Under the pieces are notes generated by a model. The model was not told where the DNA came from, searched no databases, and saw nothing but the letters and a program-made list of their open reading frames with translations. DNA of 64,000 bases. Source: Clostridia bacterium (GTDB taxonomy: Bacteria; Bacillota; Clostridia; Christensenellales; Aristaeellaceae). Shown here in pieces: positions 1 through 64,000 of this stretch. The stretch lies in the NCBI GenBank assembly GCA_017552535.1, contig JAFZPV010000052.1:23795-87794 (forward strand), written 5' to 3'. How positions within the stretch are numbered: position 1 is the first letter of the stretch; each line of letters begins with the position of its first letter. The position numbers were made by a program, and so were the translations under genes.

Positions 1-288
1 ACGGCCCTGGGCAAGGAGACCATCCGCTTCTACGACCGGGACGGCCAGTGCGTGAACTTCGACAGATCGCACGTAAAGCAGCGTCCCGGCGGGCACGGCG
101 GCTCAGACCCGGCGCTCAGGGACAGGCTCTTCCGGGGTTATGCGGAAGATCCGCTCTGCCAGATGGCAGACACCCGCGCCGGCGCCATGTCCGTGGGCAT
201 CGGCATCGCGGCAAACATCTCCATGCGGGAAGACCGCGCCGTGCGCCTGGACGAATTCCTGGGCGGCTTTTATCCGGAGTTGAAATAA
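1..288 (+). CDS. Gfo/Idh/MocA-family oxidoreductase, C-terminal part (5' truncated by window edge)
   Basis: The reading frame is open from the first base and encodes the last 95 residues of a protein. The fragment carries GGHGGSDPALRD near its middle and ends in a helix with IGIAANISM and the strand-like tail AVRLDEF. This pattern is typical of the C-terminal dimerisation domain of Gfo/Idh/MocA NAD(P)-dependent sugar dehydrogenases. The nucleotide-binding half lies upstream of the window, so substrate and catalytic residues cannot be judged. It is followed 44 bases later by the NagB-like gene, probably in the same transcript, which suggests amino-sugar or related carbohydrate catabolism. The family call is fairly secure and the substrate unknown. 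Confidence 0.72.
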   Translation, partial: TALGKETIRFYDRDGQCVNFDRSHVKQRPGGHGGSDPALRDRLFRGYAEDPLCQMADTRAGAMSVGIGIAANISMREDRAVRLDEFLGGFYPELK

Positions 289-332
289 TAACGCGCCGGG
301 CAGGCGCAGCACACATAAGGAGGCATTGCTAT

Positions 333-1100
333 ATGAAGATCGTTATTTCCCAGACCGCGGACGATCTGGGCCGCCGGGCGGCTCAGCAGGCAGCTGAGGT
401 CATCAAGGCCGCCATTGCCGACCACGGCGAGGCGCGCATCGTTCTGTCTACAGGCGCCAGCCAGTTTGAGACCCTCAAGTACCTGGTGGAGGAAGACATC
501 GACTGGAAAAAGGTGGAGATGTTCCATCTGGACGAATACGTGGACCTGCCCATCACCCATCCCGCCAGCTTCCGCAAGTATCTCAAGGAGCGCTTCGTGG
601 ACAAGACGGGCGTGAAGAAGGCACACTTCGTAGACGGAACGCCCGAAGGCATCGAGCGCCTTACCGCCGAACTCAGGAGCGCGCCCATCGACCTGGGCCT
701 GATCGGCATCGGCCGCAACTCCCACATCGCCTTCAACGATCCGCCCGCCGATTTCGATACCCGCGTGGCCTACCTGGTGGTGACGCTGGACGAGGCCTGC
801 CGCAACCAGCAGGTGGCCGAAGGCTGGTTTGCCGGCTTCGACGACGTGCCCAAGCAGGCCGTGAGCATGAGCGTGTGGCAGATCATGCAGTGCAAAACCA
901 TCATCTCCGCCGTGCCCCACGAGGAGAAGGCCTGGGCCGTTGCCGCCGCCCTCAGGAGCGAACTGACCAACAAGGTGCCCGCCAGCATGCTCAAGACCCA
1001 CGGCGATTACACCCTGTACGTGGACGCGGCCTCCTACGCCGAGGTCGATTCGGTCAAAGCCCTGAACGGCGAGACCGTGATCGAAGACTACCGCAAATAA
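333..1100 (+). CDS. nagB: Glucosamine-6-phosphate deaminase / NagB-like isomerase
   Basis: The 255-residue product matches the length of NagB-type sugar isomerases, which convert glucosamine 6-phosphate to fructose 6-phosphate and ammonia in the cytoplasm. Visible motifs are MFHLDEYVDL (the substrate-site Asp in an LDEY loop), GIGRNSHIAFNDPP (the His loop) and the helix MSVWQIMQ. The start was set at the ATG at 333 because a good ribosome site (ATAAGGAGG, 316-323) lies just before it; the upstream in-frame extension overlaps the preceding gene. The loop has N-S-H where classical enzymes have D-G-H, and D where they often have E, so it may be a NagB-like isomerase with altered specificity. It closes its transcript with a terminator at 1111. 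Confidence 0.85.
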   Translation: MKIVISQTADDLGRRAAQQAAEVIKAAIADHGEARIVLSTGASQFETLKYLVEEDIDWKKVEMFHLDEYVDLPITHPASFRKYLKERFVDKTGVKKAHFVDGTPEGIERLTAELRSAPIDLGLIGIGRNSHIAFNDPPADFDTRVAYLVVTLDEACRNQQVAEGWFAGFDDVPKQAVSMSVWQIMQCKTIISAVPHEEKAWAVAAALRSELTNKVPASMLKTHGDYTLYVDAASYAEVDSVKALNGETVIEDYRK

Positions 1101-1110
1101 AAACACCGGC

Positions 1111-1139
1111 AGCCCCGGCGGGACCGGGGCTATTTTGGT
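1111..1139 (+). terminator. Rho-independent terminator after nagB-like gene
   Basis: AGCCCC pairs with GGGGCT around a nine-base loop, followed by TATTTTGGTT, eleven bases after the nagB-like stop codon. Confidence 0.65.
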
Positions 1140-1170
1140 TCTTCCCGGAAGCTTGGGGACTTGCATTAAA

Positions 1171-1281
1171 CGACATCTCATCCGAGCCGCTTCGCGGCCT
1201 GCTTTCTCCTCCGGGAGAAGGCATATAAGGCTTCCCCTTGAGGGGAAGCTCCGCCGAAGGCGGTGATGAGGTGGAATGTCG
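1171..1281. repeat. Short dispersed palindromic element (MITE-like)
   Basis: The 111-bp segment starts with CGACATCTCATCC and ends with the near inverse, GATGAGGTGGAATGTCG. Inside are further small palindromes: CTTCCCCTTGAGGGGAAG, CTCCGCCGAAGGCGG and TTTCTCCTCCGGGAGAA. Similar GGGGAAG/GGTGATGAGGTGG-type intergenic repeats are common in gut Clostridia; that comparison is from general knowledge. It lies between the terminator of the nagB-like gene and the next start codon. No second copy was seen in this window. Confidence 0.5.
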
Positions 1282-1339
1282 GATAACACTCCTGGCTTCC
1301 GTGAAGAGCCGCTATTTTTGTCAGATGGAGGCGCGAAGG

Positions 1340-2485
1340 ATGAACGAGATCCGTTTCGCCCTGTTCGGCACCGGCGGCTTTGCCGCAAATTATCTGGAAG
1401 CCTTCAAAAACCCGAAGCGCGAAAACGTGCGCCTGGCGGCAGCGGTGGACCCCTACGCGGAAGACTGCGCGCTGTGCCCGCTGTACAAAGACGCCGAAAC
1501 GATGTACACAGAGCAGAAGCCGGACGCGGTGATCATCGCTACGCCCATCCATTTTCACCGGGAGCAGGCGGTGCAGGCCTTTGCCCACGGCTGCCATGTG
1601 GTGCTGGAAAAGCCCATAGCCGGCTGCCTGGAGGACGCCAGAGCCATCCTCGCCGCACGCGATAAAGCCGGAAGGCTTCTGAACGTGGACTACCAGCTGT
1701 GCTACGATCCCGTGATGCGCCGCGTAAAAGCGGACGCCGATCAGGGCGTTTTCGGCGCGCCGGTATCCCTGAAGGTCATCGTGCTGTGGCCCCGCGGAAA
1801 TACCTACTACAGCCGCTCCACCCACTGGGCGGGACGGAGATTTGACGCCGAGGGCCGCGCGATCTACGACAGTGTGCTCAACAACGCCACGGCGCACTAC
1901 CTGATGAACATGCTGTTTATCACCGGCGCGCCGGCAGAGGACGTAAGCTGCCGCACCTTCCGCGCCAATCCCATCGAGACTTACGATACCGCCGTGATGA
2001 AGGCCCAAAGCGCCGGTGCGGATATCTTTATCGCCGTGAGCCATGCCGTGCGTGAGGACGAAATACAGAATCCCATGTTCGAATACCGTTTTGAAAAGGC
2101 GGTATTGCGCTTCGGCGCTCCCGGGCAGAGGGGCAGCGATATCCGCGCCGTGTTCACGGACGGACACGAAACCGATTACGGCAGGGTCGAGCAGCCCTAC
2201 ATGGAAAACGTCTGGAACATGGCGGACGCGATACGCCTGGGCGTGCCCCTGATGTGCAGCGGCGAAACGGCCATCATGCAGACCATGGCCGTAGAGAGCA
2301 TGCGTGCTTTCCAGCCCGAGGCTGTGCCCTTCCCGGACAGGCTCGTCACCCGCAGCGAAACCATGAACTGGGTGAAAGGGCTGGCAAGCGCGCTGTGGCG
2401 CGCGTTTGAAACAACACAGCTGCCTGAGCTGGGAGAAAACGGGCTGATCCTGCCCGGTCAGGCGAAAAAGCCGCAGGAGGCGTAA
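1340..2485 (+). CDS. Gfo/Idh/MocA-family NAD(P)-dependent oxidoreductase
   Basis: This 381-residue protein has an N-terminal Rossmann fold (residues about 4-30, ALFGTGGFAANYLEAF), a VIIATPIHFH strand-loop and the family signature VVLEKPIAG whose Lys takes part in catalysis. A C-terminal alpha/beta domain follows. The family oxidises or reduces sugars, inositols and amino sugars in the cytoplasm. The start at 1340 was preferred because GGAG lies 10 bases upstream; the upstream in-frame codons run through a repeat element. It lies four bases before the GH28 gene and is probably co-transcribed with it, so it may process a galacturonate- or rhamnose-related product. The exact substrate cannot be inferred. 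Confidence 0.85.
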   Translation: MNEIRFALFGTGGFAANYLEAFKNPKRENVRLAAAVDPYAEDCALCPLYKDAETMYTEQKPDAVIIATPIHFHREQAVQAFAHGCHVVLEKPIAGCLEDARAILAARDKAGRLLNVDYQLCYDPVMRRVKADADQGVFGAPVSLKVIVLWPRGNTYYSRSTHWAGRRFDAEGRAIYDSVLNNATAHYLMNMLFITGAPAEDVSCRTFRANPIETYDTAVMKAQSAGADIFIAVSHAVREDEIQNPMFEYRFEKAVLRFGAPGQRGSDIRAVFTDGHETDYGRVEQPYMENVWNMADAIRLGVPLMCSGETAIMQTMAVESMRAFQPEAVPFPDRLVTRSETMNWVKGLASALWRAFETTQLPELGENGLILPGQAKKPQEA

Positions 2486-2489
2486 CGGT

Positions 2490-3749
2490 ATGAACTTTTT
2501 TACCCCGTTTGAAATGCCCACCGGAGCCAGCATACCGGAGCGCTCGGTGTGCATTACGGATTTCGGCGGCGTACCGGGCGGCAGGGAGAAAAACACCCTG
2601 GCCTTCCAAAGCGCCATCGCTCATCTGTCCGCCCTGGGCGGCGGGCGCCTGAACGTTCCGGAGGGCCTGTGGCTCACCGGCCCCATCCACCTTCAAAGCG
2701 GGGTGGAGCTGCACGTGGAAAAGGGTGCCGAGGTGCGCTTCACCGCCGACCGGGAGGATTATCTGCCGCCCGTGTTCACGATGTTCGAGGGCGTGCGCTG
2801 CTTCACCTACAGCGCGCAGATCTACGCCCGATACTGCCACGACATCGCCGTGACGGGCGAAGGCCGCTTTAACGGCCAGGGCTTCTGCTGGTGGTACACG
2901 GCGGTCGACCGCGCCGGCGTGGAAGCGCTGTACAAGGCGGGCGAAGACGGTCTGCCCGTGGAACAGCGGGTGTACGCCTCCGATGCGCTTTGCCTGCGCC
3001 CGAACCTATTGCACTTTGTGGACTGCGAGAACGTCACCATCCAGGGAGCGGAGTTCACTTTCAGTCCTTTCTGGACGGTGCATCCCACCTGGTGCCGCAA
3101 CCTGATCGTGCGAGACGTCAGCGTATACAATCCCTGGGTGCACGCGCCCAACACCGACGGCTGCAACCTGGAGGGCTGTTCCCGGGCGCTCATCGACGGC
3201 ATACAGGTGGATACCGGCGACGACGCCGTGTGCCTCAAATCCGGGCGCGACTTTGACGGCAGGCGCGTGAACATCCCCTGTGAAAACGTGGTCGTGCGCC
3301 GGGTGAAGGCAAAGCGCAGCCACGGCGGCGTGACCATCGGCTCGGAAATGAGCGGCGGCGTCAAAAACATCCTGGTGGAGGACTGCGAGTTTCAAAACAG
3401 CCTGATCGGCCTGTGGATCAAAACCGCCCCGGAGCGCGGCGGCGCGGTGGAGAATATCGAATACCGCAACATCCGGGCGCTGAAGCTCAGGGAATACGCC
3501 CTGTGCATCACCATGGGCTATTATGTGGACGGGAACCTGCCCGCGGACGCTCCGTTCATGCCCAGGATCAGGCACATCGGCATAGACGGACTTTCCTGCG
3601 AAAAGGCGGGTACGGGGCTGTATATCCACGGCATGCAGTCCAGTCCCATCGAGGACGTGCACATCGAAAACGCGGACGTATGCGGCGGCACGAACATGGA
3701 CGTGCGGGACGTGAATGGCCTGTTCCTCAAAAACACGGTCTTCCGCTGA
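2490..3749 (+). CDS. Glycoside hydrolase family 28 (polygalacturonase-like)
   Basis: The 419-residue protein is a right-handed beta-helix enzyme of the GH28 family, which cleaves galacturonic-acid linkages of pectin. Diagnostic motifs occur in order: NTDG (about residue 223), GDDAVCLKSG (the paired catalytic Asp), SHGGVTIGSE (the catalytic His loop) and IGLWIKT. In most relatives the last motif reads R-I-K; here the Arg position is Trp, which could alter subsite binding. No signal peptide is visible, so it probably acts in the cytoplasm on imported oligosaccharides. The start has a GCAGGAGG ribosome site, and the gene follows the oxidoreductase by four bases. The family call is secure; the exact linkage is not. 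Confidence 0.88.
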   Translation: MNFFTPFEMPTGASIPERSVCITDFGGVPGGREKNTLAFQSAIAHLSALGGGRLNVPEGLWLTGPIHLQSGVELHVEKGAEVRFTADREDYLPPVFTMFEGVRCFTYSAQIYARYCHDIAVTGEGRFNGQGFCWWYTAVDRAGVEALYKAGEDGLPVEQRVYASDALCLRPNLLHFVDCENVTIQGAEFTFSPFWTVHPTWCRNLIVRDVSVYNPWVHAPNTDGCNLEGCSRALIDGIQVDTGDDAVCLKSGRDFDGRRVNIPCENVVVRRVKAKRSHGGVTIGSEMSGGVKNILVEDCEFQNSLIGLWIKTAPERGGAVENIEYRNIRALKLREYALCITMGYYVDGNLPADAPFMPRIRHIGIDGLSCEKAGTGLYIHGMQSSPIEDVHIENADVCGGTNMDVRDVNGLFLKNTVFR

Positions 3750-3767
3750 GCAGGCCGAAAGAACAGA

Positions 3768-3815
3768 ACCGCCCGCGGCACTTTCGGAAGGAAGACAGCC
3801 GCGGGCGGTTTTGTA
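3768..3815. terminator. Bidirectional terminator between convergent genes
   Basis: ACCGCCCGCGGC (3768-3779) pairs perfectly with GCCGCGGGCGGT (3798-3809), followed by TTTTG. It sits between the end of the GH28 gene and the end of the convergent minus-strand secreted-protein gene. Confidence 0.8.
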
Positions 3816-3837
3816 TGCTTTTTTGGTCAGAAACGTG

Positions 3838-5433
3838 TCATTCCGCAATGAATTCGAAGGTGCCGGCGCTCACGCGGGTCACGTTGCCCTGACGGTCCTG
3901 GAACAGCGCCGCGGCAGAAATGGTGCCGCTCACGTTCTTCACGCTGAACACGCCTTCGGAGGAATAGGAATTGAGCATCCTCAGGCCGCCGTAGTTATAC
4001 TGCTGGATGAACTCGATCCTGAGGAACGTGAGGTTGGAGGGCAGGTTGGTGAGCTTCACCTCGTAGGTGCTGCCTTCGTAATGCACGTTCACGGTGGGGG
4101 AGCCAGCGTAGGCCGCGCTCATCACCTGCCCGGAGGTGATGGTCTTGGGCACCGAAACGTCTTCCGTGGGGGCAGGCGTCGGGTCGGAAGCGGGAGCGTC
4201 CGTGGGCTTGTCAATGCTATCGTCCGGCTGCACGGTGGGTGCCAGTGTGTTGCCTGCGTCCAGCACGGAGGTATCCATGGCGCATTCCGGCTCGGCGTCC
4301 AGCATGGTGCCTTCCTGGGTGTAGGTGGGCGAGGTGTAGCTCAGGCCGCCTTCGGCGTCCTCCAGGGTGATGTACCAGCCCCACAGGATGTCCTTTTCGG
4401 ACAGGGTGCCTTCCGTCTCGCCTGCAAGAAGCTGCTTTCCAGAGGAGAAGACGCTCATGTCGCCTTTGGAGGCGGACAGCCTGAGGCCCAGGGTGCGGAC
4501 GGAATAGCTCCAGGAAGCTTCCGTTACTACTGTTCCTTCCGCTGGGGCGAGGCCGCTGCTGAGCATGCTCAGGCGGGACGTGGGGCAGGCGTACAGCTTC
4601 ATGGAGCCTTCCAGTTTGCTTCCGTCCAGGCGGCTTTTGGTCACCACCAGGCACTTGCGGCCGCTGGCCAGGGAGGTGAAGGTCACCTGCTCCATCTGGC
4701 TGTCGGCGGAGGCGATCAGGAGCTTTCCGTAGTTGCTTTTGAACACGATGTCCGCGCTGGCGGCGGAAGCAAGTTTGATGAACTCCAGGGAGGCTTCCGT
4801 TCCGTCCACGGTGAACAGGGCCTTGCCGCTGGTCACATAGACGCCGCAGTATTCTCCGGAGGAGGCGTTGGCGTAGATCTCAAGCTTAAGGTTGGTGGAG
4901 GCGTATACGCTGACAGCGGAATCGGAATACAGGGTGAGCGTCTTTTCGCTGCCCTGGCCCAAAGTTACGGTGTTCACCTTCACGTAGGCGCTCCCGTTTT
5001 CCAGTACGTCGGTGCCTTCCTGTGAATACAGCGCGTCGTACACGGAATACAGCCGCGTATAGTTGTAGCTGCACTTGGAGCAGGTCATGCTCTTTTTGCC
5101 AAGCCGGTTGTTCTGCGCCGCAGTGATGGTGCGGGTGATGGCGCGGTCATGCTCCTCCCGGTCGAGGGCACCGCATTCAGAGCAGTAGCGGGCGTGGTGG
5201 CTGTCGGAATAGTAGGTCCACTCGCCGTAGGCATGGTCTTTCTTGGAAAGGACCTCCTGCTCGCTGGCGCCGCACAGCGTGCAGATGCGCACCTCGAGGC
5301 CTTCGCTGGTGCAGGTGGGCTCTGTGATCACGGAATACGCGCTCCACACGTGCTGGTGGCCTTCCTCGGCCAGCGCGCCCGAACACAGCAGCACTATGAG
5401 CAGGCACAATACACATATCAGCAGCTTTTTCAT
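3838..5433 (-). CDS. Secreted Cys/His-ribbon surface protein, function unknown
   Basis: The 531-residue product starts with a clear signal peptide (MKKLLICVLCLLIVLLC, cleavage near GALA-EE), so it is exported. Residues about 20-130 hold a Cys/His-rich module with PTCTSEG, ICTLCG, HAYGEWTYYS, YCSECG and CSKC, resembling small zinc-ribbon-like repeats. The same style of module opens the giant proteins at 46002 and 51466. The middle is beta-rich and Ser/Thr-rich, followed by a Pro/Thr linker (DAPASDPTPAPTED) and a C-terminal beta domain. No sortase motif or transmembrane anchor is seen. The start at 5433 was chosen for its GGGAGGT ribosome site. It follows the minus-strand oxidoreductase by 17 bases. 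No enzymatic function can be assigned. Confidence 0.75.
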   Translation of the reverse strand: MKKLLICVLCLLIVLLCSGALAEEGHQHVWSAYSVITEPTCTSEGLEVRICTLCGASEQEVLSKKDHAYGEWTYYSDSHHARYCSECGALDREEHDRAITRTITAAQNNRLGKKSMTCSKCSYNYTRLYSVYDALYSQEGTDVLENGSAYVKVNTVTLGQGSEKTLTLYSDSAVSVYASTNLKLEIYANASSGEYCGVYVTSGKALFTVDGTEASLEFIKLASAASADIVFKSNYGKLLIASADSQMEQVTFTSLASGRKCLVVTKSRLDGSKLEGSMKLYACPTSRLSMLSSGLAPAEGTVVTEASWSYSVRTLGLRLSASKGDMSVFSSGKQLLAGETEGTLSEKDILWGWYITLEDAEGGLSYTSPTYTQEGTMLDAEPECAMDTSVLDAGNTLAPTVQPDDSIDKPTDAPASDPTPAPTEDVSVPKTITSGQVMSAAYAGSPTVNVHYEGSTYEVKLTNLPSNLTFLRIEFIQQYNYGGLRMLNSYSSEGVFSVKNVSGTISAAALFQDRQGNVTRVSAGTFEFIAE

Positions 5434-5450
5434 ATGGTTTACCTCCCGAT

Positions 5451-6479
5451 TCAAGGTCTGGGAAGCACCGCCCAGTTTCCGGTGCTCGAGGACTCATAAA
5501 TCCCTTTTACCAGCGCCAGAGCGCCGAAAGCGCTGCGGCCGTCGATCTCAAAGCGGCGGCCGGACAGGATCGAGTCGTACACCTTCCCGATCTGTATCTT
5601 GTGGCTGGCGCCCCAGTAGCTCTTTTCGCCCAGCTCTTTGGCGTCTTCGCCCCTCGCCACCAGGCGCGGAACGCCGTCTTCCACCTTGAACAGCTTTTCG
5701 GCCCAGAGTTGGTATGCGGCGTTTTCAAACACCATCTCCAGCACGATGGGGGCGTCGGCGGCGTAATTGTTGGTGGCGTAGATCACGCCCGTGGCGCCGG
5801 ATTCGTATTCGAACACCGCGTGGGCGTTGTCTTCCACCTCGATGGCGTCCGCCAGCAGGTCGGTGGAGATGTGCCCCTTCACGCGGCGGATGGGCCCGCC
5901 CAGGTAGCTCAAGAGGTCCAGCGTGTGTATGCTCTGATTGATCAGGGCGCCGCCACCCTCGGTGTCCCAGCGGCCCCGCCAGGGGCTCTGGGTATAGTAG
6001 GGCGCCGTGCGGTGCCAGCAGATCATGGCGCGCGCGCCGATCAGTCTTCCGGTCTCGCCGCTGTCGATCAGGCGCTTCAGCTCCACGGTGGAGGCATTGT
6101 AGCGGTTCTGAAAGATCACGTTCAGCGTGCCTTTGGCGGTGTCGGAGACGCGTATCATTTCCAGCGCGTCGTTTATCTCCGATGCCATGGGCTTTTCGGT
6201 AAGCACGTGCCTGCCCGCCTTCAGCGCGGCGATGGACATGGGCGCGTGGAGATAGTGGGGTGTGAGCACGTGCACGATGTCGATGTCATCGCGCCGCAGA
6301 AGCTCTTTCCAATCGCTGTACGCGTCCGCGCCCGTCGCTTCCTTCGCGGCGGAGAGTTTGTTGGGATCGATATCGCATACGGCGGCGATGCGCGCCTGGG
6401 GCATGTCCTTCAGTGCCGCCAGATGCACGCGGCTGATGCTGCCAAGTCCGATGATGCCTGCGTTCAGTGTGGTTTTCAT
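5451..6479 (-). CDS. Gfo/Idh/MocA-family oxidoreductase
   Basis: The 342-residue enzyme shows the dinucleotide-binding start GIIGLGSISRVHLAAL, the CDIDPNKL strand, HVLTPHYLHAP and the signature HVLTEKPMAS with the catalytic Lys. The C-terminal half contains GGALINQSIHTLDLL, which resembles the His/Asp substrate loop of this family. It is a cytoplasmic sugar or inositol dehydrogenase of unknown substrate. A ribosome site AAAGGA precedes the ATG at 6479. The upstream RNA methyltransferase would end only three bases before this start if its frameshift were repaired, implying one operon. The enzyme differs clearly from the one at 1340, so the two are not a recent duplication. Confidence 0.88.
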   Translation of the reverse strand: MKTTLNAGIIGLGSISRVHLAALKDMPQARIAAVCDIDPNKLSAAKEATGADAYSDWKELLRRDDIDIVHVLTPHYLHAPMSIAALKAGRHVLTEKPMASEINDALEMIRVSDTAKGTLNVIFQNRYNASTVELKRLIDSGETGRLIGARAMICWHRTAPYYTQSPWRGRWDTEGGGALINQSIHTLDLLSYLGGPIRRVKGHISTDLLADAIEVEDNAHAVFEYESGATGVIYATNNYAADAPIVLEMVFENAAYQLWAEKLFKVEDGVPRLVARGEDAKELGEKSYWGASHKIQIGKVYDSILSGRRFEIDGRSAFGALALVKGIYESSSTGNWAVLPRP

Positions 6480-7212
6480 TGTTTATTCCTTTGCCTGCTC
6501 GAAATATATACATGCCGACGGACGCTGCCACCGACAGGTTGAGGGAATCGATCTCGCTGCTCTGCGGGATGATCACGCTCTGCCCGATGCTGGCAAATGA
6601 GGCGTCCAGGCCCTTGGCTTCGTTGCCGAAGATCAGGCTGTGGGCCCTGGGTGCCTGTCCGGCTGCCTGGTCTACGTCCACCGCGCCGTCCAGCATGAAG
6701 GGGTACAGGGGCCGGGAGGGGAACTCCGCCCGGTAATCCTCAAAGCGGTCGTACACCTTCAGGCGCAGGCGGAAGAACGCACCCATGGACGCGCGCAGCA
6801 CGTGGGGATCGAAGGCGTCCACGGCGGGCCGGATCACGGCCACGTCCCGGTAGCCGAAGGCCATGGCGGAGCGTACCACGGTGCCGAGGTTGCCGCCGTC
6901 GGATACCTGACACAGCACCGCGTGGGGCGATGAAGCGTCCAGCCGGCAGTCGTACTTTTTGAACGCGAGGGCGGCGAAGCAGTTTTCCTTGCCGCTCTCC
7001 CGCCTGAGCACCTTGTCGGCGGTCTCCTCCCGCACGCCGGCTTCGCGGCACAGCTCCCTGAGCTTTTCCGCGCCCGGGGCGCCTTCGGCCTGAGAACTCA
7101 GCAGCAGACGGAAAGCCGTTTCGGGCCGGACCTCCATCAGGGAAAGGCTGGGGTATATTCCCAGACAGTAGCTGTAATCCAGGCTCCGGGAATAGGGCTC
7201 CAGTCTCGGCAT
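6286..7212 (-). CDS. SpoU/TrmH-family RNA 2'-O-methyltransferase with apparent C-terminal frameshift
   Basis: Residues up to about 237 form a normal SpoU/TrmH (SPOUT) methyltransferase, which methylates a ribose 2'-OH of rRNA or tRNA using S-adenosylmethionine. All three knot motifs are visible: GGNLGTVVRSA, LIFGNEAKGL and SLNLSVAASVGMYI. After MYIF the frame runs for a further 67 residues across the start of the next gene, giving a low-complexity, Arg-rich tail that is a shadow of that gene. Removing one base from the AAA run at 6502-6504 (plus strand) would give MYIFEQAKE and a TAA at 6483-6485, three bases before the next ATG. That is the expected family end. The start at 7212 has a GGAGGT site and a good promoter. 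Confidence 0.82.
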   Translation of the reverse strand: MPRLEPYSRSLDYSYCLGIYPSLSLMEVRPETAFRLLLSSQAEGAPGAEKLRELCREAGVREETADKVLRRESGKENCFAALAFKKYDCRLDASSPHAVLCQVSDGGNLGTVVRSAMAFGYRDVAVIRPAVDAFDPHVLRASMGAFFRLRLKVYDRFEDYRAEFPSRPLYPFMLDGAVDVDQAAGQAPRAHSLIFGNEAKGLDASFASIGQSVIIPQSSEIDSLNLSVAASVGMYIFRAGKGINNENHTERRHHRTWQHQPRASGGTEGHAPGAHRRRMRYRSQQTLRREGSDGRGRVQRLERASAAR

Positions 7213-7241
7213 GAGGTACCTCCGTAAACTTCTTTGATAAT

Positions 7242-7270
7242 ATTATACAACCGGAAGGGCTGTTTTTCAA
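7242..7270 (-). promoter_or_regulatory. Sigma-A promoter for the minus-strand methyltransferase operon
   Basis: On the minus strand TTGAAA (7265-7270) and TATAAT (7242-7247) are separated by 17 bases, about 30 bases before the ATG at 7212. Confidence 0.65.
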
Positions 7271-7284
7271 TCGATGCGGGGATT

Positions 7285-8403
7285 TTAATGGAACACCTGG
7301 CGGAAACGGTCGCAGTAATACCGTACGAGATCCCACTCGGCGTCCGGCGCGATGCGGTGATCGGGGCAGGGGATGTACCCGCCCAGGTCGATCAGGGGCT
7401 TCAGCCGCTCGATCTCCTGATCCACGGCTTCACGGCTCTGGGCAAACACCCGCTTGTCCATGCCGCCCACGCCGCGCAGGGCGCGCCCGTAGGTCTCGCG
7501 CCAGGGCGCCACGCAGGCGTGCCAGGTGCCCACCTCGATGGGGAACATGGTGTTCACGCCGTTTTCCAGCCAGACGGGAACAAGTTCGTCAATTTTTCCG
7601 TCACAGTCTACAGAGACGATGTCGATGCCGTGCCCGGCGCACAGGCCTGTGATGCGCTTGTACCAGGGACCCACGAGCCGGCTGAACTGCGCGGGGCGGA
7701 TCAGGGGACCGGTCTTAAAGCAGATGTCTTCCCAGAAGTGGCCGTAATCGAAGGGAATGCCCAGGTTCAGCGCGGCCTCGGTGCAGTCATAGCACAGCTG
7801 GCCGACGGTATCGATGATCTCCTCGTACAGCTCCTCGTCGTCGGCGATCAGGTAGGAGAGCTCCTCGATGCCCAGCATGGAGCGGATGTTGCCGTACAGG
7901 CTGCCCAGGTGCAGATAAATCGGGACCTCCAGCTTTTCAAGCTCCCTGTACCGGGCGCGGAACGCGTCTTCCTTTACCCGGTCCGGGCGGAAGCGCAGCC
8001 GGGGCAGGTACATTTCCTCCCAGGCTTCCCGGCCCGTAAGGGAGGTGCCCACGTGGGCGGGGATGGACACCACGCCCGGTTTGACCTTCACGATCAGGCC
8101 GTTGGACTGGCGCCGAATCTCGGAGCCGTCCGGCTTCGTCTCCAGCACCTCAGGCGTAAAGGACGGGCTGATGAAGCTGTCCGGGATGATGCCGCAGTTC
8201 CAGTTGAAGTCGAAGCCCAGCTTGCGCATGATGGCGTAGTCCCTGTCGTTGCCGTCCGCCCAGCCTTCAGCTTCCTCCCGGGTCAGATGGCCTTCCTGCG
8301 CCCATTTGTCCAGGGTCTCGTTCCAGTAGCCGAAGCAGACCAGGGGCATATGGTCGTAGTTTTCGTAGTGCATGATGGCGCGCATGCGCTCACGGTCGTT
8401 CAT
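7285..8403 (-). CDS. Uroporphyrinogen decarboxylase (URO-D) superfamily protein
   Basis: The 372-residue protein belongs to the URO-D/MtaA-like TIM-barrel superfamily. It begins MNDRERMRAIMHYENYDHMP, the usual N-terminus of non-haem members found in gut anaerobes, and has strands around IVSVDCDGKID and GGYIPCPDHRIAPD near the end. That Cys/His pair resembles the substrate or metal site of the methyltransferase branch. No haem or methanogenesis genes are nearby, so a haem role is unlikely. Possible roles are methyl transfer or decarboxylation of an unknown substrate. It has its own promoter and a GAGGTGA ribosome site. A second family member at 42530 is embedded in a glycan locus. Confidence 0.75.
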   Translation of the reverse strand: MNDRERMRAIMHYENYDHMPLVCFGYWNETLDKWAQEGHLTREEAEGWADGNDRDYAIMRKLGFDFNWNCGIIPDSFISPSFTPEVLETKPDGSEIRRQSNGLIVKVKPGVVSIPAHVGTSLTGREAWEEMYLPRLRFRPDRVKEDAFRARYRELEKLEVPIYLHLGSLYGNIRSMLGIEELSYLIADDEELYEEIIDTVGQLCYDCTEAALNLGIPFDYGHFWEDICFKTGPLIRPAQFSRLVGPWYKRITGLCAGHGIDIVSVDCDGKIDELVPVWLENGVNTMFPIEVGTWHACVAPWRETYGRALRGVGGMDKRVFAQSREAVDQEIERLKPLIDLGGYIPCPDHRIAPDAEWDLVRYYCDRFRQVFH

Positions 8404-8436
8404 CGTGTCACCTCACAGGCATAACTTTCCTATATT

Positions 8437-8465
8437 ATTGTACAGGCGGAGCGAAAAGAAAGCAA
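8437..8465 (-). promoter_or_regulatory. Sigma-A promoter for the URO-D-family gene
   Basis: Minus-strand TTGCTT (8460-8465) and TACAAT (8437-8442) are 17 bases apart, about 35 bases upstream of the ATG at 8403. Confidence 0.6.
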
Positions 8466-8518
8466 GCCCGTTTATTAACAATTTACCGCATGAACATATC
8501 TATTTTATGTACGGGATA

Positions 8519-8547
8519 TTGCAAAATATGGAAGCGTGTTGTATAAT
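8519..8547 (+). promoter_or_regulatory. Sigma-A promoter for the NlpC/P60 hydrolase gene
   Basis: TTGCAA (8519-8524) and TATAAT (8542-8547) with 17-base spacing, 65 bases before the chosen ATG at 8613. Confidence 0.65.
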
Positions 8548-8612
8548 GAGAGAGAATATCCGTAACTATGGGTAAATATATGGCAATATATGCTTATCAT
8601 AGGAGCAAATCA

Positions 8613-11600
8613 ATGGAAACAAACAGCCTGAGACGCAAGCTCACAGCGTGGTCGCTGATCCTGGCAATATGTGTTTTGATGATATTCCCGGCCGCCCTGG
8701 CGGAAAGCTATGAAGCGGAGGTGACGGCTTCCACCATGGTGGTGAGGAGCGGCCCGTCCACCTCCTATGAAGTAGTGGCGCGCCTGTCCAAGGGGACGAA
8801 GGTGACCGTGCAGTCCGTTTCGGACGGCATCGCTTACATCAGCTTCAGCGGCAAAACGGGCTACGCCCTGGCCAGCGACATGAAGAAGGTACAGAGCGGC
8901 TCTTCCTCCGTATCCGGCCTTGCTACCGTCACAGCGGCTACCGCCAAGGTGTACAAATCGGCCAGCACCTCCTCCCAGGTGCTGTGCACCATCAAAAAAG
9001 GGGAGACCTTCGAGGTGCTCTCCACCGACGGCACATGGGCGAAGCTCAAAAACGGCACGTACGTGGGCTACTGCAAGATGAGCAACCTCAATATCCGCGC
9101 GGGCGTAACGCCCACCCCGGCTGCGGGATCGGCGACGCCCACCCCTGCTCCTACGCCCACCCCCAAGCCCACCGTGCAGCCCACGCCTACCGGCCTTGCC
9201 ACGGTAAAGGAAAACAAGACCAAGATCTTCGTGTCCGCCAATACCGATTCCAGGGTGATGTGCACCGTGAGCAAGGGCAGCACCTTTACGATCCTGGAGC
9301 TTACGGACAAGTGGGCCAAGCTCGAGAACGGACAGTACGTGGGCTACGTGCAGCGCACGAAGGTCAACATTACGCCCGGCGTCACGGCCACGCCGGCGGC
9401 AAATTCCACTCCCAAACCTACCTCGAATGCACCCGGCGCGGGGGCGCCCATCGGTACGGGCAGGGTGGACGTGAATCTTGTATACATCTATCAGGAGCCG
9501 GACGCTTCCTCCCCGAAGCTCTATCCCCTGTACAAAAACACGAAGGTCAACGTGTATTCCAGTATGAACGGCTGGACGCGCGTGGAGTACAACGGCATCG
9601 CGGGCTACGTGAAGAGCGACGGGCTTTCGCTTACGCTTGGAGACGTTTCTGCCGACGCCCCGTCGCTCACGCCCACGCCCACGCCGAAGCCTACGGCTGC
9701 GCCCACGGCTACCCCGAGGCCTACCGTAAACACAGGCTCCGCCATCGGCACGGGCAAGATCAGCGTGAACCTCACGTATATGCGCGCCGAACCCGACGCT
9801 TCTTCGGCCAGGCTTTGCCCGCTCTACAAGGGCACAAAGCTGACCGTGTTCTCGTCTAACGGCGGCTGGACGCTGGCGCAGTACGCGGACTACACGGGCT
9901 ACGTGGTCACGGACGCGATGAAGATCACCCTGGGCCAGACCTCCTCCGGCGGCCCCACGCCTACGCCCACGATCCCCGTGATCAGTGAAAACACGTCCAT
10001 ACCTGCCTTTGCCAACTGCTCCGCACCGATATACGAAAAGGCTTCGACTTCGGCCAAAAAGCTCAAGACCGTATCCATCGGATCGGACGTAACCATCCTG
10101 GGCACTTCGGGCGAATGGACGCTGGCCAAAAACGGGAATACCAAGGGCTATATGCTTATGGCTGCCCTCACGAAGGTGTCTGACGCGGTGATGACGCCCA
10201 ACATGAACGCCACCGCCAAAGTGTCGGCCTCCAAAGCCACATTCTATAAGTACATGTCCTCCTCCACTCAGAACATGGGGTCCTTAAAGCAGGGAACGGA
10301 GGTCACCGTACTGGCCACGGACGGCACGTGGGCGCTGGTGAAGTATAAGACCAACCAGGGCTACTGCACCGTATCTTCCTTAACGGAGATCGCCAATCCC
10401 ACCATCAATCCGGGCGAGAACACCGACGGCCTGGTGACGTCGGCGACGAATGTGTACCAGTATGCCACCACGTCTTCGTCCAAACTTACAAACCTCAAAG
10501 CCGACACGCGCCTTACGATCCTGGGCCGCGCAGGCGCCTGGGCGCTGATCGAATACAGCGGCAGGCAGGGTTACGTGCAGACGGACTGCATCCAGAACCT
10601 TTCCGCCGTGACCCTGAAGGCCGACGAAGCCTACACGGCCACCGTCACCCAGGCGGGCACCGTCAAAAAATACATGTACTCCGGCAGCGGCAGCGCGGGC
10701 TCCGTTTCCAAGGGGCTCAAGGTGAACGTGCTGGCGCACACCACCAGCTGGGCGCTCATCGAAAAGAGCGGCAACACCGGTTACTACCCGGTCTCCAACC
10801 TGCAGATCCAGCTGGACGAATTCGGTTCGCCCACGGTGAAAACGCTGGAAGCCACGGTGATCCGCTCTGCCTCCGTTTACTCCACGGCGCTGGAATCCGC
10901 CTCGAAGATCGGCACCATCGGCCCCGGCGAGAACATCACCATCACCGCCTATACCTCTAAATGGGCCCGCATCAACTACGGCTCCAGGATGGGCTACGTG
11001 CTCAGGAGTTATGTATCCAATGCAAGCATGACCGCTATCCAGAGCGGCTCGTCTTCCTCGTCCGAGGTGCTGAGGCTTCAGAAAGCGCTGGAAGATCTGG
11101 GCTATTTCGACGGCATCCCCGCCGGCAACTACGGTTCTCTCACCACCAGCGCGGTATCCCGCTTCCAGACCCAGCTGGGAATCAACGCCACCGGCGCGGC
11201 GGATGTCGCCACGCTGCGGGTGCTGTACGGCGGATATGCGCCCTCTTCCGGCATCAAGAGCGCTTCTCTCCAGAGAAACGACACGGGCACCAACGTGACC
11301 CGGCTCCAGACCCGCCTGACCTATAAGGGCTACCTGAGCGCCGGCATCGACGGCGAATACGGCGCGCTCACCGAGTCGGCGGTCAAGTTGTACCAGAAGA
11401 CCGCGGGCCTCACGGAAACCGGCAAGGCGGACAGCGCCACGCTTTCAAGCCTGTTCTCAAGCGCCGCGCCCAAGAACAAGACCAGCCCCATCACCGGCGC
11501 GACCTCCGGCAACAGCAGCGGCAACGCCAGCACGGGCAACTATTCCACCAACGCCGCCGACGATCCGTCTCCCGGCACCGGCTCCGCCTCCATCGAGACC

Positions 11601-11966
11601 GTGGTGTCCAACGCCCTGGCGCAGCTGGGCAAGCCCTACATCTACGGCACCTCCGGCCCCAACAGCTACGACTGCTCCGGCCTCACCTGCTATGCATACC
11701 GGAAGATCGGCGTCTCGCTGGGCCGCAGCGCCTACGCCCAGGGCTACGGCAAGGGCACCAAGATCGAAACCGTGGGCGAGCTCAAGCGCGGCGACATCGT
11801 GTGCATGAACACCATCACCGATTCCGACCTGTGCGACCACGTGGGCATATACCTGGGCGGGGGCAAATTCGTGCACGCGTCCTCCGCAGCGGGCAAGGTG
11901 ATCATATCCTCCATAACCAAGGGCTATTATAACCGGGTGTTCTCCTGGGGCAGGCGAATACTCTGA
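8613..11966 (+). CDS. Secreted NlpC/P60 peptidoglycan hydrolase with ten SH3-like repeats
   Basis: The 1117-residue protein begins with a signal peptide (LTAWSLILAICVLMIFPAALA). Ten bacterial SH3-like repeats of about 60-80 residues follow, each with a W...GYV/GYC-type core; the first six include (TP)n linkers between some copies. Next come two PG_binding_1 domains (about residues 815-950; LRLQKALEDLGYF and RLQTRLTYKGYL). The C-terminal NlpC/P60 domain (from about 993) carries Cys1021 in YDCSGL, His1076 in DHVGIY and His1088 in FVHASS, the complete catalytic triad. It should cut D-Glu-diamino-acid peptide bonds in the cell wall. The start at 8613 has AGGAG seven bases upstream. It heads a cell-envelope gene run. 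Confidence 0.9.
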   Translation: METNSLRRKLTAWSLILAICVLMIFPAALAESYEAEVTASTMVVRSGPSTSYEVVARLSKGTKVTVQSVSDGIAYISFSGKTGYALASDMKKVQSGSSSVSGLATVTAATAKVYKSASTSSQVLCTIKKGETFEVLSTDGTWAKLKNGTYVGYCKMSNLNIRAGVTPTPAAGSATPTPAPTPTPKPTVQPTPTGLATVKENKTKIFVSANTDSRVMCTVSKGSTFTILELTDKWAKLENGQYVGYVQRTKVNITPGVTATPAANSTPKPTSNAPGAGAPIGTGRVDVNLVYIYQEPDASSPKLYPLYKNTKVNVYSSMNGWTRVEYNGIAGYVKSDGLSLTLGDVSADAPSLTPTPTPKPTAAPTATPRPTVNTGSAIGTGKISVNLTYMRAEPDASSARLCPLYKGTKLTVFSSNGGWTLAQYADYTGYVVTDAMKITLGQTSSGGPTPTPTIPVISENTSIPAFANCSAPIYEKASTSAKKLKTVSIGSDVTILGTSGEWTLAKNGNTKGYMLMAALTKVSDAVMTPNMNATAKVSASKATFYKYMSSSTQNMGSLKQGTEVTVLATDGTWALVKYKTNQGYCTVSSLTEIANPTINPGENTDGLVTSATNVYQYATTSSSKLTNLKADTRLTILGRAGAWALIEYSGRQGYVQTDCIQNLSAVTLKADEAYTATVTQAGTVKKYMYSGSGSAGSVSKGLKVNVLAHTTSWALIEKSGNTGYYPVSNLQIQLDEFGSPTVKTLEATVIRSASVYSTALESASKIGTIGPGENITITAYTSKWARINYGSRMGYVLRSYVSNASMTAIQSGSSSSSEVLRLQKALEDLGYFDGIPAGNYGSLTTSAVSRFQTQLGINATGAADVATLRVLYGGYAPSSGIKSASLQRNDTGTNVTRLQTRLTYKGYLSAGIDGEYGALTESAVKLYQKTAGLTETGKADSATLSSLFSSAAPKNKTSPITGATSGNSSGNASTGNYSTNAADDPSPGTGSASIETVVSNALAQLGKPYIYGTSGPNSYDCSGLTCYAYRKIGVSLGRSAYAQGYGKGTKIETVGELKRGDIVCMNTITDSDLCDHVGIYLGGGKFVHASSAAGKVIISSITKGYYNRVFSWGRRIL

Positions 11967-11978
11967 CAGGAATAAAGC

Positions 11979-13268
11979 ATGAAATTCGACGCCATCGTAT
12001 TTGATCTGGACGGTACCATCACCCGTTCCGCGCCGGGCATCATGGGCTCGGCAAAATACGCGCTCAGCGAGCTGGGAAAACCGATCCCCGGCGAGAGCGT
12101 GCTTCTGCGCTTCGTGGGCCCGCCCCTTCGGGACTCCTTCCGGGAACTGTGCGGCCTGAACGAAGACGAAACGGAAAAGGCCGTGGCGCTCTTCCGCAAA
12201 CGGCACAATGCTGAAGGCTGGAAGGAAGCCAGCGTGTATCCGGGCATATTCGAGCTTTTGTACAGCCTGAAAAAAGCGGGCTGCCATGTGGCGCTGGCTT
12301 CCTCCAAGTCACTGGCTCTGTGCGAAAAGACGCTTGAGTATTTCGGACTGAGGCGTTTTTTTGACCGCGTCGCTGCGCCTGTCCCCGGCGGGCCGGAGAT
12401 AAGCAAGCGCGAGCTCATCCTTTCCGCCCTGCCCGAAAACGCCAAAGCCCCCTGCATGGTGGGGGACCGCATGTTCGACATGCGCGGCGCGAAGGAAGCC
12501 GGCGTTTACGCCGTGGGCGCCCTGTACGGCTACGGCTCCGAAGAGGAGCTCAGCCAAAGCGGCGCGGACGAGACCGCTTGTGACGTTAAGGCACTCAGAA
12601 GGGCCCTGCTCGGTGATTTTCGCATGCCGCGCGGCAGGTTTATCACTTTTGAGGGCAGCGACGGCTGCGGTAAAAGCACCCAGCACAAGCTGCTGAAGCA
12701 ATACCTCGAAAGCTGCGGCGTAAGCGTGGTGAGCACCCGGGAGCCCGGCGGCTGCCCCATATCGGAGCGCATCCGCGGCGTGCTCCTGGACGTGAGCAGC
12801 ATGGGCATGACGGACGAGTGCGAGGCGCTCCTGTTTGCGGCGGCGCGCACGCAGCACGTGCACGACACCATCCTGCCGGCGCTTGAAAGCGGCTGCACCG
12901 TTTTGTGCGACCGCTTCGTGGATTCCTCGGTGGCCTATCAGGGCGCGGGGCGCGGGCTGGGGGACTGGGTAAAGGAGATCAACGCCCGGGCCGTAAAGAA
13001 CTGCCTGCCGGACCTGACGCTGGTGTTCGACATCAGCCCGGAGGAAGCTTTGGCCCGCCGGCTCAGCCAGTCCCAGGCGGACCGCATAGAGCTCTCCAAG
13101 GGCGAACTGCAAAGGCGGGTATACGAGGCGTTTATCGAAATGTGCGAAGGCCCGGATGAAAGATTTTACAGGATCGACGCGGCGGGCAGCATCGAACAGA
13201 TCGCCGACAGCGTGCGTCAAAAGGTTATGGAACTTCTTACAGGCGAAGCGGAGGATAAAAGAAAATGA
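11979..13268 (+). CDS. tmk: HAD-family phosphatase fused to thymidylate kinase
   Basis: One uninterrupted frame encodes two enzymes. Residues 1-210 are a HAD hydrolase of the phosphoglycolate-phosphatase/nucleotidase type, with FDLDGT (Asp9, Asp11), a SSKS motif II region and a GDRMFDM motif IV. Residues about 216-429 are a complete dTMP kinase, with P-loop GSDGCGKST (226-234), TREPGG, CDRFVDSSVAYQG and an LID-like QADRIEL segment. The kinase makes dTDP from dTMP and is normally a stand-alone protein of about 210 residues. An internal ATG at 12624 could start the kinase alone, but only a weak ribosome site precedes it. It sits 12 bases after the hydrolase gene and overlaps the next gene by ATGA. 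Each domain call is secure. Confidence 0.88.
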   Translation: MKFDAIVFDLDGTITRSAPGIMGSAKYALSELGKPIPGESVLLRFVGPPLRDSFRELCGLNEDETEKAVALFRKRHNAEGWKEASVYPGIFELLYSLKKAGCHVALASSKSLALCEKTLEYFGLRRFFDRVAAPVPGGPEISKRELILSALPENAKAPCMVGDRMFDMRGAKEAGVYAVGALYGYGSEEELSQSGADETACDVKALRRALLGDFRMPRGRFITFEGSDGCGKSTQHKLLKQYLESCGVSVVSTREPGGCPISERIRGVLLDVSSMGMTDECEALLFAAARTQHVHDTILPALESGCTVLCDRFVDSSVAYQGAGRGLGDWVKEINARAVKNCLPDLTLVFDISPEEALARRLSQSQADRIELSKGELQRRVYEAFIEMCEGPDERFYRIDAAGSIEQIADSVRQKVMELLTGEAEDKRK

Positions 13269-16200
13269 GCAAGCGCTGCTATAACTGTTTTAAGGAGATT
13301 GGCTCAAAGCGGGTCTGCCCGCACTGCGGCTACGAACAGGATACGCCTTCCGACGGCGACCATCTGCAGCCCGGCCTCATCATCGCAGGCCGCTACATGG
13401 TGGGCCGTGAGCGCGGCAGCGACGACGAGGGCGTGATCTACAACGTCTTCGACATGCACACCGAAACGTGCCGGCGCATGCGCGAGTTTTTCCCCGTGGA
13501 GCACTGCACGCGCGGCGAGGACGGCGGCGTGGTGATCCTGGACGGCCACGAAAACGCCTTCAAGCGCGAACTGAACACCATGAAACTGAACGCCCAGGGC
13601 GAGGACGGAGAAAAGAAGTATACCTTCGTTTCCACCAACGGCACGGGCTATTTTATCGAGCGCAAAAAGAAAAAGGCGCAGGAGGCCAAAAAGCCGGACG
13701 CGGAAGAGGAAGAAGAAAGCCCCTTCGCGGGCAAGTGGCCGGTCATCGCCATCGTCGCCGTGGCCATCATTGCGCTGATCGTGCTGGCGGTGACGCTGCT
13801 CAAAAAGCCCTCCACGGACATCACCAACCAGTCCACGCCCGCGCCCCTGCCCACGTCTGCCCAAACGCAGGAAGCCAGCATCTGGGAGCCTGTGGTGTCG
13901 GCTACGCCCACGCCTTACGTGTACGAGGAACCCACCAAATCCACCACCATCAGCTATTCCGACTGGATGGCGCAGCCCGGCGGCGACAGCTGGGATGTTC
14001 TCACGCCCACGCCCTGGAACGGCCCCACGCCCACGCCCTTCAACATGTGGGCGGAGCTGGAAAAGGAGATCGCCAGCCAGCAGCGGCCCACGCCCACGCC
14101 CATGCCCACGCGCACCACGGTATCGGCCCGCAGCGATTCCCAGACGATACGCGAGCTTCAGTGGCAGCTGATCGAGCTGGGCTGGCTTACCGCGCAGACG
14201 CCCAGCGGCGTATACGATGCCGATACCAAGAACGCCGTCAAGGACTTCCAGCATTACATGAACCAGACCCGGAACGCCCATCTGACTGAAGATGGCATCT
14301 GCGGCCCGAAGACCTTTGAGTATCTGGACAACTACGATATCGCCTTCAAGCCTGTGGAGCAGGCCACGCCCGCGCCCACCCAAAGCGTGATCGGCAAGGA
14401 TTCCTCGCCCATCGAGGTGCACGATCTGCAGCTGAAGCTGGCGGCTCTCGGCTGGTACACCGGCGAAGCCAACGGCGTGTTCGACTACGAGACCATGAAG
14501 GCTGTGATGGAATTCCAGGCCTATGTGAACACAGTAACCGGCGTACACTACGTGGACACCACAGGCTACGCCGACGAAAACACGCTTCTGCTTATCGACT
14601 CCATGTGGTATCCGCGTCCGGTAGAACCGGACGCCACGCCCACGCCCGTGCCTTCGCCCACCGCCACCGCGGACCCGCTGGACGAGACCGACCGCCTGGA
14701 GCTTCTGGAAGCGCCGGTTGACGTGGTGGTCACCAGCGAGATAAGCGCGAAGGTGTACGAACGCGCCAGCACCAATTCTGCCGTCGCAGGGTACGTTGCC
14801 AGCGGCAGCGTGCTGCGCATGATCGCCCGCTCCGAAAACTGGGCGATGGTGGCCAACACCACCGGCGCCACTGCCTACGCCCGCTGGGACGACCTGGCGC
14901 TGCTCAGCCCGCAGCCAAGCGACGAGCCCGTGGAGGACAACGGCATCGGCCCGGATTCCGACCGGGAACAGATCCGCGGCCTGCAGTCACTGCTTAAGGA
15001 GCAGGGCTGGCTCAGCGGCAACGCGGACGGCATCTACGGCCCGGCTACCCGCAGCGCGGTGAGCGCGTTCCAGAGCTATGTGAACCAGTCCTTCGGCTAC
15101 GAAAGGCTGCGCGTTACGGGCCTTGCGGACGCCGACACGCTGGACACGCTGCTGGACGGCAACTTCATGAATCCCGAGTACGCCGCGCAGAACCCCACGC
15201 CTACGCCTGAAGTGACGGTGACGTTCACGGACGTGACGGGGGAACTGTACGTGCACGCCCTGCAGGACGGCACCAGCGTGTTCCGGGCGGCGGACCTGTC
15301 CACCCCCTGGACCACGGTAAATACCCAGCACGAATTCCAGCTCCTGGCGGAAGGCGGCGAGTGGCTGAGGATATTCAACCCCAACCAGAACCTGATCGGC
15401 TACGTGCTGGCAGACGAGTTCGTCGTATACGAAAAGGCGCAGCCCACCGAAGCGCCCATCGTCACCGAGGCGCCCACGCAGGTGCCTACCCAGGCGCCAA
15501 CCGAGGCGCCCACCGAAGCGCCCACCCAGGCTCCCACGAGCGCGCCGGAAGCGACACCCACGCCCTTTGACGACTGGGGCAATACCCCCGAACCGGAATA
15601 CACCTATGAGCCGGAGGACTTCAGTCCCATCGCGGGCGGTTCCCGCTCCATGCGCATCGTGGAGAACGACGTGAGCATGCTCACCGAGCCGGACGAGTTT
15701 GCAGGCAGCCTGATTTTGCCCCTGGCTTACGGGGACGAGATCGAAGTTTACGCCTACAGCGAAAACTGGCTCTACGCCACTTACCAGCCCGACGGCTCTG
15801 CGGCATATACGGGCTACGTGCTCAGGCGCTGCGCCGCGGAGACCGCTGTAGAGCCGGACCTCACGCAAGCGCCCACCGCTGAGCCGACGGAAGCGCCCAC
15901 TGCCGAACCGACTTTGGAACCCACCGCTGAACCCACACCTGAGCCCAGTCCGGAACCGACGCCTACGCCGGAACCCACGCCTGAACCCACTTTGGAGCCT
16001 ACGCCTGAAACGACTCCCGAACCCACGCCCACGCCTGAACCCACGCCCACGCCCGCCCCGGCTTTCGAATACGATCCGGAATGGACGGAGGACGAGGAAG
16101 CCGTAAGGGCCTTCCAGGAAATGCTCATCGCCATGGGCTGGCTGAACAAAGAGGAGTTTGAGATCTACGGCCAGTACGGCGTACTGGATGAGATGACCTA

Positions 16201-16363
16201 TGAGGCCATTTATCAGGTGCAGCAGTTTGCAAACGACAGCGCGATGGCTCCCGTGAAGGACCAGACGGGTTCCTTCTACGAAGACCTGATCCACAGCCGC
16301 TTCTATGCCATCGACGAAGCGACCTACACCTACATCATGACGCAGCTCGTGCCCAAGCGCTGA
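13265..16363 (+). CDS. Membrane protein: zinc ribbon, eroded kinase N-lobe, PG-binding and SH3-like domains
   Basis: This 1032-residue protein has five parts. Residues 5-21 form a zinc ribbon (Cys5, Cys8, Cys18, Cys21). Residues about 35-110 resemble the N-lobe of the Firmicutes zinc-ribbon Ser/Thr kinases (PGLIIAGRYMVGRE, then REFFPVEHCTR). The glycine loop and the VAIK lysine are lost and no catalytic lobe follows, so it cannot be an active kinase. A transmembrane helix spans about 158-179. The outside part has PG_binding_1-like domains near 291-350, 380-445, 563-628 and at the C-terminus, alternating with SH3-like domains and long Thr/Pro/Glu linkers. It is translationally coupled to the HAD-kinase gene (ATGA overlap). 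It is probably a wall-binding sensor or scaffold; this is inference. Confidence 0.8.
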   Translation: MSKRCYNCFKEIGSKRVCPHCGYEQDTPSDGDHLQPGLIIAGRYMVGRERGSDDEGVIYNVFDMHTETCRRMREFFPVEHCTRGEDGGVVILDGHENAFKRELNTMKLNAQGEDGEKKYTFVSTNGTGYFIERKKKKAQEAKKPDAEEEEESPFAGKWPVIAIVAVAIIALIVLAVTLLKKPSTDITNQSTPAPLPTSAQTQEASIWEPVVSATPTPYVYEEPTKSTTISYSDWMAQPGGDSWDVLTPTPWNGPTPTPFNMWAELEKEIASQQRPTPTPMPTRTTVSARSDSQTIRELQWQLIELGWLTAQTPSGVYDADTKNAVKDFQHYMNQTRNAHLTEDGICGPKTFEYLDNYDIAFKPVEQATPAPTQSVIGKDSSPIEVHDLQLKLAALGWYTGEANGVFDYETMKAVMEFQAYVNTVTGVHYVDTTGYADENTLLLIDSMWYPRPVEPDATPTPVPSPTATADPLDETDRLELLEAPVDVVVTSEISAKVYERASTNSAVAGYVASGSVLRMIARSENWAMVANTTGATAYARWDDLALLSPQPSDEPVEDNGIGPDSDREQIRGLQSLLKEQGWLSGNADGIYGPATRSAVSAFQSYVNQSFGYERLRVTGLADADTLDTLLDGNFMNPEYAAQNPTPTPEVTVTFTDVTGELYVHALQDGTSVFRAADLSTPWTTVNTQHEFQLLAEGGEWLRIFNPNQNLIGYVLADEFVVYEKAQPTEAPIVTEAPTQVPTQAPTEAPTEAPTQAPTSAPEATPTPFDDWGNTPEPEYTYEPEDFSPIAGGSRSMRIVENDVSMLTEPDEFAGSLILPLAYGDEIEVYAYSENWLYATYQPDGSAAYTGYVLRRCAAETAVEPDLTQAPTAEPTEAPTAEPTLEPTAEPTPEPSPEPTPTPEPTPEPTLEPTPETTPEPTPTPEPTPTPAPAFEYDPEWTEDEEAVRAFQEMLIAMGWLNKEEFEIYGQYGVLDEMTYEAIYQVQQFANDSAMAPVKDQTGSFYEDLIHSRFYAIDEATYTYIMTQLVPKR

Positions 16364-16389
16364 GCACGGGAAAAACAAAGCAATCTATC

Positions 16390-16432
16390 GGCCGCCGACG
16401 CCTTTCCACGGAGAGAACCGGCGGCCCTCATT
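16390..16432 (+). terminator. Possible terminator or attenuator hairpin
   Basis: GGCCGCCG (16390-16397) pairs with CGGCGGCC (16419-16426) around a 21-base loop, followed by only a short T-containing tail. It lies between the membrane-protein stop and the HelD-like start. Confidence 0.4.
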
Positions 16433-16458
16433 TACGGCAAAAACGAAACGGAGGCGGC

Positions 16459-18630
16459 ATGGAAGAGATATTTGCCCTGGAAAAAGCGCATCTGGAAGAA
16501 ACGCAGTCCTTTATCCGCGCGCGCACAGTGCGGGCGGAAGCCGAGCTTACCCAGGCATACGACGAGCTGATGCAGGCCCGCAGCGGCGACCCTGACCGAC
16601 TGCCTGCCCGGGAGATGCTTTATTACAACGCGAAGACCCGCCTGGACGGCCTGCGCTTCGCCCTGAAGAAGACCTACTTCACCCGCGTGGACTTTACGCC
16701 CGACGGCGGGCAGAAGGAAGTCATCTATATCGGCAAGCACGGCGTGGGTGACGAGGACAGTGCTGAGCAGTACGTGTGCGACTGGCGCGCGCCGGTGGCG
16801 AACCTGTACTATTCCGGCCAGCTGGGGCGCGTGAGCTATACCGCGCCGGACGGCAGCGTGCAGGGCGAAATGAGCCTGAAGCGCCAGCTGGAGATCGACG
16901 GGGGCGAGCTGAAGCGCGTTTTCGATACGGACATCGTCTCCCAGGACGCATACCTCCAGCAGGCGCTCTCCCAGGCCACGGGCAACCGCCTCACGGACAT
17001 CGTGAGCACAATCCAGTCGGAACAGAACCTGGTGATCCGCGAGCCGCTTCACAAAAACCTGCTGGTGCAGGGCGCGGCGGGCTCCGGAAAGACCACGGTG
17101 GCCCTGCACCGGATCGCCTACCTGCTGTACGCCTTCAGGGACCGCCTGACGCCGCAGCGCATGCTGATCCTGGCGCCCAGCCCGCTGTTTCTGGACTATA
17201 TCCGGGACGTGCTGCCGGAGCTGGGCGTGGAAAATGTGCAGCAGGGCACATTCGAAGGCTTCTTTACGGATTGGCTGGGGCTTAAGCAGAAGCTGTTCAA
17301 AGCGGACGAAGACGTCTCCCTGCGGGACGGGCGCGTAAAGGGCAGCCGCGCCTTTGCCGAAAGGCTGGACGCGTTCCTGGACGATTACGAAAAGCGTTTT
17401 ACGGTGTCGGACGGCCTGGTATTCGGGCCGGTGCGCCTGTTTCAGAGGGAAGAGATAGAGCATTTCATCCGCGTGGACGAAGCGGGCCTGCCCATGAAGC
17501 GCAGGGTGGAGGAATTCCACAAGCAGCTTTTAAAGCGTACCCGGGCCGCTGCCCGCAGCATCACAGCCTGGCTCAGGACCGAGACCCAGCGCCGGGCCGC
17601 CGCCCTCAGGCAGCGCCTTCCGGAGGGCGAGGAGCTGTCTTCGCGGCTTCGCTCTCTGGCCGCCAGCCTGGACAAACGCGTGAAGGAAACGGAGGCGGAG
17701 GTAAAGCCCTTCGCGGAAAAATGCATCCGCGCCCTGCCGTCTGTGGACCCGGTGAAGGTGTACGCGGAGTTCTTGAAGGGCATCCCCGCTTCTGACGCCG
17801 CTTGGCCCGCCGCCGAAAGGACGCTTGGCTATCTCGAAGCAGGAAAAAAACTGGAATACGACGACCTGGCCGCGTTGGCGCTGATCTTTCTGCGCATGCG
17901 GGACATGCCGCCGGTGCGCTTCAGGCACATCGTGATCGACGAGGCGCAGGACCTGAGCTTTATGCAGTACAGGGCGCTTAAGGCCTGCCAGAAGGAGGCC
18001 ACCTTCACGATCCTGGGCGACACGATGCAGGGCCTGCCGGGACGGCGGGGCGTGGAAAACTGGAACGTGATCTCGGAGGGTGTTTTCGGCGGCGCCTGCC
18101 TGTACAGGGAACTGACAACCTCTTACCGCAGCACGCGGCAGATCATGGAGCAGGCGTTCAGGGCTGGCAGCGTGTATGCCGACTGCTCGCGCATCCGCGT
18201 GATCCGCTCCGGCGACGCGTGTGCTTTCGCTGCGTGCAGGACCGAGCGGGAGCGCTTGGAAACGATCGCGGACATCCTCAGGCGGGAGGCGGGTCCGGGG
18301 CGAACCGTGGCGGTGCTTGAAAAGGACGGCGCGCGCGCAAAGAAGCTGGCCGGCAAGCTGCCCGCAGGTCTTAACGCCCGCCTGCTCACGGGCACGCTGG
18401 AAAACTTCGGCCCGGGCGTGTACGTTTCTTCCGCCCTGGACGCGAAAGGCCTGCAGTTCGACGCCGTGGTGATCGCGGACGCGTCCAAAGACGTGTACGC
18501 GGGGGACGAAGAAAGCGCCCGCGTACTGTATGTTGCCATGACGCGGGCGCTGCACAGGCTGTATATCGTCAGCGGGGGTGAACCTGCTCCCTTCCTCAAC
18601 TCTTCAGGGGCGGCTGCTCCCTGCGCGTGA
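16459..18630 (+). CDS. helD: HelD-like UvrD-family ATPase (RNA polymerase recycling factor)
   Basis: The 723-residue protein has the N-terminal helical arm typical of HelD (residues 1-70), then DWRAPVANLYYS, a hallmark of HelD proteins. Superfamily-1 helicase motifs follow: Walker A GAAGSGKTT (about 204), Walker B IDEAQD (about 494), LGDTMQGLPG, TTSYRSTRQI and VAMTRALHRLY at the end. HelD removes stalled RNA polymerase from DNA using ATP in Bacillota. A GGAGG site precedes the ATG. The last 35 bases overlap the end of the convergent sulfatase gene. A DNA helicase role is an alternative, but the domain order fits HelD better than UvrD or Rep. Confidence 0.85.
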   Translation: MEEIFALEKAHLEETQSFIRARTVRAEAELTQAYDELMQARSGDPDRLPAREMLYYNAKTRLDGLRFALKKTYFTRVDFTPDGGQKEVIYIGKHGVGDEDSAEQYVCDWRAPVANLYYSGQLGRVSYTAPDGSVQGEMSLKRQLEIDGGELKRVFDTDIVSQDAYLQQALSQATGNRLTDIVSTIQSEQNLVIREPLHKNLLVQGAAGSGKTTVALHRIAYLLYAFRDRLTPQRMLILAPSPLFLDYIRDVLPELGVENVQQGTFEGFFTDWLGLKQKLFKADEDVSLRDGRVKGSRAFAERLDAFLDDYEKRFTVSDGLVFGPVRLFQREEIEHFIRVDEAGLPMKRRVEEFHKQLLKRTRAAARSITAWLRTETQRRAAALRQRLPEGEELSSRLRSLAASLDKRVKETEAEVKPFAEKCIRALPSVDPVKVYAEFLKGIPASDAAWPAAERTLGYLEAGKKLEYDDLAALALIFLRMRDMPPVRFRHIVIDEAQDLSFMQYRALKACQKEATFTILGDTMQGLPGRRGVENWNVISEGVFGGACLYRELTTSYRSTRQIMEQAFRAGSVYADCSRIRVIRSGDACAFAACRTERERLETIADILRREAGPGRTVAVLEKDGARAKKLAGKLPAGLNARLLTGTLENFGPGVYVSSALDAKGLQFDAVVIADASKDVYAGDEESARVLYVAMTRALHRLYIVSGGEPAPFLNSSGAAAPCA

Positions 18631-20077
18631 CGGGGCGGGGCTTGAACACCTCGGGACGGGTGGCGTACACGCCGGGCCGGCACAGCTGGCCGGACCCCGT
18701 CACCCCCTGGCGCACGCCGTCCAATGCGGGATCGCTGTTGCTTATAAAGAAGCGTTCGAGTTCCCGGGTCATTTCCATCACGCGCACTTCGTGCTCTTTC
18801 AGGCCGAACAGGTTGTTTTCCTCGCCGGGATCGTTCTGTAAGTCGTACAGTTCGTTAGGCCCGTAGGGGTAGCGCCGGATCAGTTTCCAGTCTTCGGTGC
18901 GGATCATGCGCACGGGGCCGTATTCGTCGTATATCACCACCTGGCCACGGCCGGTCTTTCCGCCGGACAGCGCGTTTAAGAAGCTGTGCCCGGGCAGCCC
19001 GTCAGGCGCCTTTTCGCCGGTGAGTTCGCACAGGGTGGGGTACAGGTCGCAGGCGCTCACCAGGTCCGTGACCACGCGCCCGGGCTGTTTCACCATTTTG
19101 GGCCAGCGCAGCATAAACGGCACCTTGACCGATGGATCGTACATGTTCATGGGGAAGGTGCCGTTGCCTTTGCCCCAGATGCCGTGATGGCCCATGCACA
19201 TGCCGTTGTCGCCCGCAAAGATCACGAGGGTCTCGTCCAGGATGCCTGCGCGCTCAAGGGCTGCCAGGATATCGCCCACGCCTTCGTCCATGGCGGAAAT
19301 GGCGGCGAAATACCCCCGCAGATTCTCGCGCCTGCGGGATGTGCCGTACACGGGCCCGGTGGTCATGTCCGGGTGGTCGGGCACGTCGGGCACGCTCTCG
19401 AAGGGGCAGGCGTCGTAATGGTCGATCCACTTCTTCGGATGGTGCTCCTTGCCCCAGGGAGAATGGGGCGCGGTGTAGTGCACGCTCAGATAGAACGGCT
19501 CTTTTTTTCCGGCGAGCTTTTCGATGTCCTCCACCGCCCGGCGGGTGATGAGCTCGGTCACGTATTCGCCGTGGCGCACGGTGATGTTTCCGTTTTCCAC
19601 GATGTCCGGGTGATAGTACCAGCAGCCGCCCTGGCCGATGGTGTACCAGTCCGAAAACCCCTGCTGCGGGCGCACGCTGTCGCCCATGTGCCATTTGCCG
19701 CTGAGGGCGCAGGTGTAGCCGATGCTCCTCAGCATCGAAACGTAAGTGGGCTGCCCGTCCAGATAGGCGATGGGTTCTGTTTCGTCCGCGTAGCCGCCGT
19801 GGGGGTTTTCAAGACCCTGGGCCGCGAAGCGCTGTTTGTCCAGGTTGCCGGCCCTGAGCCAGTCCAGGATGCCGTGCCTGGAAGGCATCATGCCGGTGAG
19901 CAGCGAGGCCCGCGCGGGCGAACACACCGGGGACGCGCAGAAGAAATTGTCGAATCTCAGCCCCTCGCGGGCGATTCGGTCCATGTTCGGCGTAAGGATC
20001 TCCCGGTTCCCCGCACAGCCCATGGCCCAGGCGCCCTGGTCGTCGGAAAGTATGAATACGATGTTGGGACGCGGCAT
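18596..20077 (-). CDS. Cys-type sulfatase (alkaline phosphatase superfamily)
   Basis: The 493-residue enzyme shows the metal-binding start NIVFILSDDQGAWAMG, the sulfatase signature CSPARASLLTG, whose Cys must be converted to formylglycine, and ALSGKWHMGD, followed by HYTAPHSPW and FAGDNGMCMGHHG. It would remove sulfate esters from carbohydrates such as glycosaminoglycans or mucin. No signal peptide is seen, so it may act in the cytoplasm. No anSME-type maturase is in the window and one must be elsewhere. The start at 20077 was chosen because GGAGG lies eight bases upstream; longer in-frame starts would read through that site. Its 3' end overlaps the HelD-like gene by 35 bases. Confidence 0.88.
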   Translation of the reverse strand: MPRPNIVFILSDDQGAWAMGCAGNREILTPNMDRIAREGLRFDNFFCASPVCSPARASLLTGMMPSRHGILDWLRAGNLDKQRFAAQGLENPHGGYADETEPIAYLDGQPTYVSMLRSIGYTCALSGKWHMGDSVRPQQGFSDWYTIGQGGCWYYHPDIVENGNITVRHGEYVTELITRRAVEDIEKLAGKKEPFYLSVHYTAPHSPWGKEHHPKKWIDHYDACPFESVPDVPDHPDMTTGPVYGTSRRRENLRGYFAAISAMDEGVGDILAALERAGILDETLVIFAGDNGMCMGHHGIWGKGNGTFPMNMYDPSVKVPFMLRWPKMVKQPGRVVTDLVSACDLYPTLCELTGEKAPDGLPGHSFLNALSGGKTGRGQVVIYDEYGPVRMIRTEDWKLIRRYPYGPNELYDLQNDPGEENNLFGLKEHEVRVMEMTRELERFFISNSDPALDGVRQGVTGSGQLCRPGVYATRPEVFKPRPVTRREQPPLKS

Positions 20078-20102
20078 GCCGTCGCCTCCTTTTTTTTCTT
20101 TC

Positions 20103-20131
20103 ATTGTATCACAAACGCCTGCCGAAAACAA
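20103..20131 (-). promoter_or_regulatory. Sigma-A promoter for the sulfatase gene
   Basis: Minus-strand TTGTTT (20126-20131) and TACAAT (20103-20108), 17 bases apart, 26 bases before the ATG. Confidence 0.6.
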
Positions 20132-20149
20132 CAAAATAACGAAAAGCGG

Positions 20150-20179
20150 TTGCCGCCGGCGCCGGGCAGATGCTATAAT
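20150..20179 (+). promoter_or_regulatory. Sigma-A promoter for the peptidase-nucleotidyltransferase operon
   Basis: TTGCCG (20150-20155) and TATAAT (20174-20179) with 18-base spacing; it is divergent from the sulfatase promoter. Confidence 0.6.
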
Positions 20180-20221
20180 ACTGCCCGTCAGGAATGAAAA
20201 GACGCATCAGGAGAAAGACGG

Positions 20222-20674
20222 ATGCCCGTAACTTTTGAAGAGCTTTTGGCCCGTGACGGCAGGCTGATATACAAAACCAAAGGCGTGAGCATGGAACCGA
20301 TGCTGCGCCAGAACCGGGACCTGGTGGTGATCGGCGTGCCGGAGGGGCGGCTGAACAAATATGACGTCGCCCTGTACCGAAGGGGCAAGGACTACGTGCT
20401 GCATCGGGTGATCGGCGTGCGGGACGGTTTTTACCTGATCCGCGGGGACAACACCTACGCCCTTGAGCGCGTGCCGGACGCGGCGGTGATCGGCGTGCTC
20501 ACGGACTTCGTGCGCAAGGGCCGGCAGTACTCCGCTTTAGATGCCGCCTACATGCGGTACGTGCGCGCCTGGTGCTTTCTGTATCCCGTGCGGAAGACGT
20601 ATATCCGCTTAAGGCGCCTGGCGGGCGCCCTGGCCCGGCGCCTGGGCCTTAAGCGAAGGAGGAAAACCGCGTGA
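20222..20674 (+). CDS. S24/S26-family serine peptidase-like protein
   Basis: This 150-residue protein contains GVSMEPML (Ser23 nucleophile) and DYVLHRVIGV (His61), the Ser-His arrangement of S24/S26 proteins such as LexA-type and SipW-type peptidases, then LIRGDN. It has no transmembrane helix, so it is not an ordinary signal peptidase I; the C-terminus is a basic helix. A GTGA overlap joins it to the next gene. Such small S24/S26 proteins occur next to PF14907-type nucleotidyltransferases in Firmicutes clusters linked to peptide or polysaccharide modification. No precursor peptide was found here. It may be a maturation protease, or the fold may be non-catalytic. Confidence 0.72.
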   Translation: MPVTFEELLARDGRLIYKTKGVSMEPMLRQNRDLVVIGVPEGRLNKYDVALYRRGKDYVLHRVIGVRDGFYLIRGDNTYALERVPDAAVIGVLTDFVRKGRQYSALDAAYMRYVRAWCFLYPVRKTYIRLRRLAGALARRLGLKRRRKTA

Positions 20675-21810
20675 CGCGTGCTTTGCCCAAAAGGCCGGCA
20701 TTGACGAACGAAGAAGAGACGCGCTGCCTGCGCACCGCGGCGTATCTGGCCGCCTGCGCGGTGAACGGCGATACGGCGGACGTTTCTTTCGTTTCGGACC
20801 CGGACGCGGTACTGGCGGCTGCCGGGCGCCACGGCATGTCTGCGATCGTCGCCATGGCGCTGGAAAAGGCGGGCATGCGCAGCGAAAGGACCGCTTCCGC
20901 CATCGCCACTGCCCTCAGGCGGGAAGCGGTGTTCGAAGCGGCTGCCGAAGAAGTGAAGCAGCGCCTGGAAGCGGAAGGGATATGGTACGTCCTCCTTAAG
21001 GGCATGAAGCTTAAAGACCTGTATCCTGGGCGCGGTATGCGAGAAATGGCGGACTGCGATATCCTGACCGATCCAAACCGCATGACGGACGTGCGCCGCA
21101 TCATGGAAGGCCTTGGCTTTCGCACCGACCATGCGGGCACGGGCCATCACGATTCATACGAGCGTCCGCCGCTTTGCCGCTTCGAGATGCACCGCGCGCT
21201 TTTGATGAACGACACAAAGAACGAGTACTACGCCGATATCGAAAAGCGCCTGCTGCCCTCGCCGGACGGGGGATACGAAAGGCTGTTTGGCCTGGAGGAC
21301 TTTTATCTGTTTCTTGTGGTACACGTCCAAAAGCACTGGCAGCTGGGAGGCACCGGGCTGCGCAGCTTCCTGGACCTGTACGTGTATCTTAAGCGCATGG
21401 AGAACGGGCTGAACATGGATTACGTTCTGGCCGAAGCCCGGAAGCTGGACATCCTCGCGTTCGAAGAAGAAGCCCGCGCCTTTGCGCTGGACCTCTTCGG
21501 CGGAAAAAAACTGGATGCCGGGCAGGAAGAAATGCTTTCGTATATCGCGGGTTCCGGCACCTACGGCACTGTGAAGCACGCGGTGGAGAACAAGGTCGAG
21601 CGCATGGGCGGCGGCAGGAAGGCGAAATTCAGGTATTTTATGAAGCACTTGTTCCTGCCGATGGAGAGCCTGGAGGTCAGCTACCCCGGGGTGGCGCGCC
21701 GCCGCTGGCTGATACCGTTCTTTGCCGTATACAGGCTGGGAAAGGCAGTTTTGACAAAACCGGCAAGGGTCAGGGCGGAGCTGAAGGCCCTGCGCAGCTT
21801 GAAGCACTGA
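20671..21810 (+). CDS. Nucleotidyltransferase-family protein (PF14907-like)
   Basis: The 379-residue protein starts at a GTG overlapping the previous stop (GTGA), with GAAGGAGG eight bases upstream. Residues about 100-130 hold WYVLLKGMKLKDLYPGRG and MADCDILTD, the G..L..LY...R..sD.D pattern of the NTP_transf_5 nucleotidyltransferases, where the two Asp would bind metal. FRTDHAGTGHH and RFEMHRALL follow, then a long helical C-terminal region ending in basic helices. Family members are found beside S24 peptidases and in some lasso-peptide and exopolysaccharide clusters, but their substrates are mostly unknown. Translational coupling suggests it acts with the peptidase-like protein. The family assignment is good and the substrate unknown. 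Confidence 0.75.
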   Translation: MTRALPKRPALTNEEETRCLRTAAYLAACAVNGDTADVSFVSDPDAVLAAAGRHGMSAIVAMALEKAGMRSERTASAIATALRREAVFEAAAEEVKQRLEAEGIWYVLLKGMKLKDLYPGRGMREMADCDILTDPNRMTDVRRIMEGLGFRTDHAGTGHHDSYERPPLCRFEMHRALLMNDTKNEYYADIEKRLLPSPDGGYERLFGLEDFYLFLVVHVQKHWQLGGTGLRSFLDLYVYLKRMENGLNMDYVLAEARKLDILAFEEEARAFALDLFGGKKLDAGQEEMLSYIAGSGTYGTVKHAVENKVERMGGGRKAKFRYFMKHLFLPMESLEVSYPGVARRRWLIPFFAVYRLGKAVLTKPARVRAELKALRSLKH

Positions 21811-21852
21811 CAAATCGTATACGGCTGACTTAGAACAGGGAAAGGGAAAATA

Positions 21853-23295
21853 ATGAAGACGGCTTCCAGGCAGATCGCCGTGCTGGCGGTGATCCTTCTG
21901 GCGGCTTGCGCGCTGTGCAGGCTGCTGATAAAGAATGAGTACACGGCGTATTATCCTCTGCCTGTGTACGCGCAAAACAGCAAAGCCGGTGACTTTGCCA
22001 TCGTTCCGGAAGGAGAAGGCGAGGTATGGGTCGCGGACACCGAGGTGAAGAACGGGTATCTCCGCGTAAGGCTGCAGGCCCGGGAGGCGGGCAGCGTGTC
22101 TCTTTCGGTCGAAAAAGACGGAGACGGCGTCGGCCTTCTCTGCTTCCGGGCAGGACGTCTGGGTACCGTGTACGACAGAAACACCGGCGGTTTTACCGGG
22201 GACTGGATCGTGCTGGTCGGTTATACGCTGTTCTGGCTGCTGCTGGCATCCATTACGTTCAGGGCTTTTCTGCTGGAGAAAGGGCCTGGCTTTTACGCCT
22301 ATACGACGATCTATTCCGCAGGCATGACGATCTTTGCGTCCCTGACGGGCCTGACGATGCTCGCGTCCACCGTGCATCACCTCACGGCGCCGTATGAATT
22401 CAACATGTTTTCGGTATACGCCCGCATTTCCGGCGCGAGCTTCGCCTTTGTGATGATCACAGCGCCCCTCGTCTGCGCATTCGCGCTGGCGATGACGGTC
22501 AGCAATGTGGCGCTGCTCAGGCACGAAAGGCTCCGTGTCAGAAACGTCCTGGCCCTGGGGGTGGGGTTCGTGCTGCTGGCGGGGGAGGCGGCTGCGTATC
22601 TTTGGTACGGCCGGGACTTTTCCGGTTCGGAAACGGAATGGCGCCTGGTCAGCACTCTTCGCAATTCCTACGGCACGGTGCTGGCGTACTTTGAATGCAT
22701 GCTGACGGGCACGGTGATCTGCGGCGTTAAAGCTGCCCGCCACGTGCCCTCCTTCGACCGGGATTATCTGATCATCCTGGGCTGCCGCTTCCGCCGTGAC
22801 GGGAGCCTCACGCCCCTGCTCAGGGGACGCGTGGACAAGGCGCTGTGGTTCTGGCACGAACAGAAAAAGGCTACCGGGCGGGAGGCGGTGTTCGTGCCCT
22901 CCGGCGGACGGGGACCGGACGAACCGATGTCCGAGGCGGAGGCCATGCGCCGGTACCTTATGGAAAACGGAGTGAGGGAGGAACTGATCCGGGTGGAAAA
23001 CGCTTCCCGAAACACCTATCAGAACATGGAGTTCTCCAAAGCCCTGATCGAAAGCGAAACGCCGGATGCCGGCGTGGCCTATGTTACCACCAACTACCAT
23101 GTGTTCCGAAGCGGCGTGTGGGCGGCGCGCTCGGGCCTTGCAGCCGAAGGTCTGGGCAGCAAAACGGCCTGGTGGTACTGGCCCAACGCCTTCATGCGGG
23201 AATGGGCGGGACTCATGAAGAGCCGCCTCGTGAAGGAACTGATCCTGCTGGCGGTCCTGCTTGCGTTCTTCGGCGTGCTGTCGATGGCATTGTAA
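21853..23295 (+). CDS. Multi-pass membrane protein with C-terminal DUF218 (YdcF-like) domain
   Basis: The 480-residue protein has an N-terminal hydrophobic helix, an extracytoplasmic beta-rich segment (residues about 30-115), then about five transmembrane helices (about 117-290). A DUF218/YdcF domain follows at about 305-450, with YLIILGCRFRRDGS, SEAEAMRRYL, RNTYQNMEFS and VTTNYHVFR, the full set of conserved family motifs. DUF218 proteins such as SanA, ElyC and YdcF are linked to envelope and peptidoglycan precursor homeostasis. A final helix closes the protein. It lies 42 bases after the nucleotidyltransferase and is followed by a strong promoter, so it probably ends this operon. The domain call is secure; its role is inferred. 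Confidence 0.85.
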   Translation: MKTASRQIAVLAVILLAACALCRLLIKNEYTAYYPLPVYAQNSKAGDFAIVPEGEGEVWVADTEVKNGYLRVRLQAREAGSVSLSVEKDGDGVGLLCFRAGRLGTVYDRNTGGFTGDWIVLVGYTLFWLLLASITFRAFLLEKGPGFYAYTTIYSAGMTIFASLTGLTMLASTVHHLTAPYEFNMFSVYARISGASFAFVMITAPLVCAFALAMTVSNVALLRHERLRVRNVLALGVGFVLLAGEAAAYLWYGRDFSGSETEWRLVSTLRNSYGTVLAYFECMLTGTVICGVKAARHVPSFDRDYLIILGCRFRRDGSLTPLLRGRVDKALWFWHEQKKATGREAVFVPSGGRGPDEPMSEAEAMRRYLMENGVREELIRVENASRNTYQNMEFSKALIESETPDAGVAYVTTNYHVFRSGVWAARSGLAAEGLGSKTAWWYWPNAFMREWAGLMKSRLVKELILLAVLLAFFGVLSMAL

Positions 23296-23341
23296 AAAGC
23301 CCTGGAAAACGGTTAAATAAATACGATAGCCCGCTTTTTGG

Positions 23342-23370
23342 TTGACAAGTGCGGGCGTTTGTAGTATGAT
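23342..23370 (+). promoter_or_regulatory. Near-consensus promoter of the first T-box leader
   Basis: TTGACA (23342-23347) and TATGAT (23365-23370), 17-base spacing, with the T-box leader beginning a few bases downstream. Confidence 0.8.
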
Positions 23371-23376
23371 ACCTCT

Positions 23377-23618
23377 AATTTCATACAGACGCGATGACGG
23401 AGAGAGTTTGTTCGGACGCGCAAAGAGAGACGCCGGTTGGTGTAAGGCGTTCGCGGAAAGACGGATGTGTGGCTCCCGAGCAGAAGGAAGAACGCCCATG
23501 GGTCAGTAGAACCTTCCGTCCGCCCGCGCAGGGGCGCAACAAGGGCGCGTGCAAACGCGAATTTGAGTGGTACCGCGGCAAAGCCGTCTCAAAGCATGCT
23601 TTGAGGCGTTTTTATTTT
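23377..23618 (+). ncRNA. T-box leader upstream of the XRE-cupin-ligase gene
   Basis: The roughly 240-base leader shows Stem I features (AAAGAGAGACGCC facing GGTTGGTG, closed by ACGCC/GGCGT) and CCGAGC at its base. It ends with the T-box core GAGTGGTACCGCGG (about 23564-23577). A terminator follows: CGTCTCAAAG pairs with CTTTGAGGCG (23585-23608), then a T run to 23618. This is a transcription-attenuation T-box that reads through when a cognate tRNA is uncharged. The specifier is less clear than in the second T-box. By position above the lower stem (GGAG/CTCC) it could be GUG (Val), and UGG (Trp) overlaps it. The T-box call is strong, the amino acid weak. Confidence 0.9.
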
Positions 23619-23630
23619 TCGGAGGCAGGC

Positions 23631-25946
23631 ATGAACCAGACTACGGGACTGGAGTTCAAGCTCCAGGAGATGGCGGGGCGCATAAGGGAGCTTCGCGAGA
23701 TCGAAAACCTTACCCGCGAGGAGATGGCGGAAAAGACGGGCGTGAGCCTGCAGGAATACATTGACTGCGAGGAAGGCCGCAGCGACCTGAACTTCGCGTT
23801 CATCTACCGCTGCGCGCTGGTGCTGCGGGTAGACGTGACGGACATCATCGAGGGCGCCAGCCCCCGCCTGTCCAGCTACACGGTCACCCGGCGCGGCGGA
23901 GGCCAGCGCATCGAGCAAGCCCACGGCATGGTGTATTACAACCTGGCCGCCCAGTTCAAAAACCGCATCGCGGAGCCCCTGTACGTAAACGCCGCCTATT
24001 CCGAGGAGGCGCAGTACAGGGATATCGAGCTCACCTCCCACGCCGGGCAGGAGTGCGACATCATCATCAAGGGCAAGCTCAAGGTGCAGGTGGGCACCCA
24101 TTGGGAGATTTTGTCCGAGGGCGACAGCATTTATTACGATTCCTCCACGCCCCACGGCATGATCGCCGTGGACGGGCAGGACTGCCTGTTCTACGCCATC
24201 GTCTTAAATCCCAGCGGGGAGCCGGTGCCGGAGCTGGTGGTGAACACCTCCATGACTCTGCCCAAGGAAGAGCCCAAGTCCATCAAGGCCCAGCCGCTCA
24301 CCCAGGAGCATATCTGGCAGCGCTACATCGACGTGGTGGAAGACGAGGACGGCGCCTGCAAGGCGATCTCTTTCAAAAACACCGAGCACTTCAATTTCGC
24401 CTTCGACGTGGTGGACGAAATGGCGCGGCTGTATCCCGACAAGCTCGCCATGCTGCACATCTCCCGGGACAAGGAAGAACGGCGCTTTACCTTCGCCGAC
24501 ATATCCCGCCTGTCCAACCGGGCAACCAACTATTTCAAGTCCCTGGGCATCAAAAAAGGAGACCGCGTGCTTCTGATGCTGCGCCGCCACTACCAGTTCT
24601 GGATCGCCATGATGGCGCTGAACAAGCTGGGCGCGGTAGCCATTCTGGCCACCAACCAGCTGCTCAAAAAGGACCTGGTGTACCGCTTCGACAAGGCGGG
24701 CGTGAGCGCCGTACTGTGCACCTCCACAGGCCGCTGCGCCGACGAAGTGGAGCAGGCTGCCAAGGAATGCCCCACGGTGCGCACGCTGATCATCGTGGAC
24801 GGCGAGCGCGAGGGCTGGCACAACTTCGACGAAGAGTACCGCATGTTCCGTTCTACCTACACCCCCGCGAAGGATGCGTCGCGCCCCGAGGGGGAGGACA
24901 TGCTGCTTATGGTGTTCACCTCCGGGACCACCGGCTATCCCAAGATCGCTACCCACACCCACACCTATCCGCTTGGCCATTTCTTCACCGCCCATTACTG
25001 GCATCAGGTGGACCCGAACGGCCTGCACCTCACCATTTCGGATACGGGCTGGGCCAAATCCATGTGGGGCAAGCTGTACGGCCAGTGGCTCAGCGAAGGC
25101 GCGATCTTCGTGTACGACTTTGACCGCTTCGACGCCAACGACATCCTGCCGATGTTCAAAAAGTACAATATCACCACCTTCTGCGCGCCGCCCACCATGT
25201 ACCGCTTCATGATCAAGGAAGACCTGAGCCGCTTCGATCTGAGCAGCATCCGGCACGCGTCCATCGCGGGCGAGGCGCTCAACCCGGAGGTGTTCCACCA
25301 GTTCAAGAAGGCCACAGGCCTCAGCGTGATGGAGGGCTTCGGCCAGAGCGAGACCACCGTGATGATCGGCAACACCGTGGGCATGACGCCCAAGGTCGGT
25401 TCCATGGGCAAGCCCGTTCCCCAGTACGACGTGGACATCGTGGACGCCGACGGCAAGAGCGTGGGCGTGGGCGAGACGGGCGAGATCGTGATCCGCGTGG
25501 AAGACGGACTGCCCTGCGGTCTGTGCCGCGGCTATTACGACAACGACCTGGGCAAGCCCGTGCTGGACACCCACGACGGGCTGTACCACACCGGCGACAC
25601 CGCCTGGCGCGACGAGGACGGCTACTACTGGTACGTGGGCCGCGTGGACGACGTGATCAAGTCCTCCGGCTACCGCATCGGGCCCTTCGAGATCGAAAAC
25701 GTCATCATGGAGCTGCCCTACGTGCTGGAATGCGGCGTCTCTCCCGAACCGGACGAGATCCGCGGCCAGGTGGTCAAGGCCAGCATCGTCCTCACCAAGG
25801 GCACGGAACCTACCGAGGAACTCAAAAAGGAGATCCAGACCTACGTCAAGCAGCGCACGGCGCCCTACAAATACCCCCGCATCGTGGTGTTCCGGGACGA
25901 GCTTCCCAAAACCACCAGCGGCAAGATCATCCGCAAGATGCTGTAA
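23631..25946 (+). CDS. XRE-cupin-acyl-CoA synthetase fusion under T-box control
   Basis: The 771-residue protein joins three modules. Residues about 12-70 are an XRE helix-turn-helix (IRELREIENLTREEMAEKTG), 115-200 a cupin sensor domain (GDSIYYDSSTPHGM) and 230-771 an AMP-forming acyl-CoA synthetase. The ligase has VFTSGTTGYPK (about 429-438), EGFGQSETT, YHTGDTAWRDEDGYYW, RVDDVIKSSGYRIGP and the catalytic PKTTSGKIIRK near the end. It resembles medium- and branched-chain acyl-CoA synthetases. The start at 23631 has GGAGG eight bases upstream; the open frame upstream is the T-box RNA. The XRE-cupin half alone resembles repressors that sense small acids, so the protein may be both regulator and enzyme. 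A salvage role for a carboxylic acid is inferred. Confidence 0.85.
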   Translation: MNQTTGLEFKLQEMAGRIRELREIENLTREEMAEKTGVSLQEYIDCEEGRSDLNFAFIYRCALVLRVDVTDIIEGASPRLSSYTVTRRGGGQRIEQAHGMVYYNLAAQFKNRIAEPLYVNAAYSEEAQYRDIELTSHAGQECDIIIKGKLKVQVGTHWEILSEGDSIYYDSSTPHGMIAVDGQDCLFYAIVLNPSGEPVPELVVNTSMTLPKEEPKSIKAQPLTQEHIWQRYIDVVEDEDGACKAISFKNTEHFNFAFDVVDEMARLYPDKLAMLHISRDKEERRFTFADISRLSNRATNYFKSLGIKKGDRVLLMLRRHYQFWIAMMALNKLGAVAILATNQLLKKDLVYRFDKAGVSAVLCTSTGRCADEVEQAAKECPTVRTLIIVDGEREGWHNFDEEYRMFRSTYTPAKDASRPEGEDMLLMVFTSGTTGYPKIATHTHTYPLGHFFTAHYWHQVDPNGLHLTISDTGWAKSMWGKLYGQWLSEGAIFVYDFDRFDANDILPMFKKYNITTFCAPPTMYRFMIKEDLSRFDLSSIRHASIAGEALNPEVFHQFKKATGLSVMEGFGQSETTVMIGNTVGMTPKVGSMGKPVPQYDVDIVDADGKSVGVGETGEIVIRVEDGLPCGLCRGYYDNDLGKPVLDTHDGLYHTGDTAWRDEDGYYWYVGRVDDVIKSSGYRIGPFEIENVIMELPYVLECGVSPEPDEIRGQVVKASIVLTKGTEPTEELKKEIQTYVKQRTAPYKYPRIVVFRDELPKTTSGKIIRKML

Positions 25947-25994
25947 AGGCTATAAGCCGGTCGGCGGAATGAAGACGCAGAAGCGCTTTTCCAC

Positions 25995-26039
25995 ACCTCC
26001 CCGCAGATCGTCCCGGATCGGCGGGGAGGTATATCTTTC
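25995..26039 (+). terminator. Terminator after the fusion ligase gene
   Basis: ACCTCCCCGC (25995-26004) pairs with GCGGGGAGGT (26021-26030); inner GATC repeats can extend the stem. The tail is ATATCTTTCC, with a modest T content. Confidence 0.6.
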
Positions 26040-26091
26040 CTCCGCCTGCTTGTTAATCGACGGTAAACATTGTTAATTGTCCCAAATCATC

Positions 26092-26120
26092 TTGCTTTTG
26101 GTGCCTCCCTGTGATATTAT
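26092..26120 (+). promoter_or_regulatory. Promoter for tRNA-Thr
   Basis: TTGCTT (26092-26097) and TATTAT (26115-26120) with 17-base spacing, ending 20 bases before the tRNA. Confidence 0.6.
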
Positions 26121-26140
26121 ATTCAAGTGCTCCAAAGCGC

Positions 26141-26213
<73 letters not shown>

Positions 26214-26216
26214 TAG

Positions 26217-26256
26217 ACCCGGAAACGTTGCAATTGCAGTGGTTTCCGGGTTTTCT
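26217..26256 (+). terminator. Terminator of tRNA-Thr
   Basis: ACCCGGAAAC (26217-26226) pairs perfectly with GTTTCCGGGT (26242-26251), followed by TTTCTGTTTG. Confidence 0.8.
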
Positions 26257-26367
26257 GTTTGTTCAGAAATGCAGGCAATTTTTCTCAGGTAATTTCAATG
26301 TACCACCGCAAAAGACGCACAGAGGCGATTGCTGATCGTTTTTCTCAAACATAATTCGATCTCTCGG

Positions 26368-26397
26368 TTGAAAAAACGGGGCGCGGGATGGTATAAT
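26368..26397 (+). promoter_or_regulatory. Promoter for the kinase-uridyltransferase operon
   Basis: TTGAAA (26368-26373) and TATAAT (26392-26397) are separated by 18 bases, about 30 bases before the start codon. Confidence 0.7.
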
Positions 26398-26426
26398 GGA
26401 TACTGGAAGGATTCGAGGTGTTCATC

Positions 26427-28115
26427 ATGCAAAAACCGCGTGCGGGAGAAAGAGCGCACAACCGGTATCTTCTGGTCGTTTATGACTGCCTGACGATCGC
26501 GTGCATATGGCTCGCTTTCTTTACGCGTCGTTTTTCCGGGGCGGACGCGGCTCCGGTGGGTGAGCTTGCGCTGAACGCGGCGTGCGCGCTGGTATGCTTT
26601 ACGGTCTGGCGCTTTATACTGCGCGTGTATAAGCAGATCCTGCGCACAGGGTCCATGCGCGCCTTTGCGCTGGAACTGGCCGCGGGCATATTGGCTTTAG
26701 GAAGCTACGTCCTCATCTGCAGCTTGGCGGGGTTCGCCGCCGGGCCGGTTTCGGCCTGTGTGAGCTTCGCTGCGGCGTGCATACTCATAAGCCTTATGGA
26801 ACGCGTTGCGTATTATTATCTCTTCCGCCTGGCGAGGCGGGAGGGGCATCCCGTGCTCAAGAGCATATTGCGCGTGCTCACGCTAGCAGACGTGGAATCC
26901 GGGGATGAAGGTGCGCTTTTGCACCTGGTACTGGAACCGGCAAAGCGGGAACATGTGCCCATCAACGACGTTCAGAACGTGGTGGAACAGTTCGCCATCC
27001 GGGGCAGCGTCACCGGCATCACCCAGATTACGAAGGGCTACATCAACCGCACCTACCGGATCGAGACTCTCTCCGATAAGGGGCACGTGCACAAGTACGT
27101 GCTGCAGCGCATCAACACCAACGTTTTTCCGGACGTGGACGCGCTCATGGAGAACTTCAAGTTCACCACGGATCATCTGCACGGAAAGCTCACCCTGCCT
27201 GCCTCCACCCGCAAGGGCGCGGTGCAGACCCTGAGGCCCACCAAGGACGGGCGCGCCTATCTCACCTGCGACAGCGGCTGCTGGCGGATGCTCAACTACA
27301 TCGACGACGTCTACTCCCTGGATATTCCCGACAGCCCCGAAACGTTCTATCAGGCAGGCAAGGCGTTCGGCAGGTTCCTGAGGGAAATGTCCGACGTAAA
27401 GACCGAGGACATCCGCACGATCATCCCTGATTTCCATAACACCCGCAGCCGCTTTGGGCAGCTGGAAAAGGCGATACAGGCTGACCCGAAGGGACGCGTG
27501 AAGGAGGTCGAAAAGGAGATCGCCTTCGTCAGGGCGAGGGCGGGAAACTTCGGCGTGATCACCGACGCACTGGAGAGCGGAAAACTGCCCACCCGCATCT
27601 GCCATAACGACTGCAACCTCAACAATATCCTGTTCGACGAGAAAAACCATTTGCCCGTAGCCATCATCGACCTGGATACCGTGATGCCATCCTCGCCGCT
27701 GTACGATTTCGGCGACAGCATGCGCATCGGCACCAACACCGCCACCGACGACGAAAAGGACCTGAGCAAGGTGAGCTGCGACCTCAACCTGTACGAGAAA
27801 TACGCGCGGGGCTACCTGGAGGAATGCGGGAGCATCCTCACGAAGGAAGAACTGCAGCTTTTGCCTTTGGCGTCGCTGGTGATCACGTCTGAAGACGGTA
27901 TTCGCTTCCTCATGGATCACATAAACGGAGATACCTACTACAACATCTTTTATCCGGGCCAGAACCTGGACCGCTCGCGCACGCAGCTGGCGCTTTTGGC
28001 GGATATGGAGAAGAAGCTCGGCAGCGTCGTGGGAATACTGCAAAAGATCTACGACGACCTGAAACTGGACGTCCGTCTGGACGAAGGAGGGACCCTGGAA
28101 AAATGGAAAACCTGA
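26427..28115 (+). CDS. Membrane-anchored aminoglycoside-phosphotransferase-fold kinase (NahK-like)
   Basis: The 562-residue product has about four transmembrane helices in residues 10-135, resembling the membrane part of CapD-type polysaccharide-biosynthesis proteins but with no dehydratase domain. A soluble kinase follows (about 180-560) with ITQITKGYINRTYRIE, ICHNDCNLNNILFD (catalytic His-x-Asp loop) and AIIDLDTVMPSSPLYDFGD (metal Asp). This resembles N-acetylhexosamine 1-kinase (NahK), which makes GlcNAc/GalNAc 1-phosphate. The start at 26427 follows GAGGTG; a GTG at 26418 with its own GGAAGG is an alternative. It overlaps the uridyltransferase gene by 13 bases. Known NahK enzymes are soluble, so the membrane part is unusual. 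The fusion is one continuous frame. Confidence 0.82.
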   Translation: MQKPRAGERAHNRYLLVVYDCLTIACIWLAFFTRRFSGADAAPVGELALNAACALVCFTVWRFILRVYKQILRTGSMRAFALELAAGILALGSYVLICSLAGFAAGPVSACVSFAAACILISLMERVAYYYLFRLARREGHPVLKSILRVLTLADVESGDEGALLHLVLEPAKREHVPINDVQNVVEQFAIRGSVTGITQITKGYINRTYRIETLSDKGHVHKYVLQRINTNVFPDVDALMENFKFTTDHLHGKLTLPASTRKGAVQTLRPTKDGRAYLTCDSGCWRMLNYIDDVYSLDIPDSPETFYQAGKAFGRFLREMSDVKTEDIRTIIPDFHNTRSRFGQLEKAIQADPKGRVKEVEKEIAFVRARAGNFGVITDALESGKLPTRICHNDCNLNNILFDEKNHLPVAIIDLDTVMPSSPLYDFGDSMRIGTNTATDDEKDLSKVSCDLNLYEKYARGYLEECGSILTKEELQLLPLASLVITSEDGIRFLMDHINGDTYYNIFYPGQNLDRSRTQLALLADMEKKLGSVVGILQKIYDDLKLDVRLDEGGTLEKWKT

Positions 28116-28858
28116 GAGCGATCGTACCCGCTGCCGGAAAGGGCACGCGCCTCCACTCGAAAGACGATTTGCCCAAAGTGATGCACGAATTGTGCGGAAA
28201 GCCGCTTCTGGAGCACGTGCTGGGGCAGCTCAGCTTCATAAAGCCGGAAGATATCTGCATCGTGGTAGGGTATCTTAAGGAGAAGGTCATACAGTATTTC
28301 GGCGACCACTACCGCTACGCCGAGCAGGCGTCCCAGCTGGGCACAGGGCACGCCGTGATGGTGTGTGAGCCGCAGTTTCGGAACTTTGACGGCACGGTTC
28401 TGGTCACCTTCGGAGACATGCCTCTGTTCAGGGGCACGGTGATGAAAAAGATGTGCGAGCACCACGTAAGCACCGGGGCGGCCTGCACGCTGCTCAGCGC
28501 GGTCAACCCGGACCTGAAGTACTGGGCGCGCATCGTCCGCGACGGGGAAGGGCGGTTTTCGCGTATCGTGGAAGCCAAGGACTGCACACCCGAGGAAGCC
28601 CGCATCACGGAGCTGTTCAGCGGCGTGCTGGCCTTCGACAGCCGCAGACTGTTCGAAACGCTTCCAAAACTGGACACGAACAACGCCCAGCACGAATACT
28701 ACCTGACCGAAGTGCCCGAGCTCATGGCGCGGGACGGATGGAAGATCGAAACGTATATGACGGACGACGGCGACGACTTAAGGGGCGTGAACACGCCGGA
28801 AGATATGGAGATCTGCCGCTGCGTACTGGAAAAGAGGCTGGCATCCGGCAAAGCCTGA
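28103..28858 (+). CDS. UDP-N-acetylglucosamine pyrophosphorylase-like nucleotidyltransferase (GlmU N-domain type)
   Basis: The 251-residue protein is a single nucleotidyltransferase domain equal to the N-terminal half of GlmU, with AIVPAAGKGTRL (UTP loop), LPKVMHELCGKPLLEHV, ASQLGTGHAV (uridine/GlcNAc binding) and VTFGDMPLF (metal Asp). The C-terminal beta-helix acetyltransferase half of GlmU is absent. It would join UTP and a HexNAc 1-phosphate to make UDP-HexNAc. It overlaps the upstream NahK-like kinase by 13 bases with a GAAGGAGGG ribosome site, so both are made together. The pair gives a two-step salvage route from free HexNAc to UDP-HexNAc. The exact epimer is unknown. Confidence 0.88.
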   Translation: MENLRAIVPAAGKGTRLHSKDDLPKVMHELCGKPLLEHVLGQLSFIKPEDICIVVGYLKEKVIQYFGDHYRYAEQASQLGTGHAVMVCEPQFRNFDGTVLVTFGDMPLFRGTVMKKMCEHHVSTGAACTLLSAVNPDLKYWARIVRDGEGRFSRIVEAKDCTPEEARITELFSGVLAFDSRRLFETLPKLDTNNAQHEYYLTEVPELMARDGWKIETYMTDDGDDLRGVNTPEDMEICRCVLEKRLASGKA

Positions 28859-28890
28859 ACGCCGGATCATACCGAGAAATGCGTCAATAA

Positions 28891-28928
28891 AAAGGCTGCG
28901 GCAAGATCGCTTCTGCCGCAGCCTTTTT
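28891..28928. terminator. Bidirectional terminator between convergent genes
   Basis: AAAGGCTGCGGCA pairs with TGCCGCAGCCTTT around a ten-base loop, with TTTTTG after it on the plus strand and a T run on the minus strand. It serves the uridyltransferase and the DegT aminotransferase. Confidence 0.85.
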
Positions 28929-28949
28929 GTGCGCCTGTTGCCTGTAAGT

Positions 28950-30086
<1,137 letters not shown>

Positions 30087-30163
30087 CAAAATCACTCTCC
30101 GCTTTCCGGTCGTTTATTTGCACCAGGCGGCGCCGCATTCAGTATGACGCTGCCCAAAACTAT

Positions 30164-30191
30164 ATTATACCACGAAATCCGTTTTTGTGAA
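30164..30191 (-). promoter_or_regulatory. Promoter for the DegT aminotransferase
   Basis: Minus-strand TTCACA (30186-30191) and TATAAT (30164-30169), 16-base spacing, about 78 bases before the ATG. Confidence 0.55.
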
Positions 30192-30241
30192 GGGCAGGCT
30201 GTGTTATTTGTTTGCCTTGCCGCGGGCGCATCCGCTTCGTC

Positions 30242-30270
30242 TTGATTTCATGGCCGGGATAGTGTATAAT
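30242..30270 (+). promoter_or_regulatory. Promoter for the symporter-lipase operon
   Basis: TTGATT (30242-30247) and TATAAT (30265-30270) with 17-base spacing, divergent from the aminotransferase promoter. Confidence 0.65.
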
Positions 30271-30301
30271 CAAAATACTAACGTAAGGAAGGAACGTGTT
30301 T

Positions 30302-31702
30302 ATGACTCAGAAAACGGAACGCGGCGTTCAGGCCGGCGCAAACGTGAAGACGCTCACCCGGGGCAAAGTTTGGTGCTTTGCGCTGGGACAGTTCGGCTGG
30401 TCCCTGCTGGCGGCGCTGATCTCCAGCTACGTAACGGCCTACTACGTGCCCGACGAGACCACCATCGCGGCAGGTCAGCCGCTGTTCATCCATCAGGGCG
30501 CCATTTTCCTGGGCATCACCATCCTGGGCCTCATCACGGGCATCGGCCGCGTGTTCGATGCGGTAACGGACCCCCTCATCGGATCCATGTCCGACCGCTG
30601 CCGCTCGAAGGACGGCCGCCGCATCCCCTTCATGCGGGCCGCCGCCATCCCCTTCGGACTGGCCACCGTGCTCACCTTCTGGTCGCCGGTCAACTCGGTC
30701 AGCTGGGTGAACGCTCTGTTCCTGTTTGCGATGATGATGCTGTTCTACCTGTTCATGACCATGTACTGCACGCCCTTCAACGCCCTGATCCCGGAACTGG
30801 GCACCACCCAGAAGACGCGCATGAGCATCTCCACCACCATCTCGTTCACCTACATCGCCGGTATGGCCATCGCCTATACCGCGCCTACGCTCTGGGGCAT
30901 CTTCCAGGATGCCTTCGGCATGAGCCGCATCACCGCCATCCGCACGGTGTTCACGATCCTGAGCGTGATCGGCACGGCGTGCCTGTTCATCCCCGTGTTC
31001 ACCATCCGTGAAAAGGATTACGTCACCGCGCAGCCCACCCAGTCCACGGCTTTCAAGAGCCTGAAAGCCACCTTCCGCAACGGCGACTTTCGCCTGTTCG
31101 TGGCTTCGGACATCATCTACTTCCTGGGCATCACCACCTTCCAGACCGCGATGCTGTACTACGTCACCTCGCTGCTCAAGCTGGACGAAGGCATGTCCAC
31201 GCTGTTCTTTGTGGTGATGACCGCGCTGAGCGTGCTGTTCTATCCCATGGTGATGAAGCTCACGCCCAAGCACGGCAAAAAGAAGCTCATCCTGGCGGCG
31301 TTTGGCATCTTCGTCGTGGCCTTCGCCTACACCGCGTGCCTGGGCCTGCTCTCGTTCATCCCCGCCGTGGTGCAGGGCTTCATCCTGTGCGTACTGGCGG
31401 CGCCTGCCATGGCGATCTTCGGCATCCTGCCCCAGGCGGTGGTGGCGGATATCGCCCAGTGCGACGAGCTGGAGACCAGTGAGAACCGCGCCGGCATGTT
31501 CTACGCTGCCCGCACCTTCGCCATGAAGATCGGGCAGGCTGTGGCCATGATCATTGTGGCGTCCCTCGCCATCGTCGGCAAAGATACGGGCCTCGGCTAC
31601 CGCCTGACCGCCGTGGTGGCTGCCGCGGCGTGCGTGATCGGCGGCCTGATCTTCTCCCGCTACAACGAAAAACGCGTATACAGCAAGATCATAAAGGAAT
31701 AA
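30302..31702 (+). CDS. GPH-family (MelB-like) sugar:cation symporter
   Basis: The 466-residue protein has about twelve transmembrane helices and the GPH family signatures: GKVWCFALGQFGW at the start, FDAVTDPLIGSMSDRC with RSKDGRRIPFM, and YCTPFNALIPELG. Family members import oligosaccharides, pentosides or hexuronides with Na+ or H+. The start at 30302 has AAGGAAGG nine bases upstream; a GTG six bases earlier is also possible. A lipase-like gene follows after four bases, so both share the promoter at 30242. The substrate cannot be told; no glycosidase is in this operon. Similar proteins often carry hexuronides or beta-glucosides. Confidence 0.85.
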   Translation: MTQKTERGVQAGANVKTLTRGKVWCFALGQFGWSLLAALISSYVTAYYVPDETTIAAGQPLFIHQGAIFLGITILGLITGIGRVFDAVTDPLIGSMSDRCRSKDGRRIPFMRAAAIPFGLATVLTFWSPVNSVSWVNALFLFAMMMLFYLFMTMYCTPFNALIPELGTTQKTRMSISTTISFTYIAGMAIAYTAPTLWGIFQDAFGMSRITAIRTVFTILSVIGTACLFIPVFTIREKDYVTAQPTQSTAFKSLKATFRNGDFRLFVASDIIYFLGITTFQTAMLYYVTSLLKLDEGMSTLFFVVMTALSVLFYPMVMKLTPKHGKKKLILAAFGIFVVAFAYTACLGLLSFIPAVVQGFILCVLAAPAMAIFGILPQAVVADIAQCDELETSENRAGMFYAARTFAMKIGQAVAMIIVASLAIVGKDTGLGYRLTAVVAAAACVIGGLIFSRYNEKRVYSKIIKE

Positions 31703-31706
31703 GCCG

Positions 31707-32702
31707 ATGGAGGAGCTTTTCAACCCGGACGGCCTTGTGCTGTCCGCCGATTACGCCGATACCATGGCCCGCATCGTGATGCCGTATCTGGACGAGCACC
31801 GGACGGATGAGATCGTGGCGGGCTTTGAAGACAAACCCCTGTTCACCAGCCGCTTCCAGGCGGACGGCGAGGCGCGGGGCACGGTGTTCATCCTGCACGG
31901 CTTTACGGAAAACGCGGTCAAGTATTCCGAGATCATCTACTCGCTTCTGCAAAACGGCTTTTGCGTGCTTGCTTACGACCAGCGCGGGCACGGCCGCTCC
32001 TGGAAAGACGAAAGGAGGGGCGATGAGTCCCTCGTGCACGTGGCGGATTTCGTGAAATACGAAAAGGATCTGGACTGCGTCCGCCGCGCCATGGAAGGAA
32101 AACTGCCCAAGCCCTGGAAGGTGTTCTGCCACTCCATGGGCGGCGCGGTGACCGCGCTGTTCCTGATCAACCACAAAGGCGTATTCGAGCGCGCCGCCAT
32201 GTGCGCACCGATGATCGCGGTGAACCGCCGGAAAATGCCTTTCTTCGGCAGCAAGCTCATGGCCCGCGGATTCAAATTGGCCGGCAAGGGAAGGCAGCGC
32301 ATGTTCGTGTCGCATCCCTACAGCCAGCGGGAAAGCTTCGAGGGTGCCTGCGCGACGGGCCGGGAGCGCTTCGACTGGTACAGCGATATCAAGCACGCCA
32401 ACCCGCTTTTCCACGACAACGGCCCCAGCTATTCCTGGATGCTGGAAGCCCTGCGGGTATCGCAGTGGCTGCTCTTTCCCGGCGCGCCCCTCCGGATCGA
32501 CTGCCCGGTAAAGATCTACTCCGCTGATGACGACTGGGAGGTGCTCGCCTCGGCGCAGCGGATGTTCACCCGCCGGCTCAGGCACGGGCAGATACAGACT
32601 GTGCCCGGATCCCGCCACGAGATCTACCGCTCGGCGGACGAAACGCTGTTCCCCTGGTGGAGCGACGTGCTCGCCTTCCTGAAGGCAGAGCAGACATCCT
32701 GA
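31707..32702 (+). CDS. Alpha/beta hydrolase, lysophospholipase-like
   Basis: The 331-residue protein has the monoacylglycerol-lipase or lysophospholipase fold: VFILHGFTENAVKYS (oxyanion region), YDQRGHGRSWKDE, FCHSMGGAVTALF (Ser nucleophile), IYSADDDWEV (Asp) and VPGSRHEIYRSAD (His). The triad is complete. It has no signal peptide and probably hydrolyses monoacylglycerols, lysophospholipids or other small esters inside the cell. It is four bases after the symporter stop with AAGGAATAA as the ribosome site. Co-expression with a sugar symporter hints at removal of acyl groups from an imported glycoside, but this is inference. Its stop is followed by the promoter for tRNA-Leu. Confidence 0.85.
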   Translation: MEELFNPDGLVLSADYADTMARIVMPYLDEHRTDEIVAGFEDKPLFTSRFQADGEARGTVFILHGFTENAVKYSEIIYSLLQNGFCVLAYDQRGHGRSWKDERRGDESLVHVADFVKYEKDLDCVRRAMEGKLPKPWKVFCHSMGGAVTALFLINHKGVFERAAMCAPMIAVNRRKMPFFGSKLMARGFKLAGKGRQRMFVSHPYSQRESFEGACATGRERFDWYSDIKHANPLFHDNGPSYSWMLEALRVSQWLLFPGAPLRIDCPVKIYSADDDWEVLASAQRMFTRRLRHGQIQTVPGSRHEIYRSADETLFPWWSDVLAFLKAEQTS

Positions 32703-32756
32703 TTCCCGAAACCTTCGTCCCCGCCCTGCCGGTCGGCCGTGTTAACGCGGCTCGGC

Positions 32757-32785
32757 TTGACAAGGCGGGGACGCTGTTATATAAT
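32757..32785 (+). promoter_or_regulatory. Strong promoter for tRNA-Leu
   Basis: TTGACA (32757-32762) and TATAAT (32780-32785), a perfect consensus with 17-base spacing. Confidence 0.85.
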
Positions 32786-32795
32786 GACCGGGTAC

Positions 32796-32878
32796 GCTGA
32801 AGTGGTGGAATGGCAGACACCGGGGACTTAAAATCCCCTGCTTTCACCGGCGTGCGGGTTCGAGTCCCGCCTTCAGCA
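32796..32878 (+). tRNA. tRNA-Leu (UAA anticodon)
   Basis: This 83-base class II tRNA has acceptor GCTGAAG pairing with CTTCAGC, anticodon stem GGGGA/TCCCC and loop CTTAAAA (32827-32833) containing TAA. It also has a long variable arm and the T-arm GGGTTCGAGTCCC. CCA is not encoded. A perfect-consensus promoter precedes it. Confidence 0.96.
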
Positions 32879-32885
32879 GACAGAG

Positions 32886-32911
32886 AAAGCACGCTTTCGC
32901 GTGCTTTTTTC
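32886..32911 (+). terminator. Terminator of tRNA-Leu
   Basis: AAAGCACGC (32886-32894) pairs with GCGTGCTTT (32899-32907) and is followed by TTT. Confidence 0.85.
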
Positions 32912-33060
32912 AACGATATCAAGCCACTTCGCGGATTTGTGATATGCGCTTCGCGTGCGGCTTTCGCCTGCGGCGAGCGATATACCTGCGGACGTGAGCG
33001 GATTTATATCATATCGCATTCGGCGTTAGCCAAAATATCGCAATTTGCGTGCATTTTTGC
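32911..33060. repeat. Palindrome-rich GATATA-containing intergenic element
   Basis: The roughly 150-base stretch contains repeated GATAT(A/C/G) words and several small inverted units (CTTCGCG, GCGATATAC, GGATTTATATC). It resembles the GATATA-type palindromic repeats seen between genes of many Clostridia; that comparison is from general knowledge. No coding frame in it is convincing. The next 140 bases up to the XRE gene are plain AT-richer sequence in which I see nothing else. Confidence 0.4.
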
Positions 33061-33203
33061 GACTGCATGGCTTTTTCACGTTCGTAGAATAATTCTTAAG
33101 TCGGTTGAAACGAATCACCGCAGCGGTTATTGAAAAAAACAAATCGCAGATATATGATTTATTCAGGAGCTCCTGAAAAAACATACCAGAAAGGATGGAT
33201 ACG

Positions 33204-34007
33204 ATGAGACTGTACATCGGTGAAGTGATCAGACAGAAACGCCGTGAGAAGGACCTGACTCAGGAAGAAGTGGCGTTACACCTGGGCGTTTCTTTTCAGT
33301 CTGTCAGTAAATGGGAACGCGGGGACGGTTATCCTGATATTACCCTGCTGCCGGCGATAGCGAATTACTTCGGCATCAGTGTCGATGAATTGCTCGGCAT
33401 GGGTGAGTTGGAGAAACAGCAGGCGTATAACAATATCAACCGGACCTGGGCGGAAAACAATCGAAACGGGCGGCATTCCGAAAATGTTTCTCTGATGCGT
33501 CAGACGTTGAAGTGCTTCCCCAACGACGAACTGCTGCTTGTGCAGCTTTCCACATCCCTTGAGAAGCTTGGAGGGACGGATGAAGAAAAGAGAAAGCATC
33601 TGCTTGAATCACTGGCAGTGCAGGAGCAGATTCTTCGGTACGGGCAGGATTCTGAAGTACGCAATGCCACGCAATTCAACATTTGCTTTGCGTACCATAA
33701 ACTCGGCGATGACGAGAAGGCGCTCTCTCAGGCCCAAAAACTCCCAAATCTCTATAAAACCCGCGAAAATGCACTGGTCTATTTCCTGAAAGGTGAAGAA
33801 AAACACAGAGCTGCGAAAGAGGCGCTTGTACCTCTGGCGTGGACGATCGTCCATCAAATGAAGGCGCTCCGTGAAACGGAAAACGATCCGGTGTATATGG
33901 AAAAAGCCGCCGCAATCATCGAGATGCTTGCTGACGGCGAAGAGAAAGAAGCCGCTGAATCCATACGAGGACAACTAAAATCCATACGAGGACAACTATC
34001 CCTTTAG
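33204..34007 (+). CDS. XRE-family regulator with C-terminal helical repeats
   Basis: The 267-residue protein has a canonical N-terminal helix-turn-helix (residues about 3-60, IRQKRREKDLTQEEVALHLG and SFQSVSKWERGDGYPDI). A TPR-like helical region fills the rest, with units such as LLLVQLSTSLEKLGG and ICFAYHKLGDDEKALSQAQ. It is probably a transcription factor controlled by a ligand or peptide, as in Rgg/PlcR-like proteins. The start at 33204 follows AAAGG by nine bases; an ATG at 33195 has no room for a ribosome site. Codon use is more AT-rich than its neighbours and it lies next to a tRNA, so recent acquisition is possible. The target genes are unknown. Confidence 0.8.
   Translation: MRLYIGEVIRQKRREKDLTQEEVALHLGVSFQSVSKWERGDGYPDITLLPAIANYFGISVDELLGMGELEKQQAYNNINRTWAENNRNGRHSENVSLMRQTLKCFPNDELLLVQLSTSLEKLGGTDEEKRKHLLESLAVQEQILRYGQDSEVRNATQFNICFAYHKLGDDEKALSQAQKLPNLYKTRENALVYFLKGEEKHRAAKEALVPLAWTIVHQMKALRETENDPVYMEKAAAIIEMLADGEEKEAAESIRGQLKSIRGQLSL
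33960..33998 (+). repeat. Short tandem duplication at the 3' end of the XRE gene
   Basis: A 21-base unit beginning TCCATACGAGGACAACTA occurs at 33960-33980 and again at 33981-33998, giving the duplicated peptide SIRGQL just before the stop codon. Confidence 0.85.
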
Positions 34008-34084
34008 GCGAACATGCACGGAGGTATTCCGCCGCTTGGCAACGTTGCTTAAAACAGCCGACGGCCCGGGATGTTCAGATGCTT

Positions 34085-34111
34085 TGAGCCCGCCGGGTGC
34101 CGACGGGCTCA
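34085..34111. terminator. Possible terminator hairpin
   Basis: TGAGCCCG (34085-34092) pairs with CGGGCTCA (34104-34111). It sits between the XRE gene and the end of the minus-strand permease gene and lacks a clear T run. Confidence 0.35.
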
Positions 34112-34136
34112 GACAGCAGCTATATGCAAGTTGCCG

Positions 34137-35033
34137 TTACCCCTTCACGGACCCGATCATGATGCCTTTCACGAAGTATTTCTGCACGAAGGGGTACAGG
34201 ATCAGCACGGGCAGGCTGCCGAAAACGATCACTGCGTACTTCAGCACTTCCACCAGCGCCAGGCGCTCGCCCTGCTCCGCGGTGGCGTTTGCCATTTCCT
34301 CGATCATTTTGGCGTTGGCCAGGATGTTTCTGAGGATCACCTGCAGGGGCAGCTTGTCCTCGGACTGCAGGTAGATGAACGCGTCGAAGTAGGAATTCCA
34401 GTGGCCCACCGCATAGAACAGCACCAGCACTGCGATCACGGCCTTGGACAGAGGAAGCACCAGTTTTACCAGAATCTGAATGTCGCTGGCGCCGTCCAGG
34501 TCCGCCGCTTCGATCATTTCGTCGGGAATGTTGCTCATAAAGAAGGTGCGGGCGATGACCATGTTGTACGCGGATATGGCGCCCGGTATGATCATGGCCC
34601 AGATGGAGTTGAGCATTTTGAGGTTCCGTACGTTGATAAAGGAGGGTATCAGGGGCGCCGAAAAGATCATGGTGAACACGAACAGCCACATGATCTGCTT
34701 CCTGCCCACAAAGTCCTTGCGGGACAGGGGATAGGCGCACATCACGGTCATGACCACGTTTACCACCGTGCCCGTGAACGTATAGATGATGGAGTTCTTA
34801 TAGCCCGTGAGCAGCATCTTGGAGCGGAATATCTCCCGGTAAGCCACGAAGGTGATCCTTCTGGGCCAGAACAGCACGCGCCCGGCGATGACTTCCTGGG
34901 GCGCGGAGAGCGACTGCGCGATCACGTACAGGATGGGGAGGGCGACGATCAGAAGCGCAAACACCAGCAGTACCGTGTTTACGACGCTGAAGGCCCTGTC
35001 TGCCCAGGTCTTTTTCAGATGACTCAGCTGCAT
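34137..35033 (-). CDS. ABC oligosaccharide transporter permease (LplC/YtcP-like)
   Basis: The 298-residue protein is a MalG-type inner membrane permease with six transmembrane helices and the EAA loop EAADLDGASDIQILVKLVLP, which contacts the ATPase. The start MQLSHLKKTWADRAF is typical of the LplC branch, which carries pectin or rhamnogalacturonan oligosaccharides and lipo-sugars in Bacillota. It follows the LplB-like gene after 12 bases. No ATPase gene is present here; this transporter class usually uses a shared MsmX-type ATPase encoded elsewhere. Confidence 0.88.
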   Translation of the reverse strand: MQLSHLKKTWADRAFSVVNTVLLVFALLIVALPILYVIAQSLSAPQEVIAGRVLFWPRRITFVAYREIFRSKMLLTGYKNSIIYTFTGTVVNVVMTVMCAYPLSRKDFVGRKQIMWLFVFTMIFSAPLIPSFINVRNLKMLNSIWAMIIPGAISAYNMVIARTFFMSNIPDEMIEAADLDGASDIQILVKLVLPLSKAVIAVLVLFYAVGHWNSYFDAFIYLQSEDKLPLQVILRNILANAKMIEEMANATAEQGERLALVEVLKYAVIVFGSLPVLILYPFVQKYFVKGIMIGSVKG

Positions 35034-35045
35034 GCGCGCACCCCC

Positions 35046-35978
35046 TTACCACAGGCTGGTCTCGCTGACTCTGCGGCTCAGCCAGTTTACACAGGTCAGA
35101 AGCATCAGCGACACCACAGACTGGAAAAGCCCCACCGCCGTGGAAAAGCTGTACTGCATGCCTTCCGAAAGGCCGATGCGGTACACGTATGTGGAAATGA
35201 TGTCGGACGTAGACATGTTTTCCAGGTTCTGCAGCAGGAGCACCTTTTCGTAGCCGATGGTCAGCACCCTGCCGCAGGCCATGATGAGCAGGATGATCGC
35301 CGTGGGCAGGATGCCGGGGATATCCACATGGAATACCCGCTGCCACATGTTGGCGCCGTCCACGATGGCTGCCTCGTGAAGCTCGGGGCTCACGGCGGCG
35401 AGGGCTGCCAGATACACCACGGCGTTGTAGCCCGTGGACTGCCATATGCCGGAGAACACGTAGATCGTGCGGAAATATTCCGGTTTTCCGATAAACAGGA
35501 CTTTTTCGCCGCCGATCTTCGCGATCAGGTTGTTGACCGGTCCGGTGAGGGACAGGAGGCGGGTGATGATGCTCACCACCAGAACGGTGGATATAAAGTA
35601 AGGCATGTAGGTGACCATCTGCACGGCCTTGCCGAAATGCCTGTTGAATGCGTAGTTGAGGGCCAGCGCCAGGATGATGGGGGGCAGAAAGCTCGCCCCG
35701 ATGTTGTACAGCGAAAGCGCCAGCGTGTTTTTCATCAGTATGCCGAACTGGTTGCCTGTCAGAAAGTCAGCGAAGTGCTTGAAGCCCACCCACTTGCTGC
35801 CGAAAAGGCCCATGTTCAGCTTGTAGTCCCTGAAGGCGATCTGCGAGCCGAGAATGGGCACGTAGCGAAACATGATGACGTAGACCACAGGCGGCAGGAT
35901 CAGCAGATAGAGCTGCCAGTGCCTGAGTATCTTTTTGAGCTGCTTTGAATAGCCGGACGCGACAGCGGGAGAATTCAT
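35046..35978 (-). CDS. ABC oligosaccharide transporter permease (LplB-like)
   Basis: The 310-residue permease starts at an ATG at 35978 with GGAGG just upstream; a longer open frame has no ribosome site. It has six transmembrane helices, WQLYLLILPPVVYVIMFRYVP at the N-terminus and the EAA-type loop EAAIVDGANMWQRVFHVDIP. It pairs with the LplC-like protein to form the membrane channel. An upstream hairpin at 36007 separates it from the solute-binding protein gene and probably lets that gene be expressed more strongly. The family fits import of complex plant oligosaccharides. Confidence 0.9.
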   Translation of the reverse strand: MNSPAVASGYSKQLKKILRHWQLYLLILPPVVYVIMFRYVPILGSQIAFRDYKLNMGLFGSKWVGFKHFADFLTGNQFGILMKNTLALSLYNIGASFLPPIILALALNYAFNRHFGKAVQMVTYMPYFISTVLVVSIITRLLSLTGPVNNLIAKIGGEKVLFIGKPEYFRTIYVFSGIWQSTGYNAVVYLAALAAVSPELHEAAIVDGANMWQRVFHVDIPGILPTAIILLIMACGRVLTIGYEKVLLLQNLENMSTSDIISTYVYRIGLSEGMQYSFSTAVGLFQSVVSLMLLTCVNWLSRRVSETSLW

Positions 35979-36006
35979 AGCGGCCTCCGATCGAATAATC
36001 AGGATG

Positions 36007-36028
36007 GGGCAGGGCCGAAGCCCCGCCC
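36007..36028 (-). other. Intercistronic hairpin between binding protein and permease genes
   Basis: GGGC-A-GGGC and GCCC-C-GCCC form a stem with a four-base loop and one mismatch on either strand. Such elements protect or attenuate upstream mRNA in transporter operons. There is no T run. Confidence 0.5.
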
Positions 36029-36051
36029 GCAAGATCACAGGTGAATTGGAT

Positions 36052-37716
36052 TTACTTGGAGAATGCGCTGCTGTCGTAGGCAGCCTGATAGAGCTCAAGA
36101 TACTCGCTCAGGCCAGCGGCCTCCAGCTGCGCGAGATAGTCGGCCCATGCCGCGTCGTCTTCGATGTCCAGTTCGCCCTTGATGAACTTGACCATGAGCT
36201 GCTTCTGGATGTCCATGACGTCCGTGTTGAGCTTGGAAATGCGGGAAGAAACTTCCTCGGCGAAGAACAGGCTGGGCATGACGCTGTCCAGATCCTGGCG
36301 CACCGCCTCATGCAGCTTGGAGCCCTTGTAGAGCACCACCTGACGGCCGTCCAGGGGCTTCACGCCTTCGGCGTAGGGATCGGGGTTGGTGGTGAGCCAT
36401 ACCGTGAAGCGGGTGTCGCGGATCAGGCCGGCCAGCTGCGTCCAGGAAACGTTGGTGTCGGTGTTGGGGATGGAGGTGATGTAGGAGGGTTCGCCGTCAA
36501 GGCCGTACTCGCCTTCCACGGCATAGCGCCACTGCTTGCCCTCGATGCCGTAGGCGGAGCGGATGGAGCCTTCCTGGGTCGCCAGGTAGTCGATGAGGCG
36601 GAAAGCCGCTTCGGGATTCTTGCTGGCGGCGGTGATGAAGGTCATGCCAGTCTGATACATGACGTAGGGGTTCCAGGCGGCCACGCACTGGCCGGTCTCA
36701 GAGTTGGTGAGGGGCGCCAGAGGCTGGTACTGCTCCCACTTCTTGCTGTTTCCGGGATAAGTGGACAGGTCGCAGGCGTAGCCGGGGCGCTGGGCCAGGA
36801 AGCAGCCGATCACGCACACGTCGCCGGCTTCGTTCACGTTCACCTGATTGTTCTTGTCCTGGGTGAAGCTTTCGGGGTTGAGCAGGCCTTCCTCATAGAA
36901 CGTGTGGAGGTACTTGAGGCCTTCGCGGTAGCCGTCGGTCACCGGGGCGAAGGTCACGGTGCCGTCGTCCACGTACAGCTTGGAGGTTTCGGGGGTCAGC
37001 TGGAAGGGGGCCATCAGGAAGCCGTCGATCTGGGTGCCGGCGCCGGATTTCACGGCGGACAGCGGGATCTCGTCGTCGGTATCGCCGTTGCCGTTGGCGT
37101 CTTCTTCCTTGAAGGCCTTGAGCACCTCGTAGAACTCATCCGTGGTGGTGGGCATTTCGAGGCCCAGGTTTTCCAGCCACGTGGTGTTGATCCACAGCTT
37201 CATGTTGTACTGCACGTGCAGCGAGCCGTCCACGTTGGGCAGGCTGTAGATGTTGCCGTCGGGGGTGGTGATGTAGTCCTTGAGTCCGGGCAGGTTCTCG
37301 AAAGCCGCGGCGTAGCCCACGGAAACGGTGTCGAGGAACTCGTTCAGGGGCAGGATGTAGCCCTGCGCGCCGAGCTCGGCTTCCTTGATCATGCTGAGCC
37401 TGTCAGCGGCGCCGACGCCGGTCATCACGATGTCGGGCTGGTCGGCGGGGTCTCTGAGGAACACGGTGGAGAGCTTGTCCTGCATGCTGCCGCTGGGAGC
37501 GATCTCCCATTCGATCTTGATGCCAAGCTTCTCTTCGAGTTCCAGGGTCTGCAGGTTCTCCGCGCGGCTGTATTCGCCGTCCTGGGGCGCGAGGATCTTG
37601 ATGGTCACGATCTCATTGGCGATCGGGTACTCGCCGGGGGCGTTGTACACGATTTCCGCCAGGGCCGCGCCGGTGAGCAGCACGAGGCAAAGAACGATAG
37701 CAAGTACTTTCTTCAT
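36052..37716 (-). CDS. ABC transporter solute-binding protein (LplA-like)
   Basis: The 554-residue protein is a type-1 extracellular oligosaccharide-binding protein. It has motifs such as SLPNVDGSLHVQYNMKLWI, WLENLGLEMPTTTDEFYEVL, DANGNGDTDDEIPLS and AAFRLIDYLATQEG, typical of the LplA family. The signal peptide is MKKVLAIVLCLVLLTGAALA, with a likely signal peptidase I cut after ALA. No lipobox Cys follows, which is unusual because such proteins are normally lipoproteins in Gram-positives. It heads the importer operon and has its own promoter. Together with the adjacent glycan genes, it probably captures rhamnogalacturonan fragments. Binding specificity is inferred only from the neighbours. 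Confidence 0.88.
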   Translation of the reverse strand: MKKVLAIVLCLVLLTGAALAEIVYNAPGEYPIANEIVTIKILAPQDGEYSRAENLQTLELEEKLGIKIEWEIAPSGSMQDKLSTVFLRDPADQPDIVMTGVGAADRLSMIKEAELGAQGYILPLNEFLDTVSVGYAAAFENLPGLKDYITTPDGNIYSLPNVDGSLHVQYNMKLWINTTWLENLGLEMPTTTDEFYEVLKAFKEEDANGNGDTDDEIPLSAVKSGAGTQIDGFLMAPFQLTPETSKLYVDDGTVTFAPVTDGYREGLKYLHTFYEEGLLNPESFTQDKNNQVNVNEAGDVCVIGCFLAQRPGYACDLSTYPGNSKKWEQYQPLAPLTNSETGQCVAAWNPYVMYQTGMTFITAASKNPEAAFRLIDYLATQEGSIRSAYGIEGKQWRYAVEGEYGLDGEPSYITSIPNTDTNVSWTQLAGLIRDTRFTVWLTTNPDPYAEGVKPLDGRQVVLYKGSKLHEAVRQDLDSVMPSLFFAEEVSSRISKLNTDVMDIQKQLMVKFIKGELDIEDDAAWADYLAQLEAAGLSEYLELYQAAYDSSAFSK

Positions 37717-37780
37717 GAAACGTACTCCCTCCCTTTGTATTGACAGATTTTATCCGTCTGACTAAATTATAATGTAATTA

Positions 37781-37809
37781 TATATAAAAAGCAACACTTA
37801 ATTTGACAA
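37781..37809 (-). promoter_or_regulatory. Promoter of the ABC importer operon
   Basis: Minus-strand TTGTCA (37804-37809) and TATATA (37781-37786) with 17-base spacing, in an AT-rich divergent intergenic region. Confidence 0.5.
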
Positions 37810-37847
37810 AATTTTAGTAAATAATTGAGAAATATTTTAGTGCATCC

Positions 37848-37876
37848 TTGATTATTCGCCGGATTTCCTATATAAT
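37848..37876 (+). promoter_or_regulatory. Promoter of the GH106-like gene
   Basis: TTGATT (37848-37853) and TATAAT (37871-37876) with 17-base spacing, 66 bases before the chosen start. Confidence 0.65.
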
Positions 37877-37942
37877 ATTCGCAGTTAAATGCTGAATACG
37901 CTGAAAGAAAAACGATCTGCCGGTGCGGCAAGCGGAGGCGCT

Positions 37943-40477
37943 ATGGACGCAAAACTCAAAAACATCCTGACGGACACCAAAGGCAGCGACGGCCTGCTCC
38001 CCTTCATCTGGGTGATGACCAAAGCGGATACCGGGCAGATGGTGGGCATGCTGAAGACGGTCAAATCCTGCGGCATGAACGCGGTATGCGTGGAATCCCG
38101 CACCTTCGAGGATTTTGCGGGCGAAAGCTGGTGGCCCCTGATCACCGCGATCCTGGAAGAGGCGAAAAGGCTCAATATGCGCGTGTGGATACTGGACGAT
38201 ACCCACTATCCCACGGGATACGCCTGCGGCGAAGCCGAAAGGCATCCGGACAAACGGCGGCTGCATCTGGCGGAGTTCCATACGGACGTGATCGGTCCTA
38301 AGCGCGCGCAGCAGCGTCTGTGGCCCTTCAGCCCGGAAGACGAGCTTCTGGCGGCGGTGGCGGTGAGGCGCAGCGGGAAAGGCGAGGAACTGGACGATCA
38401 GTGCCGTCTGCTGCCGGTAGAAACAAAGAACGGCTATCTGTCCTTCAACGCCCCGGAGGGGATATGGCGCATATTCCAGCTGTGGATCACGCATGAAGGC
38501 TCCTCATCGCGCAGCGCCTATATCAACATGCTTTCCCCTGAATCCGTGCAGCTGCTGGTGGACGCCGTGTACGAAAAGCACTACGAGCACCTTTCGGAGT
38601 ATTTCGGAAAGGAACTGGCCGGCTTTTTCTCGGACGAGCCCAGCTTCGGGAACACATTCGTCAAGGGCCGCGGCATCAGCACCGGTTTTCACCGGAAGAC
38701 CCTGGGCATGCCGGGCCTGGCGCTGCCCTGGTGCAAAGGCCTTGAAGACAGGCTTTCCGGGAAGCTCGGTGAAGACATCATCCCAAAGCTGCCGCTTCTG
38801 TGGTACGATGGCGAAGGCTCCGCCCGGGTGCGCGACGCGTACATGGACACGGTGAGCGCGATGTACGGCGAGAACTTTTCCAAACGCATCGGCGCCTGGT
38901 GCCGCGAGCGGGGCGTGGAGTACATCGGCCACATCATCGAAGACGACAACTCCCACTGCCGCCTGGGCAATTCTCCCGGCCATTATTTCAGAAGCCTCGA
39001 GGGGCAGGACATGGCGGGGCTGGACGTGGTGCTCACCCAGATACTGCCCGGCTTTGTGCACACAGACCACCGCGCCAGCAACTCCGCGGGCTGCGTGGAC
39101 CCGCTGTTCTACAGCTTTACGCTGCCCAAGCTCGGCGTATCGCTTGCGCATCTTCGGCCCCATATGAAAAACCGCACCATGTGCGAGATATTCGGCGCCT
39201 ACGGCTGGGGGCTGGACGTGCCCTCCATGAAGTGGCTGCTGGACCATTTTCTGGTGTTCGGCGTAAACCGTTTCGTGCCCCATGCCTTTTCGCCGGTCTA
39301 CCCGAACCCGGACTGCCCGCCGCACTTTTACGGCGGTGGACAGAATCCCCAGTTTGAGGACTTTCAGGTCCTGATGCGCTACGCCGGCAGGATGATACAG
39401 CTTCTTGAGGGCAACCGGGTGCCGGACGTGGCCCTTCTGTACCACGCGGAAATGGACTGGTCCGGAAAGCCATTTATGCCAAACGAGTATGCGGAACAGG
39501 TATTGACGGAAGCCCAAATCGATTACGACCTGGTGCCCGCGGACGACCTGGAAGACGCGGATGTGCGAAACTCCGTCTGGCATGACGGGAACGCCGCTTT
39601 CCGGCTGCTGGTGGTCCCGCAGGCGGAAGAGATACCCCTTCGCGTCATCAAGCGCATCAACGCGCTGGCGGACAAAGGCATCCCCGTGGTGCAGATCGGC
39701 CAGGTGACTGCCGGCCTGAAGGCGGCGTGCACGGAGCTTGAGCGCCTGCCGGAATACGTTGAAAGCCTCGGTCTGCGCTCCTTCAAAACTGCGGAGCCAG
39801 AACCGTATCTGCGCGTGCTGCGGGTCCAAAGCGAGGGCAGGGATACGTTCATGCTGTTCAACGAATCCGTCACCGACGAGATCGTTGCTGAAGCCGTCCT
39901 GCCGGCCAGGGGGCGGTACACCTGCCTGGATCTTTTGGGCGAACGCCATGAAGACAGGTTCACACCGGACGGGTGCGTGCAGCTGCGCCTTAAGCCCTAT
40001 GAATCGCGGGTGCTGGCTTTTGAGGGAACATATGAGCCGCTCGCCCAAAAAGAAGAGCCGGCCCTGCGGCCGGAGGAACTGCGCGAGAAGTGGGAGATCG
40101 CTGCGGCGGACTGCACTGACATGGACGCGTATACCGTGCTGAAGGAAGATTCCGAACTGACGACCATCGAAACCCTGATCCCGGACTTTGCCGGCAGGGT
40201 GCGCTACACCTGCCGCCTGAAGGGCGCGGAAGACATCAGGCAGATCGAGCTGAAGGGCGTGGGGGACACGGCGGTGCTTACCGTAAACGGAAAGCCCGCG
40301 GGCCGGCGCATATGCGCGCCGTTCCTGTTCCGCACGGAAGGCCTGTGGCAGGAGGGCGAAAATACGCTTGCGGTCACGGTGTCCACTACACTTACACGCA
40401 GGCAGCCGGACCGCTTCTCCGCCTGCATGGTCTCCAACCCGCCCGGCCTCGAAGGCCCTGTGATCGCATACCGCTGA
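37943..40477 (+). CDS. Large glycoside hydrolase, GH106-like (putative alpha-L-rhamnosidase)
   Basis: The 844-residue protein has an N-terminal TIM-barrel-like part with NMRVWILDDTHYPTGYACG, ELAGFFSDEPSFGN (candidate catalytic acid) and HIIEDDNSHCRLGN, followed by a Rossmann-like middle and a C-terminal beta-sandwich. This layout and the FFSDEP motif fit the GH106-related glycosidases that remove rhamnose from rhamnogalacturonan. The start at 37943 has GGAGG six bases upstream; an ATG at 37889 falls only a few bases after the predicted transcription start. No signal peptide is present, so it should work on imported oligosaccharides. It diverges from the ABC importer. The general class is moderately sure and substrate inferred from neighbours. 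Confidence 0.7.
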   Translation: MDAKLKNILTDTKGSDGLLPFIWVMTKADTGQMVGMLKTVKSCGMNAVCVESRTFEDFAGESWWPLITAILEEAKRLNMRVWILDDTHYPTGYACGEAERHPDKRRLHLAEFHTDVIGPKRAQQRLWPFSPEDELLAAVAVRRSGKGEELDDQCRLLPVETKNGYLSFNAPEGIWRIFQLWITHEGSSSRSAYINMLSPESVQLLVDAVYEKHYEHLSEYFGKELAGFFSDEPSFGNTFVKGRGISTGFHRKTLGMPGLALPWCKGLEDRLSGKLGEDIIPKLPLLWYDGEGSARVRDAYMDTVSAMYGENFSKRIGAWCRERGVEYIGHIIEDDNSHCRLGNSPGHYFRSLEGQDMAGLDVVLTQILPGFVHTDHRASNSAGCVDPLFYSFTLPKLGVSLAHLRPHMKNRTMCEIFGAYGWGLDVPSMKWLLDHFLVFGVNRFVPHAFSPVYPNPDCPPHFYGGGQNPQFEDFQVLMRYAGRMIQLLEGNRVPDVALLYHAEMDWSGKPFMPNEYAEQVLTEAQIDYDLVPADDLEDADVRNSVWHDGNAAFRLLVVPQAEEIPLRVIKRINALADKGIPVVQIGQVTAGLKAACTELERLPEYVESLGLRSFKTAEPEPYLRVLRVQSEGRDTFMLFNESVTDEIVAEAVLPARGRYTCLDLLGERHEDRFTPDGCVQLRLKPYESRVLAFEGTYEPLAQKEEPALRPEELREKWEIAAADCTDMDAYTVLKEDSELTTIETLIPDFAGRVRYTCRLKGAEDIRQIELKGVGDTAVLTVNGKPAGRRICAPFLFRTEGLWQEGENTLAVTVSTTLTRRQPDRFSACMVSNPPGLEGPVIAYR

Positions 40478-40571
40478 CGCACGGTCTGTACGCTATTGAA
40501 TCTGCATAACAGGCTGTTCGGAAGATGAATCATTCCGGCAGAGAAAGCGCATACACGGAAAGGAATAAAGC

Positions 40572-41390
40572 ATGAACGCCCTGATGAAAACCATATTGGA
40601 TACGCCCTGTCCGTCCGGTATGGCGGTGGGCTGGTGGCTGGGCCAGATGGGCCTGATGGTCAAGCTGGAGGGGATGCTGCTGTGCGTGGACTACTTTGCC
40701 ACCGACACGCCATCCCGCCGGTTTCCGCCGCCCATCCCCGCCGGGGAAGTGGAGGGCGTTGACGTGTTTTTGGGGACCCACGACCATTCGGACCACATCG
40801 ACCATCCGGCGTGGAGGATCTGGGCGAAAACCTGTCCGGACGCGCGCTTTATTTTCCCCGCAGCGCACATGCGGCGCGTGCTGGACGACGGGATCAGGCC
40901 GGATCACTGCATTGGCTTAAACGACATGGAGTGCTGCCGTACGGGCGGCATCACGGTGCGTGCCACTGCCGCCGCCCATGAGTTCCTGTCGCCGGACCCG
41001 GAAACCGGCCGGTATCCCTGCCTGCAATACGTGATTGAGGGCGGAGGCGTTCGCATATACCACGCCGGCGATACCCTGCGCTATGACGGGATGCTGGCCA
41101 AGATCAGGTCTTTCGGGCCTGTCGACGCCGCGCTGGTGCCCATCAACGGGCGGGACGCGAAGCGTTACAAACGCAACTGCATCGGCAACATGACCTTTCA
41201 GGAGGCCGTCGACCTCACCGGGGAACTGCGCCCGCGCTGCGTGATCCCCGGCCACTGGGATATGTTCAAAGACAATCCCGGAGATCCTGACGCCTTTGCC
41301 GATTATCTTGACGCCAAATACCCAGGCCAGGTCCGCTGCCTGCGGCCCGCCCGCTGCGAGCCGTTTCGGATCGGGGCGGGATCGGACTGA
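40572..41390 (+). CDS. Metallo-beta-lactamase-fold hydrolase, UlaG-like
   Basis: The 272-residue protein carries the metal-binding motif THDHSDHID (His70, Asp71, His72, Asp74, His75), IYHAGDTLRYDG with the metal Asp, and CVIPGHWDMFKDNP with a late His. This is the UlaG (L-ascorbate 6-phosphate lactonase) branch of the beta-lactamase fold. It may open a lactone or phospho-sugar ring. It is preceded by AAGGAATAA. Inside a rhamnogalacturonan locus it could process an aldonolactone product of rhamnose or galacturonate oxidation, but no ascorbate genes are nearby. It is convergent with the SGNH hydrolase gene, only eight bases apart. Confidence 0.78.
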   Translation: MNALMKTILDTPCPSGMAVGWWLGQMGLMVKLEGMLLCVDYFATDTPSRRFPPPIPAGEVEGVDVFLGTHDHSDHIDHPAWRIWAKTCPDARFIFPAAHMRRVLDDGIRPDHCIGLNDMECCRTGGITVRATAAAHEFLSPDPETGRYPCLQYVIEGGGVRIYHAGDTLRYDGMLAKIRSFGPVDAALVPINGRDAKRYKRNCIGNMTFQEAVDLTGELRPRCVIPGHWDMFKDNPGDPDAFADYLDAKYPGQVRCLRPARCEPFRIGAGSD

Positions 41391-41398
41391 TCCCTGAA

Positions 41399-42496
41399 TC
41401 ACATAATCAGGAATGCTGCGATGCGCAGCGCCGTCCCCTCGCTTTCTTCGGCGTGAACGGGGGAGAGGCGCAGCGTCAGGGTGTGCTCGCCGAAGGGCAG
41501 ATCCTTCGCCGCGCAGGCGGCGTTTGCCCGGTCAAAGCGCTTGCAGTAGCTGTCCCAGGAAGAAAGTGCGGTTTCAGGCCCGTCGTCCACTTTACACAGC
41601 GCGTCTCCGCTGTCTTTGGCCATCATCCAGTACAGGTCTATGCGCCTGCCCGTAAAGCGGAAGCGCAGGGTCCCGCCGGGCCTGGTGCATTCCAGATACC
41701 TGGGATAGCGCCCGCAGAGGGATTCTTCCTTCAGCGTCCAGCTGCCGTCTGCCTCCGCTTTGGAGCAGTCCTCCATGCGGGCGTCCAGGTGGTGGTTTTC
41801 AGGCGCCATCAGGGGGCCGGGGATATGTATCACGGGCGCAGCGGGCAATTTGGCTGTATCGAACCAGTTTTGCAGATGCTCCCGGACGATCCCGGCGTAC
41901 AGCGCGTAGCCCGCGTCGTTCGGGTGGCAGGTGTCGGTGGTATATCTCAGCCAGTCGGTTTCGTCCGCACGGGCAGACCCTTTCGCGAGCACCCGGTGCC
42001 GGAGCGCTTCGCCCATGTCGATCTGGGGCACGCCGTAGTATTCGCTCGCCGCCATGTGCGCGGCCTTGGCGCTCTGAACGCCGCCCTTCGCCATACGATC
42101 GGAAAGCGCTTTGGTCACGGTGTACACGGTCACGATGTCCGTCGCGGGGTCCGCTGCCCAGATCTTGCGAAAGCAGCCTTCCGTGTTGCGCAGCGCGGTT
42201 GAAAAATCCAGAGCAGAGTCGTTTACGGCGAACTCAAAAAACACCAGGTTTGGCTTTTCAGAGCACACGTCCCGGTCGCAGCGGTACACGCCCAGAGTGG
42301 AATCCGTGCCGCCGATCGCCGCCTGTACGTGCTTTACGCGGCAGGTAGGGAAGCGCTCCTTCAGCCACTCGGTGGTCAGCGCGGGCCAGCAGTTTTCATA
42401 GGATGAAGCTCCGGCGCCTTCCGTGATGGAGCCGCCGAAATACGCGACCGTCAGCCCAAGCCCGTTTTTCAGCCGGTACAGTGTGTTTTCAAGCAT
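41399..42496 (-). CDS. SGNH/GDSL-family hydrolase (putative carbohydrate esterase)
   Basis: The 365-residue protein has GGSITEG (Ser nucleophile block I), AAIGGTDSTLG (block II), FAVNDSALD (block III, Asn) and the terminal DTCHPND (Asp/His, block V), a full SGNH set. The C-terminal 130 residues form a beta-sandwich-like domain. It probably removes acetyl or other ester groups from pectic oligosaccharides, as do esterases found in such loci. No signal peptide is visible. It is the third gene of the minus-strand operon after the GH78-like and URO-D-family genes. The precise ester is unknown. Confidence 0.82.
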   Translation of the reverse strand: MLENTLYRLKNGLGLTVAYFGGSITEGAGASSYENCWPALTTEWLKERFPTCRVKHVQAAIGGTDSTLGVYRCDRDVCSEKPNLVFFEFAVNDSALDFSTALRNTEGCFRKIWAADPATDIVTVYTVTKALSDRMAKGGVQSAKAAHMAASEYYGVPQIDMGEALRHRVLAKGSARADETDWLRYTTDTCHPNDAGYALYAGIVREHLQNWFDTAKLPAAPVIHIPGPLMAPENHHLDARMEDCSKAEADGSWTLKEESLCGRYPRYLECTRPGGTLRFRFTGRRIDLYWMMAKDSGDALCKVDDGPETALSSWDSYCKRFDRANAACAAKDLPFGEHTLTLRLSPVHAEESEGTALRIAAFLIM

Positions 42497-42529
42497 GGTT
42501 TTGTCCTTTCCTATATTGAACGTATTTTG

Positions 42530-43603
42530 TTACTTCCATTTTTCTATCCGCTTCACCGCATATTCCGCCTCTTCCCGGATCGTAATGCCGCCGATGGAGG
42601 AAAACCACACGCCCTCGGGGCGCAGGGTTTCAAACACCAGGTCAAGCTCTTTTGCGTGGCACATCAGCTGTATGCCCTTGCCTGCCTGCTGGATGCGCTT
42701 ATAGACCCCGGACCAGCGGGAAAAGCCCTCGTTTCCGTAACCGCACACCCACTGCACGGCGTCCAGCTCCGGGATCTCCAGCAGGGAATCCAGGTGTTTC
42801 AGCGCGCCGGGCCCGTCCAGGTGATACAGCGAACGCTCCAAAAACGCGCACTCCGAGCGGATGCCGGGCAAAAAGAACTCGTCGAACATGCGCCTGGACA
42901 CCATGCAGGAAAAGTCGTTGGAGGGAAGGTAGAATGATCCATCGTGAATGATGCCGGTCCAGGTGGTGATGGGCATGCCCGCCTCGCGGAGCATACGGAA
43001 GAATACGCCGTAGGCCGCGAAGTATTCCGGCGTGGACCTTTCCAGCGCCTTTTTGACCCACTCCGGATTCTCCAGCAGATCCACCGCAAGGCTGGCGGGC
43101 TCCCGCAGGGCGGCCAGGTGGTCTCCGCCCGGATGGAAGTCCGTGAGGCCTACGATGAACCTGCCTTTGCCCCGGTCCAATAGCTTTTGCGTGAACTCGA
43201 CCATCTTCTGAAACAGAGGGTGCGTTACGTCCAGGCGGGTCTTTTCAAAATCCGTTTCCCAGTCCCGTATGGCCGGTTTCGTCCAGGCGGTATCCTGGCC
43301 GAACTCGTACCCGCAGCCGCACCAGGCGGAAAAGATCCCCGGCCCCAGGTTCGGCCAGGCGATGGGCAGCGAATCGTACAGATAATCCGTGCACGCCATC
43401 TGCCTGTCCATCTGCTCCACGCGTTCGTCTATGTCCAGCCAGCGGCTGGCCTGGTCAGGATATGCGCGGCGCGGCTGGGCCGGACGCGTGCCTGCTTTGG
43501 GCAAGGCGATGGAAACGGGCGGCCTGTCCACGATCTGGCGGTGCCAGAACGCTTCAAAACGCTCGCGGGTCTTTTCGTAATCCTGCTTATACAGAAATTC
43601 CAT
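42530..43603 (-). CDS. URO-D-superfamily protein in glycan locus
   Basis: The 357-residue protein shares the TIM-barrel layout of the URO-D superfamily, with the start KTRERFEAFWHRQIVDRPP, GLTDFHPGGDHLAAL and the C-terminal SSIGGITIREEAEYAVK. It is more distant from haem enzymes than the copy at 7285 and is not closely similar to it. It lies between an SGNH hydrolase and a GH78-like rhamnosidase with short gaps, in what is clearly one operon. No haem or methyl-transfer partner is visible. Its role in sugar metabolism is unknown; a barrel binding a sugar acid is one possibility. A GGAGAGAGGAT ribosome site precedes the ATG. Confidence 0.7.
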   Translation of the reverse strand: MEFLYKQDYEKTRERFEAFWHRQIVDRPPVSIALPKAGTRPAQPRRAYPDQASRWLDIDERVEQMDRQMACTDYLYDSLPIAWPNLGPGIFSAWCGCGYEFGQDTAWTKPAIRDWETDFEKTRLDVTHPLFQKMVEFTQKLLDRGKGRFIVGLTDFHPGGDHLAALREPASLAVDLLENPEWVKKALERSTPEYFAAYGVFFRMLREAGMPITTWTGIIHDGSFYLPSNDFSCMVSRRMFDEFFLPGIRSECAFLERSLYHLDGPGALKHLDSLLEIPELDAVQWVCGYGNEGFSRWSGVYKRIQQAGKGIQLMCHAKELDLVFETLRPEGVWFSSIGGITIREEAEYAVKRIEKWK

Positions 43604-43621
43604 ATCCTCTCTCCGCTTGCT

Positions 43622-45796
43622 TCACGTTTGTCCGCCGGTGCGCGCCGTTTTCCACACCTCTCCGTCCAGCAGCAGGGTGCATGCGGTGCCTTTCCGTATG
43701 AAGGTCACTTTCCGGCCCATGAGGGGCACTGTGAGCGTGATGTCTCCGGCCTTCAGGGGCAGCCTGGGCGTCCACTCACCGCCGGACAGCAGTTTGGGGG
43801 AGATGCCGCACAGGTCTTCCACCAGCACCGGCAGCGGGGCGCAAGCCCAGGGATGGCACAGGCTCGTGTTCCATTTCTGCTCCTTGCCCCAGGCCTCGAA
43901 CAGGGTCGTGGCGCCTTCGGACAGCATGTTCATCCACGAGTGTTCTCCGTCTGAAACAATCAGGTCGTACACCGCTTCGTGATACCCCGCCCCGGCCAGC
44001 GCCTTCAAAAGGAAGAAAGCCATATATACGCCGCAGCACATGCCGCGCCCGATCAGCCACCGGGCGATTCTGCGGGCATCTTCCTTTTCGGCGATGCCGA
44101 ATAAAAGCGGGAAGATATTGGAGTGCACCGCGCTGTGTTTGGAGGAGAGCGTATCGGTGAACAGGCCGGTCTTCCGGTTTAAAAACGCGCTTACGAATGC
44201 GTCTTTCAGCCTTTCAAACCGCGGTTCGGTTTGGATGTTCAGGATGCGGCACATTTCCTCGTGATGCTTTACCGCCCCGATATACAGGGCGTTGATCACG
44301 TTGTGGGCGCCGGCCTGAATGGGATTGTCCGGCGCAAAGTCGTAGCCGTCCCTGAGGTTTTTCGGCCAGTCCACCAGGTTCCAGGCTTCCGTAACGTCAG
44401 TCAGCAGCCCGTCGCTTCGCCCGTACCGCCGGTAGGTGGCGAGGATGCCGGATGCCGCCTTTTCGCACTCGGCCAGAAAAGCCTTGTCGCCCGTGTGGTG
44501 CCAGTACCTCAGCGCGATCATGGGGAACAACAGGGAATAGTCCGCGATCTCCTGCATGAGGGCGGAGGGGAACACGGCCATCAGCGCGGGCGCGATAAAG
44601 CCCGAGCGCATCCAGTCGCACAGCGCCTTTTTCAGTATGCGCGCATCTCCGCTCACATACAGATGTCCCAGCGAGGTAACGGCCAGGTCACCGGAATACT
44701 GCCCTTTTTCCCGGGTGGGGCAGTCGAGGAAGCTTTCCTGCACCGCGTAAAGCAGCGTGTGCCGGCACAAATCAAATACGTCCGAAAGCGCGCTGCTTTC
44801 GCACTTCATTTGGCAGAGGCTCTCGTCCGCCGGATAGCGCTGTACGCGCACATACAGCCCTTCCGCCTGCGCGCCGGGCTCCGGGACCACTTCGATGTAG
44901 CGGAAGCCCTTATAGTCGTAGGCTTCGTACTCGCGGGCCTGTCCGTCCGTGATGACGCGGTCCTCGTACAGACAGTTGGCGCGGGTCCCGAAGCGCACGT
45001 GCCCGCCTTCGTCCAGTTCCTCACCCAGCCGCACGGCTATCTCCTTCCCAGCGCTGCCGCCCGCCGTGAAACGCCATACGCCCGCGATCTCCCGGCCTGT
45101 ATCGTAAACGCGGCTGGTGCCGAAATCCTTTATCAGCACAGGCCTTAGGTCGCTGACCTTGAGCACCGGCGTGGGCTGGGGGACAAAGCAGTATCCGTGA
45201 TCTGCTTTCACGCAGGGCACCTGCCACCCGGAATCGTCAAAACGCGGTTCCCGCCAGCCCCAGGGCTCCTTTGCGGCGAAGAAGATCTCACCGAACTGCG
45301 TGTCGTAGCCGATCAGTTTTCCGGGAACGCGGCTTTCGGCCATATTCATGCGGAAGCTTTCGTCGCTCACCAGCACCGTACGACCGTCCAGTAGAAGCTC
45401 GCAGATAAAGCCCTGGCGCATGTCGCCGCTCACCCAGACGCGGTTGACGAGGCCCTGGTAGTACACATTGAGCGCGATCACGTTTTCGCCCCTGCGCAAA
45501 AAGCGGGTCACGTCTATATCGTTCACGTAATACGCCTGGGGATAACCCGGCGCGGGTCCCTGGGCGGCGTAGGCGCCGTTCACATACAGCTTGTAATAAT
45601 CGTCCGCCGTCAGGCGAAGCACGGCTTTTTTGAAATCCCCGTTCAGAACGAATGTCCTGCGCGCGTACATGAAGACGTGCTTCGGCCTGTCATCGGGCAG
45701 GGAGTGTTTGCCTTCGCTTTCGCGCCTGAAAACGTTTACGTAAGGCGCCGAGGCGAACTGCGGCGCGCAGAGCCAGCGAGCGGAGGTGCTGAACAA
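43622..45796 (-). CDS. GH78-like alpha-L-rhamnosidase
   Basis: The 724-residue protein has an N-terminal beta-sandwich (KAVLRLTADDYYKLYVNGAY), a linker domain and an (alpha/alpha)6 barrel with ESFLDCPTREKGQYSGDL, the signature block of GH78 alpha-L-rhamnosidases, and GVYMAFFLLKALAG later. It would remove terminal rhamnose from rhamnogalacturonan or glycosides. The start is placed at the TTG at 45796 because a perfect AAAAGGAGG lies eight bases upstream and the ATG at 45829 falls within the -10 box of the promoter at 45828. No signal peptide is seen. It leads a three-gene operon with the URO-D-family and SGNH genes. Confidence 0.82.
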   Translation of the reverse strand: MFSTSARWLCAPQFASAPYVNVFRRESEGKHSLPDDRPKHVFMYARRTFVLNGDFKKAVLRLTADDYYKLYVNGAYAAQGPAPGYPQAYYVNDIDVTRFLRRGENVIALNVYYQGLVNRVWVSGDMRQGFICELLLDGRTVLVSDESFRMNMAESRVPGKLIGYDTQFGEIFFAAKEPWGWREPRFDDSGWQVPCVKADHGYCFVPQPTPVLKVSDLRPVLIKDFGTSRVYDTGREIAGVWRFTAGGSAGKEIAVRLGEELDEGGHVRFGTRANCLYEDRVITDGQAREYEAYDYKGFRYIEVVPEPGAQAEGLYVRVQRYPADESLCQMKCESSALSDVFDLCRHTLLYAVQESFLDCPTREKGQYSGDLAVTSLGHLYVSGDARILKKALCDWMRSGFIAPALMAVFPSALMQEIADYSLLFPMIALRYWHHTGDKAFLAECEKAASGILATYRRYGRSDGLLTDVTEAWNLVDWPKNLRDGYDFAPDNPIQAGAHNVINALYIGAVKHHEEMCRILNIQTEPRFERLKDAFVSAFLNRKTGLFTDTLSSKHSAVHSNIFPLLFGIAEKEDARRIARWLIGRGMCCGVYMAFFLLKALAGAGYHEAVYDLIVSDGEHSWMNMLSEGATTLFEAWGKEQKWNTSLCHPWACAPLPVLVEDLCGISPKLLSGGEWTPRLPLKAGDITLTVPLMGRKVTFIRKGTACTLLLDGEVWKTARTGGQT

Positions 45797-45827
45797 GCGG
45801 ATCGCCTCCTTTTGATATTCTGTATCC

Positions 45828-45856
45828 ATTAAAGCGCACCCGGCACGATTTGTCAA
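45828..45856 (-). promoter_or_regulatory. Promoter of the GH78-URO-D-SGNH operon
   Basis: Minus-strand TTGACA (45851-45856) and TTTAAT (45828-45833) with 17-base spacing; it supports the TTG start at 45796. Confidence 0.6.
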
Positions 45857-45903
45857 CAGCAAATCCCTTTATTCCGCCGGCAGGATAAAAAAGCCCCGCG
45901 CGC

Positions 45904-45932
45904 TTGACACGCCGCGCCAAAATGGCTAAAAT
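45904..45932 (+). promoter_or_regulatory. Promoter of the first giant secreted protein
   Basis: TTGACA (45904-45909) and TAAAAT (45927-45932) with 17-base spacing, 69 bases before the ATG. Confidence 0.7.
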
Positions 45933-46001
45933 ATAATAGAAAAGTTATATTTTTTACACAGTGATCCCCGAACAGGATCGCGTTCAAAAAGGAGGGCCAA
46001 C

Positions 46002-49000
46002 ATGAAACGCTTGCTGTCGCTGATCCTCACGCTGGCGCTATTGCTCACAAGCGGTGCGCTGGCGAACCTGGATCCCACTACAGGCTCGACCGAGCACACC
46101 CATCAATGGGTGACGGACGACACTTACCCCGCCACCTGCACCACCGGCGGCGAAGTTTACGAGCACTGTTCCCTGTGCTGGACGCGCAGGCAGCGCTCCA
46201 CCCCGGCGCTGGGACACTCTTTCCCGCCGGACGGATGGAAGACCATCATCCCGCCCACCTGCACCGATGTGGGCCGTGAGATGAACACCTGCACCCGCAA
46301 CAACTGGCCGGACTATTTTCCCTGCGGCTACGAGTGGTGGCGGGATATTCCCGCCCTGGGCCACGACTGGAGCGACTGGTATGTGGTCAAGGAGGCCAAG
46401 CCGGGAGATCCCGGCATCGAGGAGCGCAAGTGCAACCGCTGCGGCATCACCGAGCAGCGCCCGTATACCGTGGAAGACACGGAGCCCAGTCCCTACAGCC
46501 TGCACCTGGACGTGGAGGTCATAAACGGCAAATCGGTTTATAAATCCGGCGACGTCGCCGAGTTCAAATGCACGGTGACCAACACCGGAACGCTTCCGAT
46601 CTACATCGACAATGTGATCAAGGGCGCGCCCAACGACATCGACAATGAAACGAAGGCCGATCCCTTCGGGTATGTGTTCGAACCCGGAGAATCCGATTCC
46701 GTCAACTTCCAGTACACCCTGACGGATGATGATGAAAGCGCAGGGCATGCGTTTCTGACCTTCCTTTCTTTCGGCCACGACCCGGATGCGTACGATCCCC
46801 CCAGCATCGCGAGCAACCAGGTCCCCATCGTTCTGAACCTGGACAGCTTCGGGGATTACGACGTGATCGTTGAAAAGAGAGAGGTCTCCGAACCTGCCAA
46901 CGGATACTGGTACGAGGAAGGCGAGACGATCGAATACGTCGTCACCGTGACCAACCGCTTCGATACCCCCCTGACGGATATAGGCGTAATGGATTATCCC
47001 CACAACCTGGCGGATGATCATTGTTACCTTCTAGGCGTCATACCCAGCCTTGGCGCATACGAGTCCTATACCTTCACCGGGATCACCTACACGGTCGACG
47101 CCATGGACTGCGCCACAGGCTACTTTATTAACACCGCGGAAGCCGGCGGCGTATACGTAAGCGCCAAGTCTCCCTGCGGAAACAGCCCGCTGGCTACCAT
47201 CGAAAAATCGGAGCAGAGCGCTCCGGACAACTATACGTATTATACCGAAGGCGAGGTCATTACCTACAGGATCACCGTCACCAACACCGGCACGCAGCCG
47301 ATATACGACGTGACGGTGTACGATGCCTATGTCGAAGAAGCCAAAGGCGATTACAGCGACGAGGTGGGAACCACTCCCGTCCTGCAGCCCGGCGAAAGGA
47401 TCGAATATACGGTGACCTACATCGTTACCGCAGCGGACTGTATGCTGGGCTACACTACGAACCAGGCTCAAGCCGAATTTGAAGTAGACTCTGTCCCAGG
47501 GGTCGGACAGCGCGAAGACGGGCAGCGGCATGCGCTGTATCTCGATTCCAACACCGTCAAGTCCCCCTGCGGCGGTTATGACGAAAACGCCGTGCATCTG
47601 GACGCTTCGATCGACGACTGGACCGGCAACGTCATCACGATCCTGTGCGAGCTCACCAACAACTCCGACGTGCCCGTGTGCCCGGAGTACGTGTGGTATC
47701 TGGCTCCCGCCAGCGCGGGCGACAGCATCAGCGAACCCTCCGGCGGCGTGTACATCCCCGTGGGCGATTCCTTCACCTACACCATGACCTATGTCATCGC
47801 TCCGGAGGACGAGGCGCTGGGCTATCCCATCGTGCTGGAATTCTTTGCCCGCTGCCGCCCGGAGGACCATCCCGAGAAGAGCGTATACTCCAATTCGGCC
47901 GAGGTGGAGCTGAGCATAGACATCGGCGACATGGAGCTGTGGATCGAGAAGAAGGAGACCTCCGTCCCCGCCAACGGCAGTTACTACGTGGAGGGCGAGA
48001 CCATCACCTACCTGGTGGAGGTCTGGAACTGCCAGGATTATCCGCTGTACGACATCGACGTCTACGATCTGCCGAATGACGACGAATCCGCGGCCCAGAA
48101 GCTGGACCATCTGGATACTCTGGGGGGCCACGGCAGCGTGAAATACAGCTTCGGCCATGAGGTGAACGCGGACGACGTCAGCAAAGGCGAGTATCTGAAC
48201 AACGCCAAGGCCAGCTGGTATTCCGCGGAAGCGGACATCCTGGAAGGCCCTGAGGCAAACGTGATCTGGGCCGAATGCGTGAAATCCCCCTGTGGAAAAA
48301 CAGAAGGCGAAGTGATCGTCCGCAAGGAGGTCCTCTCCACGCCCGCCAACGGCGAGTACTACGTGGAAGGCGAAACGGTGCGCTACCACGTGGTCGTCAC
48401 CAACTGCACCGAGGAGACGTTCCCGGGTCTGGGCCTGTCCGATGCCATCGGGCCTTTGTACGATTTCTATCCGGACCTTCCCGACTGGCCCATGTTTGCC
48501 CCTGGCGTCACCTGCTACACAGACTATTCCTACACCGTGACCCACGACGACGTGCTGATGGGCTTTATCGTCAACTGCGCCCGCATCACCTGCATGTCCT
48601 ACGACGGCAGCCTCTCCCAGTTCTGGTCCAACAGCGTGGAAGTGAAGACCGGCGCTCCCGAAGAGGAAACGGATAAAGTGATTCTCGAAAAGCGCGAGGT
48701 CTCCACGCCCGACAACGGCTATGCCTACGCGGTGGGCGAACAGGTGGTCTACGAGGTGACCGTCACCAACGCCTACCACACCGCGGTGGTCAAGGTGGAG
48801 GTGCGCGATCCGCTCCTGGGCGAAGGCGAGGAAAGCGTGATCGGCTATATCGAAACTCTCGCGATGGGAGAGACCTACAGCTACCTGTACGTTTACACCG
48901 TCACCGAGGAAGACGCCGCCGTGGGCTATGTGCTCAACCAGGCGTTCGTCTGGTGGACGGACGCCAGGACCCAGGATATGCACGTGGACGGCTCCAACAT

Positions 49001-51023
49001 CGTTACGGTGCCGGTCATGAAGAATCCGCCGCCTCAGCCGATGTACGACGTATACGTCAACAAGTACGTGGTCAATCCGCCCGCCAACGGCGCGTATTAC
49101 ATCGAAGGCGAGCTGATCACCTACGGCATCTATCTCGTGAACAACTCCACCGATCCCGTGGCGAACGTCATCTTCTTCGACAATCTGTACGATACCAACT
49201 GGGTCGGCGACAACAAGATCGGCGGCATCTACACCGTGGAGCCCGGCACCACCAGTCCCACCGTGTTCTTTGATTATCCCGTGCAGGCGGCTGACGTGGA
49301 CGCCGGCTATGTGTTCAACCAGGCCTGCTCCTTCTGGTCTCCTGTGAACGTGCCGGCAGACGAGGGCTTCTCAACCTGGTCCAACACCGTGACCGTGCCC
49401 ACCGGAAAACCTGATCCCGAACCCGACGAAGTGACCTTCCAGTTCTCCAAGAAGGTGGTCTCCACTTCCTTTGATCCCAGCTTCTACGCCGAGGGAGAGA
49501 CTATCGACTACCTGATCACTTTCGTCAACACTTCCGATTATCCCATGTACGTCGACCACACCTGGGACGACCTGTCCAACGACGACGCCTTCATCTGGAA
49601 CGGAGACCTGGGCAGCTGGTCCGTTGACCCACACTCTTCCCACACGATACCGTACTCCCATACGGTGACCAAGGAGGACGTGGAATCGGGCAAGGTGACC
49701 AATTTCGTTCAGCTGGATCTGTACGCCGCTGTAGACGAGCAGGAATGGCTGTACTTCACGCCCTGGGATTACGTAACTGTCGATACTGGCATACCTCCGA
49801 TCCCCCCGGAGCCCACTCCCAGGACGTACCCCATTGCCAAGAAATATGAGACCAGTACGCCCAACAACGGAAGCTACTATGTAGAAGGCGAAGACGTGGA
49901 GTACGACATCGTGGTACTCAACTACACGGGCCGCAAGTTTACCGACCTCACCGGCTATGACATCCTCCTGGACACGCCTGGTTTCGTCTGGGGCGCACTG
50001 CCGGATCTGGACACCGCGCCCGTCACGTTCCACGTGGTCTACAAGGTGGATTATACTGACGTTCTGCTCAAGAGCATACTGAACTTCGGCTGGATCACCA
50101 TGTACGACGAGGAGTACGGCGAGTACATCACCGTTTACACCGATGAGGTGGTCGTGCCCACGGACGGCACCGTACCGCCTGACCATCCCAAGGGCCGCAG
50201 CGTGTGCGACTACACTCTGACCGCCTCGGGCGAAGGCACGGACGAACTGATGAACGTGTACTGCTCTGAGCACGGCGCCGTGCACGCGGCCCAGGCGAAG
50301 CTCATGGAGGAAGCCGGAACGGACGAAGCGAAGAAGAACGCTTCCGCGATGGGCGTCACCCTGTGGCAGCGCGCGCTGGAGAGCCAGTACAAGCGGCTGA
50401 TCGAAGCGGCGCAGGACGAAAAGAAGCAGGCGCTCGAAAATGACAGAAGCGTATTCGGCGCTTATATCTCCGCCTACAAAGCCCGCCTCGAGGCCCAGGG
50501 CCTGGACGAAGAAAGCGTGAACGCGCTGGTGGCTGACGCCCTGTGCGACCGGGTGTGCGAGCTGTGTTACACCGCCGGCACCGCGCCTCAGGCCCGCAAG
50601 GACGTGAAGACGGACAAAACGCCCCTGATCCGGCGCCGGACCGCGGAGATATGCATCTTCGAACTGGATACTTCCGACGCTGCGAAGTTTACCAAGAGCT
50701 TGAACGTGTGCGACAGCCATCTGCCGATGATCAAGGCGATCGACCGCCTGTTTGCCGCGGCAGGCGGTGACGAGAGCGTGCTCTCCATCGCCTGGGACAA
50801 GGCAGCCGCCTACTGGACGGCCAGCATGGACGGCCATTACGAGACCCTGAAGCGGGAAGCGGAGGGCGAGCTCAAGTACGCGCTCACGCTGGAGCGTGCC
50901 GCGTATCTGGCGCTGGTAAAGGCGCGCACCGCGCTGTATCAGGCATTCTATCCCGACGGCGAATACGCAAAGGAACTTGCCGCCCGCATGATCGAGGAAA
51001 AGGCCCTGAGCCTGTGCCATTGA
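46002..51023 (+). CDS. Giant secreted repeat protein: Cys/His ribbon plus ten DUF11-like repeats
   Basis: The 1673-residue protein has a signal peptide (MKRLLSLILTLALLLTSGALA). Residues about 35-150 are a Cys/His module with CTTGGEVYEHCSLC, PTCTDVGREMNTCT, CGYEWWRDIPALGHDW and RKCNRCG. Ten repeats of about 120 residues follow (about 158-1390), most opening with the pattern K-E-V-S-x-P-A-N-G-x-Y-Y-x-E-G-E and a T-V-T-N strand, as in DUF11/CARDB-type adhesion modules. The C-terminus (about 1400-1673) has two long helical repeats, each with W...Y..L and a LE.-RA.Y stretch. No LPXTG or anchor is seen. It is probably a matrix or adhesion protein. A sister protein lies directly downstream. Confidence 0.82.
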   Translation: MKRLLSLILTLALLLTSGALANLDPTTGSTEHTHQWVTDDTYPATCTTGGEVYEHCSLCWTRRQRSTPALGHSFPPDGWKTIIPPTCTDVGREMNTCTRNNWPDYFPCGYEWWRDIPALGHDWSDWYVVKEAKPGDPGIEERKCNRCGITEQRPYTVEDTEPSPYSLHLDVEVINGKSVYKSGDVAEFKCTVTNTGTLPIYIDNVIKGAPNDIDNETKADPFGYVFEPGESDSVNFQYTLTDDDESAGHAFLTFLSFGHDPDAYDPPSIASNQVPIVLNLDSFGDYDVIVEKREVSEPANGYWYEEGETIEYVVTVTNRFDTPLTDIGVMDYPHNLADDHCYLLGVIPSLGAYESYTFTGITYTVDAMDCATGYFINTAEAGGVYVSAKSPCGNSPLATIEKSEQSAPDNYTYYTEGEVITYRITVTNTGTQPIYDVTVYDAYVEEAKGDYSDEVGTTPVLQPGERIEYTVTYIVTAADCMLGYTTNQAQAEFEVDSVPGVGQREDGQRHALYLDSNTVKSPCGGYDENAVHLDASIDDWTGNVITILCELTNNSDVPVCPEYVWYLAPASAGDSISEPSGGVYIPVGDSFTYTMTYVIAPEDEALGYPIVLEFFARCRPEDHPEKSVYSNSAEVELSIDIGDMELWIEKKETSVPANGSYYVEGETITYLVEVWNCQDYPLYDIDVYDLPNDDESAAQKLDHLDTLGGHGSVKYSFGHEVNADDVSKGEYLNNAKASWYSAEADILEGPEANVIWAECVKSPCGKTEGEVIVRKEVLSTPANGEYYVEGETVRYHVVVTNCTEETFPGLGLSDAIGPLYDFYPDLPDWPMFAPGVTCYTDYSYTVTHDDVLMGFIVNCARITCMSYDGSLSQFWSNSVEVKTGAPEEETDKVILEKREVSTPDNGYAYAVGEQVVYEVTVTNAYHTAVVKVEVRDPLLGEGEESVIGYIETLAMGETYSYLYVYTVTEEDAAVGYVLNQAFVWWTDARTQDMHVDGSNIVTVPVMKNPPPQPMYDVYVNKYVVNPPANGAYYIEGELITYGIYLVNNSTDPVANVIFFDNLYDTNWVGDNKIGGIYTVEPGTTSPTVFFDYPVQAADVDAGYVFNQACSFWSPVNVPADEGFSTWSNTVTVPTGKPDPEPDEVTFQFSKKVVSTSFDPSFYAEGETIDYLITFVNTSDYPMYVDHTWDDLSNDDAFIWNGDLGSWSVDPHSSHTIPYSHTVTKEDVESGKVTNFVQLDLYAAVDEQEWLYFTPWDYVTVDTGIPPIPPEPTPRTYPIAKKYETSTPNNGSYYVEGEDVEYDIVVLNYTGRKFTDLTGYDILLDTPGFVWGALPDLDTAPVTFHVVYKVDYTDVLLKSILNFGWITMYDEEYGEYITVYTDEVVVPTDGTVPPDHPKGRSVCDYTLTASGEGTDELMNVYCSEHGAVHAAQAKLMEEAGTDEAKKNASAMGVTLWQRALESQYKRLIEAAQDEKKQALENDRSVFGAYISAYKARLEAQGLDEESVNALVADALCDRVCELCYTAGTAPQARKDVKTDKTPLIRRRTAEICIFELDTSDAAKFTKSLNVCDSHLPMIKAIDRLFAAAGGDESVLSIAWDKAAAYWTASMDGHYETLKREAEGELKYALTLERAAYLALVKARTALYQAFYPDGEYAKELAARMIEEKALSLCH

Positions 51024-51040
51024 TCATTAACCGTCAATCC

Positions 51041-51331
51041 GACGGGGCTGTTGCACAGCCCCTCGCCGGGAATGAAATGAGATTTCATTCCCGGCGTTTA
51101 GTTTTGGATGCATTTGAACCTTGTTTTTCCGAAACGTGAATTTTCACCGATTTGTGCAACAGGTTCTCAGTTTTTTCTGAGATTTCTGCGGAAATCTCCG
51201 GGCGAAAAAACTGCAATGCAGCGATTTTTGCTCTCGGCGGGCAAGCTCACCTTCGCAAAAATCGCTCCTCGGGCCGGCAAAGCTGGCCCTGCGGATTGAA
51301 ATTGGAGGGGCGTTGCCCTCCAAACCACCCC
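51041..51331. repeat. Dispersed intergenic repeat, copy 1
   Basis: This stretch aligns with 62231-62468. Shared blocks include GACGG(G)GCTG at the start, GGGAATGAAA facing TTTCATTCCC, TTTCCGAAACGTG, CAACAGG(T/C)T(C/T)TCAG, TTTCCGGGCGAAAAAAC-like and CTCCAAACCACCCC at the end. Copy 1 has an extra segment of about 50 bases, including the inverted pair AGCGATTTTTG/CGCAAAAATCGCT. No protein is encoded. Confidence 0.85.
51064..51105 (+). terminator. Hairpin at the start of repeat copy 1, likely terminator of the giant gene
   Basis: CGCCGGGAATGAAAT (51064-51078) pairs with ATTTCATTCCCGGCG (51082-51096), followed by TTTAGTTTT. The same hairpin opens repeat copy 2. Confidence 0.7.
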
Positions 51332-51382
51332 ATGGATTCTTCTGTCTTATGCAACGGTCCATTCACATCATATAAAACACTC

Positions 51383-51411
51383 TTGCATTCTGAGTCCTGC
51401 TTTGTTATAAT
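51383..51411 (+). promoter_or_regulatory. Promoter of the second giant secreted protein
   Basis: TTGCAT (51383-51388) and TATAAT (51406-51411) with 17-base spacing, 54 bases before the ATG. Confidence 0.7.
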
Positions 51412-51465
51412 TAGATTAACCACATGAAACACCATACCCTCTCGACGATACGCAAGGAGGACGCC

Positions 51466-54400
51466 ATGAAACGCATACTCTGTCTCATGCTTGCCGCCGC
51501 CCTGATCCTGTCCTGCGGCGCGCTGGCGAGCAATTTCCCCTCCAGGCCCACGCCGCACATCCACCACTGGGTGGATACCGGCGACGCCATCCAGCCGACC
51601 TGTACCGATGAAGGCGTTGTATACGAGTACTGCGACCTCTGCGGCGAAAGGCGAGAACGCATTTTGGCTCCGCTGGGCCACAGGTTCACGGAACCCTGGA
51701 CCACCCTAAAGGAGCCTACCTGCACCGAGGCGGGCCGTGAAATGAATACCTGCACCCGCAAGAACTGGCCGGATTATATCACCTGCGGTTATGAATGGTA
51801 CCGCGATATCCCGGCCCTGGGACACGAGTGGGGCCCCTGGCACGTGGTAAAGGAGGCCAAGGACGGCTTCAGCGGGCTGGAGGAACGGGCCTGCGCCCGC
51901 TGCGGCGAGACCGAGCAGCAGGTCTACTACGAGGAAAACCCCGAGGTATATGCCGCTACCCTGAGCGTGAGCATAGACGACCCGAAGGAGTTTTACACTC
52001 CCGGCGACACGGTGAGATTTACCTGTACTCTCACCAACATATCCGATACAGATGCGTACACCTACACAGGCTGGTACAACACCTGGGGCAGAACGCAGGT
52101 CATCTACATGATGGGGAACAACGAAGGCCATACCTGCCTGCATCCCGGTGAATCCTGCACCTACGCCCAGGATTATACGGTAGAAAAAGGCGCGGTCGAA
52201 ATGGCGGACTTCGCCTACGGGAGTTCGTCCGTCGCCCTGTCGTTTGGCGCATGCATGTCAAGCGCCGAGGGATACATGAGCACAAACGACGTGGAGATCC
52301 TCCTGCCCGTGGAGCAGCTTGCGCTCTACGCCTATTCCACCGACTGGGACGAGGACAGCGCCATCATCACCTGCGAACTTACCAACAACACCAGCCGCGC
52401 GGTGGTGATGAACGGTCATTCCTACGCGCCGGACAACGGCACGGCCAGCTACCAAAGCGATCTGCTGGGCGTGATCATCGGTCCGGGCGATACGTACGCC
52501 TACAAGGTGACCTGTCCCGTGGAATGGGACGAGGACGAAGATCCGGAAGGCCAGATCATTACGATCCGGGCTGACGGCGTCACTTCAGACAGCGGGCGCC
52601 AGGTGTTCTCCAACGCCGTCGACGTCTGCGTGGGCTACGAGATGGGAGATATGGAGCTGATCGTCGAGCAGAGAGAGATCAGCACCCCCGCAAACGGCGC
52701 CTACTATACCGAAGGCGAGACCATCCAATACGAGATCATACTCTCGAACTGCCAGTATTATCGGCTGTACAGCGTCACCGCCAACGTGATCCCCTACGAC
52801 AGTCACGATTATACTGTGGGTGAAGCCGAGGTCATGCCGGGCGCGGGCGTGCTTACATTCAGCGCGTACCATACGGTCACATATGACGACTGCGAGCGCG
52901 GCTTCTACGAAAACAACGTGTACGGCACCTGGTTCTCCGGCAAGGATGACCTGGACGGAGAGGCCAACGAGATTGACGGCGAAAGCGTGGTGTCCCTGTG
53001 CGGTCTCGGCGACGAAGCCGTGCTGCTCAAAAAGGAGATCAGCACGCCGCCCAACGGCGATTACTATGTGCCGGGCGACAAGGTGGAATACGAGCTCACC
53101 TTTGTAAACGGCGCGGAGCCTCTCAGCGGCATGGGCCTGTTCGACGCCATGTTCCTGGGAAGCGACAGCCGCATGGTGGCCGCCGTTCCGGACCTTGCGC
53201 CGGGCGGGACGTTCACCGCATCTTTCGAATATACCGTGACCGAAAAGGACGCGGCGGAGGGCGAGATCGTCAACATGGCCACGGCGCACGCGGCGGGCGA
53301 AGACCTGGACGAGCTGCCCTACGTCAATTCGAACCTGGTTAGCGTCGTCACGGGCGAAGACACATCTGAGCCTTCCGAGGGACCGACGGCGTACCCCGAG
53401 GGGATTAAGCTTAACAAGGTATGCCTGATGCCCTGCGCAAACGGAGCCTTCTTCACGGCGGGCGAAACGGTCAGCTACGGGATCACACTGTATAACGAGA
53501 GCGAATACGACCTTGGCGAGATCGCGATATTCGACCCGCTGAACGGCCCTGCGCCCATCAAGCAGGTCGGCGGCCTGAAACCCGGCGAAAGCGTCACGGC
53601 TGCTTTTGACTACACGGTGACCGAGGCGGATGTGCTCAAAGCCTTTATCGAAAACGTGGCATATGCCGATGTTGACTTTGACGGCGGAAACTTCACCGTG
53701 TTTTCCAATCCCGTGATCGTCCCCACCGGCGAGATGGAATATCCAGACTATTCCCAGGAGCTTTCGCTGGAAGCCGAGCTTCAGGTGGTCAGTGTTCCCG
53801 CAAATCTCATGTATTATATCTACGGCGAAACGGTGTATTATAACGCCGTCATCGTGAACACCAGCCCCTGGCCCTGCCAGGTCACGGCATCCGCCGTGCC
53901 GATCAGCGGCAGCGCGCCAAGGATCAGCCTCGGCACACATGAGATCGATGCGTACTGCAGCGTGTCGGTTCCTTTCCAGCACGTGATCAGCAGCGCCGAT
54001 ACCCTTGTGGGCTCTGTCACCATGAGCGTGGAAGCCCAGGCCATCTATCAGCTGCCAAACGGAATGGACCACCGCACAGCCGCGGCCAGCGAGACCGTGC
54101 CCTGTGAGAAGAGCGAACCCATTTCCTCCACGCGTCCCGGCGGCATCCAGCCGCCTGCCGGCGCGGATGACGAGCAGAATGGGATCGTGCTGATCCAGAC
54201 GCTCACCAAGCTTCCCAAGAACGGCGTGAGCTTCATGCCGGGCGAGTCCATCGAGATAGACCTCACCCTGATCAATCACTCCAACCTGCGGTTCGGCTAC
54301 ACCAAGTGTTACGACGTGCTTTCGGACAATCCGGGCATGCTGGTGGGCAGCGTGAATGCCGTTATGCATGAGCCTGTCACCTGGCATCTGTCCTATACGG

Positions 54401-55371
54401 TCACTGAAGACGATGCTAAGCTGGGCAGGGTATACTCCGACGCCTGGGTCAGTTTGGGCGTCAAACGCTACGGCCCGACCCTTATGGTGGTGAATGCCGA
54501 GACGATGGAGATCCCCGCGGGCAACCAGCCCAAGCGCGGCCTCGGCCACGTCATCCCGGGCCGCAGGCCCATCCCGGGACGCCTGGGCAGCCGCAGAACG
54601 CTTATTCGCTACACCGATGCCATGCGCAGCGCGGACCAGGCGGCAAAGCTGCTTTTCGAAAAGCTGCCGGAGGATATTCCCAATACGGCAGCCCTCAGGC
54701 TGGGCGAAGAGATCTGGGAGACCGTGCTGGTGAATGAGTACGACAGCCTGGCCTTCGAACTGGCATACAAAGGTGCGCCGACCGAGGCGATCGAAAACGA
54801 CCGGGTGATGTACGGCGCGTACCTGGACGCCTACAAGGCGCGCCTGCTGGCCTTAGGCGCAGAAGAGCAGGCATACGCACTGCTTGCGGACGAGATGCGC
54901 GACCGGGCCAGCGAGCTTGGCTATATCCTGGAGACCATGGACGGCACGCGTGAAGACCTTCAGACCATAGTGATCGACGCCGCGGCACCCGAAGAGGACG
55001 CAGCCTCGTTCACGCTGGAAGACCTGAACGAATTCGCCTTCATCAAGACTGTGAACGCGGGCGAGGCGCTCAGGCCCTACGTGCTGCTGGCACAGCGCAT
55101 CCTGGAGGATGAAACCCGCAGCGAGGCGGAGAAGCAAAAGGACGCAGTCCTCCTGTGGGCGGCTGCGCTGGACGAGTGCTACTCAGAGCTTACGGACGCG
55201 GCTGACGGAAATGTGATCAGCCTGCTGGCCGCGGAGAGGGCCGCTTTCGCTGATTTCGCCGAGGCGCGAAGCGAGCTTTACACCGCGCTGTATCCGGACG
55301 GGACCGTTTCCGCGATCCTGACGGCACGCCTGTACGAAGAGAAAGCCGTACAGCTGAGCGCGGAGCGCTGA
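51466..55371 (+). CDS. Second giant secreted repeat protein, paralogue of the upstream one
   Basis: The 1301-residue protein has the same build as its neighbour: signal peptide MKRILCLMLAAALILSCGALA, then the Cys/His module (PTCTDEG, YCDLCGERRE, EAGREMNTCTRKNWP, CGYEWYRDIPALGHEWGPW). About seven DUF11-like repeats and a C-terminal pair of helical repeats (YGAYLDAYKARLLALG, ECYSELTDAADGNVISLLAA) follow. The start at 51466 has GCAAGGAGG seven bases upstream. The signal peptide ends in LSCGALA, so a lipoprotein cut at Cys is conceivable but the ALA site is also good. The two genes arose by duplication and then diverged in repeat number. Each has its own promoter. A surface adhesion role is inferred. 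Confidence 0.82.
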   Translation: MKRILCLMLAAALILSCGALASNFPSRPTPHIHHWVDTGDAIQPTCTDEGVVYEYCDLCGERRERILAPLGHRFTEPWTTLKEPTCTEAGREMNTCTRKNWPDYITCGYEWYRDIPALGHEWGPWHVVKEAKDGFSGLEERACARCGETEQQVYYEENPEVYAATLSVSIDDPKEFYTPGDTVRFTCTLTNISDTDAYTYTGWYNTWGRTQVIYMMGNNEGHTCLHPGESCTYAQDYTVEKGAVEMADFAYGSSSVALSFGACMSSAEGYMSTNDVEILLPVEQLALYAYSTDWDEDSAIITCELTNNTSRAVVMNGHSYAPDNGTASYQSDLLGVIIGPGDTYAYKVTCPVEWDEDEDPEGQIITIRADGVTSDSGRQVFSNAVDVCVGYEMGDMELIVEQREISTPANGAYYTEGETIQYEIILSNCQYYRLYSVTANVIPYDSHDYTVGEAEVMPGAGVLTFSAYHTVTYDDCERGFYENNVYGTWFSGKDDLDGEANEIDGESVVSLCGLGDEAVLLKKEISTPPNGDYYVPGDKVEYELTFVNGAEPLSGMGLFDAMFLGSDSRMVAAVPDLAPGGTFTASFEYTVTEKDAAEGEIVNMATAHAAGEDLDELPYVNSNLVSVVTGEDTSEPSEGPTAYPEGIKLNKVCLMPCANGAFFTAGETVSYGITLYNESEYDLGEIAIFDPLNGPAPIKQVGGLKPGESVTAAFDYTVTEADVLKAFIENVAYADVDFDGGNFTVFSNPVIVPTGEMEYPDYSQELSLEAELQVVSVPANLMYYIYGETVYYNAVIVNTSPWPCQVTASAVPISGSAPRISLGTHEIDAYCSVSVPFQHVISSADTLVGSVTMSVEAQAIYQLPNGMDHRTAAASETVPCEKSEPISSTRPGGIQPPAGADDEQNGIVLIQTLTKLPKNGVSFMPGESIEIDLTLINHSNLRFGYTKCYDVLSDNPGMLVGSVNAVMHEPVTWHLSYTVTEDDAKLGRVYSDAWVSLGVKRYGPTLMVVNAETMEIPAGNQPKRGLGHVIPGRRPIPGRLGSRRTLIRYTDAMRSADQAAKLLFEKLPEDIPNTAALRLGEEIWETVLVNEYDSLAFELAYKGAPTEAIENDRVMYGAYLDAYKARLLALGAEEQAYALLADEMRDRASELGYILETMDGTREDLQTIVIDAAAPEEDAASFTLEDLNEFAFIKTVNAGEALRPYVLLAQRILEDETRSEAEKQKDAVLLWAAALDECYSELTDAADGNVISLLAAERAAFADFAEARSELYTALYPDGTVSAILTARLYEEKAVQLSAER

Positions 55372-55405
55372 TCTTCAGCGGCAGACAGGCACTGCGCCTG
55401 ACAGC

Positions 55406-55436
55406 ACCGGAGGAGCCGCGCGGCTCCTCCGGTTTC
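55406..55436 (+). terminator. Terminator after the second giant gene
   Basis: A perfect palindrome, ACCGGAGGAGCCGC with GCGGCTCCTCCGGT (55406-55433), followed by TTTCGTCTGTT. Confidence 0.75.
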
Positions 55437-55482
55437 GTCTGTTCTCACAGTCTTTTGTGTAAGATTTCCATTCCCATGAACC

Positions 55483-55511
55483 TTGACGCGGGGACGCGCG
55501 GGGGATATAAT
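55483..55511 (+). promoter_or_regulatory. Promoter of the GH105-GtrA operon
   Basis: TTGACG (55483-55488) and TATAAT (55506-55511) with 17-base spacing. Confidence 0.7.
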
Positions 55512-55539
55512 GGTTTCAAAACGATAAAAGGAGCGGCGT

Positions 55540-56598
55540 ATGAACTATCACGAACTGGCAGACAAAGTGCTCGGCATGCTTAAGCGCGCGGACGGAAACG
55601 ATCCCTCCCGCGGGCACCTGACCATGAACAACTGGGAATGGCCCACCGGCGTGGCCCTGTACGGCATATACAAGACCTGGCAGCAAAGCGGCGACAGGAG
55701 CATCCTGGAGTACCTCACCGGCTGGTATGACGACATGCTGTCCCGTGAGACGAAGCCGCACCGCAACGTGAACACCGTTGCCCCGGCGCTGGCGCTCACC
55801 TGCCTGTACGAGGAGACGCGCGAAGAGCGCTATCTCCAGGAGATCAACGGCTGGATCGACTGGGTGATGAACGAAATGCCCCGCACGGAATTCGGCGGCC
55901 TGCAGCACTGCACGGTGTGGAACAAGCATTACCAGCAGCTGTGGGACGATACGCTGGTGATGGTGTGCCTGTTCCTGGCCAAGGCGGGCACGGTGCTGGG
56001 CAGGCCGGAACTGGTCGAGGAGGCGGAATACCAGTTTTTGCTGCACATCCGCTACCTGCAGAACGTGAAAGAGGGCCTGTTCTATCACGGCTGGACCTTC
56101 GACGGCCGCAACAACTTTGCCGGCGCGTTCTGGGGCCGGGGCAATGCCTGGTTCACGGTGGCGGCCATAGAGCTGTATGATATCACCAAACGCGATAACG
56201 CCGCCATGCGCCTCATCCGTTCCGCCTGGCAGGATCAGGTGTGGGCGCTGTGGAAGATGCAGCGCGTAAACGGCCTGTTCACCACCCTGGTGAACGTAGA
56301 GGAGACCTACTGCGAGACCAGCGCCACGGCGGGCATCGCCTATGGCGTGCTCAAAGGCGTGCGCCTGGGCTGGCTGACGGACGAAAAGTATAAAGCCATG
56401 GGCGAACTCTCCGCGCAGGCGGTGATCGGGCAGATCGACGAGACCGGCGCGGTGCAGGGCGTATCCTGCGGTACGGGCATGGGCCACGACCTGGAGTATT
56501 ATAAAAAGATCCTCGTCACGCCCACGGCCTACGGACAGGGCCTCACGTTCCTGATGCTCACGGAACTTATGCCCCGGGACGAAGAGGCGGCCAAATGA
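55540..56598 (+). CDS. GH105 unsaturated rhamnogalacturonyl/glucuronyl hydrolase
   Basis: The 352-residue protein has the (alpha/alpha)6 barrel of GH88/GH105 enzymes, with WPTGVALYGIYKTW, HYQQLWDDTLVMVCLFLAKAG (catalytic Asp136 or Asp137), GAFWGRGNAWFTVAAIELY, ETSATAGIAYGVLKGVRLG and GVSCGTGMGHDL. It removes the unsaturated uronic acid left by pectin or rhamnogalacturonan lyases. No signal peptide is present, so it acts on imported fragments. It complements the GH28, GH78-like and GH106-like enzymes elsewhere in the window. It overlaps the GtrA-like gene by ATGA, an unexpected partner. Confidence 0.9.
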   Translation: MNYHELADKVLGMLKRADGNDPSRGHLTMNNWEWPTGVALYGIYKTWQQSGDRSILEYLTGWYDDMLSRETKPHRNVNTVAPALALTCLYEETREERYLQEINGWIDWVMNEMPRTEFGGLQHCTVWNKHYQQLWDDTLVMVCLFLAKAGTVLGRPELVEEAEYQFLLHIRYLQNVKEGLFYHGWTFDGRNNFAGAFWGRGNAWFTVAAIELYDITKRDNAAMRLIRSAWQDQVWALWKMQRVNGLFTTLVNVEETYCETSATAGIAYGVLKGVRLGWLTDEKYKAMGELSAQAVIGQIDETGAVQGVSCGTGMGHDLEYYKKILVTPTAYGQGLTFLMLTELMPRDEEAAK

Positions 56599-57026
56599 AC
56601 CGCGAACTGCTGCGCACCATCAAATACGCGCTGGTGGCGGCGTCCGCGGGGCTGATCCAGATCGGCACCTTCACGCTGCTCAACGAGCTGTTCCGCTTCA
56701 GCTACTGGGTGAGCTATCTGATCGCACTGGTGCTGAGCGTGCTTTGGAACTTCACCATCAACCGCCGCTACACCTTCAAAAGCGCCTCCAACATCCCGAA
56801 GGCCATGCTGCCGGTGGCTGCCTATTACGCGGTGTTCACGCCCCTGAGCACCCTGCTGGAGGATTATCTCACCGAGACCCGGGGCTGGAATGAATACCTG
56901 GTGACCGCCATCAACATGATCATCAACTTCGTGACGGAGTTTCTCTACCAGCGATTCGTGGTGTTTCGGGACACGCTGGACACCAACGACCTGGCAAAGA
57001 AGGAAAACGCCGCCGGCGAAAGCTGA
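56595..57026 (+). CDS. GtrA-family membrane protein
   Basis: The 143-residue protein has four transmembrane helices and the GtrA family pattern: IKYALVAASAGLIQIGTF, LSVLWNFTINRRYTF and NFVTEFLYQRFVVF at the end. GtrA-like proteins are thought to flip or bind undecaprenyl-phosphate-linked sugars in cell-wall or O-antigen glycosylation. Its start ATGA overlaps the GH105 stop, so translation is coupled. The link to pectin degradation is not obvious and may be only operon packing. A perfect bidirectional terminator follows. Confidence 0.85.
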   Translation: MNRELLRTIKYALVAASAGLIQIGTFTLLNELFRFSYWVSYLIALVLSVLWNFTINRRYTFKSASNIPKAMLPVAAYYAVFTPLSTLLEDYLTETRGWNEYLVTAINMIINFVTEFLYQRFVVFRDTLDTNDLAKKENAAGES

Positions 57027-57054
57027 GCGCACCTGCGCCTGAGAATCCCAATCA

Positions 57055-57084
57055 AAAAGGGCCTGTCCGCGGACAGGCCCTTTT
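57055..57084. terminator. Bidirectional terminator between GtrA and IorB genes
   Basis: AAAAGGGCCTGTCCG and CGGACAGGCCCTTTT form a perfect palindrome, with T runs on both strands. Confidence 0.9.
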
Positions 57085-57099
57085 GACGTTCCGGCAGTA

Positions 57100-57669
57100 T
57101 TACGCTTCCCTGCCCAGCAGGAACGCCTTTTTGTTGAGCTCTATGAATTTGGGCTTCACGAGGGCTTCGATGGCTTCCAGCCACGAGGCCTGCTCGATCT
57201 CCGGCATGAACCTGGACAGAACGCCCATCAGCACCACGTTCACGGCCTTTTCGCTGCCGGCTTCGCGGGCCAGCGAGAGCGCGTCCACGGCTTTCACACT
57301 GCATATCTCAGACAGCTTCTGCGTGGGGTTTTCCGGATATGTCATCGCGCCCGTGATCACGGTGATGGGGTAGATCTCGGCGGTATTGGTGATGAGGGTG
57401 CCGGTTTTTGAAAGCATTTCCAAGTATCTGGCGCCTTCCACCGCCTCGAAGGACAGGATAAAGTCCGCTTCACCCTTGTCCACGATGGGGGAGTAAACCT
57501 TGTCGCCGTATTTCACGTACGTCACCACGCTGCCGCCGCGCTGGGACATGCCGTGCACTTCGCTGAGCTTTACGTCCAGGCCTTTGTTTACCAGCACGCG
57601 GCCGATCAGGCGGCTGGCCAGCAGCGTTCCCTGGCCGCCGACGCCAACGATCATAATGGACTTGGTCAT
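57100..57669 (-). CDS. iorB: Indolepyruvate:ferredoxin oxidoreductase beta subunit
   Basis: The 189-residue protein is the gamma-type subunit of 2-oxoacid:ferredoxin oxidoreductases, with IMIVGVGGQGTLLASRLIG (CoA-binding region), VKLSEVHGMSQRGGSVVTYV and SRFMPEIEQASW. It pairs with IorA to interconvert aryl-pyruvates with aryl-acetyl-CoA, CO2 and reduced ferredoxin. The start at 57669 has AAGGAGG nine bases upstream; the open frame further upstream is a shadow of IorA. It lies two bases after the IorA stop. It is the last gene of the T-box-controlled operon. Confidence 0.93.
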   Translation of the reverse strand: MTKSIMIVGVGGQGTLLASRLIGRVLVNKGLDVKLSEVHGMSQRGGSVVTYVKYGDKVYSPIVDKGEADFILSFEAVEGARYLEMLSKTGTLITNTAEIYPITVITGAMTYPENPTQKLSEICSVKAVDALSLAREAGSEKAVNVVLMGVLSRFMPEIEQASWLEAIEALVKPKFIELNKKAFLLGREA

Positions 57670-57671
57670 AT

Positions 57672-59399
57672 TCACGCCTCCTTGATCGCGCCGAACGCGC
57701 AGGTCTGAGCGCACAGGCCGCAGCCCACGCACTGGGTGGCATCGATCACGGCTTTGCCGGATTCGAAGCGTATCGCGGGGCAGCCCAGCCGCATGCAGGA
57801 CCGGCAGGCGCGGCACGCGGCCGTATCCACCTTCAGGGCGGGCTTTGGCTTTACGTATTTGAGCAGCATACAGGGCCGGCGGCAGATGATCACCGAGGGC
57901 TCGTCCGCCTGCAGCTCTTCCTTGATGCAGGCTTCCAGCGCCTTCAGGTCGCCGGGGTCCACGCTGCGAACCCGGCGGATGCCTACAGCTTCGCACACCT
58001 TTTCCAGCGATACGGGCGGAACTGCCTGCATGCGCAGTGTATAGCCAGTGGCCGGGTTCTGCTGATGTCCGGTCATGCCGGTGATGGAGTTGTCCAGGAT
58101 CAGTACGGTGGAAATGCTTCGGTTGTAGGCGATGTCCGTGAGGGCGGTGATGCCGGAGTGCAGGAAGGTGGAGTCGCCGATCACGGCGACGGCCTTGTTC
58201 GCGCCTTCGGGCCGCACGGTATTGAAGCCGTGCAGCATGCTCACGCTGGCGCCCATGCATACCACGCTGTCCACGGCGGAAAGCGGCGCGGACGCGCCCA
58301 GCGTATAGCAGCCGATATCGCCCAGCACCGTGAGCTTGAGCTTGCTCAGCACGTAGAACACGCCGCGGTGGGGACAGCCCGCGCACATCACCGGAGGACG
58401 GGCGGGAACAGGCTCTTCAAAGCGGGCGGTCTCTTTCGGGGCAAGCCCCATGGCCTCGGCCACGCGGCTCTGGCTGAGCTCGCCGATAAAGCCGAATATG
58501 TCCTTGCCGCCGTCCACGCGGATGCCGGCGGCGCGCAGTTCGTTTTCAAACACGCCGTCCAGCTCTTCCACCACGTAGAGCTTTTCCACCCTGGAGGCGA
58601 AGGCGCGTATGGATTCAATGGGCATGGGAAAGCTCATGCCTACCTTGAACACGCTGGCGGAGGGGAAGGCTTCTTTCACGTATTCGTAGCAGCTGCCGGC
58701 GCATACGAAGCCGATGGAGGTGTCGTTTATCTCTGCCCGGTTCATGGGGGAAGTCTCGCTGAAGCGCGCCAGCTCCTTCAGCCTGTCTTCCACGGCGAAA
58801 TGGCGCTTGAAGCCGAAACCGGGATTCATCACGTACTTGGCCGGATTCTTCACGTATTCGTTCAGCGGTTTTTCCTGCCGGGGACCGAGCTCCACAAGGC
58901 TCTGGGAGTGCGCCACGCGCGTGCAGGTGCGCAAAAGCACCGGCGTATCGAATTTTTCGCTGATCTCGTAAGCCAGCCGGGTGAAAGCAAGGCATTCACC
59001 GCTGTCGGACGGCTCCAGCATGGGCAGCTTCGCGGCCCTGGCGTAGTGGCGGGAATCCTGCTCGTTCTGGGAGGAGTGCATGGCGGGATCGTCCGCCACG
59101 CAGATCACCACGCCGCCGTTCACGCCCGTATAGGCGGAGGTGAACAGGGGGTCCGCCGCCACGTTCAGGCCCACGTGCTTCATGGCGGTAAAGCTGCGTG
59201 CGCCTGCTAAAGACGCGCCCAGCGCGCTCTCCAGCGCTACCTTTTCGTTGGGCGCCCACTCGGCGTACATCTCGCTGAATTCGGCGGCCTCTTCCGTGAT
59301 CTCGGTGCTGGGCGTGCCGGGATAGGAGGATATGTATTTTACGCCCGCCTCATACAGTCCTCGCGCTATGGCTTTGTTGCCAAGCATCAGTTCCTTCAT
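57672..59399 (-). CDS. iorA: Indolepyruvate:ferredoxin oxidoreductase alpha subunit
   Basis: The 575-residue enzyme has the IorA layout: KYISSYPGTPSTEITEEAA (pyrimidine-binding start), PNEKVALESALGASLAGARS, MCAGCPHRGVFY, and the TPP block VIGDSTFLHSGITALTD with LILDNSITGMTGHQQNP. The C-terminal ferredoxin-like domain has two 4Fe-4S clusters (Cys529/532/535/540 and Cys557/560/563/567). It normally oxidises indole-, phenyl- or 4-hydroxyphenylpyruvate to the CoA ester, giving reduced ferredoxin, but the reaction is reversible. The operon starts with a T-box of tyrosine type, so a biosynthetic direction is plausible. The gene has its expected length and all motifs are intact. Confidence 0.94.
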   Translation of the reverse strand: MKELMLGNKAIARGLYEAGVKYISSYPGTPSTEITEEAAEFSEMYAEWAPNEKVALESALGASLAGARSFTAMKHVGLNVAADPLFTSAYTGVNGGVVICVADDPAMHSSQNEQDSRHYARAAKLPMLEPSDSGECLAFTRLAYEISEKFDTPVLLRTCTRVAHSQSLVELGPRQEKPLNEYVKNPAKYVMNPGFGFKRHFAVEDRLKELARFSETSPMNRAEINDTSIGFVCAGSCYEYVKEAFPSASVFKVGMSFPMPIESIRAFASRVEKLYVVEELDGVFENELRAAGIRVDGGKDIFGFIGELSQSRVAEAMGLAPKETARFEEPVPARPPVMCAGCPHRGVFYVLSKLKLTVLGDIGCYTLGASAPLSAVDSVVCMGASVSMLHGFNTVRPEGANKAVAVIGDSTFLHSGITALTDIAYNRSISTVLILDNSITGMTGHQQNPATGYTLRMQAVPPVSLEKVCEAVGIRRVRSVDPGDLKALEACIKEELQADEPSVIICRRPCMLLKYVKPKPALKVDTAACRACRSCMRLGCPAIRFESGKAVIDATQCVGCGLCAQTCAFGAIKEA

Positions 59400-59417
59400 G
59401 GTCTTGTCCTGCCTTTT

Positions 59418-61052
59418 TTAGCCTGTGATCTGTGTCTTTACCACGCTCTCGCCGCAGTACATCTGGCGAAGCTTGGGCTTTTCAATCTTGCCGGTGGGAT
59501 TGCGGGGAACCTTGTTGAAGATGATCCTGCGGGGGCGCTTGTAGCGCGGCAGCTCCATGCAGAAGTCGTTTACCTCCTGCTCGGTGAGCTCCATGCCCTC
59601 GCGGGGCTCGATGATGGCCGCGGCGATCTCGCCCAGGCGCGCGTCGGGCATGCCGATCACGGCCACGTCCTTGATCTTCGGGTTCTGGCGGAGGAAGTCT
59701 TCGATCTGTACGGGATAGAGGTTTTCGCCGCCGGTGATGATGACGTCCTTTTTGCGGTCCACCAGAAAGATGAAGCCGTCTTCGTCCTGCATGGCCATAT
59801 CGCCCGTGAACAGCCAGCCGTCCTGAAGCACTTCCTGAGTAGCCTTCTCGTCGTGGTAGTAGCAGGTCATCACGCCCGGGCCCTTTACGGCCAGTTCGCC
59901 CACGTCGCCCTGCTTCACGTCCTGCCGGTTCTCGTCCACGATGCGCACCTGCCAGCCGTAACCCGCCACGCCGATGGCGCCCACCTTATGGATGTTCTCC
60001 ACGCCCAGATGCACGCAGCCGGGGCCGATGGATTCGCTCAGGCCGTAGTTGGTATCGTACTGGTGATTCGGGAACACGTTTTTCCACCTCTTGATGAGGG
60101 AGGGCGGCACGGGCTGGGCGCCGATATGCATCAGGCGCCAGTGGCTTAAGTCGTAGTCCTGCAAGTTTACCTTGCCTGAATCGATGGCGTCCAGGATGTC
60201 CTGCGCCCAGGGCACCAGCAGCCACACGATGGAGCATTTCTCTTCCGACGCGGCGCTCAGGATCGTGGCGGGCTTTACGCCCGTGAGCAGCACCGCCTTG
60301 GAGCCGGAGATCAGCGAGCCGAACCAGTGCATCTTGGCGCCTGTGTGATACAGCGGGGGGATGCACAAAAACACGTCGTCGTGGGTCTGGCCGTGATGCG
60401 CCTGCTCCACCCGGGCGGAGTGCATCAGGCTCATGTGCCTGTGCAGTATCGCCTTGGGGAAGCCCGTGGTGCCGGAGGAAAAGTATATGGCGGCATAGTC
60501 TTCGTCGGTGAGGGGCACGTTCGGGTCTTCGCTGGATTCGTTGGCCACCAGATGCACGTAGTTCTCAGCGAATACCGGGCAGCCGTCTCCGGCGTAAAAC
60601 AGCAGCTTGACCCGCGGGATCTTTTCGGCGATCTCCTCGATGCGGCCGATAAATTCATAGCCGAAGAACAGCGCGTCCACGTCCGCCAGCTCCAGGCAGT
60701 AGCGGATCTCTTCGGCGGTATAGCGGAAATTGAGCGGCACGGCCAGCGCGCCGGATTTGAGGATGCCGAAGTAGATCGGCAGCCACTCGATGCCGTTCAT
60801 CATCAGGATGGCGACCTTGTCGCCCTTTTTGATGCCCCGGCTCATCAGAAGGTTTGCGCAGCGGTTGGCCTTTTCGTCGAACACGCGCCAGGTGATCTCC
60901 CGGCGGAAAGCGCGGCCCAGGGGCCGTTCGATGAGTTCATATTCCTTCCAGGTGGTGCGGTGAATCTCCTTCACTTCGGGATTCAGTTCCACCAGCGCTA
61001 CTTCGTTCGGGTATTTGCGGGCGTTGTCTCTGAGCAGGTCGGTTATGGGCAT
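59418..61052 (-). CDS. AMP-forming acid:CoA ligase, likely aryl-acid
   Basis: The 544-residue ligase has the adenylation motifs YFSSGTTGFPKAILHRH (residues 190-206), YGLSESIGPGC, WLFTGDMAMQDEDGFI, KKDVIITGGENLYPVQIE and the catalytic PRNPTGKIEKPKL near the end. It activates a carboxylic acid to acyl-AMP and then acyl-CoA in the cytoplasm. It lies directly upstream of iorA (18-base gap) behind the T-box. The neighbourhood strongly suggests an arylacetate such as 4-hydroxyphenylacetate or phenylacetate as substrate, but the sequence alone resembles general medium-chain/aryl ligases. The ribosome site is AAAGGAATGA. Confidence 0.85.
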   Translation of the reverse strand: MPITDLLRDNARKYPNEVALVELNPEVKEIHRTTWKEYELIERPLGRAFRREITWRVFDEKANRCANLLMSRGIKKGDKVAILMMNGIEWLPIYFGILKSGALAVPLNFRYTAEEIRYCLELADVDALFFGYEFIGRIEEIAEKIPRVKLLFYAGDGCPVFAENYVHLVANESSEDPNVPLTDEDYAAIYFSSGTTGFPKAILHRHMSLMHSARVEQAHHGQTHDDVFLCIPPLYHTGAKMHWFGSLISGSKAVLLTGVKPATILSAASEEKCSIVWLLVPWAQDILDAIDSGKVNLQDYDLSHWRLMHIGAQPVPPSLIKRWKNVFPNHQYDTNYGLSESIGPGCVHLGVENIHKVGAIGVAGYGWQVRIVDENRQDVKQGDVGELAVKGPGVMTCYYHDEKATQEVLQDGWLFTGDMAMQDEDGFIFLVDRKKDVIITGGENLYPVQIEDFLRQNPKIKDVAVIGMPDARLGEIAAAIIEPREGMELTEQEVNDFCMELPRYKRPRRIIFNKVPRNPTGKIEKPKLRQMYCGESVVKTQITG

Positions 61053-61079
61053 AAGCGGTCATTCCTTTCAGATTATTGT

Positions 61080-61329
61080 AAAAAAAGCCCCCTCGCGCGT
61101 GCGAGAGGGCGAACGTATCGCGGTACCACCTCTGTTCGCCGCCTTGTTCAGGCGGCCTCAGCGGGCAAAAGCCCCAGCGCTGTAACGGGCGCTCCCGACA
61201 AGGCCTACTGTCGTTTCAGCCTGTGGCTCGCGGAATGTATTCGCCCCGGCCCGTCTGCCGCCTCGCACCGCCCGGCGGTTCTCTGAAAAACGTACGGCAG
61301 GGGTTACTTGTTTCCGGTCATCGCGTGAT
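61080..61329 (-). ncRNA. Tyrosine-type T-box leader of the ligase-iorA-iorB operon
   Basis: The minus-strand leader has Stem I with AGTAA on one side and GAA-UAC-A on the other, with UAC at 61237-61239, then CCGCGAGC below. The lower stem GGAA/TTCC and the upper stem CCCC-CCGT/ACGG-GGGG agree with this specifier loop. The distal loop pair AGAGAACCGCC/GGGCGGTG is present. The T-box core GGTGGTACCGCG is at 61119-61130. The terminator is GCCCTCTCGC.../...GCGAGGGGGC (61087-61110) with a seven-T run. UAC reads tRNA-Tyr. The leader should permit transcription when Tyr-tRNA is uncharged. Confidence 0.95.
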
Positions 61330-61335
61330 GAAGAG

Positions 61336-61364
61336 ATTTTAGCACTTTAATGGGTAAAAGTCAA
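61336..61364 (-). promoter_or_regulatory. Promoter of the Tyr T-box operon
   Basis: Minus-strand TTGACT (61359-61364) and TAAAAT (61336-61341), 17-base spacing, just upstream of the leader. Confidence 0.8.
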
Positions 61365-61433
61365 GTTATAAAATCGGAAAATCTCCAGGGCCCGGAGATC
61401 GCCGCGCGGCAGCGCCCGGCCCCGAAACACCTA

Positions 61434-61462
61434 TTGACCCAAAGGGCGTTTTGCCTTATAAT
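61434..61462 (+). promoter_or_regulatory. Promoter of the DIP1984-like gene
   Basis: TTGACC (61434-61439) and TATAAT (61457-61462), 17-base spacing, 29 bases before the ATG; divergent from the T-box promoter. Confidence 0.75.
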
Positions 61463-61491
61463 GGACCTGAGCCGAAAAGGAGGGAACGCGT

Positions 61492-61998
61492 ATGAAGTAT
61501 ACATCCGCGGCGGCGAACAAGCTGATCCGCCGCCTGAACGACGATAAGGAGTATTACCTGCAAAAGGAGCGGGAATCCAAAACCTACGTGGCGGCGGTGG
61601 ACGAAACGCCGGTGATCCCGGACTTCGATTATAGCCAGAACGCCCGCGAGATCGAGCGCATCGACGACAGGATCGCCCGCCTCAAGCACGCAGTGAACGT
61701 GAACAACGCCCTGGCCCGCATCGATGTGGAAGGCAAAACGATGTCCGTGGACGAGATCCTGGTGCGCATGGCACAGCTGTCCCAGCGCCAGCTCGTTCTG
61801 GACGAGATGCGCAAAAGCCTGCCCAAGCAGCGCGTGGAGAGCGGATACGCCACCAAGACCATCAAGCCGGAATACCGCTACATCAATTATGACCTCGAAC
61901 AGGTCAAGCTCGACTACGAGCGGGTGAGCAGCGCCATCACCGCCCTGCAGCTGGCTCTGGACAGATACAACCAAACCGTGGAGTTCGAGGCGGAATGA
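61492..61998 (+). CDS. DIP1984-like (septicolysin-related) helical protein
   Basis: The 168-residue protein is almost wholly helical and charged. It contains EIERIDDRIARLKHAVNVNN, an L..I..-rich middle with SVDEILVRMAQLSQRQLVLD and a final LDRYNQT, a pattern resembling DIP1984/septicolysin-type proteins of unknown function. No signal peptide or catalytic motif is present. The start follows AAAAGGAGGG and a strong own promoter. It stands alone between the Tyr T-box promoter and a repeat-bearing gap. The family call is tentative; a coiled-coil structural or regulatory role is possible. Confidence 0.65.
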   Translation: MKYTSAAANKLIRRLNDDKEYYLQKERESKTYVAAVDETPVIPDFDYSQNAREIERIDDRIARLKHAVNVNNALARIDVEGKTMSVDEILVRMAQLSQRQLVLDEMRKSLPKQRVESGYATKTIKPEYRYINYDLEQVKLDYERVSSAITALQLALDRYNQTVEFEAE

Positions 61999-62230
61999 TC
62001 CTTTTTCACCCTGCGGCAGGGGAATAAGATGGTATTCTTTCCGTGCAGGCCCACCCCATATAAAACAAAGATGTGTAAGCGTTCAGCGTCAGCGGCAATG
62101 GTTATTGTATTGTTGGTTTTGCCATTGCGTTCAGTGTTGCACATTGCATTGCGGCTCACGCCGCGAAAGGGTCTGCAGAAAGCTTTGTCCCGCGGGACAC
62201 CGGGGCGCAAAAGCACGGTCATGAGCGCCC

Positions 62231-62468
62231 TGACGGGCTGCCGAGCAGCCCTGCGTCGGGAATGAAACCTTGTTTCATTCCCGACGGTTTGGCTTGGATA
62301 CATCTGAATCTGACTATTTCCGAAACGTGGTCCTTTCACCGATCCCAGCAACAGGCTTTCAGTTTTTTTTGAAATGCCTGCGGGCATTTCCGGGCGAAAA
62401 AACCGTAAAGGAGGAAAAGCTGGCCCTGCGGATTGCAATTGGAGGGGCAAGCCCCTCCAAACCACCCC
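62231..62468. repeat. Dispersed intergenic repeat, copy 2
   Basis: The sequence is homologous to 51041-51331 along most of its length but lacks about 50 bases of the middle. It opens with GACGGGCTGCCGAGCAGCCC and the hairpin CGTCGGGAATGAAA/TTTCATTCCCGACG, and ends CTCCAAACCACCCC. The roughly 600-base gap from 61999 to 62599 holds this repeat and the hairpin at 62524; short open frames in it show no gene-like features. Confidence 0.85.
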
Positions 62469-62523
62469 GAGAATTTCAGGGAGCACATCTTTCGTGTTGC
62501 AAAGAAATCTATGCTGCCGCGCT

Positions 62524-62554
62524 AAAGCCCCGGAGGTTCGTCCTCCGGGGCTTT
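62524..62554 (-). terminator. Hairpin downstream of ttcA-like gene
   Basis: AAAGCCCCGGAGG pairs perfectly with CCTCCGGGGCTTT around TTCGT. It lies 46 bases past the ttcA-like stop codon. On the minus strand it gives a stem with a T-containing tail. Confidence 0.7.
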
Positions 62555-62599
62555 GGCATTGGCGATGCTTTCGAGCGAAAGCCGGCGTGCGTGTTTTGC

Positions 62600-63322
62600 T
62601 CAGGGCTGCTGTTTCTCCCACAGCCCGTACTGTTCTGTGTTCTGCAGGGCGCTTAGGAGCAGTTCGCGGGCGTTGGGGATCTTTTTGCAGATGTAGTCCA
62701 GAATCTCGGTCATTTCCTCCCGCTTGGTCTCGCCGTTGGCGGGGCAGGGGGAAGGCACCACGGGAAGCCCAAGCTTTTTGACCAGATGGATGATGTGCTT
62801 TTCGCTGGCGTACACCATGGGACGGATCTGGGTGATGCCGCTGCGGCTTAAAAACGTCATGGGGTGAAAGGTGTGTATGCGGCCCTCGTACAGCATGCTC
62901 AAAAGCAGCGTTTCCTCCGCGTCGTCGCGGTGGTGCCCCAGGGCCAGCTTGTTGGCGCCCAGCTCCTTGCACAGGTCGATCAAAGCGCCCCGGCGCATCT
63001 TGGCGCACAGGGCGCAGGGGTTTGCCTCCTTGCGCACGTCGAAGATCACTTCGGAGATCTGCGTGCGCTTGATCACGTATTCCACTTCCAGCTCGTCGCA
63101 CATTTTCTGTATGCCGCTCAGGTCGAAGGGTTCGCGGCCCAGATGCAGCGTGGCGGCCACCAGGCGGTATTTATTGGGGCAGAAGCGGCGGTACAGGCTC
63201 ATGGCGTACAAAAGTGCCAGACTGTCCTTTCCGCCGGACACGCCCACGCATACCGTGTCGCCGTCCTGGATGAGGCCGAAGTCCTTGTCCGCCTTGCGGA
63301 TGCAGCCCAAAAGCTCTTTCAT
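62600..63322 (-). CDS. ttcA: PP-loop ATPase, TtcA/TilS-like tRNA-modifying enzyme
   Basis: The 240-residue enzyme has the PP-loop SGGKDS (residues 29-34), the paired Cys of NPCALCAK (Cys103, Cys106), LALGHHRDDAEETLLLSML and SPCPANGETKRE with a third Cys. This is the TtcA arrangement, in which three Cys hold a 4Fe-4S cluster that thiolates cytidine 32 of tRNA using ATP. A wider PP-loop thiolase role cannot be excluded, as the family has several substrate types. It starts one base after the MgtE stop codon. No ribosome site other than the preceding gene's end is obvious, so coupling is likely. Confidence 0.82.
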   Translation of the reverse strand: MKELLGCIRKADKDFGLIQDGDTVCVGVSGGKDSLALLYAMSLYRRFCPNKYRLVAATLHLGREPFDLSGIQKMCDELEVEYVIKRTQISEVIFDVRKEANPCALCAKMRRGALIDLCKELGANKLALGHHRDDAEETLLLSMLYEGRIHTFHPMTFLSRSGITQIRPMVYASEKHIIHLVKKLGLPVVPSPCPANGETKREEMTEILDYICKKIPNARELLLSALQNTEQYGLWEKQQP

Positions 63323-63323
63323 A

Positions 63324-64000
63324 TCACACGGCGCTGGCGAAGGCCACCAGGATCAGAAGCGAGCACACGTCCACGATGGTGGTGATGATGGGCGCCGCCA
63401 TCAGGGCCGGGTCGAGCTTCAGCTGCTTTGCCAGCAGGGGCAGCGTGCAGCCGATGCACTTGGCCAGCACCACCGTGCCCACCATGGCGCCGGAAATGGC
63501 CAGCGCGCTCCAGATGGTGTTTTCGCCGGCGAAGACGAAATACTGTATCAGGAAGGTCACCAGGCCCAGGGCAAGGCTCACGATCATGGAAACACGAAAT
63601 TCCTTCCACAGCACCTTCAGCGCGTCCTTGGGCGTCAGTTCGCCCAGCGCCAGGCCGCGTATGATCAGCGTAGAGCTCTGGGAGCCGCTGTTGCCGCCGG
63701 TGCCCATCAGCATGGGGATGCAGGCCACGAAGGCGGCAGAGGTGCCCTTGAGGATGCCCTCGAAGTTGGTGATGATGAGCTCGGTAAATATGCTGGACAC
63801 CATCATGAACAAAAGCCAGGGCAGGCGGTTGCGCGCCAGCTTTACGGGTTTGGTCTTCAGGTATTCGTCCTCCGAGGGCAAAAGGGCGTTCATCATTTCG
63901 ATGTCCTCGGTGGCCTCTTCCTCGATGACGTCCATGATGTCGTCGGCGGTGACGATGCCCACCATGCGCCCTTCCTTGTCCACGATGGGCACGCTCATCA
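63324..64000 (-). CDS. mgtE: MgtE-family magnesium transporter, C-terminal part (5' end outside window)
   Basis: The 225 visible residues hold the end of the CBS domain (VPIVDKEGRMVGIVTADDIMDVIEEE), the connecting helix and five transmembrane segments of MgtE. Conserved family stretches are PWLLFMMVSSIFTELII, IPMLMGTGGNSGSQSS, TLIIRGLALGEL and DPALMAAPIITTIVDVCSL, including the GGNSGSQ pore motif. MgtE imports Mg2+ and is gated by its cytoplasmic CBS domains. The N-terminal domain and start codon lie beyond base 64000. It is transcribed with the ttcA-like gene downstream. Confidence 0.93.
   Translation of the reverse strand, partial: MSVPIVDKEGRMVGIVTADDIMDVIEEEATEDIEMMNALLPSEDEYLKTKPVKLARNRLPWLLFMMVSSIFTELIITNFEGILKGTSAAFVACIPMLMGTGGNSGSQSSTLIIRGLALGELTPKDALKVLWKEFRVSMIVSLALGLVTFLIQYFVFAGENTIWSALAISGAMVGTVVLAKCIGCTLPLLAKQLKLDPALMAAPIITTIVDVCSLLILVAFASAV

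Follow-up and report, generated by a model that had tools for sequence, protein, structure and literature searches.

The window analysed here, a stretch of 64,000 nucleotides from a Clostridia bacterium, carries on its minus strand a three-gene operon consisting of an AMP-forming acid:CoA ligase gene (59418..61052; 544 aa), iorA (57672..59399) and iorB (57100..57669), which encode the alpha and beta subunits of indolepyruvate:ferredoxin oxidoreductase. The ligase gene is preceded on the same strand by a promoter (TTGACT-17-TAAAAT with an extended -10 TG, 61336..61364; a consensus match only, 10/12) and by a T-box leader (61102..61330). Searching the leader with cmscan gave a full-length match to RF00230 at 61330-61102 (model 1-219/219) that scored 108 bits, above the gathering score of 93 (E=6.5e-23); the custom covariance model R1, for which this leader was one of the 25 sequences used to build it, scored it at 186.6 bits. 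The specifier loop reads GAA-UAC-A, placing a tyrosine codon at 61237..61239 followed by A61236. The T-box bulge UGGU (61125..61128), predicted to pair with the ACCA acceptor end, and an intrinsic terminator found by a terminator scan (61087..61110; a 10-bp stem then TTTTTTT) both lie ahead of the ligase start codon. Downstream of iorB, a palindrome, GGGCCTGTCCGCGGACAGGCCC (57080-57059), is followed by TTTTT on the minus strand, making a likely terminator (57054..57080) that has no loop and is absent from the terminator-scan list.

The sequence-only reading had described a promoter, T-box core, terminator and clear UAC specifier before ligase-iorA-iorB, and this observation of a tyrosine T-box is confirmed: alignment to RF00230 gave UAC at 61239-61237 rather than a non-aromatic specifier. 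Folding of the leader had also been suggested, and here the outcome was less informative. Free-energy folding of the leader alone was unremarkable (z=-1.52) and not decisive, and the T-box call is therefore made on the covariance model and on conservation, to which the folding energy adds no evidence.

Both IorAB subunits score above the cut-offs of curated equivalogs (iorA, TIGR03336, 686.5 bits against 650.9; iorB, NF005325, 260.7 bits against 230). The ligase matches PF00501 (246 bits) and PF13193 (47 bits), and the PaaK equivalog TIGR02155 was not among the best 25 of its 107 NCBIfam matches, the best of which, PRK06187, is itself below cut-off. Judged by these matches, the ligase is assigned to a branch of the AMP-forming superfamily other than PaaK. 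Its solved relatives are fatty-acyl and various aryl ligases of moderate similarity, and thus homology does not fix the acid that it activates.

The reading of specifier codons was calibrated on the window genome, whose 2.39 Mb contain 11 T-box matches, of which 3 exceed the gathering score. For eight other T-boxes of this genome a fitting codon was present in every specifier loop, as judged by eye with the gene known; the genes that follow them, likewise recognised by eye, are tRNA synthetases for Leu, Phe, Val, Thr, Trp, Ile and Asp and a gene resembling trpB. An automatic rule that takes the codon one base before the stem found the fitting codon in five of these eight and misplaced the stem in the others (L007, L008 and L011). 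Applied to the 38 ligase-linked T-boxes then known, the automatic finder read UAC in 25 and UUC in 1; at the other 12 (L152, L154, L157, L164, L165, L169, L170, L174, L194, L227, L228 and L231) the finder put the stem in the wrong place or saw no stem at all, and inspection by eye gave UAC. Motif scans overlooked some T-boxes and the covariance model was used instead, while neighbouring genes were identified by tblastn because greedy ORF calling in GC-rich loci produced antisense artefacts.

Across the same family, a T-box was found upstream of the orthologous ligase at 42 of 87 loci, extending down to ligases of about 65% identity, and the specifier was UAC in 41 of the 42 and UUC (Phe) in the remaining one (L210). 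Given only 11 T-box matches in a genome of 2.39 Mb, this linkage is beyond chance. The ligase search had returned 92 matches, namely the window's own, 80 that were fetched, 6 that were added (G126 and five contig-edge fragments keeping the gene start) and 5 fragments without a gene start that were left out, whose genomes were counted as T-box-less unless another locus had a T-box. No T-box was found at the other 45 loci; at one of these (L229) the available upstream sequence is only about 200 bases long.

In the window the genes behind the tyrosine T-box are those of the ligase and the oxidoreductase; an aminotransferase gene joins after iorB in four loci of one other genus, where PF02153 (tyrA) gave no match in any of the five sampled genomes. 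MFS or sodium symporter genes occur in 11/38 T-box loci, and in 9/38 paaK comes after the ligase behind the shared tyrosine T-box, which blurs a strict picture of one ligase for one acid. At 16/38 T-box loci the fetched stretch contained no iorA, and 15 of those 16 genomes have iorA elsewhere. From 595 relatives, 80 iorA loci were retained. A ligase homologue of at least 60% identity lay within the fetched stretch in 31 of them (L032, at 21%, was not counted), but only three had a linked T-box, all reading Phe. The tyrosine form of the T-box ligase was met only in the family sample.

The aromatic operon of the window genome (77% complete) reads aroF-aroB-aroA-aroC-pheA, with tyrA missing between aroF and aroB. 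The same gap is seen in two congeners, G098 (97% complete) and G073, whereas a third, G038, has tyrA at this position. The aroF and aroB matches are at most 64 bases apart in the window genome (49 from stop to start), 47 in G098 and 19 in G073, and searching with PF02153 gave no match in any of these three genomes, though aroC and pheA were present. Of the 124 family genomes that have chorismate synthase, no tyrA was found in 17/38 with the T-box ligase versus 12/86 without it (Fisher p=0.0004, a genome-level value that ignores phylogeny); the association was weaker when counted by genus (p=0.06) and gave p=0.05 over all 150 genomes. As a control, pheA was not found in 7/38 versus 12/86 (p=0.59), showing no link with the T-box ligase. 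Because tyrA is present in 22 of 41 T-box-ligase genomes, and because 12/86 genomes lack both, among them a 94% complete congener with no ligase at threshold (G118), the operon is not everywhere the sole route to tyrosine, nor is it present wherever tyrA has gone.

Ligases of other types also lie behind T-boxes. A second T-box in the window (23387..23591, plus strand; R1 77.6 bits; RF00230 80.7 bits, below the gathering score of 93) has the specifier GUG (Val) and precedes a 771-aa HTH-cupin-AMP-binding acyl-CoA ligase (23631..25946, plus strand). A Trp (UGG) reading of this T-box was rejected because its orthologues read GUA, GUC or GUG there. The nearest curated family of this ligase is MbcS, the branched short-chain acyl-CoA synthetase of Staphylococcus aureus (NF047394, 426 bits, below the family cut-off of 850). 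MbcS reportedly serves branched-chain fatty acids in S. aureus (PMC10026030), whereas the MbcS-type relatives here sit behind Val or Ile T-boxes. Val and Ile T-boxes precede branched-chain-type ligases, with specifiers read partly by eye, and a Phe T-box lies directly before PaaK in five genomes. A PaaK search matched 59/100 genomes. A T-box immediately preceded PaaK at 4 of 30 loci, and none occurred in 12 longer stretches taken from this set. T-boxes reading CUC beside the Val and Ile ligases were set aside, since they stand before genes that resemble 2-isopropylmalate synthase, as judged by eye, and seem to be routine leucine regulation. On these specifiers, the T-box ligases of other types appear to match their own amino acids, and the parallels agree with tyrosine salvage.

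A T-box opens when its cognate amino acid runs out and the tRNA is left uncharged. Starting from what is observed directly, namely the T-box, its specifier, the conservation of both, the make-up of the operon and the absence of tyrA from the aro operon, we consider ligase-iorA-iorB very probably a tyrosine-responsive salvage operon in which IorAB runs reductively. According to this model, during tyrosine shortage uncharged tRNA-Tyr would base-pair at the UAC specifier and at the UGGU bulge, allowing the antiterminator to form and ligase-iorA-iorB to be transcribed. The ligase would then spend ATP to convert an arylacetate, most likely 4-hydroxyphenylacetate supplied by neighbours that ferment amino acids, into its CoA thioester, which IorAB would carboxylate with reduced ferredoxin and CO2 to 4-hydroxyphenylpyruvate. 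An aminotransferase would complete the synthesis of tyrosine, and in the window organism the route would replace the missing prephenate dehydrogenase. The sequence-only reading had argued that a tyrosine-starvation switch implies the anabolic direction, and this argument has gained from the UAC specifier in 41/42, the tyrA gap, the added aminotransferase, transporter and phenylacetate-CoA ligase genes, and the matching T-boxes on other ligases. Its proposal of anabolic use for tyrosine salvage is supported by comparative tests that were mostly favourable, and reductive use is the best reading of the operon; the choice of 4-hydroxyphenylacetate as the acid and the reductive direction are still what we infer.

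A broader salvage seems unlikely. In it, the ligase would accept phenylacetate, indoleacetate or more than one arylacetate, IorAB would yield several 2-oxo acids, and tyrosine would only signal a general aromatic shortage. Indolepyruvate oxidoreductases are broad in known cases (PMC13285125), paaK lies within the same tyrosine operon in nine loci, and L210 carries a Phe specifier. However, all other specifiers are for tyrosine, the operon goes with the absence of tyrA and not of pheA, pheA is kept in the window genome, and five other genomes have a separate Phe T-box for PaaK. This alternative overlaps with tyrosine salvage, and the likelihoods given to the two are not meant to add to one.

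We regard catabolic use as very improbable. Here arylpyruvates would be oxidised to arylacetates for ferredoxin and energy, with the T-box incidental, much as the oxidoreductase serves amino acid fermentation in Pyrococcus and contributes to phenylacetate formation from Phe in B. thetaiotaomicron (both as cited in PMC13285125). However, the T-box opens during tyrosine starvation, when breaking down tyrosine would harm; the ligase is AMP-forming and ATP-spending, which fits synthesis; the three-gene window operon contains no kinase, phosphotransacylase or ADP-forming ligase; and tyrA is missing. That the T-box was gained by chance or duplicated from a tRNA synthetase without a functional tie is scarcely credible, for although T-boxes are known to move and change specificity (PMC2494555) and the T-box label switches 10 times across the tree of the ligases (which omits L211, a short translation), 9 of these forced by well-supported branches, drift hardly explains why repeated gains or losses should preserve UAC ahead of this ligase in all but one case.

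The chemistry proposed for tyrosine salvage is itself old, being that of rumen bacteria and methanogens, and a role in biosynthesis was proposed for Bacteroides in 2026. Methanococcus maripaludis makes aromatic amino acids from aryl acids, running its indolepyruvate oxidoreductase towards biosynthesis (Porat et al., as cited in PMC4162585); that route is archaeal, whereas the system described here is bacterial, with a tyrosine-specific T-box and a tyrA gap. Rumen bacteria carboxylate isovalerate to Leu, isobutyrate to Val and 2-methylbutyrate to Ile (PMC7356843), and phenylacetate to Phe, according to the title of a reference therein (Allison 1965). Chemistry and habitat type are the same, and the Val, Ile and Phe T-box ligases match three of these four conversions; PMC7356843 deals with the labelling of amino acids and the proportions of acids, whereas our data supply candidate genes and control. 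In Bacteroides the oxidoreductase adjoins an AMP-forming arylacetate-CoA ligase, which was argued to indicate biosynthesis (PMC13285125). The gene pair and the argument are the same as ours, but the phylum differs, and the main text of that paper mentions the T-box 0 times. The HpdDEFG-HpdJ-HpdK pathway of Clostridium scatologenes also interconverts 4-hydroxyphenylpyruvate and 4-hydroxyphenylacetyl-CoA, but in the opposite, oxidative direction, with a VOR-like enzyme and with a phosphotransferase and kinase in place of the ligase (PMC13285125). Finally, tyrosine T-boxes in the Bacillus cereus group control the tyrosine operon and phenylalanine-4-hydroxylase, placing a tyrosine-making enzyme under T-box control through different enzymes, by Phe hydroxylation and not reductive carboxylation (PMC2494555). 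In the literature searched, whose coverage did not extend to the T-box surveys of 2008-2009, we found no description of the tyrA gap or of IorAB or acid:CoA ligases being regulated by a T-box.

Work since the 1960s (cited in PMC7356843) has described how rumen anaerobes rebuild amino acids from phenylacetate and branched-chain acids. We think it likely that gut and rumen Firmicutes possess a T-box-governed salvage regulon in which each fermentation acid has one ATP-spending CoA ligase, induced by starvation for the matching amino acid (4-hydroxyphenylacetate-Tyr, phenylacetate-Phe, isobutyrate-Val, 2-methylbutyrate-Ile) and supplying ferredoxin-driven reductive carboxylases; in lineages without tyrA, that of the window included, it would replace the last step of tyrosine synthesis, a life on the Stickland waste of others. 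T-box specifiers thereby offer candidate genes, substrates and direction from one reading. If true, the annotation of IorAB in these lineages would shift from degradation to synthesis, and a missing tyrA would mean dependence on a cross-fed acid, not plain tyrosine auxotrophy. 4-hydroxyphenylacetate is the precursor of p-cresol, and the model would bear on who consumes this acid and, in gut cross-feeding, on who feeds whom. Together, the data suggest that the gut-type bacterium of the window rebuilds tyrosine from the waste acid of other microbes.

The operon lies on the minus strand of the window and, read from position 61364, consists of an extended −10 promoter, a T-box leader (61330-61102) with a terminator ending in seven T, an AMP-forming acid:CoA ligase (61052-59418), iorA (59399-57672) and iorB (57669-57100), beyond which lie a palindrome and a T run. 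In a covariance-model search the leader matched RF00230 at full length with 108 bits (gathering score 93); its specifier loop reads GAA-UAC-A and its T-box bulge UGGU. The arrangement described in the sequence-only reading, with promoter, T-box, terminator and a tyrosine (UAC) specifier before ligase-iorA-iorB, was thereby confirmed.

Specifier reading was checked on the other T-boxes of the window genome, where RF00230 gave 11 matches (three above the gathering score), by reading codons alongside genes already known. Eight of these T-boxes precede genes, named by eye, for the leucyl- (CUC), phenylalanyl- (UUC), valyl- (GUC), threonyl- (ACC), tryptophanyl- (UGG), isoleucyl- (AUC) and aspartyl-tRNA synthetases (GAC) and a trpB-like gene (UGG). 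The automatic specifier rule was right in five of the eight, the stem being misplaced in loci L007, L008 and L011. A ninth T-box, 5′ of a 2-isopropylmalate-synthase-like gene, read CUC both by eye and by the rule. According to passages of PMC7778990, the specifier sits 2-4 bases from the loop end and is UAC in 99% of tyrosine T-boxes; a passage of PMC2494555 states that wherever function has been verified, specifiers agree with it.

Of 150 genomes sampled from the window's family, 87 contain a close relative of the ligase (E ≤ 1e-100), and 87 ligase loci were examined (the window's, 80 fetched first and 6 later). Using a covariance model built from 25 leaders of these same loci, a T-box was counted if it lay no more than 2.3 kb upstream of the ligase and had the same orientation. 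By this measure a T-box precedes the ligase in 38 of the first 81 loci and 4 of the 6 later ones, and none was found in the remaining 45 of 87; 25 of the 42 T-boxes are the model's own training leaders, found by construction, and 17 are independent. The specifier is UAC (Tyr) in 41 of the 42 and UUC (Phe) in one; the first 37 UAC readings were made by the automatic rule (25) or by eye from an aligned GAAUAC (12). Mapped onto a tree of 80 ligases, T-box presence changes 10 times, nine of them forced by well-supported branches, indicating that the T-box was repeatedly gained, lost or moved and that the codon was nonetheless kept. The UUC locus, L210 (genome G033), stands alone among the orthologous ligase T-boxes in its Phe codon and has the bulge UGGC. 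This bulge would not pair with A, the discriminator of tRNA-Phe, so either a specificity switch is under way or a different tRNA is read. The congener G098 (L153, L201, L122) carries two ligase-iorAB operons and a third IOR alpha gene besides; a Tyr T-box was found before the first operon of this pair but none before the other.

Gene content was surveyed in 81 ligase loci, 38 with a T-box. In 22 of the 38 iorA follows the ligase, and 15 of the 16 genomes whose T-box locus has no following iorA encode an IOR alpha gene elsewhere (exception, G129). Other genes join the operon in some loci. Three loci have an OFA-type MFS transporter gene inserted between the T-box and the ligase, and eight have a sodium:solute symporter gene, placed on either side of the ligase or downstream of iorB. 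In four loci, all from one genus, iorB is followed by a class-I-type aminotransferase gene; paaK with an ACT-domain gene comes directly after the ligase in nine loci and after iorAB in one more. The nearest families of these joining genes are L-lactate/oxalate-formate MFS, PutP/SSS, PaaK and MocR-type aminotransferase, all NCBIfam matches below curated cut-offs; the ACT-domain label was given by eye, NCBIfam having returned no match. In L158-L167 except L160 (genera g17 and g18) the order is Tyr T-box, ligase, paaK and ACT-domain gene, and iorAB is absent from the fetched stretch; here two ligases lie downstream of a single tyrosine switch.

A second T-box in the window (23387-23591, plus strand), with a GUG (Val) specifier, precedes an HTH-cupin-AMP-binding ligase (together 23387-25946) whose nearest family is MbcS. 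Near and distant relatives of this ligase occur in 88 of the 150 family genomes (E ≤ 1e-120). A T-box precedes the ligase in 29 of the best 30 loci; 26 of these T-boxes carry valine codons (GUA 12, GUC 10, GUG 4), whose synonymous third letters point to valine, and three carry isoleucine codons. Twenty further stretches were chosen for second MbcS-like copies; 18 contain one, and a full T-box precedes 17 of these, every one AUC (isoleucine), the match in the eighteenth (L287) being a fragment only. A UUC (Phe) T-box directly precedes paaK in five genomes (L047, L061/L293, L294, L296, L297) that apparently lie outside the window's family, no handle being common to both samples; in two loci the T-box and paaK come just after iorB (L061 7374-9018; L047 7366-8994). 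The type of ligase thus covaries with the amino acid of its T-box (window-type with Tyr, PaaK with Phe, MbcS-like with Val and Ile), except for nine Tyr operons with paaK. Salvage by reductive carboxylation predicts such covariation; catabolism does not. In L048 (4274-5040) a UUC T-box precedes a small TrpR/YerC-like gene (by eye) and iorAB, with a divergent ligase gene. Leu (CUC) T-boxes precede 2-isopropylmalate-synthase-like genes (by eye) at L277 14773, L276 3198, L271 7151, L284 2738 and in G000 L001, four of the five near Val/Ile ligases.

The congener G038 has an aromatic operon aroF-tyrA-aroB-aroA-aroC-pheA-aroE-aroQ, in which tyrA was confirmed by PF02153 and PF20463; for aroF and aroB the identity comes from Pfam matches of the window genome's own copies, for aroC and pheA from family searches, and aroA, aroE and aroQ were named by eye. 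Between the aroF and aroB matches lie 64 bases in the window genome (49 from stop to start), 47 in G098 (97% complete) and 19 in the congener G073, and a PF02153 profile search gave no match in any of the three. Chorismate synthase and prephenate dehydratase are present in all three, which should therefore make chorismate and phenylalanine and, judged by their gene content, seem to be without the tyrosine branch; their T-box operon is tyrosine-specific (UAC). G038 has both tyrA and the operon, which can thus exist alongside the normal route, and a search of the congener G118 (94% complete) gave no PF02153 match and no ligase at E ≤ 1e-100, so tyrA can be absent where the operon is absent too. 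In genus g4 (G003, G051, G079, G101, G121) PF02153 was unmatched in five of five genomes and PF00800, the pheA profile, in four of five. Genome G060 has a T-box ligase; neither chorismate synthase nor a PF02153 match was found in it.

Chorismate synthase is present in 124 of the 150 family genomes; of these, 17 of the 38 that have a T-box ligase gave no tyrA, as against 12 of the 86 that have none (p=0.0004, or p=0.00014 with five weak PF02153 matches taken as tyrA). Requiring pheA as well gave 10 of 31 versus 5 of 74 (p=0.0015), and the pheA control was null (not found in 7 of 38 versus 12 of 86; p=0.59). The difference was weak across all 150 genomes (19 of 41 versus 31 of 109; p=0.05) and stood at 10 of 18 versus 6 of 24 when counted by genus (p=0.06). 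Because many genomes are incomplete and related, the association is support, not proof.

Uncharged tRNA is the signal that opens a T-box, an AMP-forming ligase drives its reaction towards the acyl-CoA, and IORs act reversibly on aryl-2-oxo acids. In the anabolic salvage proposed for this operon, the ligase would activate 4-hydroxyphenylacetate, IorAB would work in the reductive direction and an aminotransferase, which joins the operon in one genus only, would complete tyrosine. The conserved UAC, the tyrA gap and the parallel Val, Ile and Phe ligases support and extend this proposal. Rumen carboxylation of branched-chain acids is described in a passage of PMC7356843, whose references include Allison's phenylacetate work, and aryl-acid use by Methanococcus is cited in a passage of PMC4162585. 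In Bacteroides an IOR adjoins an arylacetate-CoA ligase and a biosynthetic role has been suggested (PMC13285125); T-boxes are nowhere mentioned in the main text of that paper. Literature searches, two major surveys aside, returned no publication in which a T-box controls IorAB or an acid:CoA ligase. Neither the switch nor the enzyme is new in kind; the use of both is, and in the window's lineage the operon may have taken over tyrosine synthesis.
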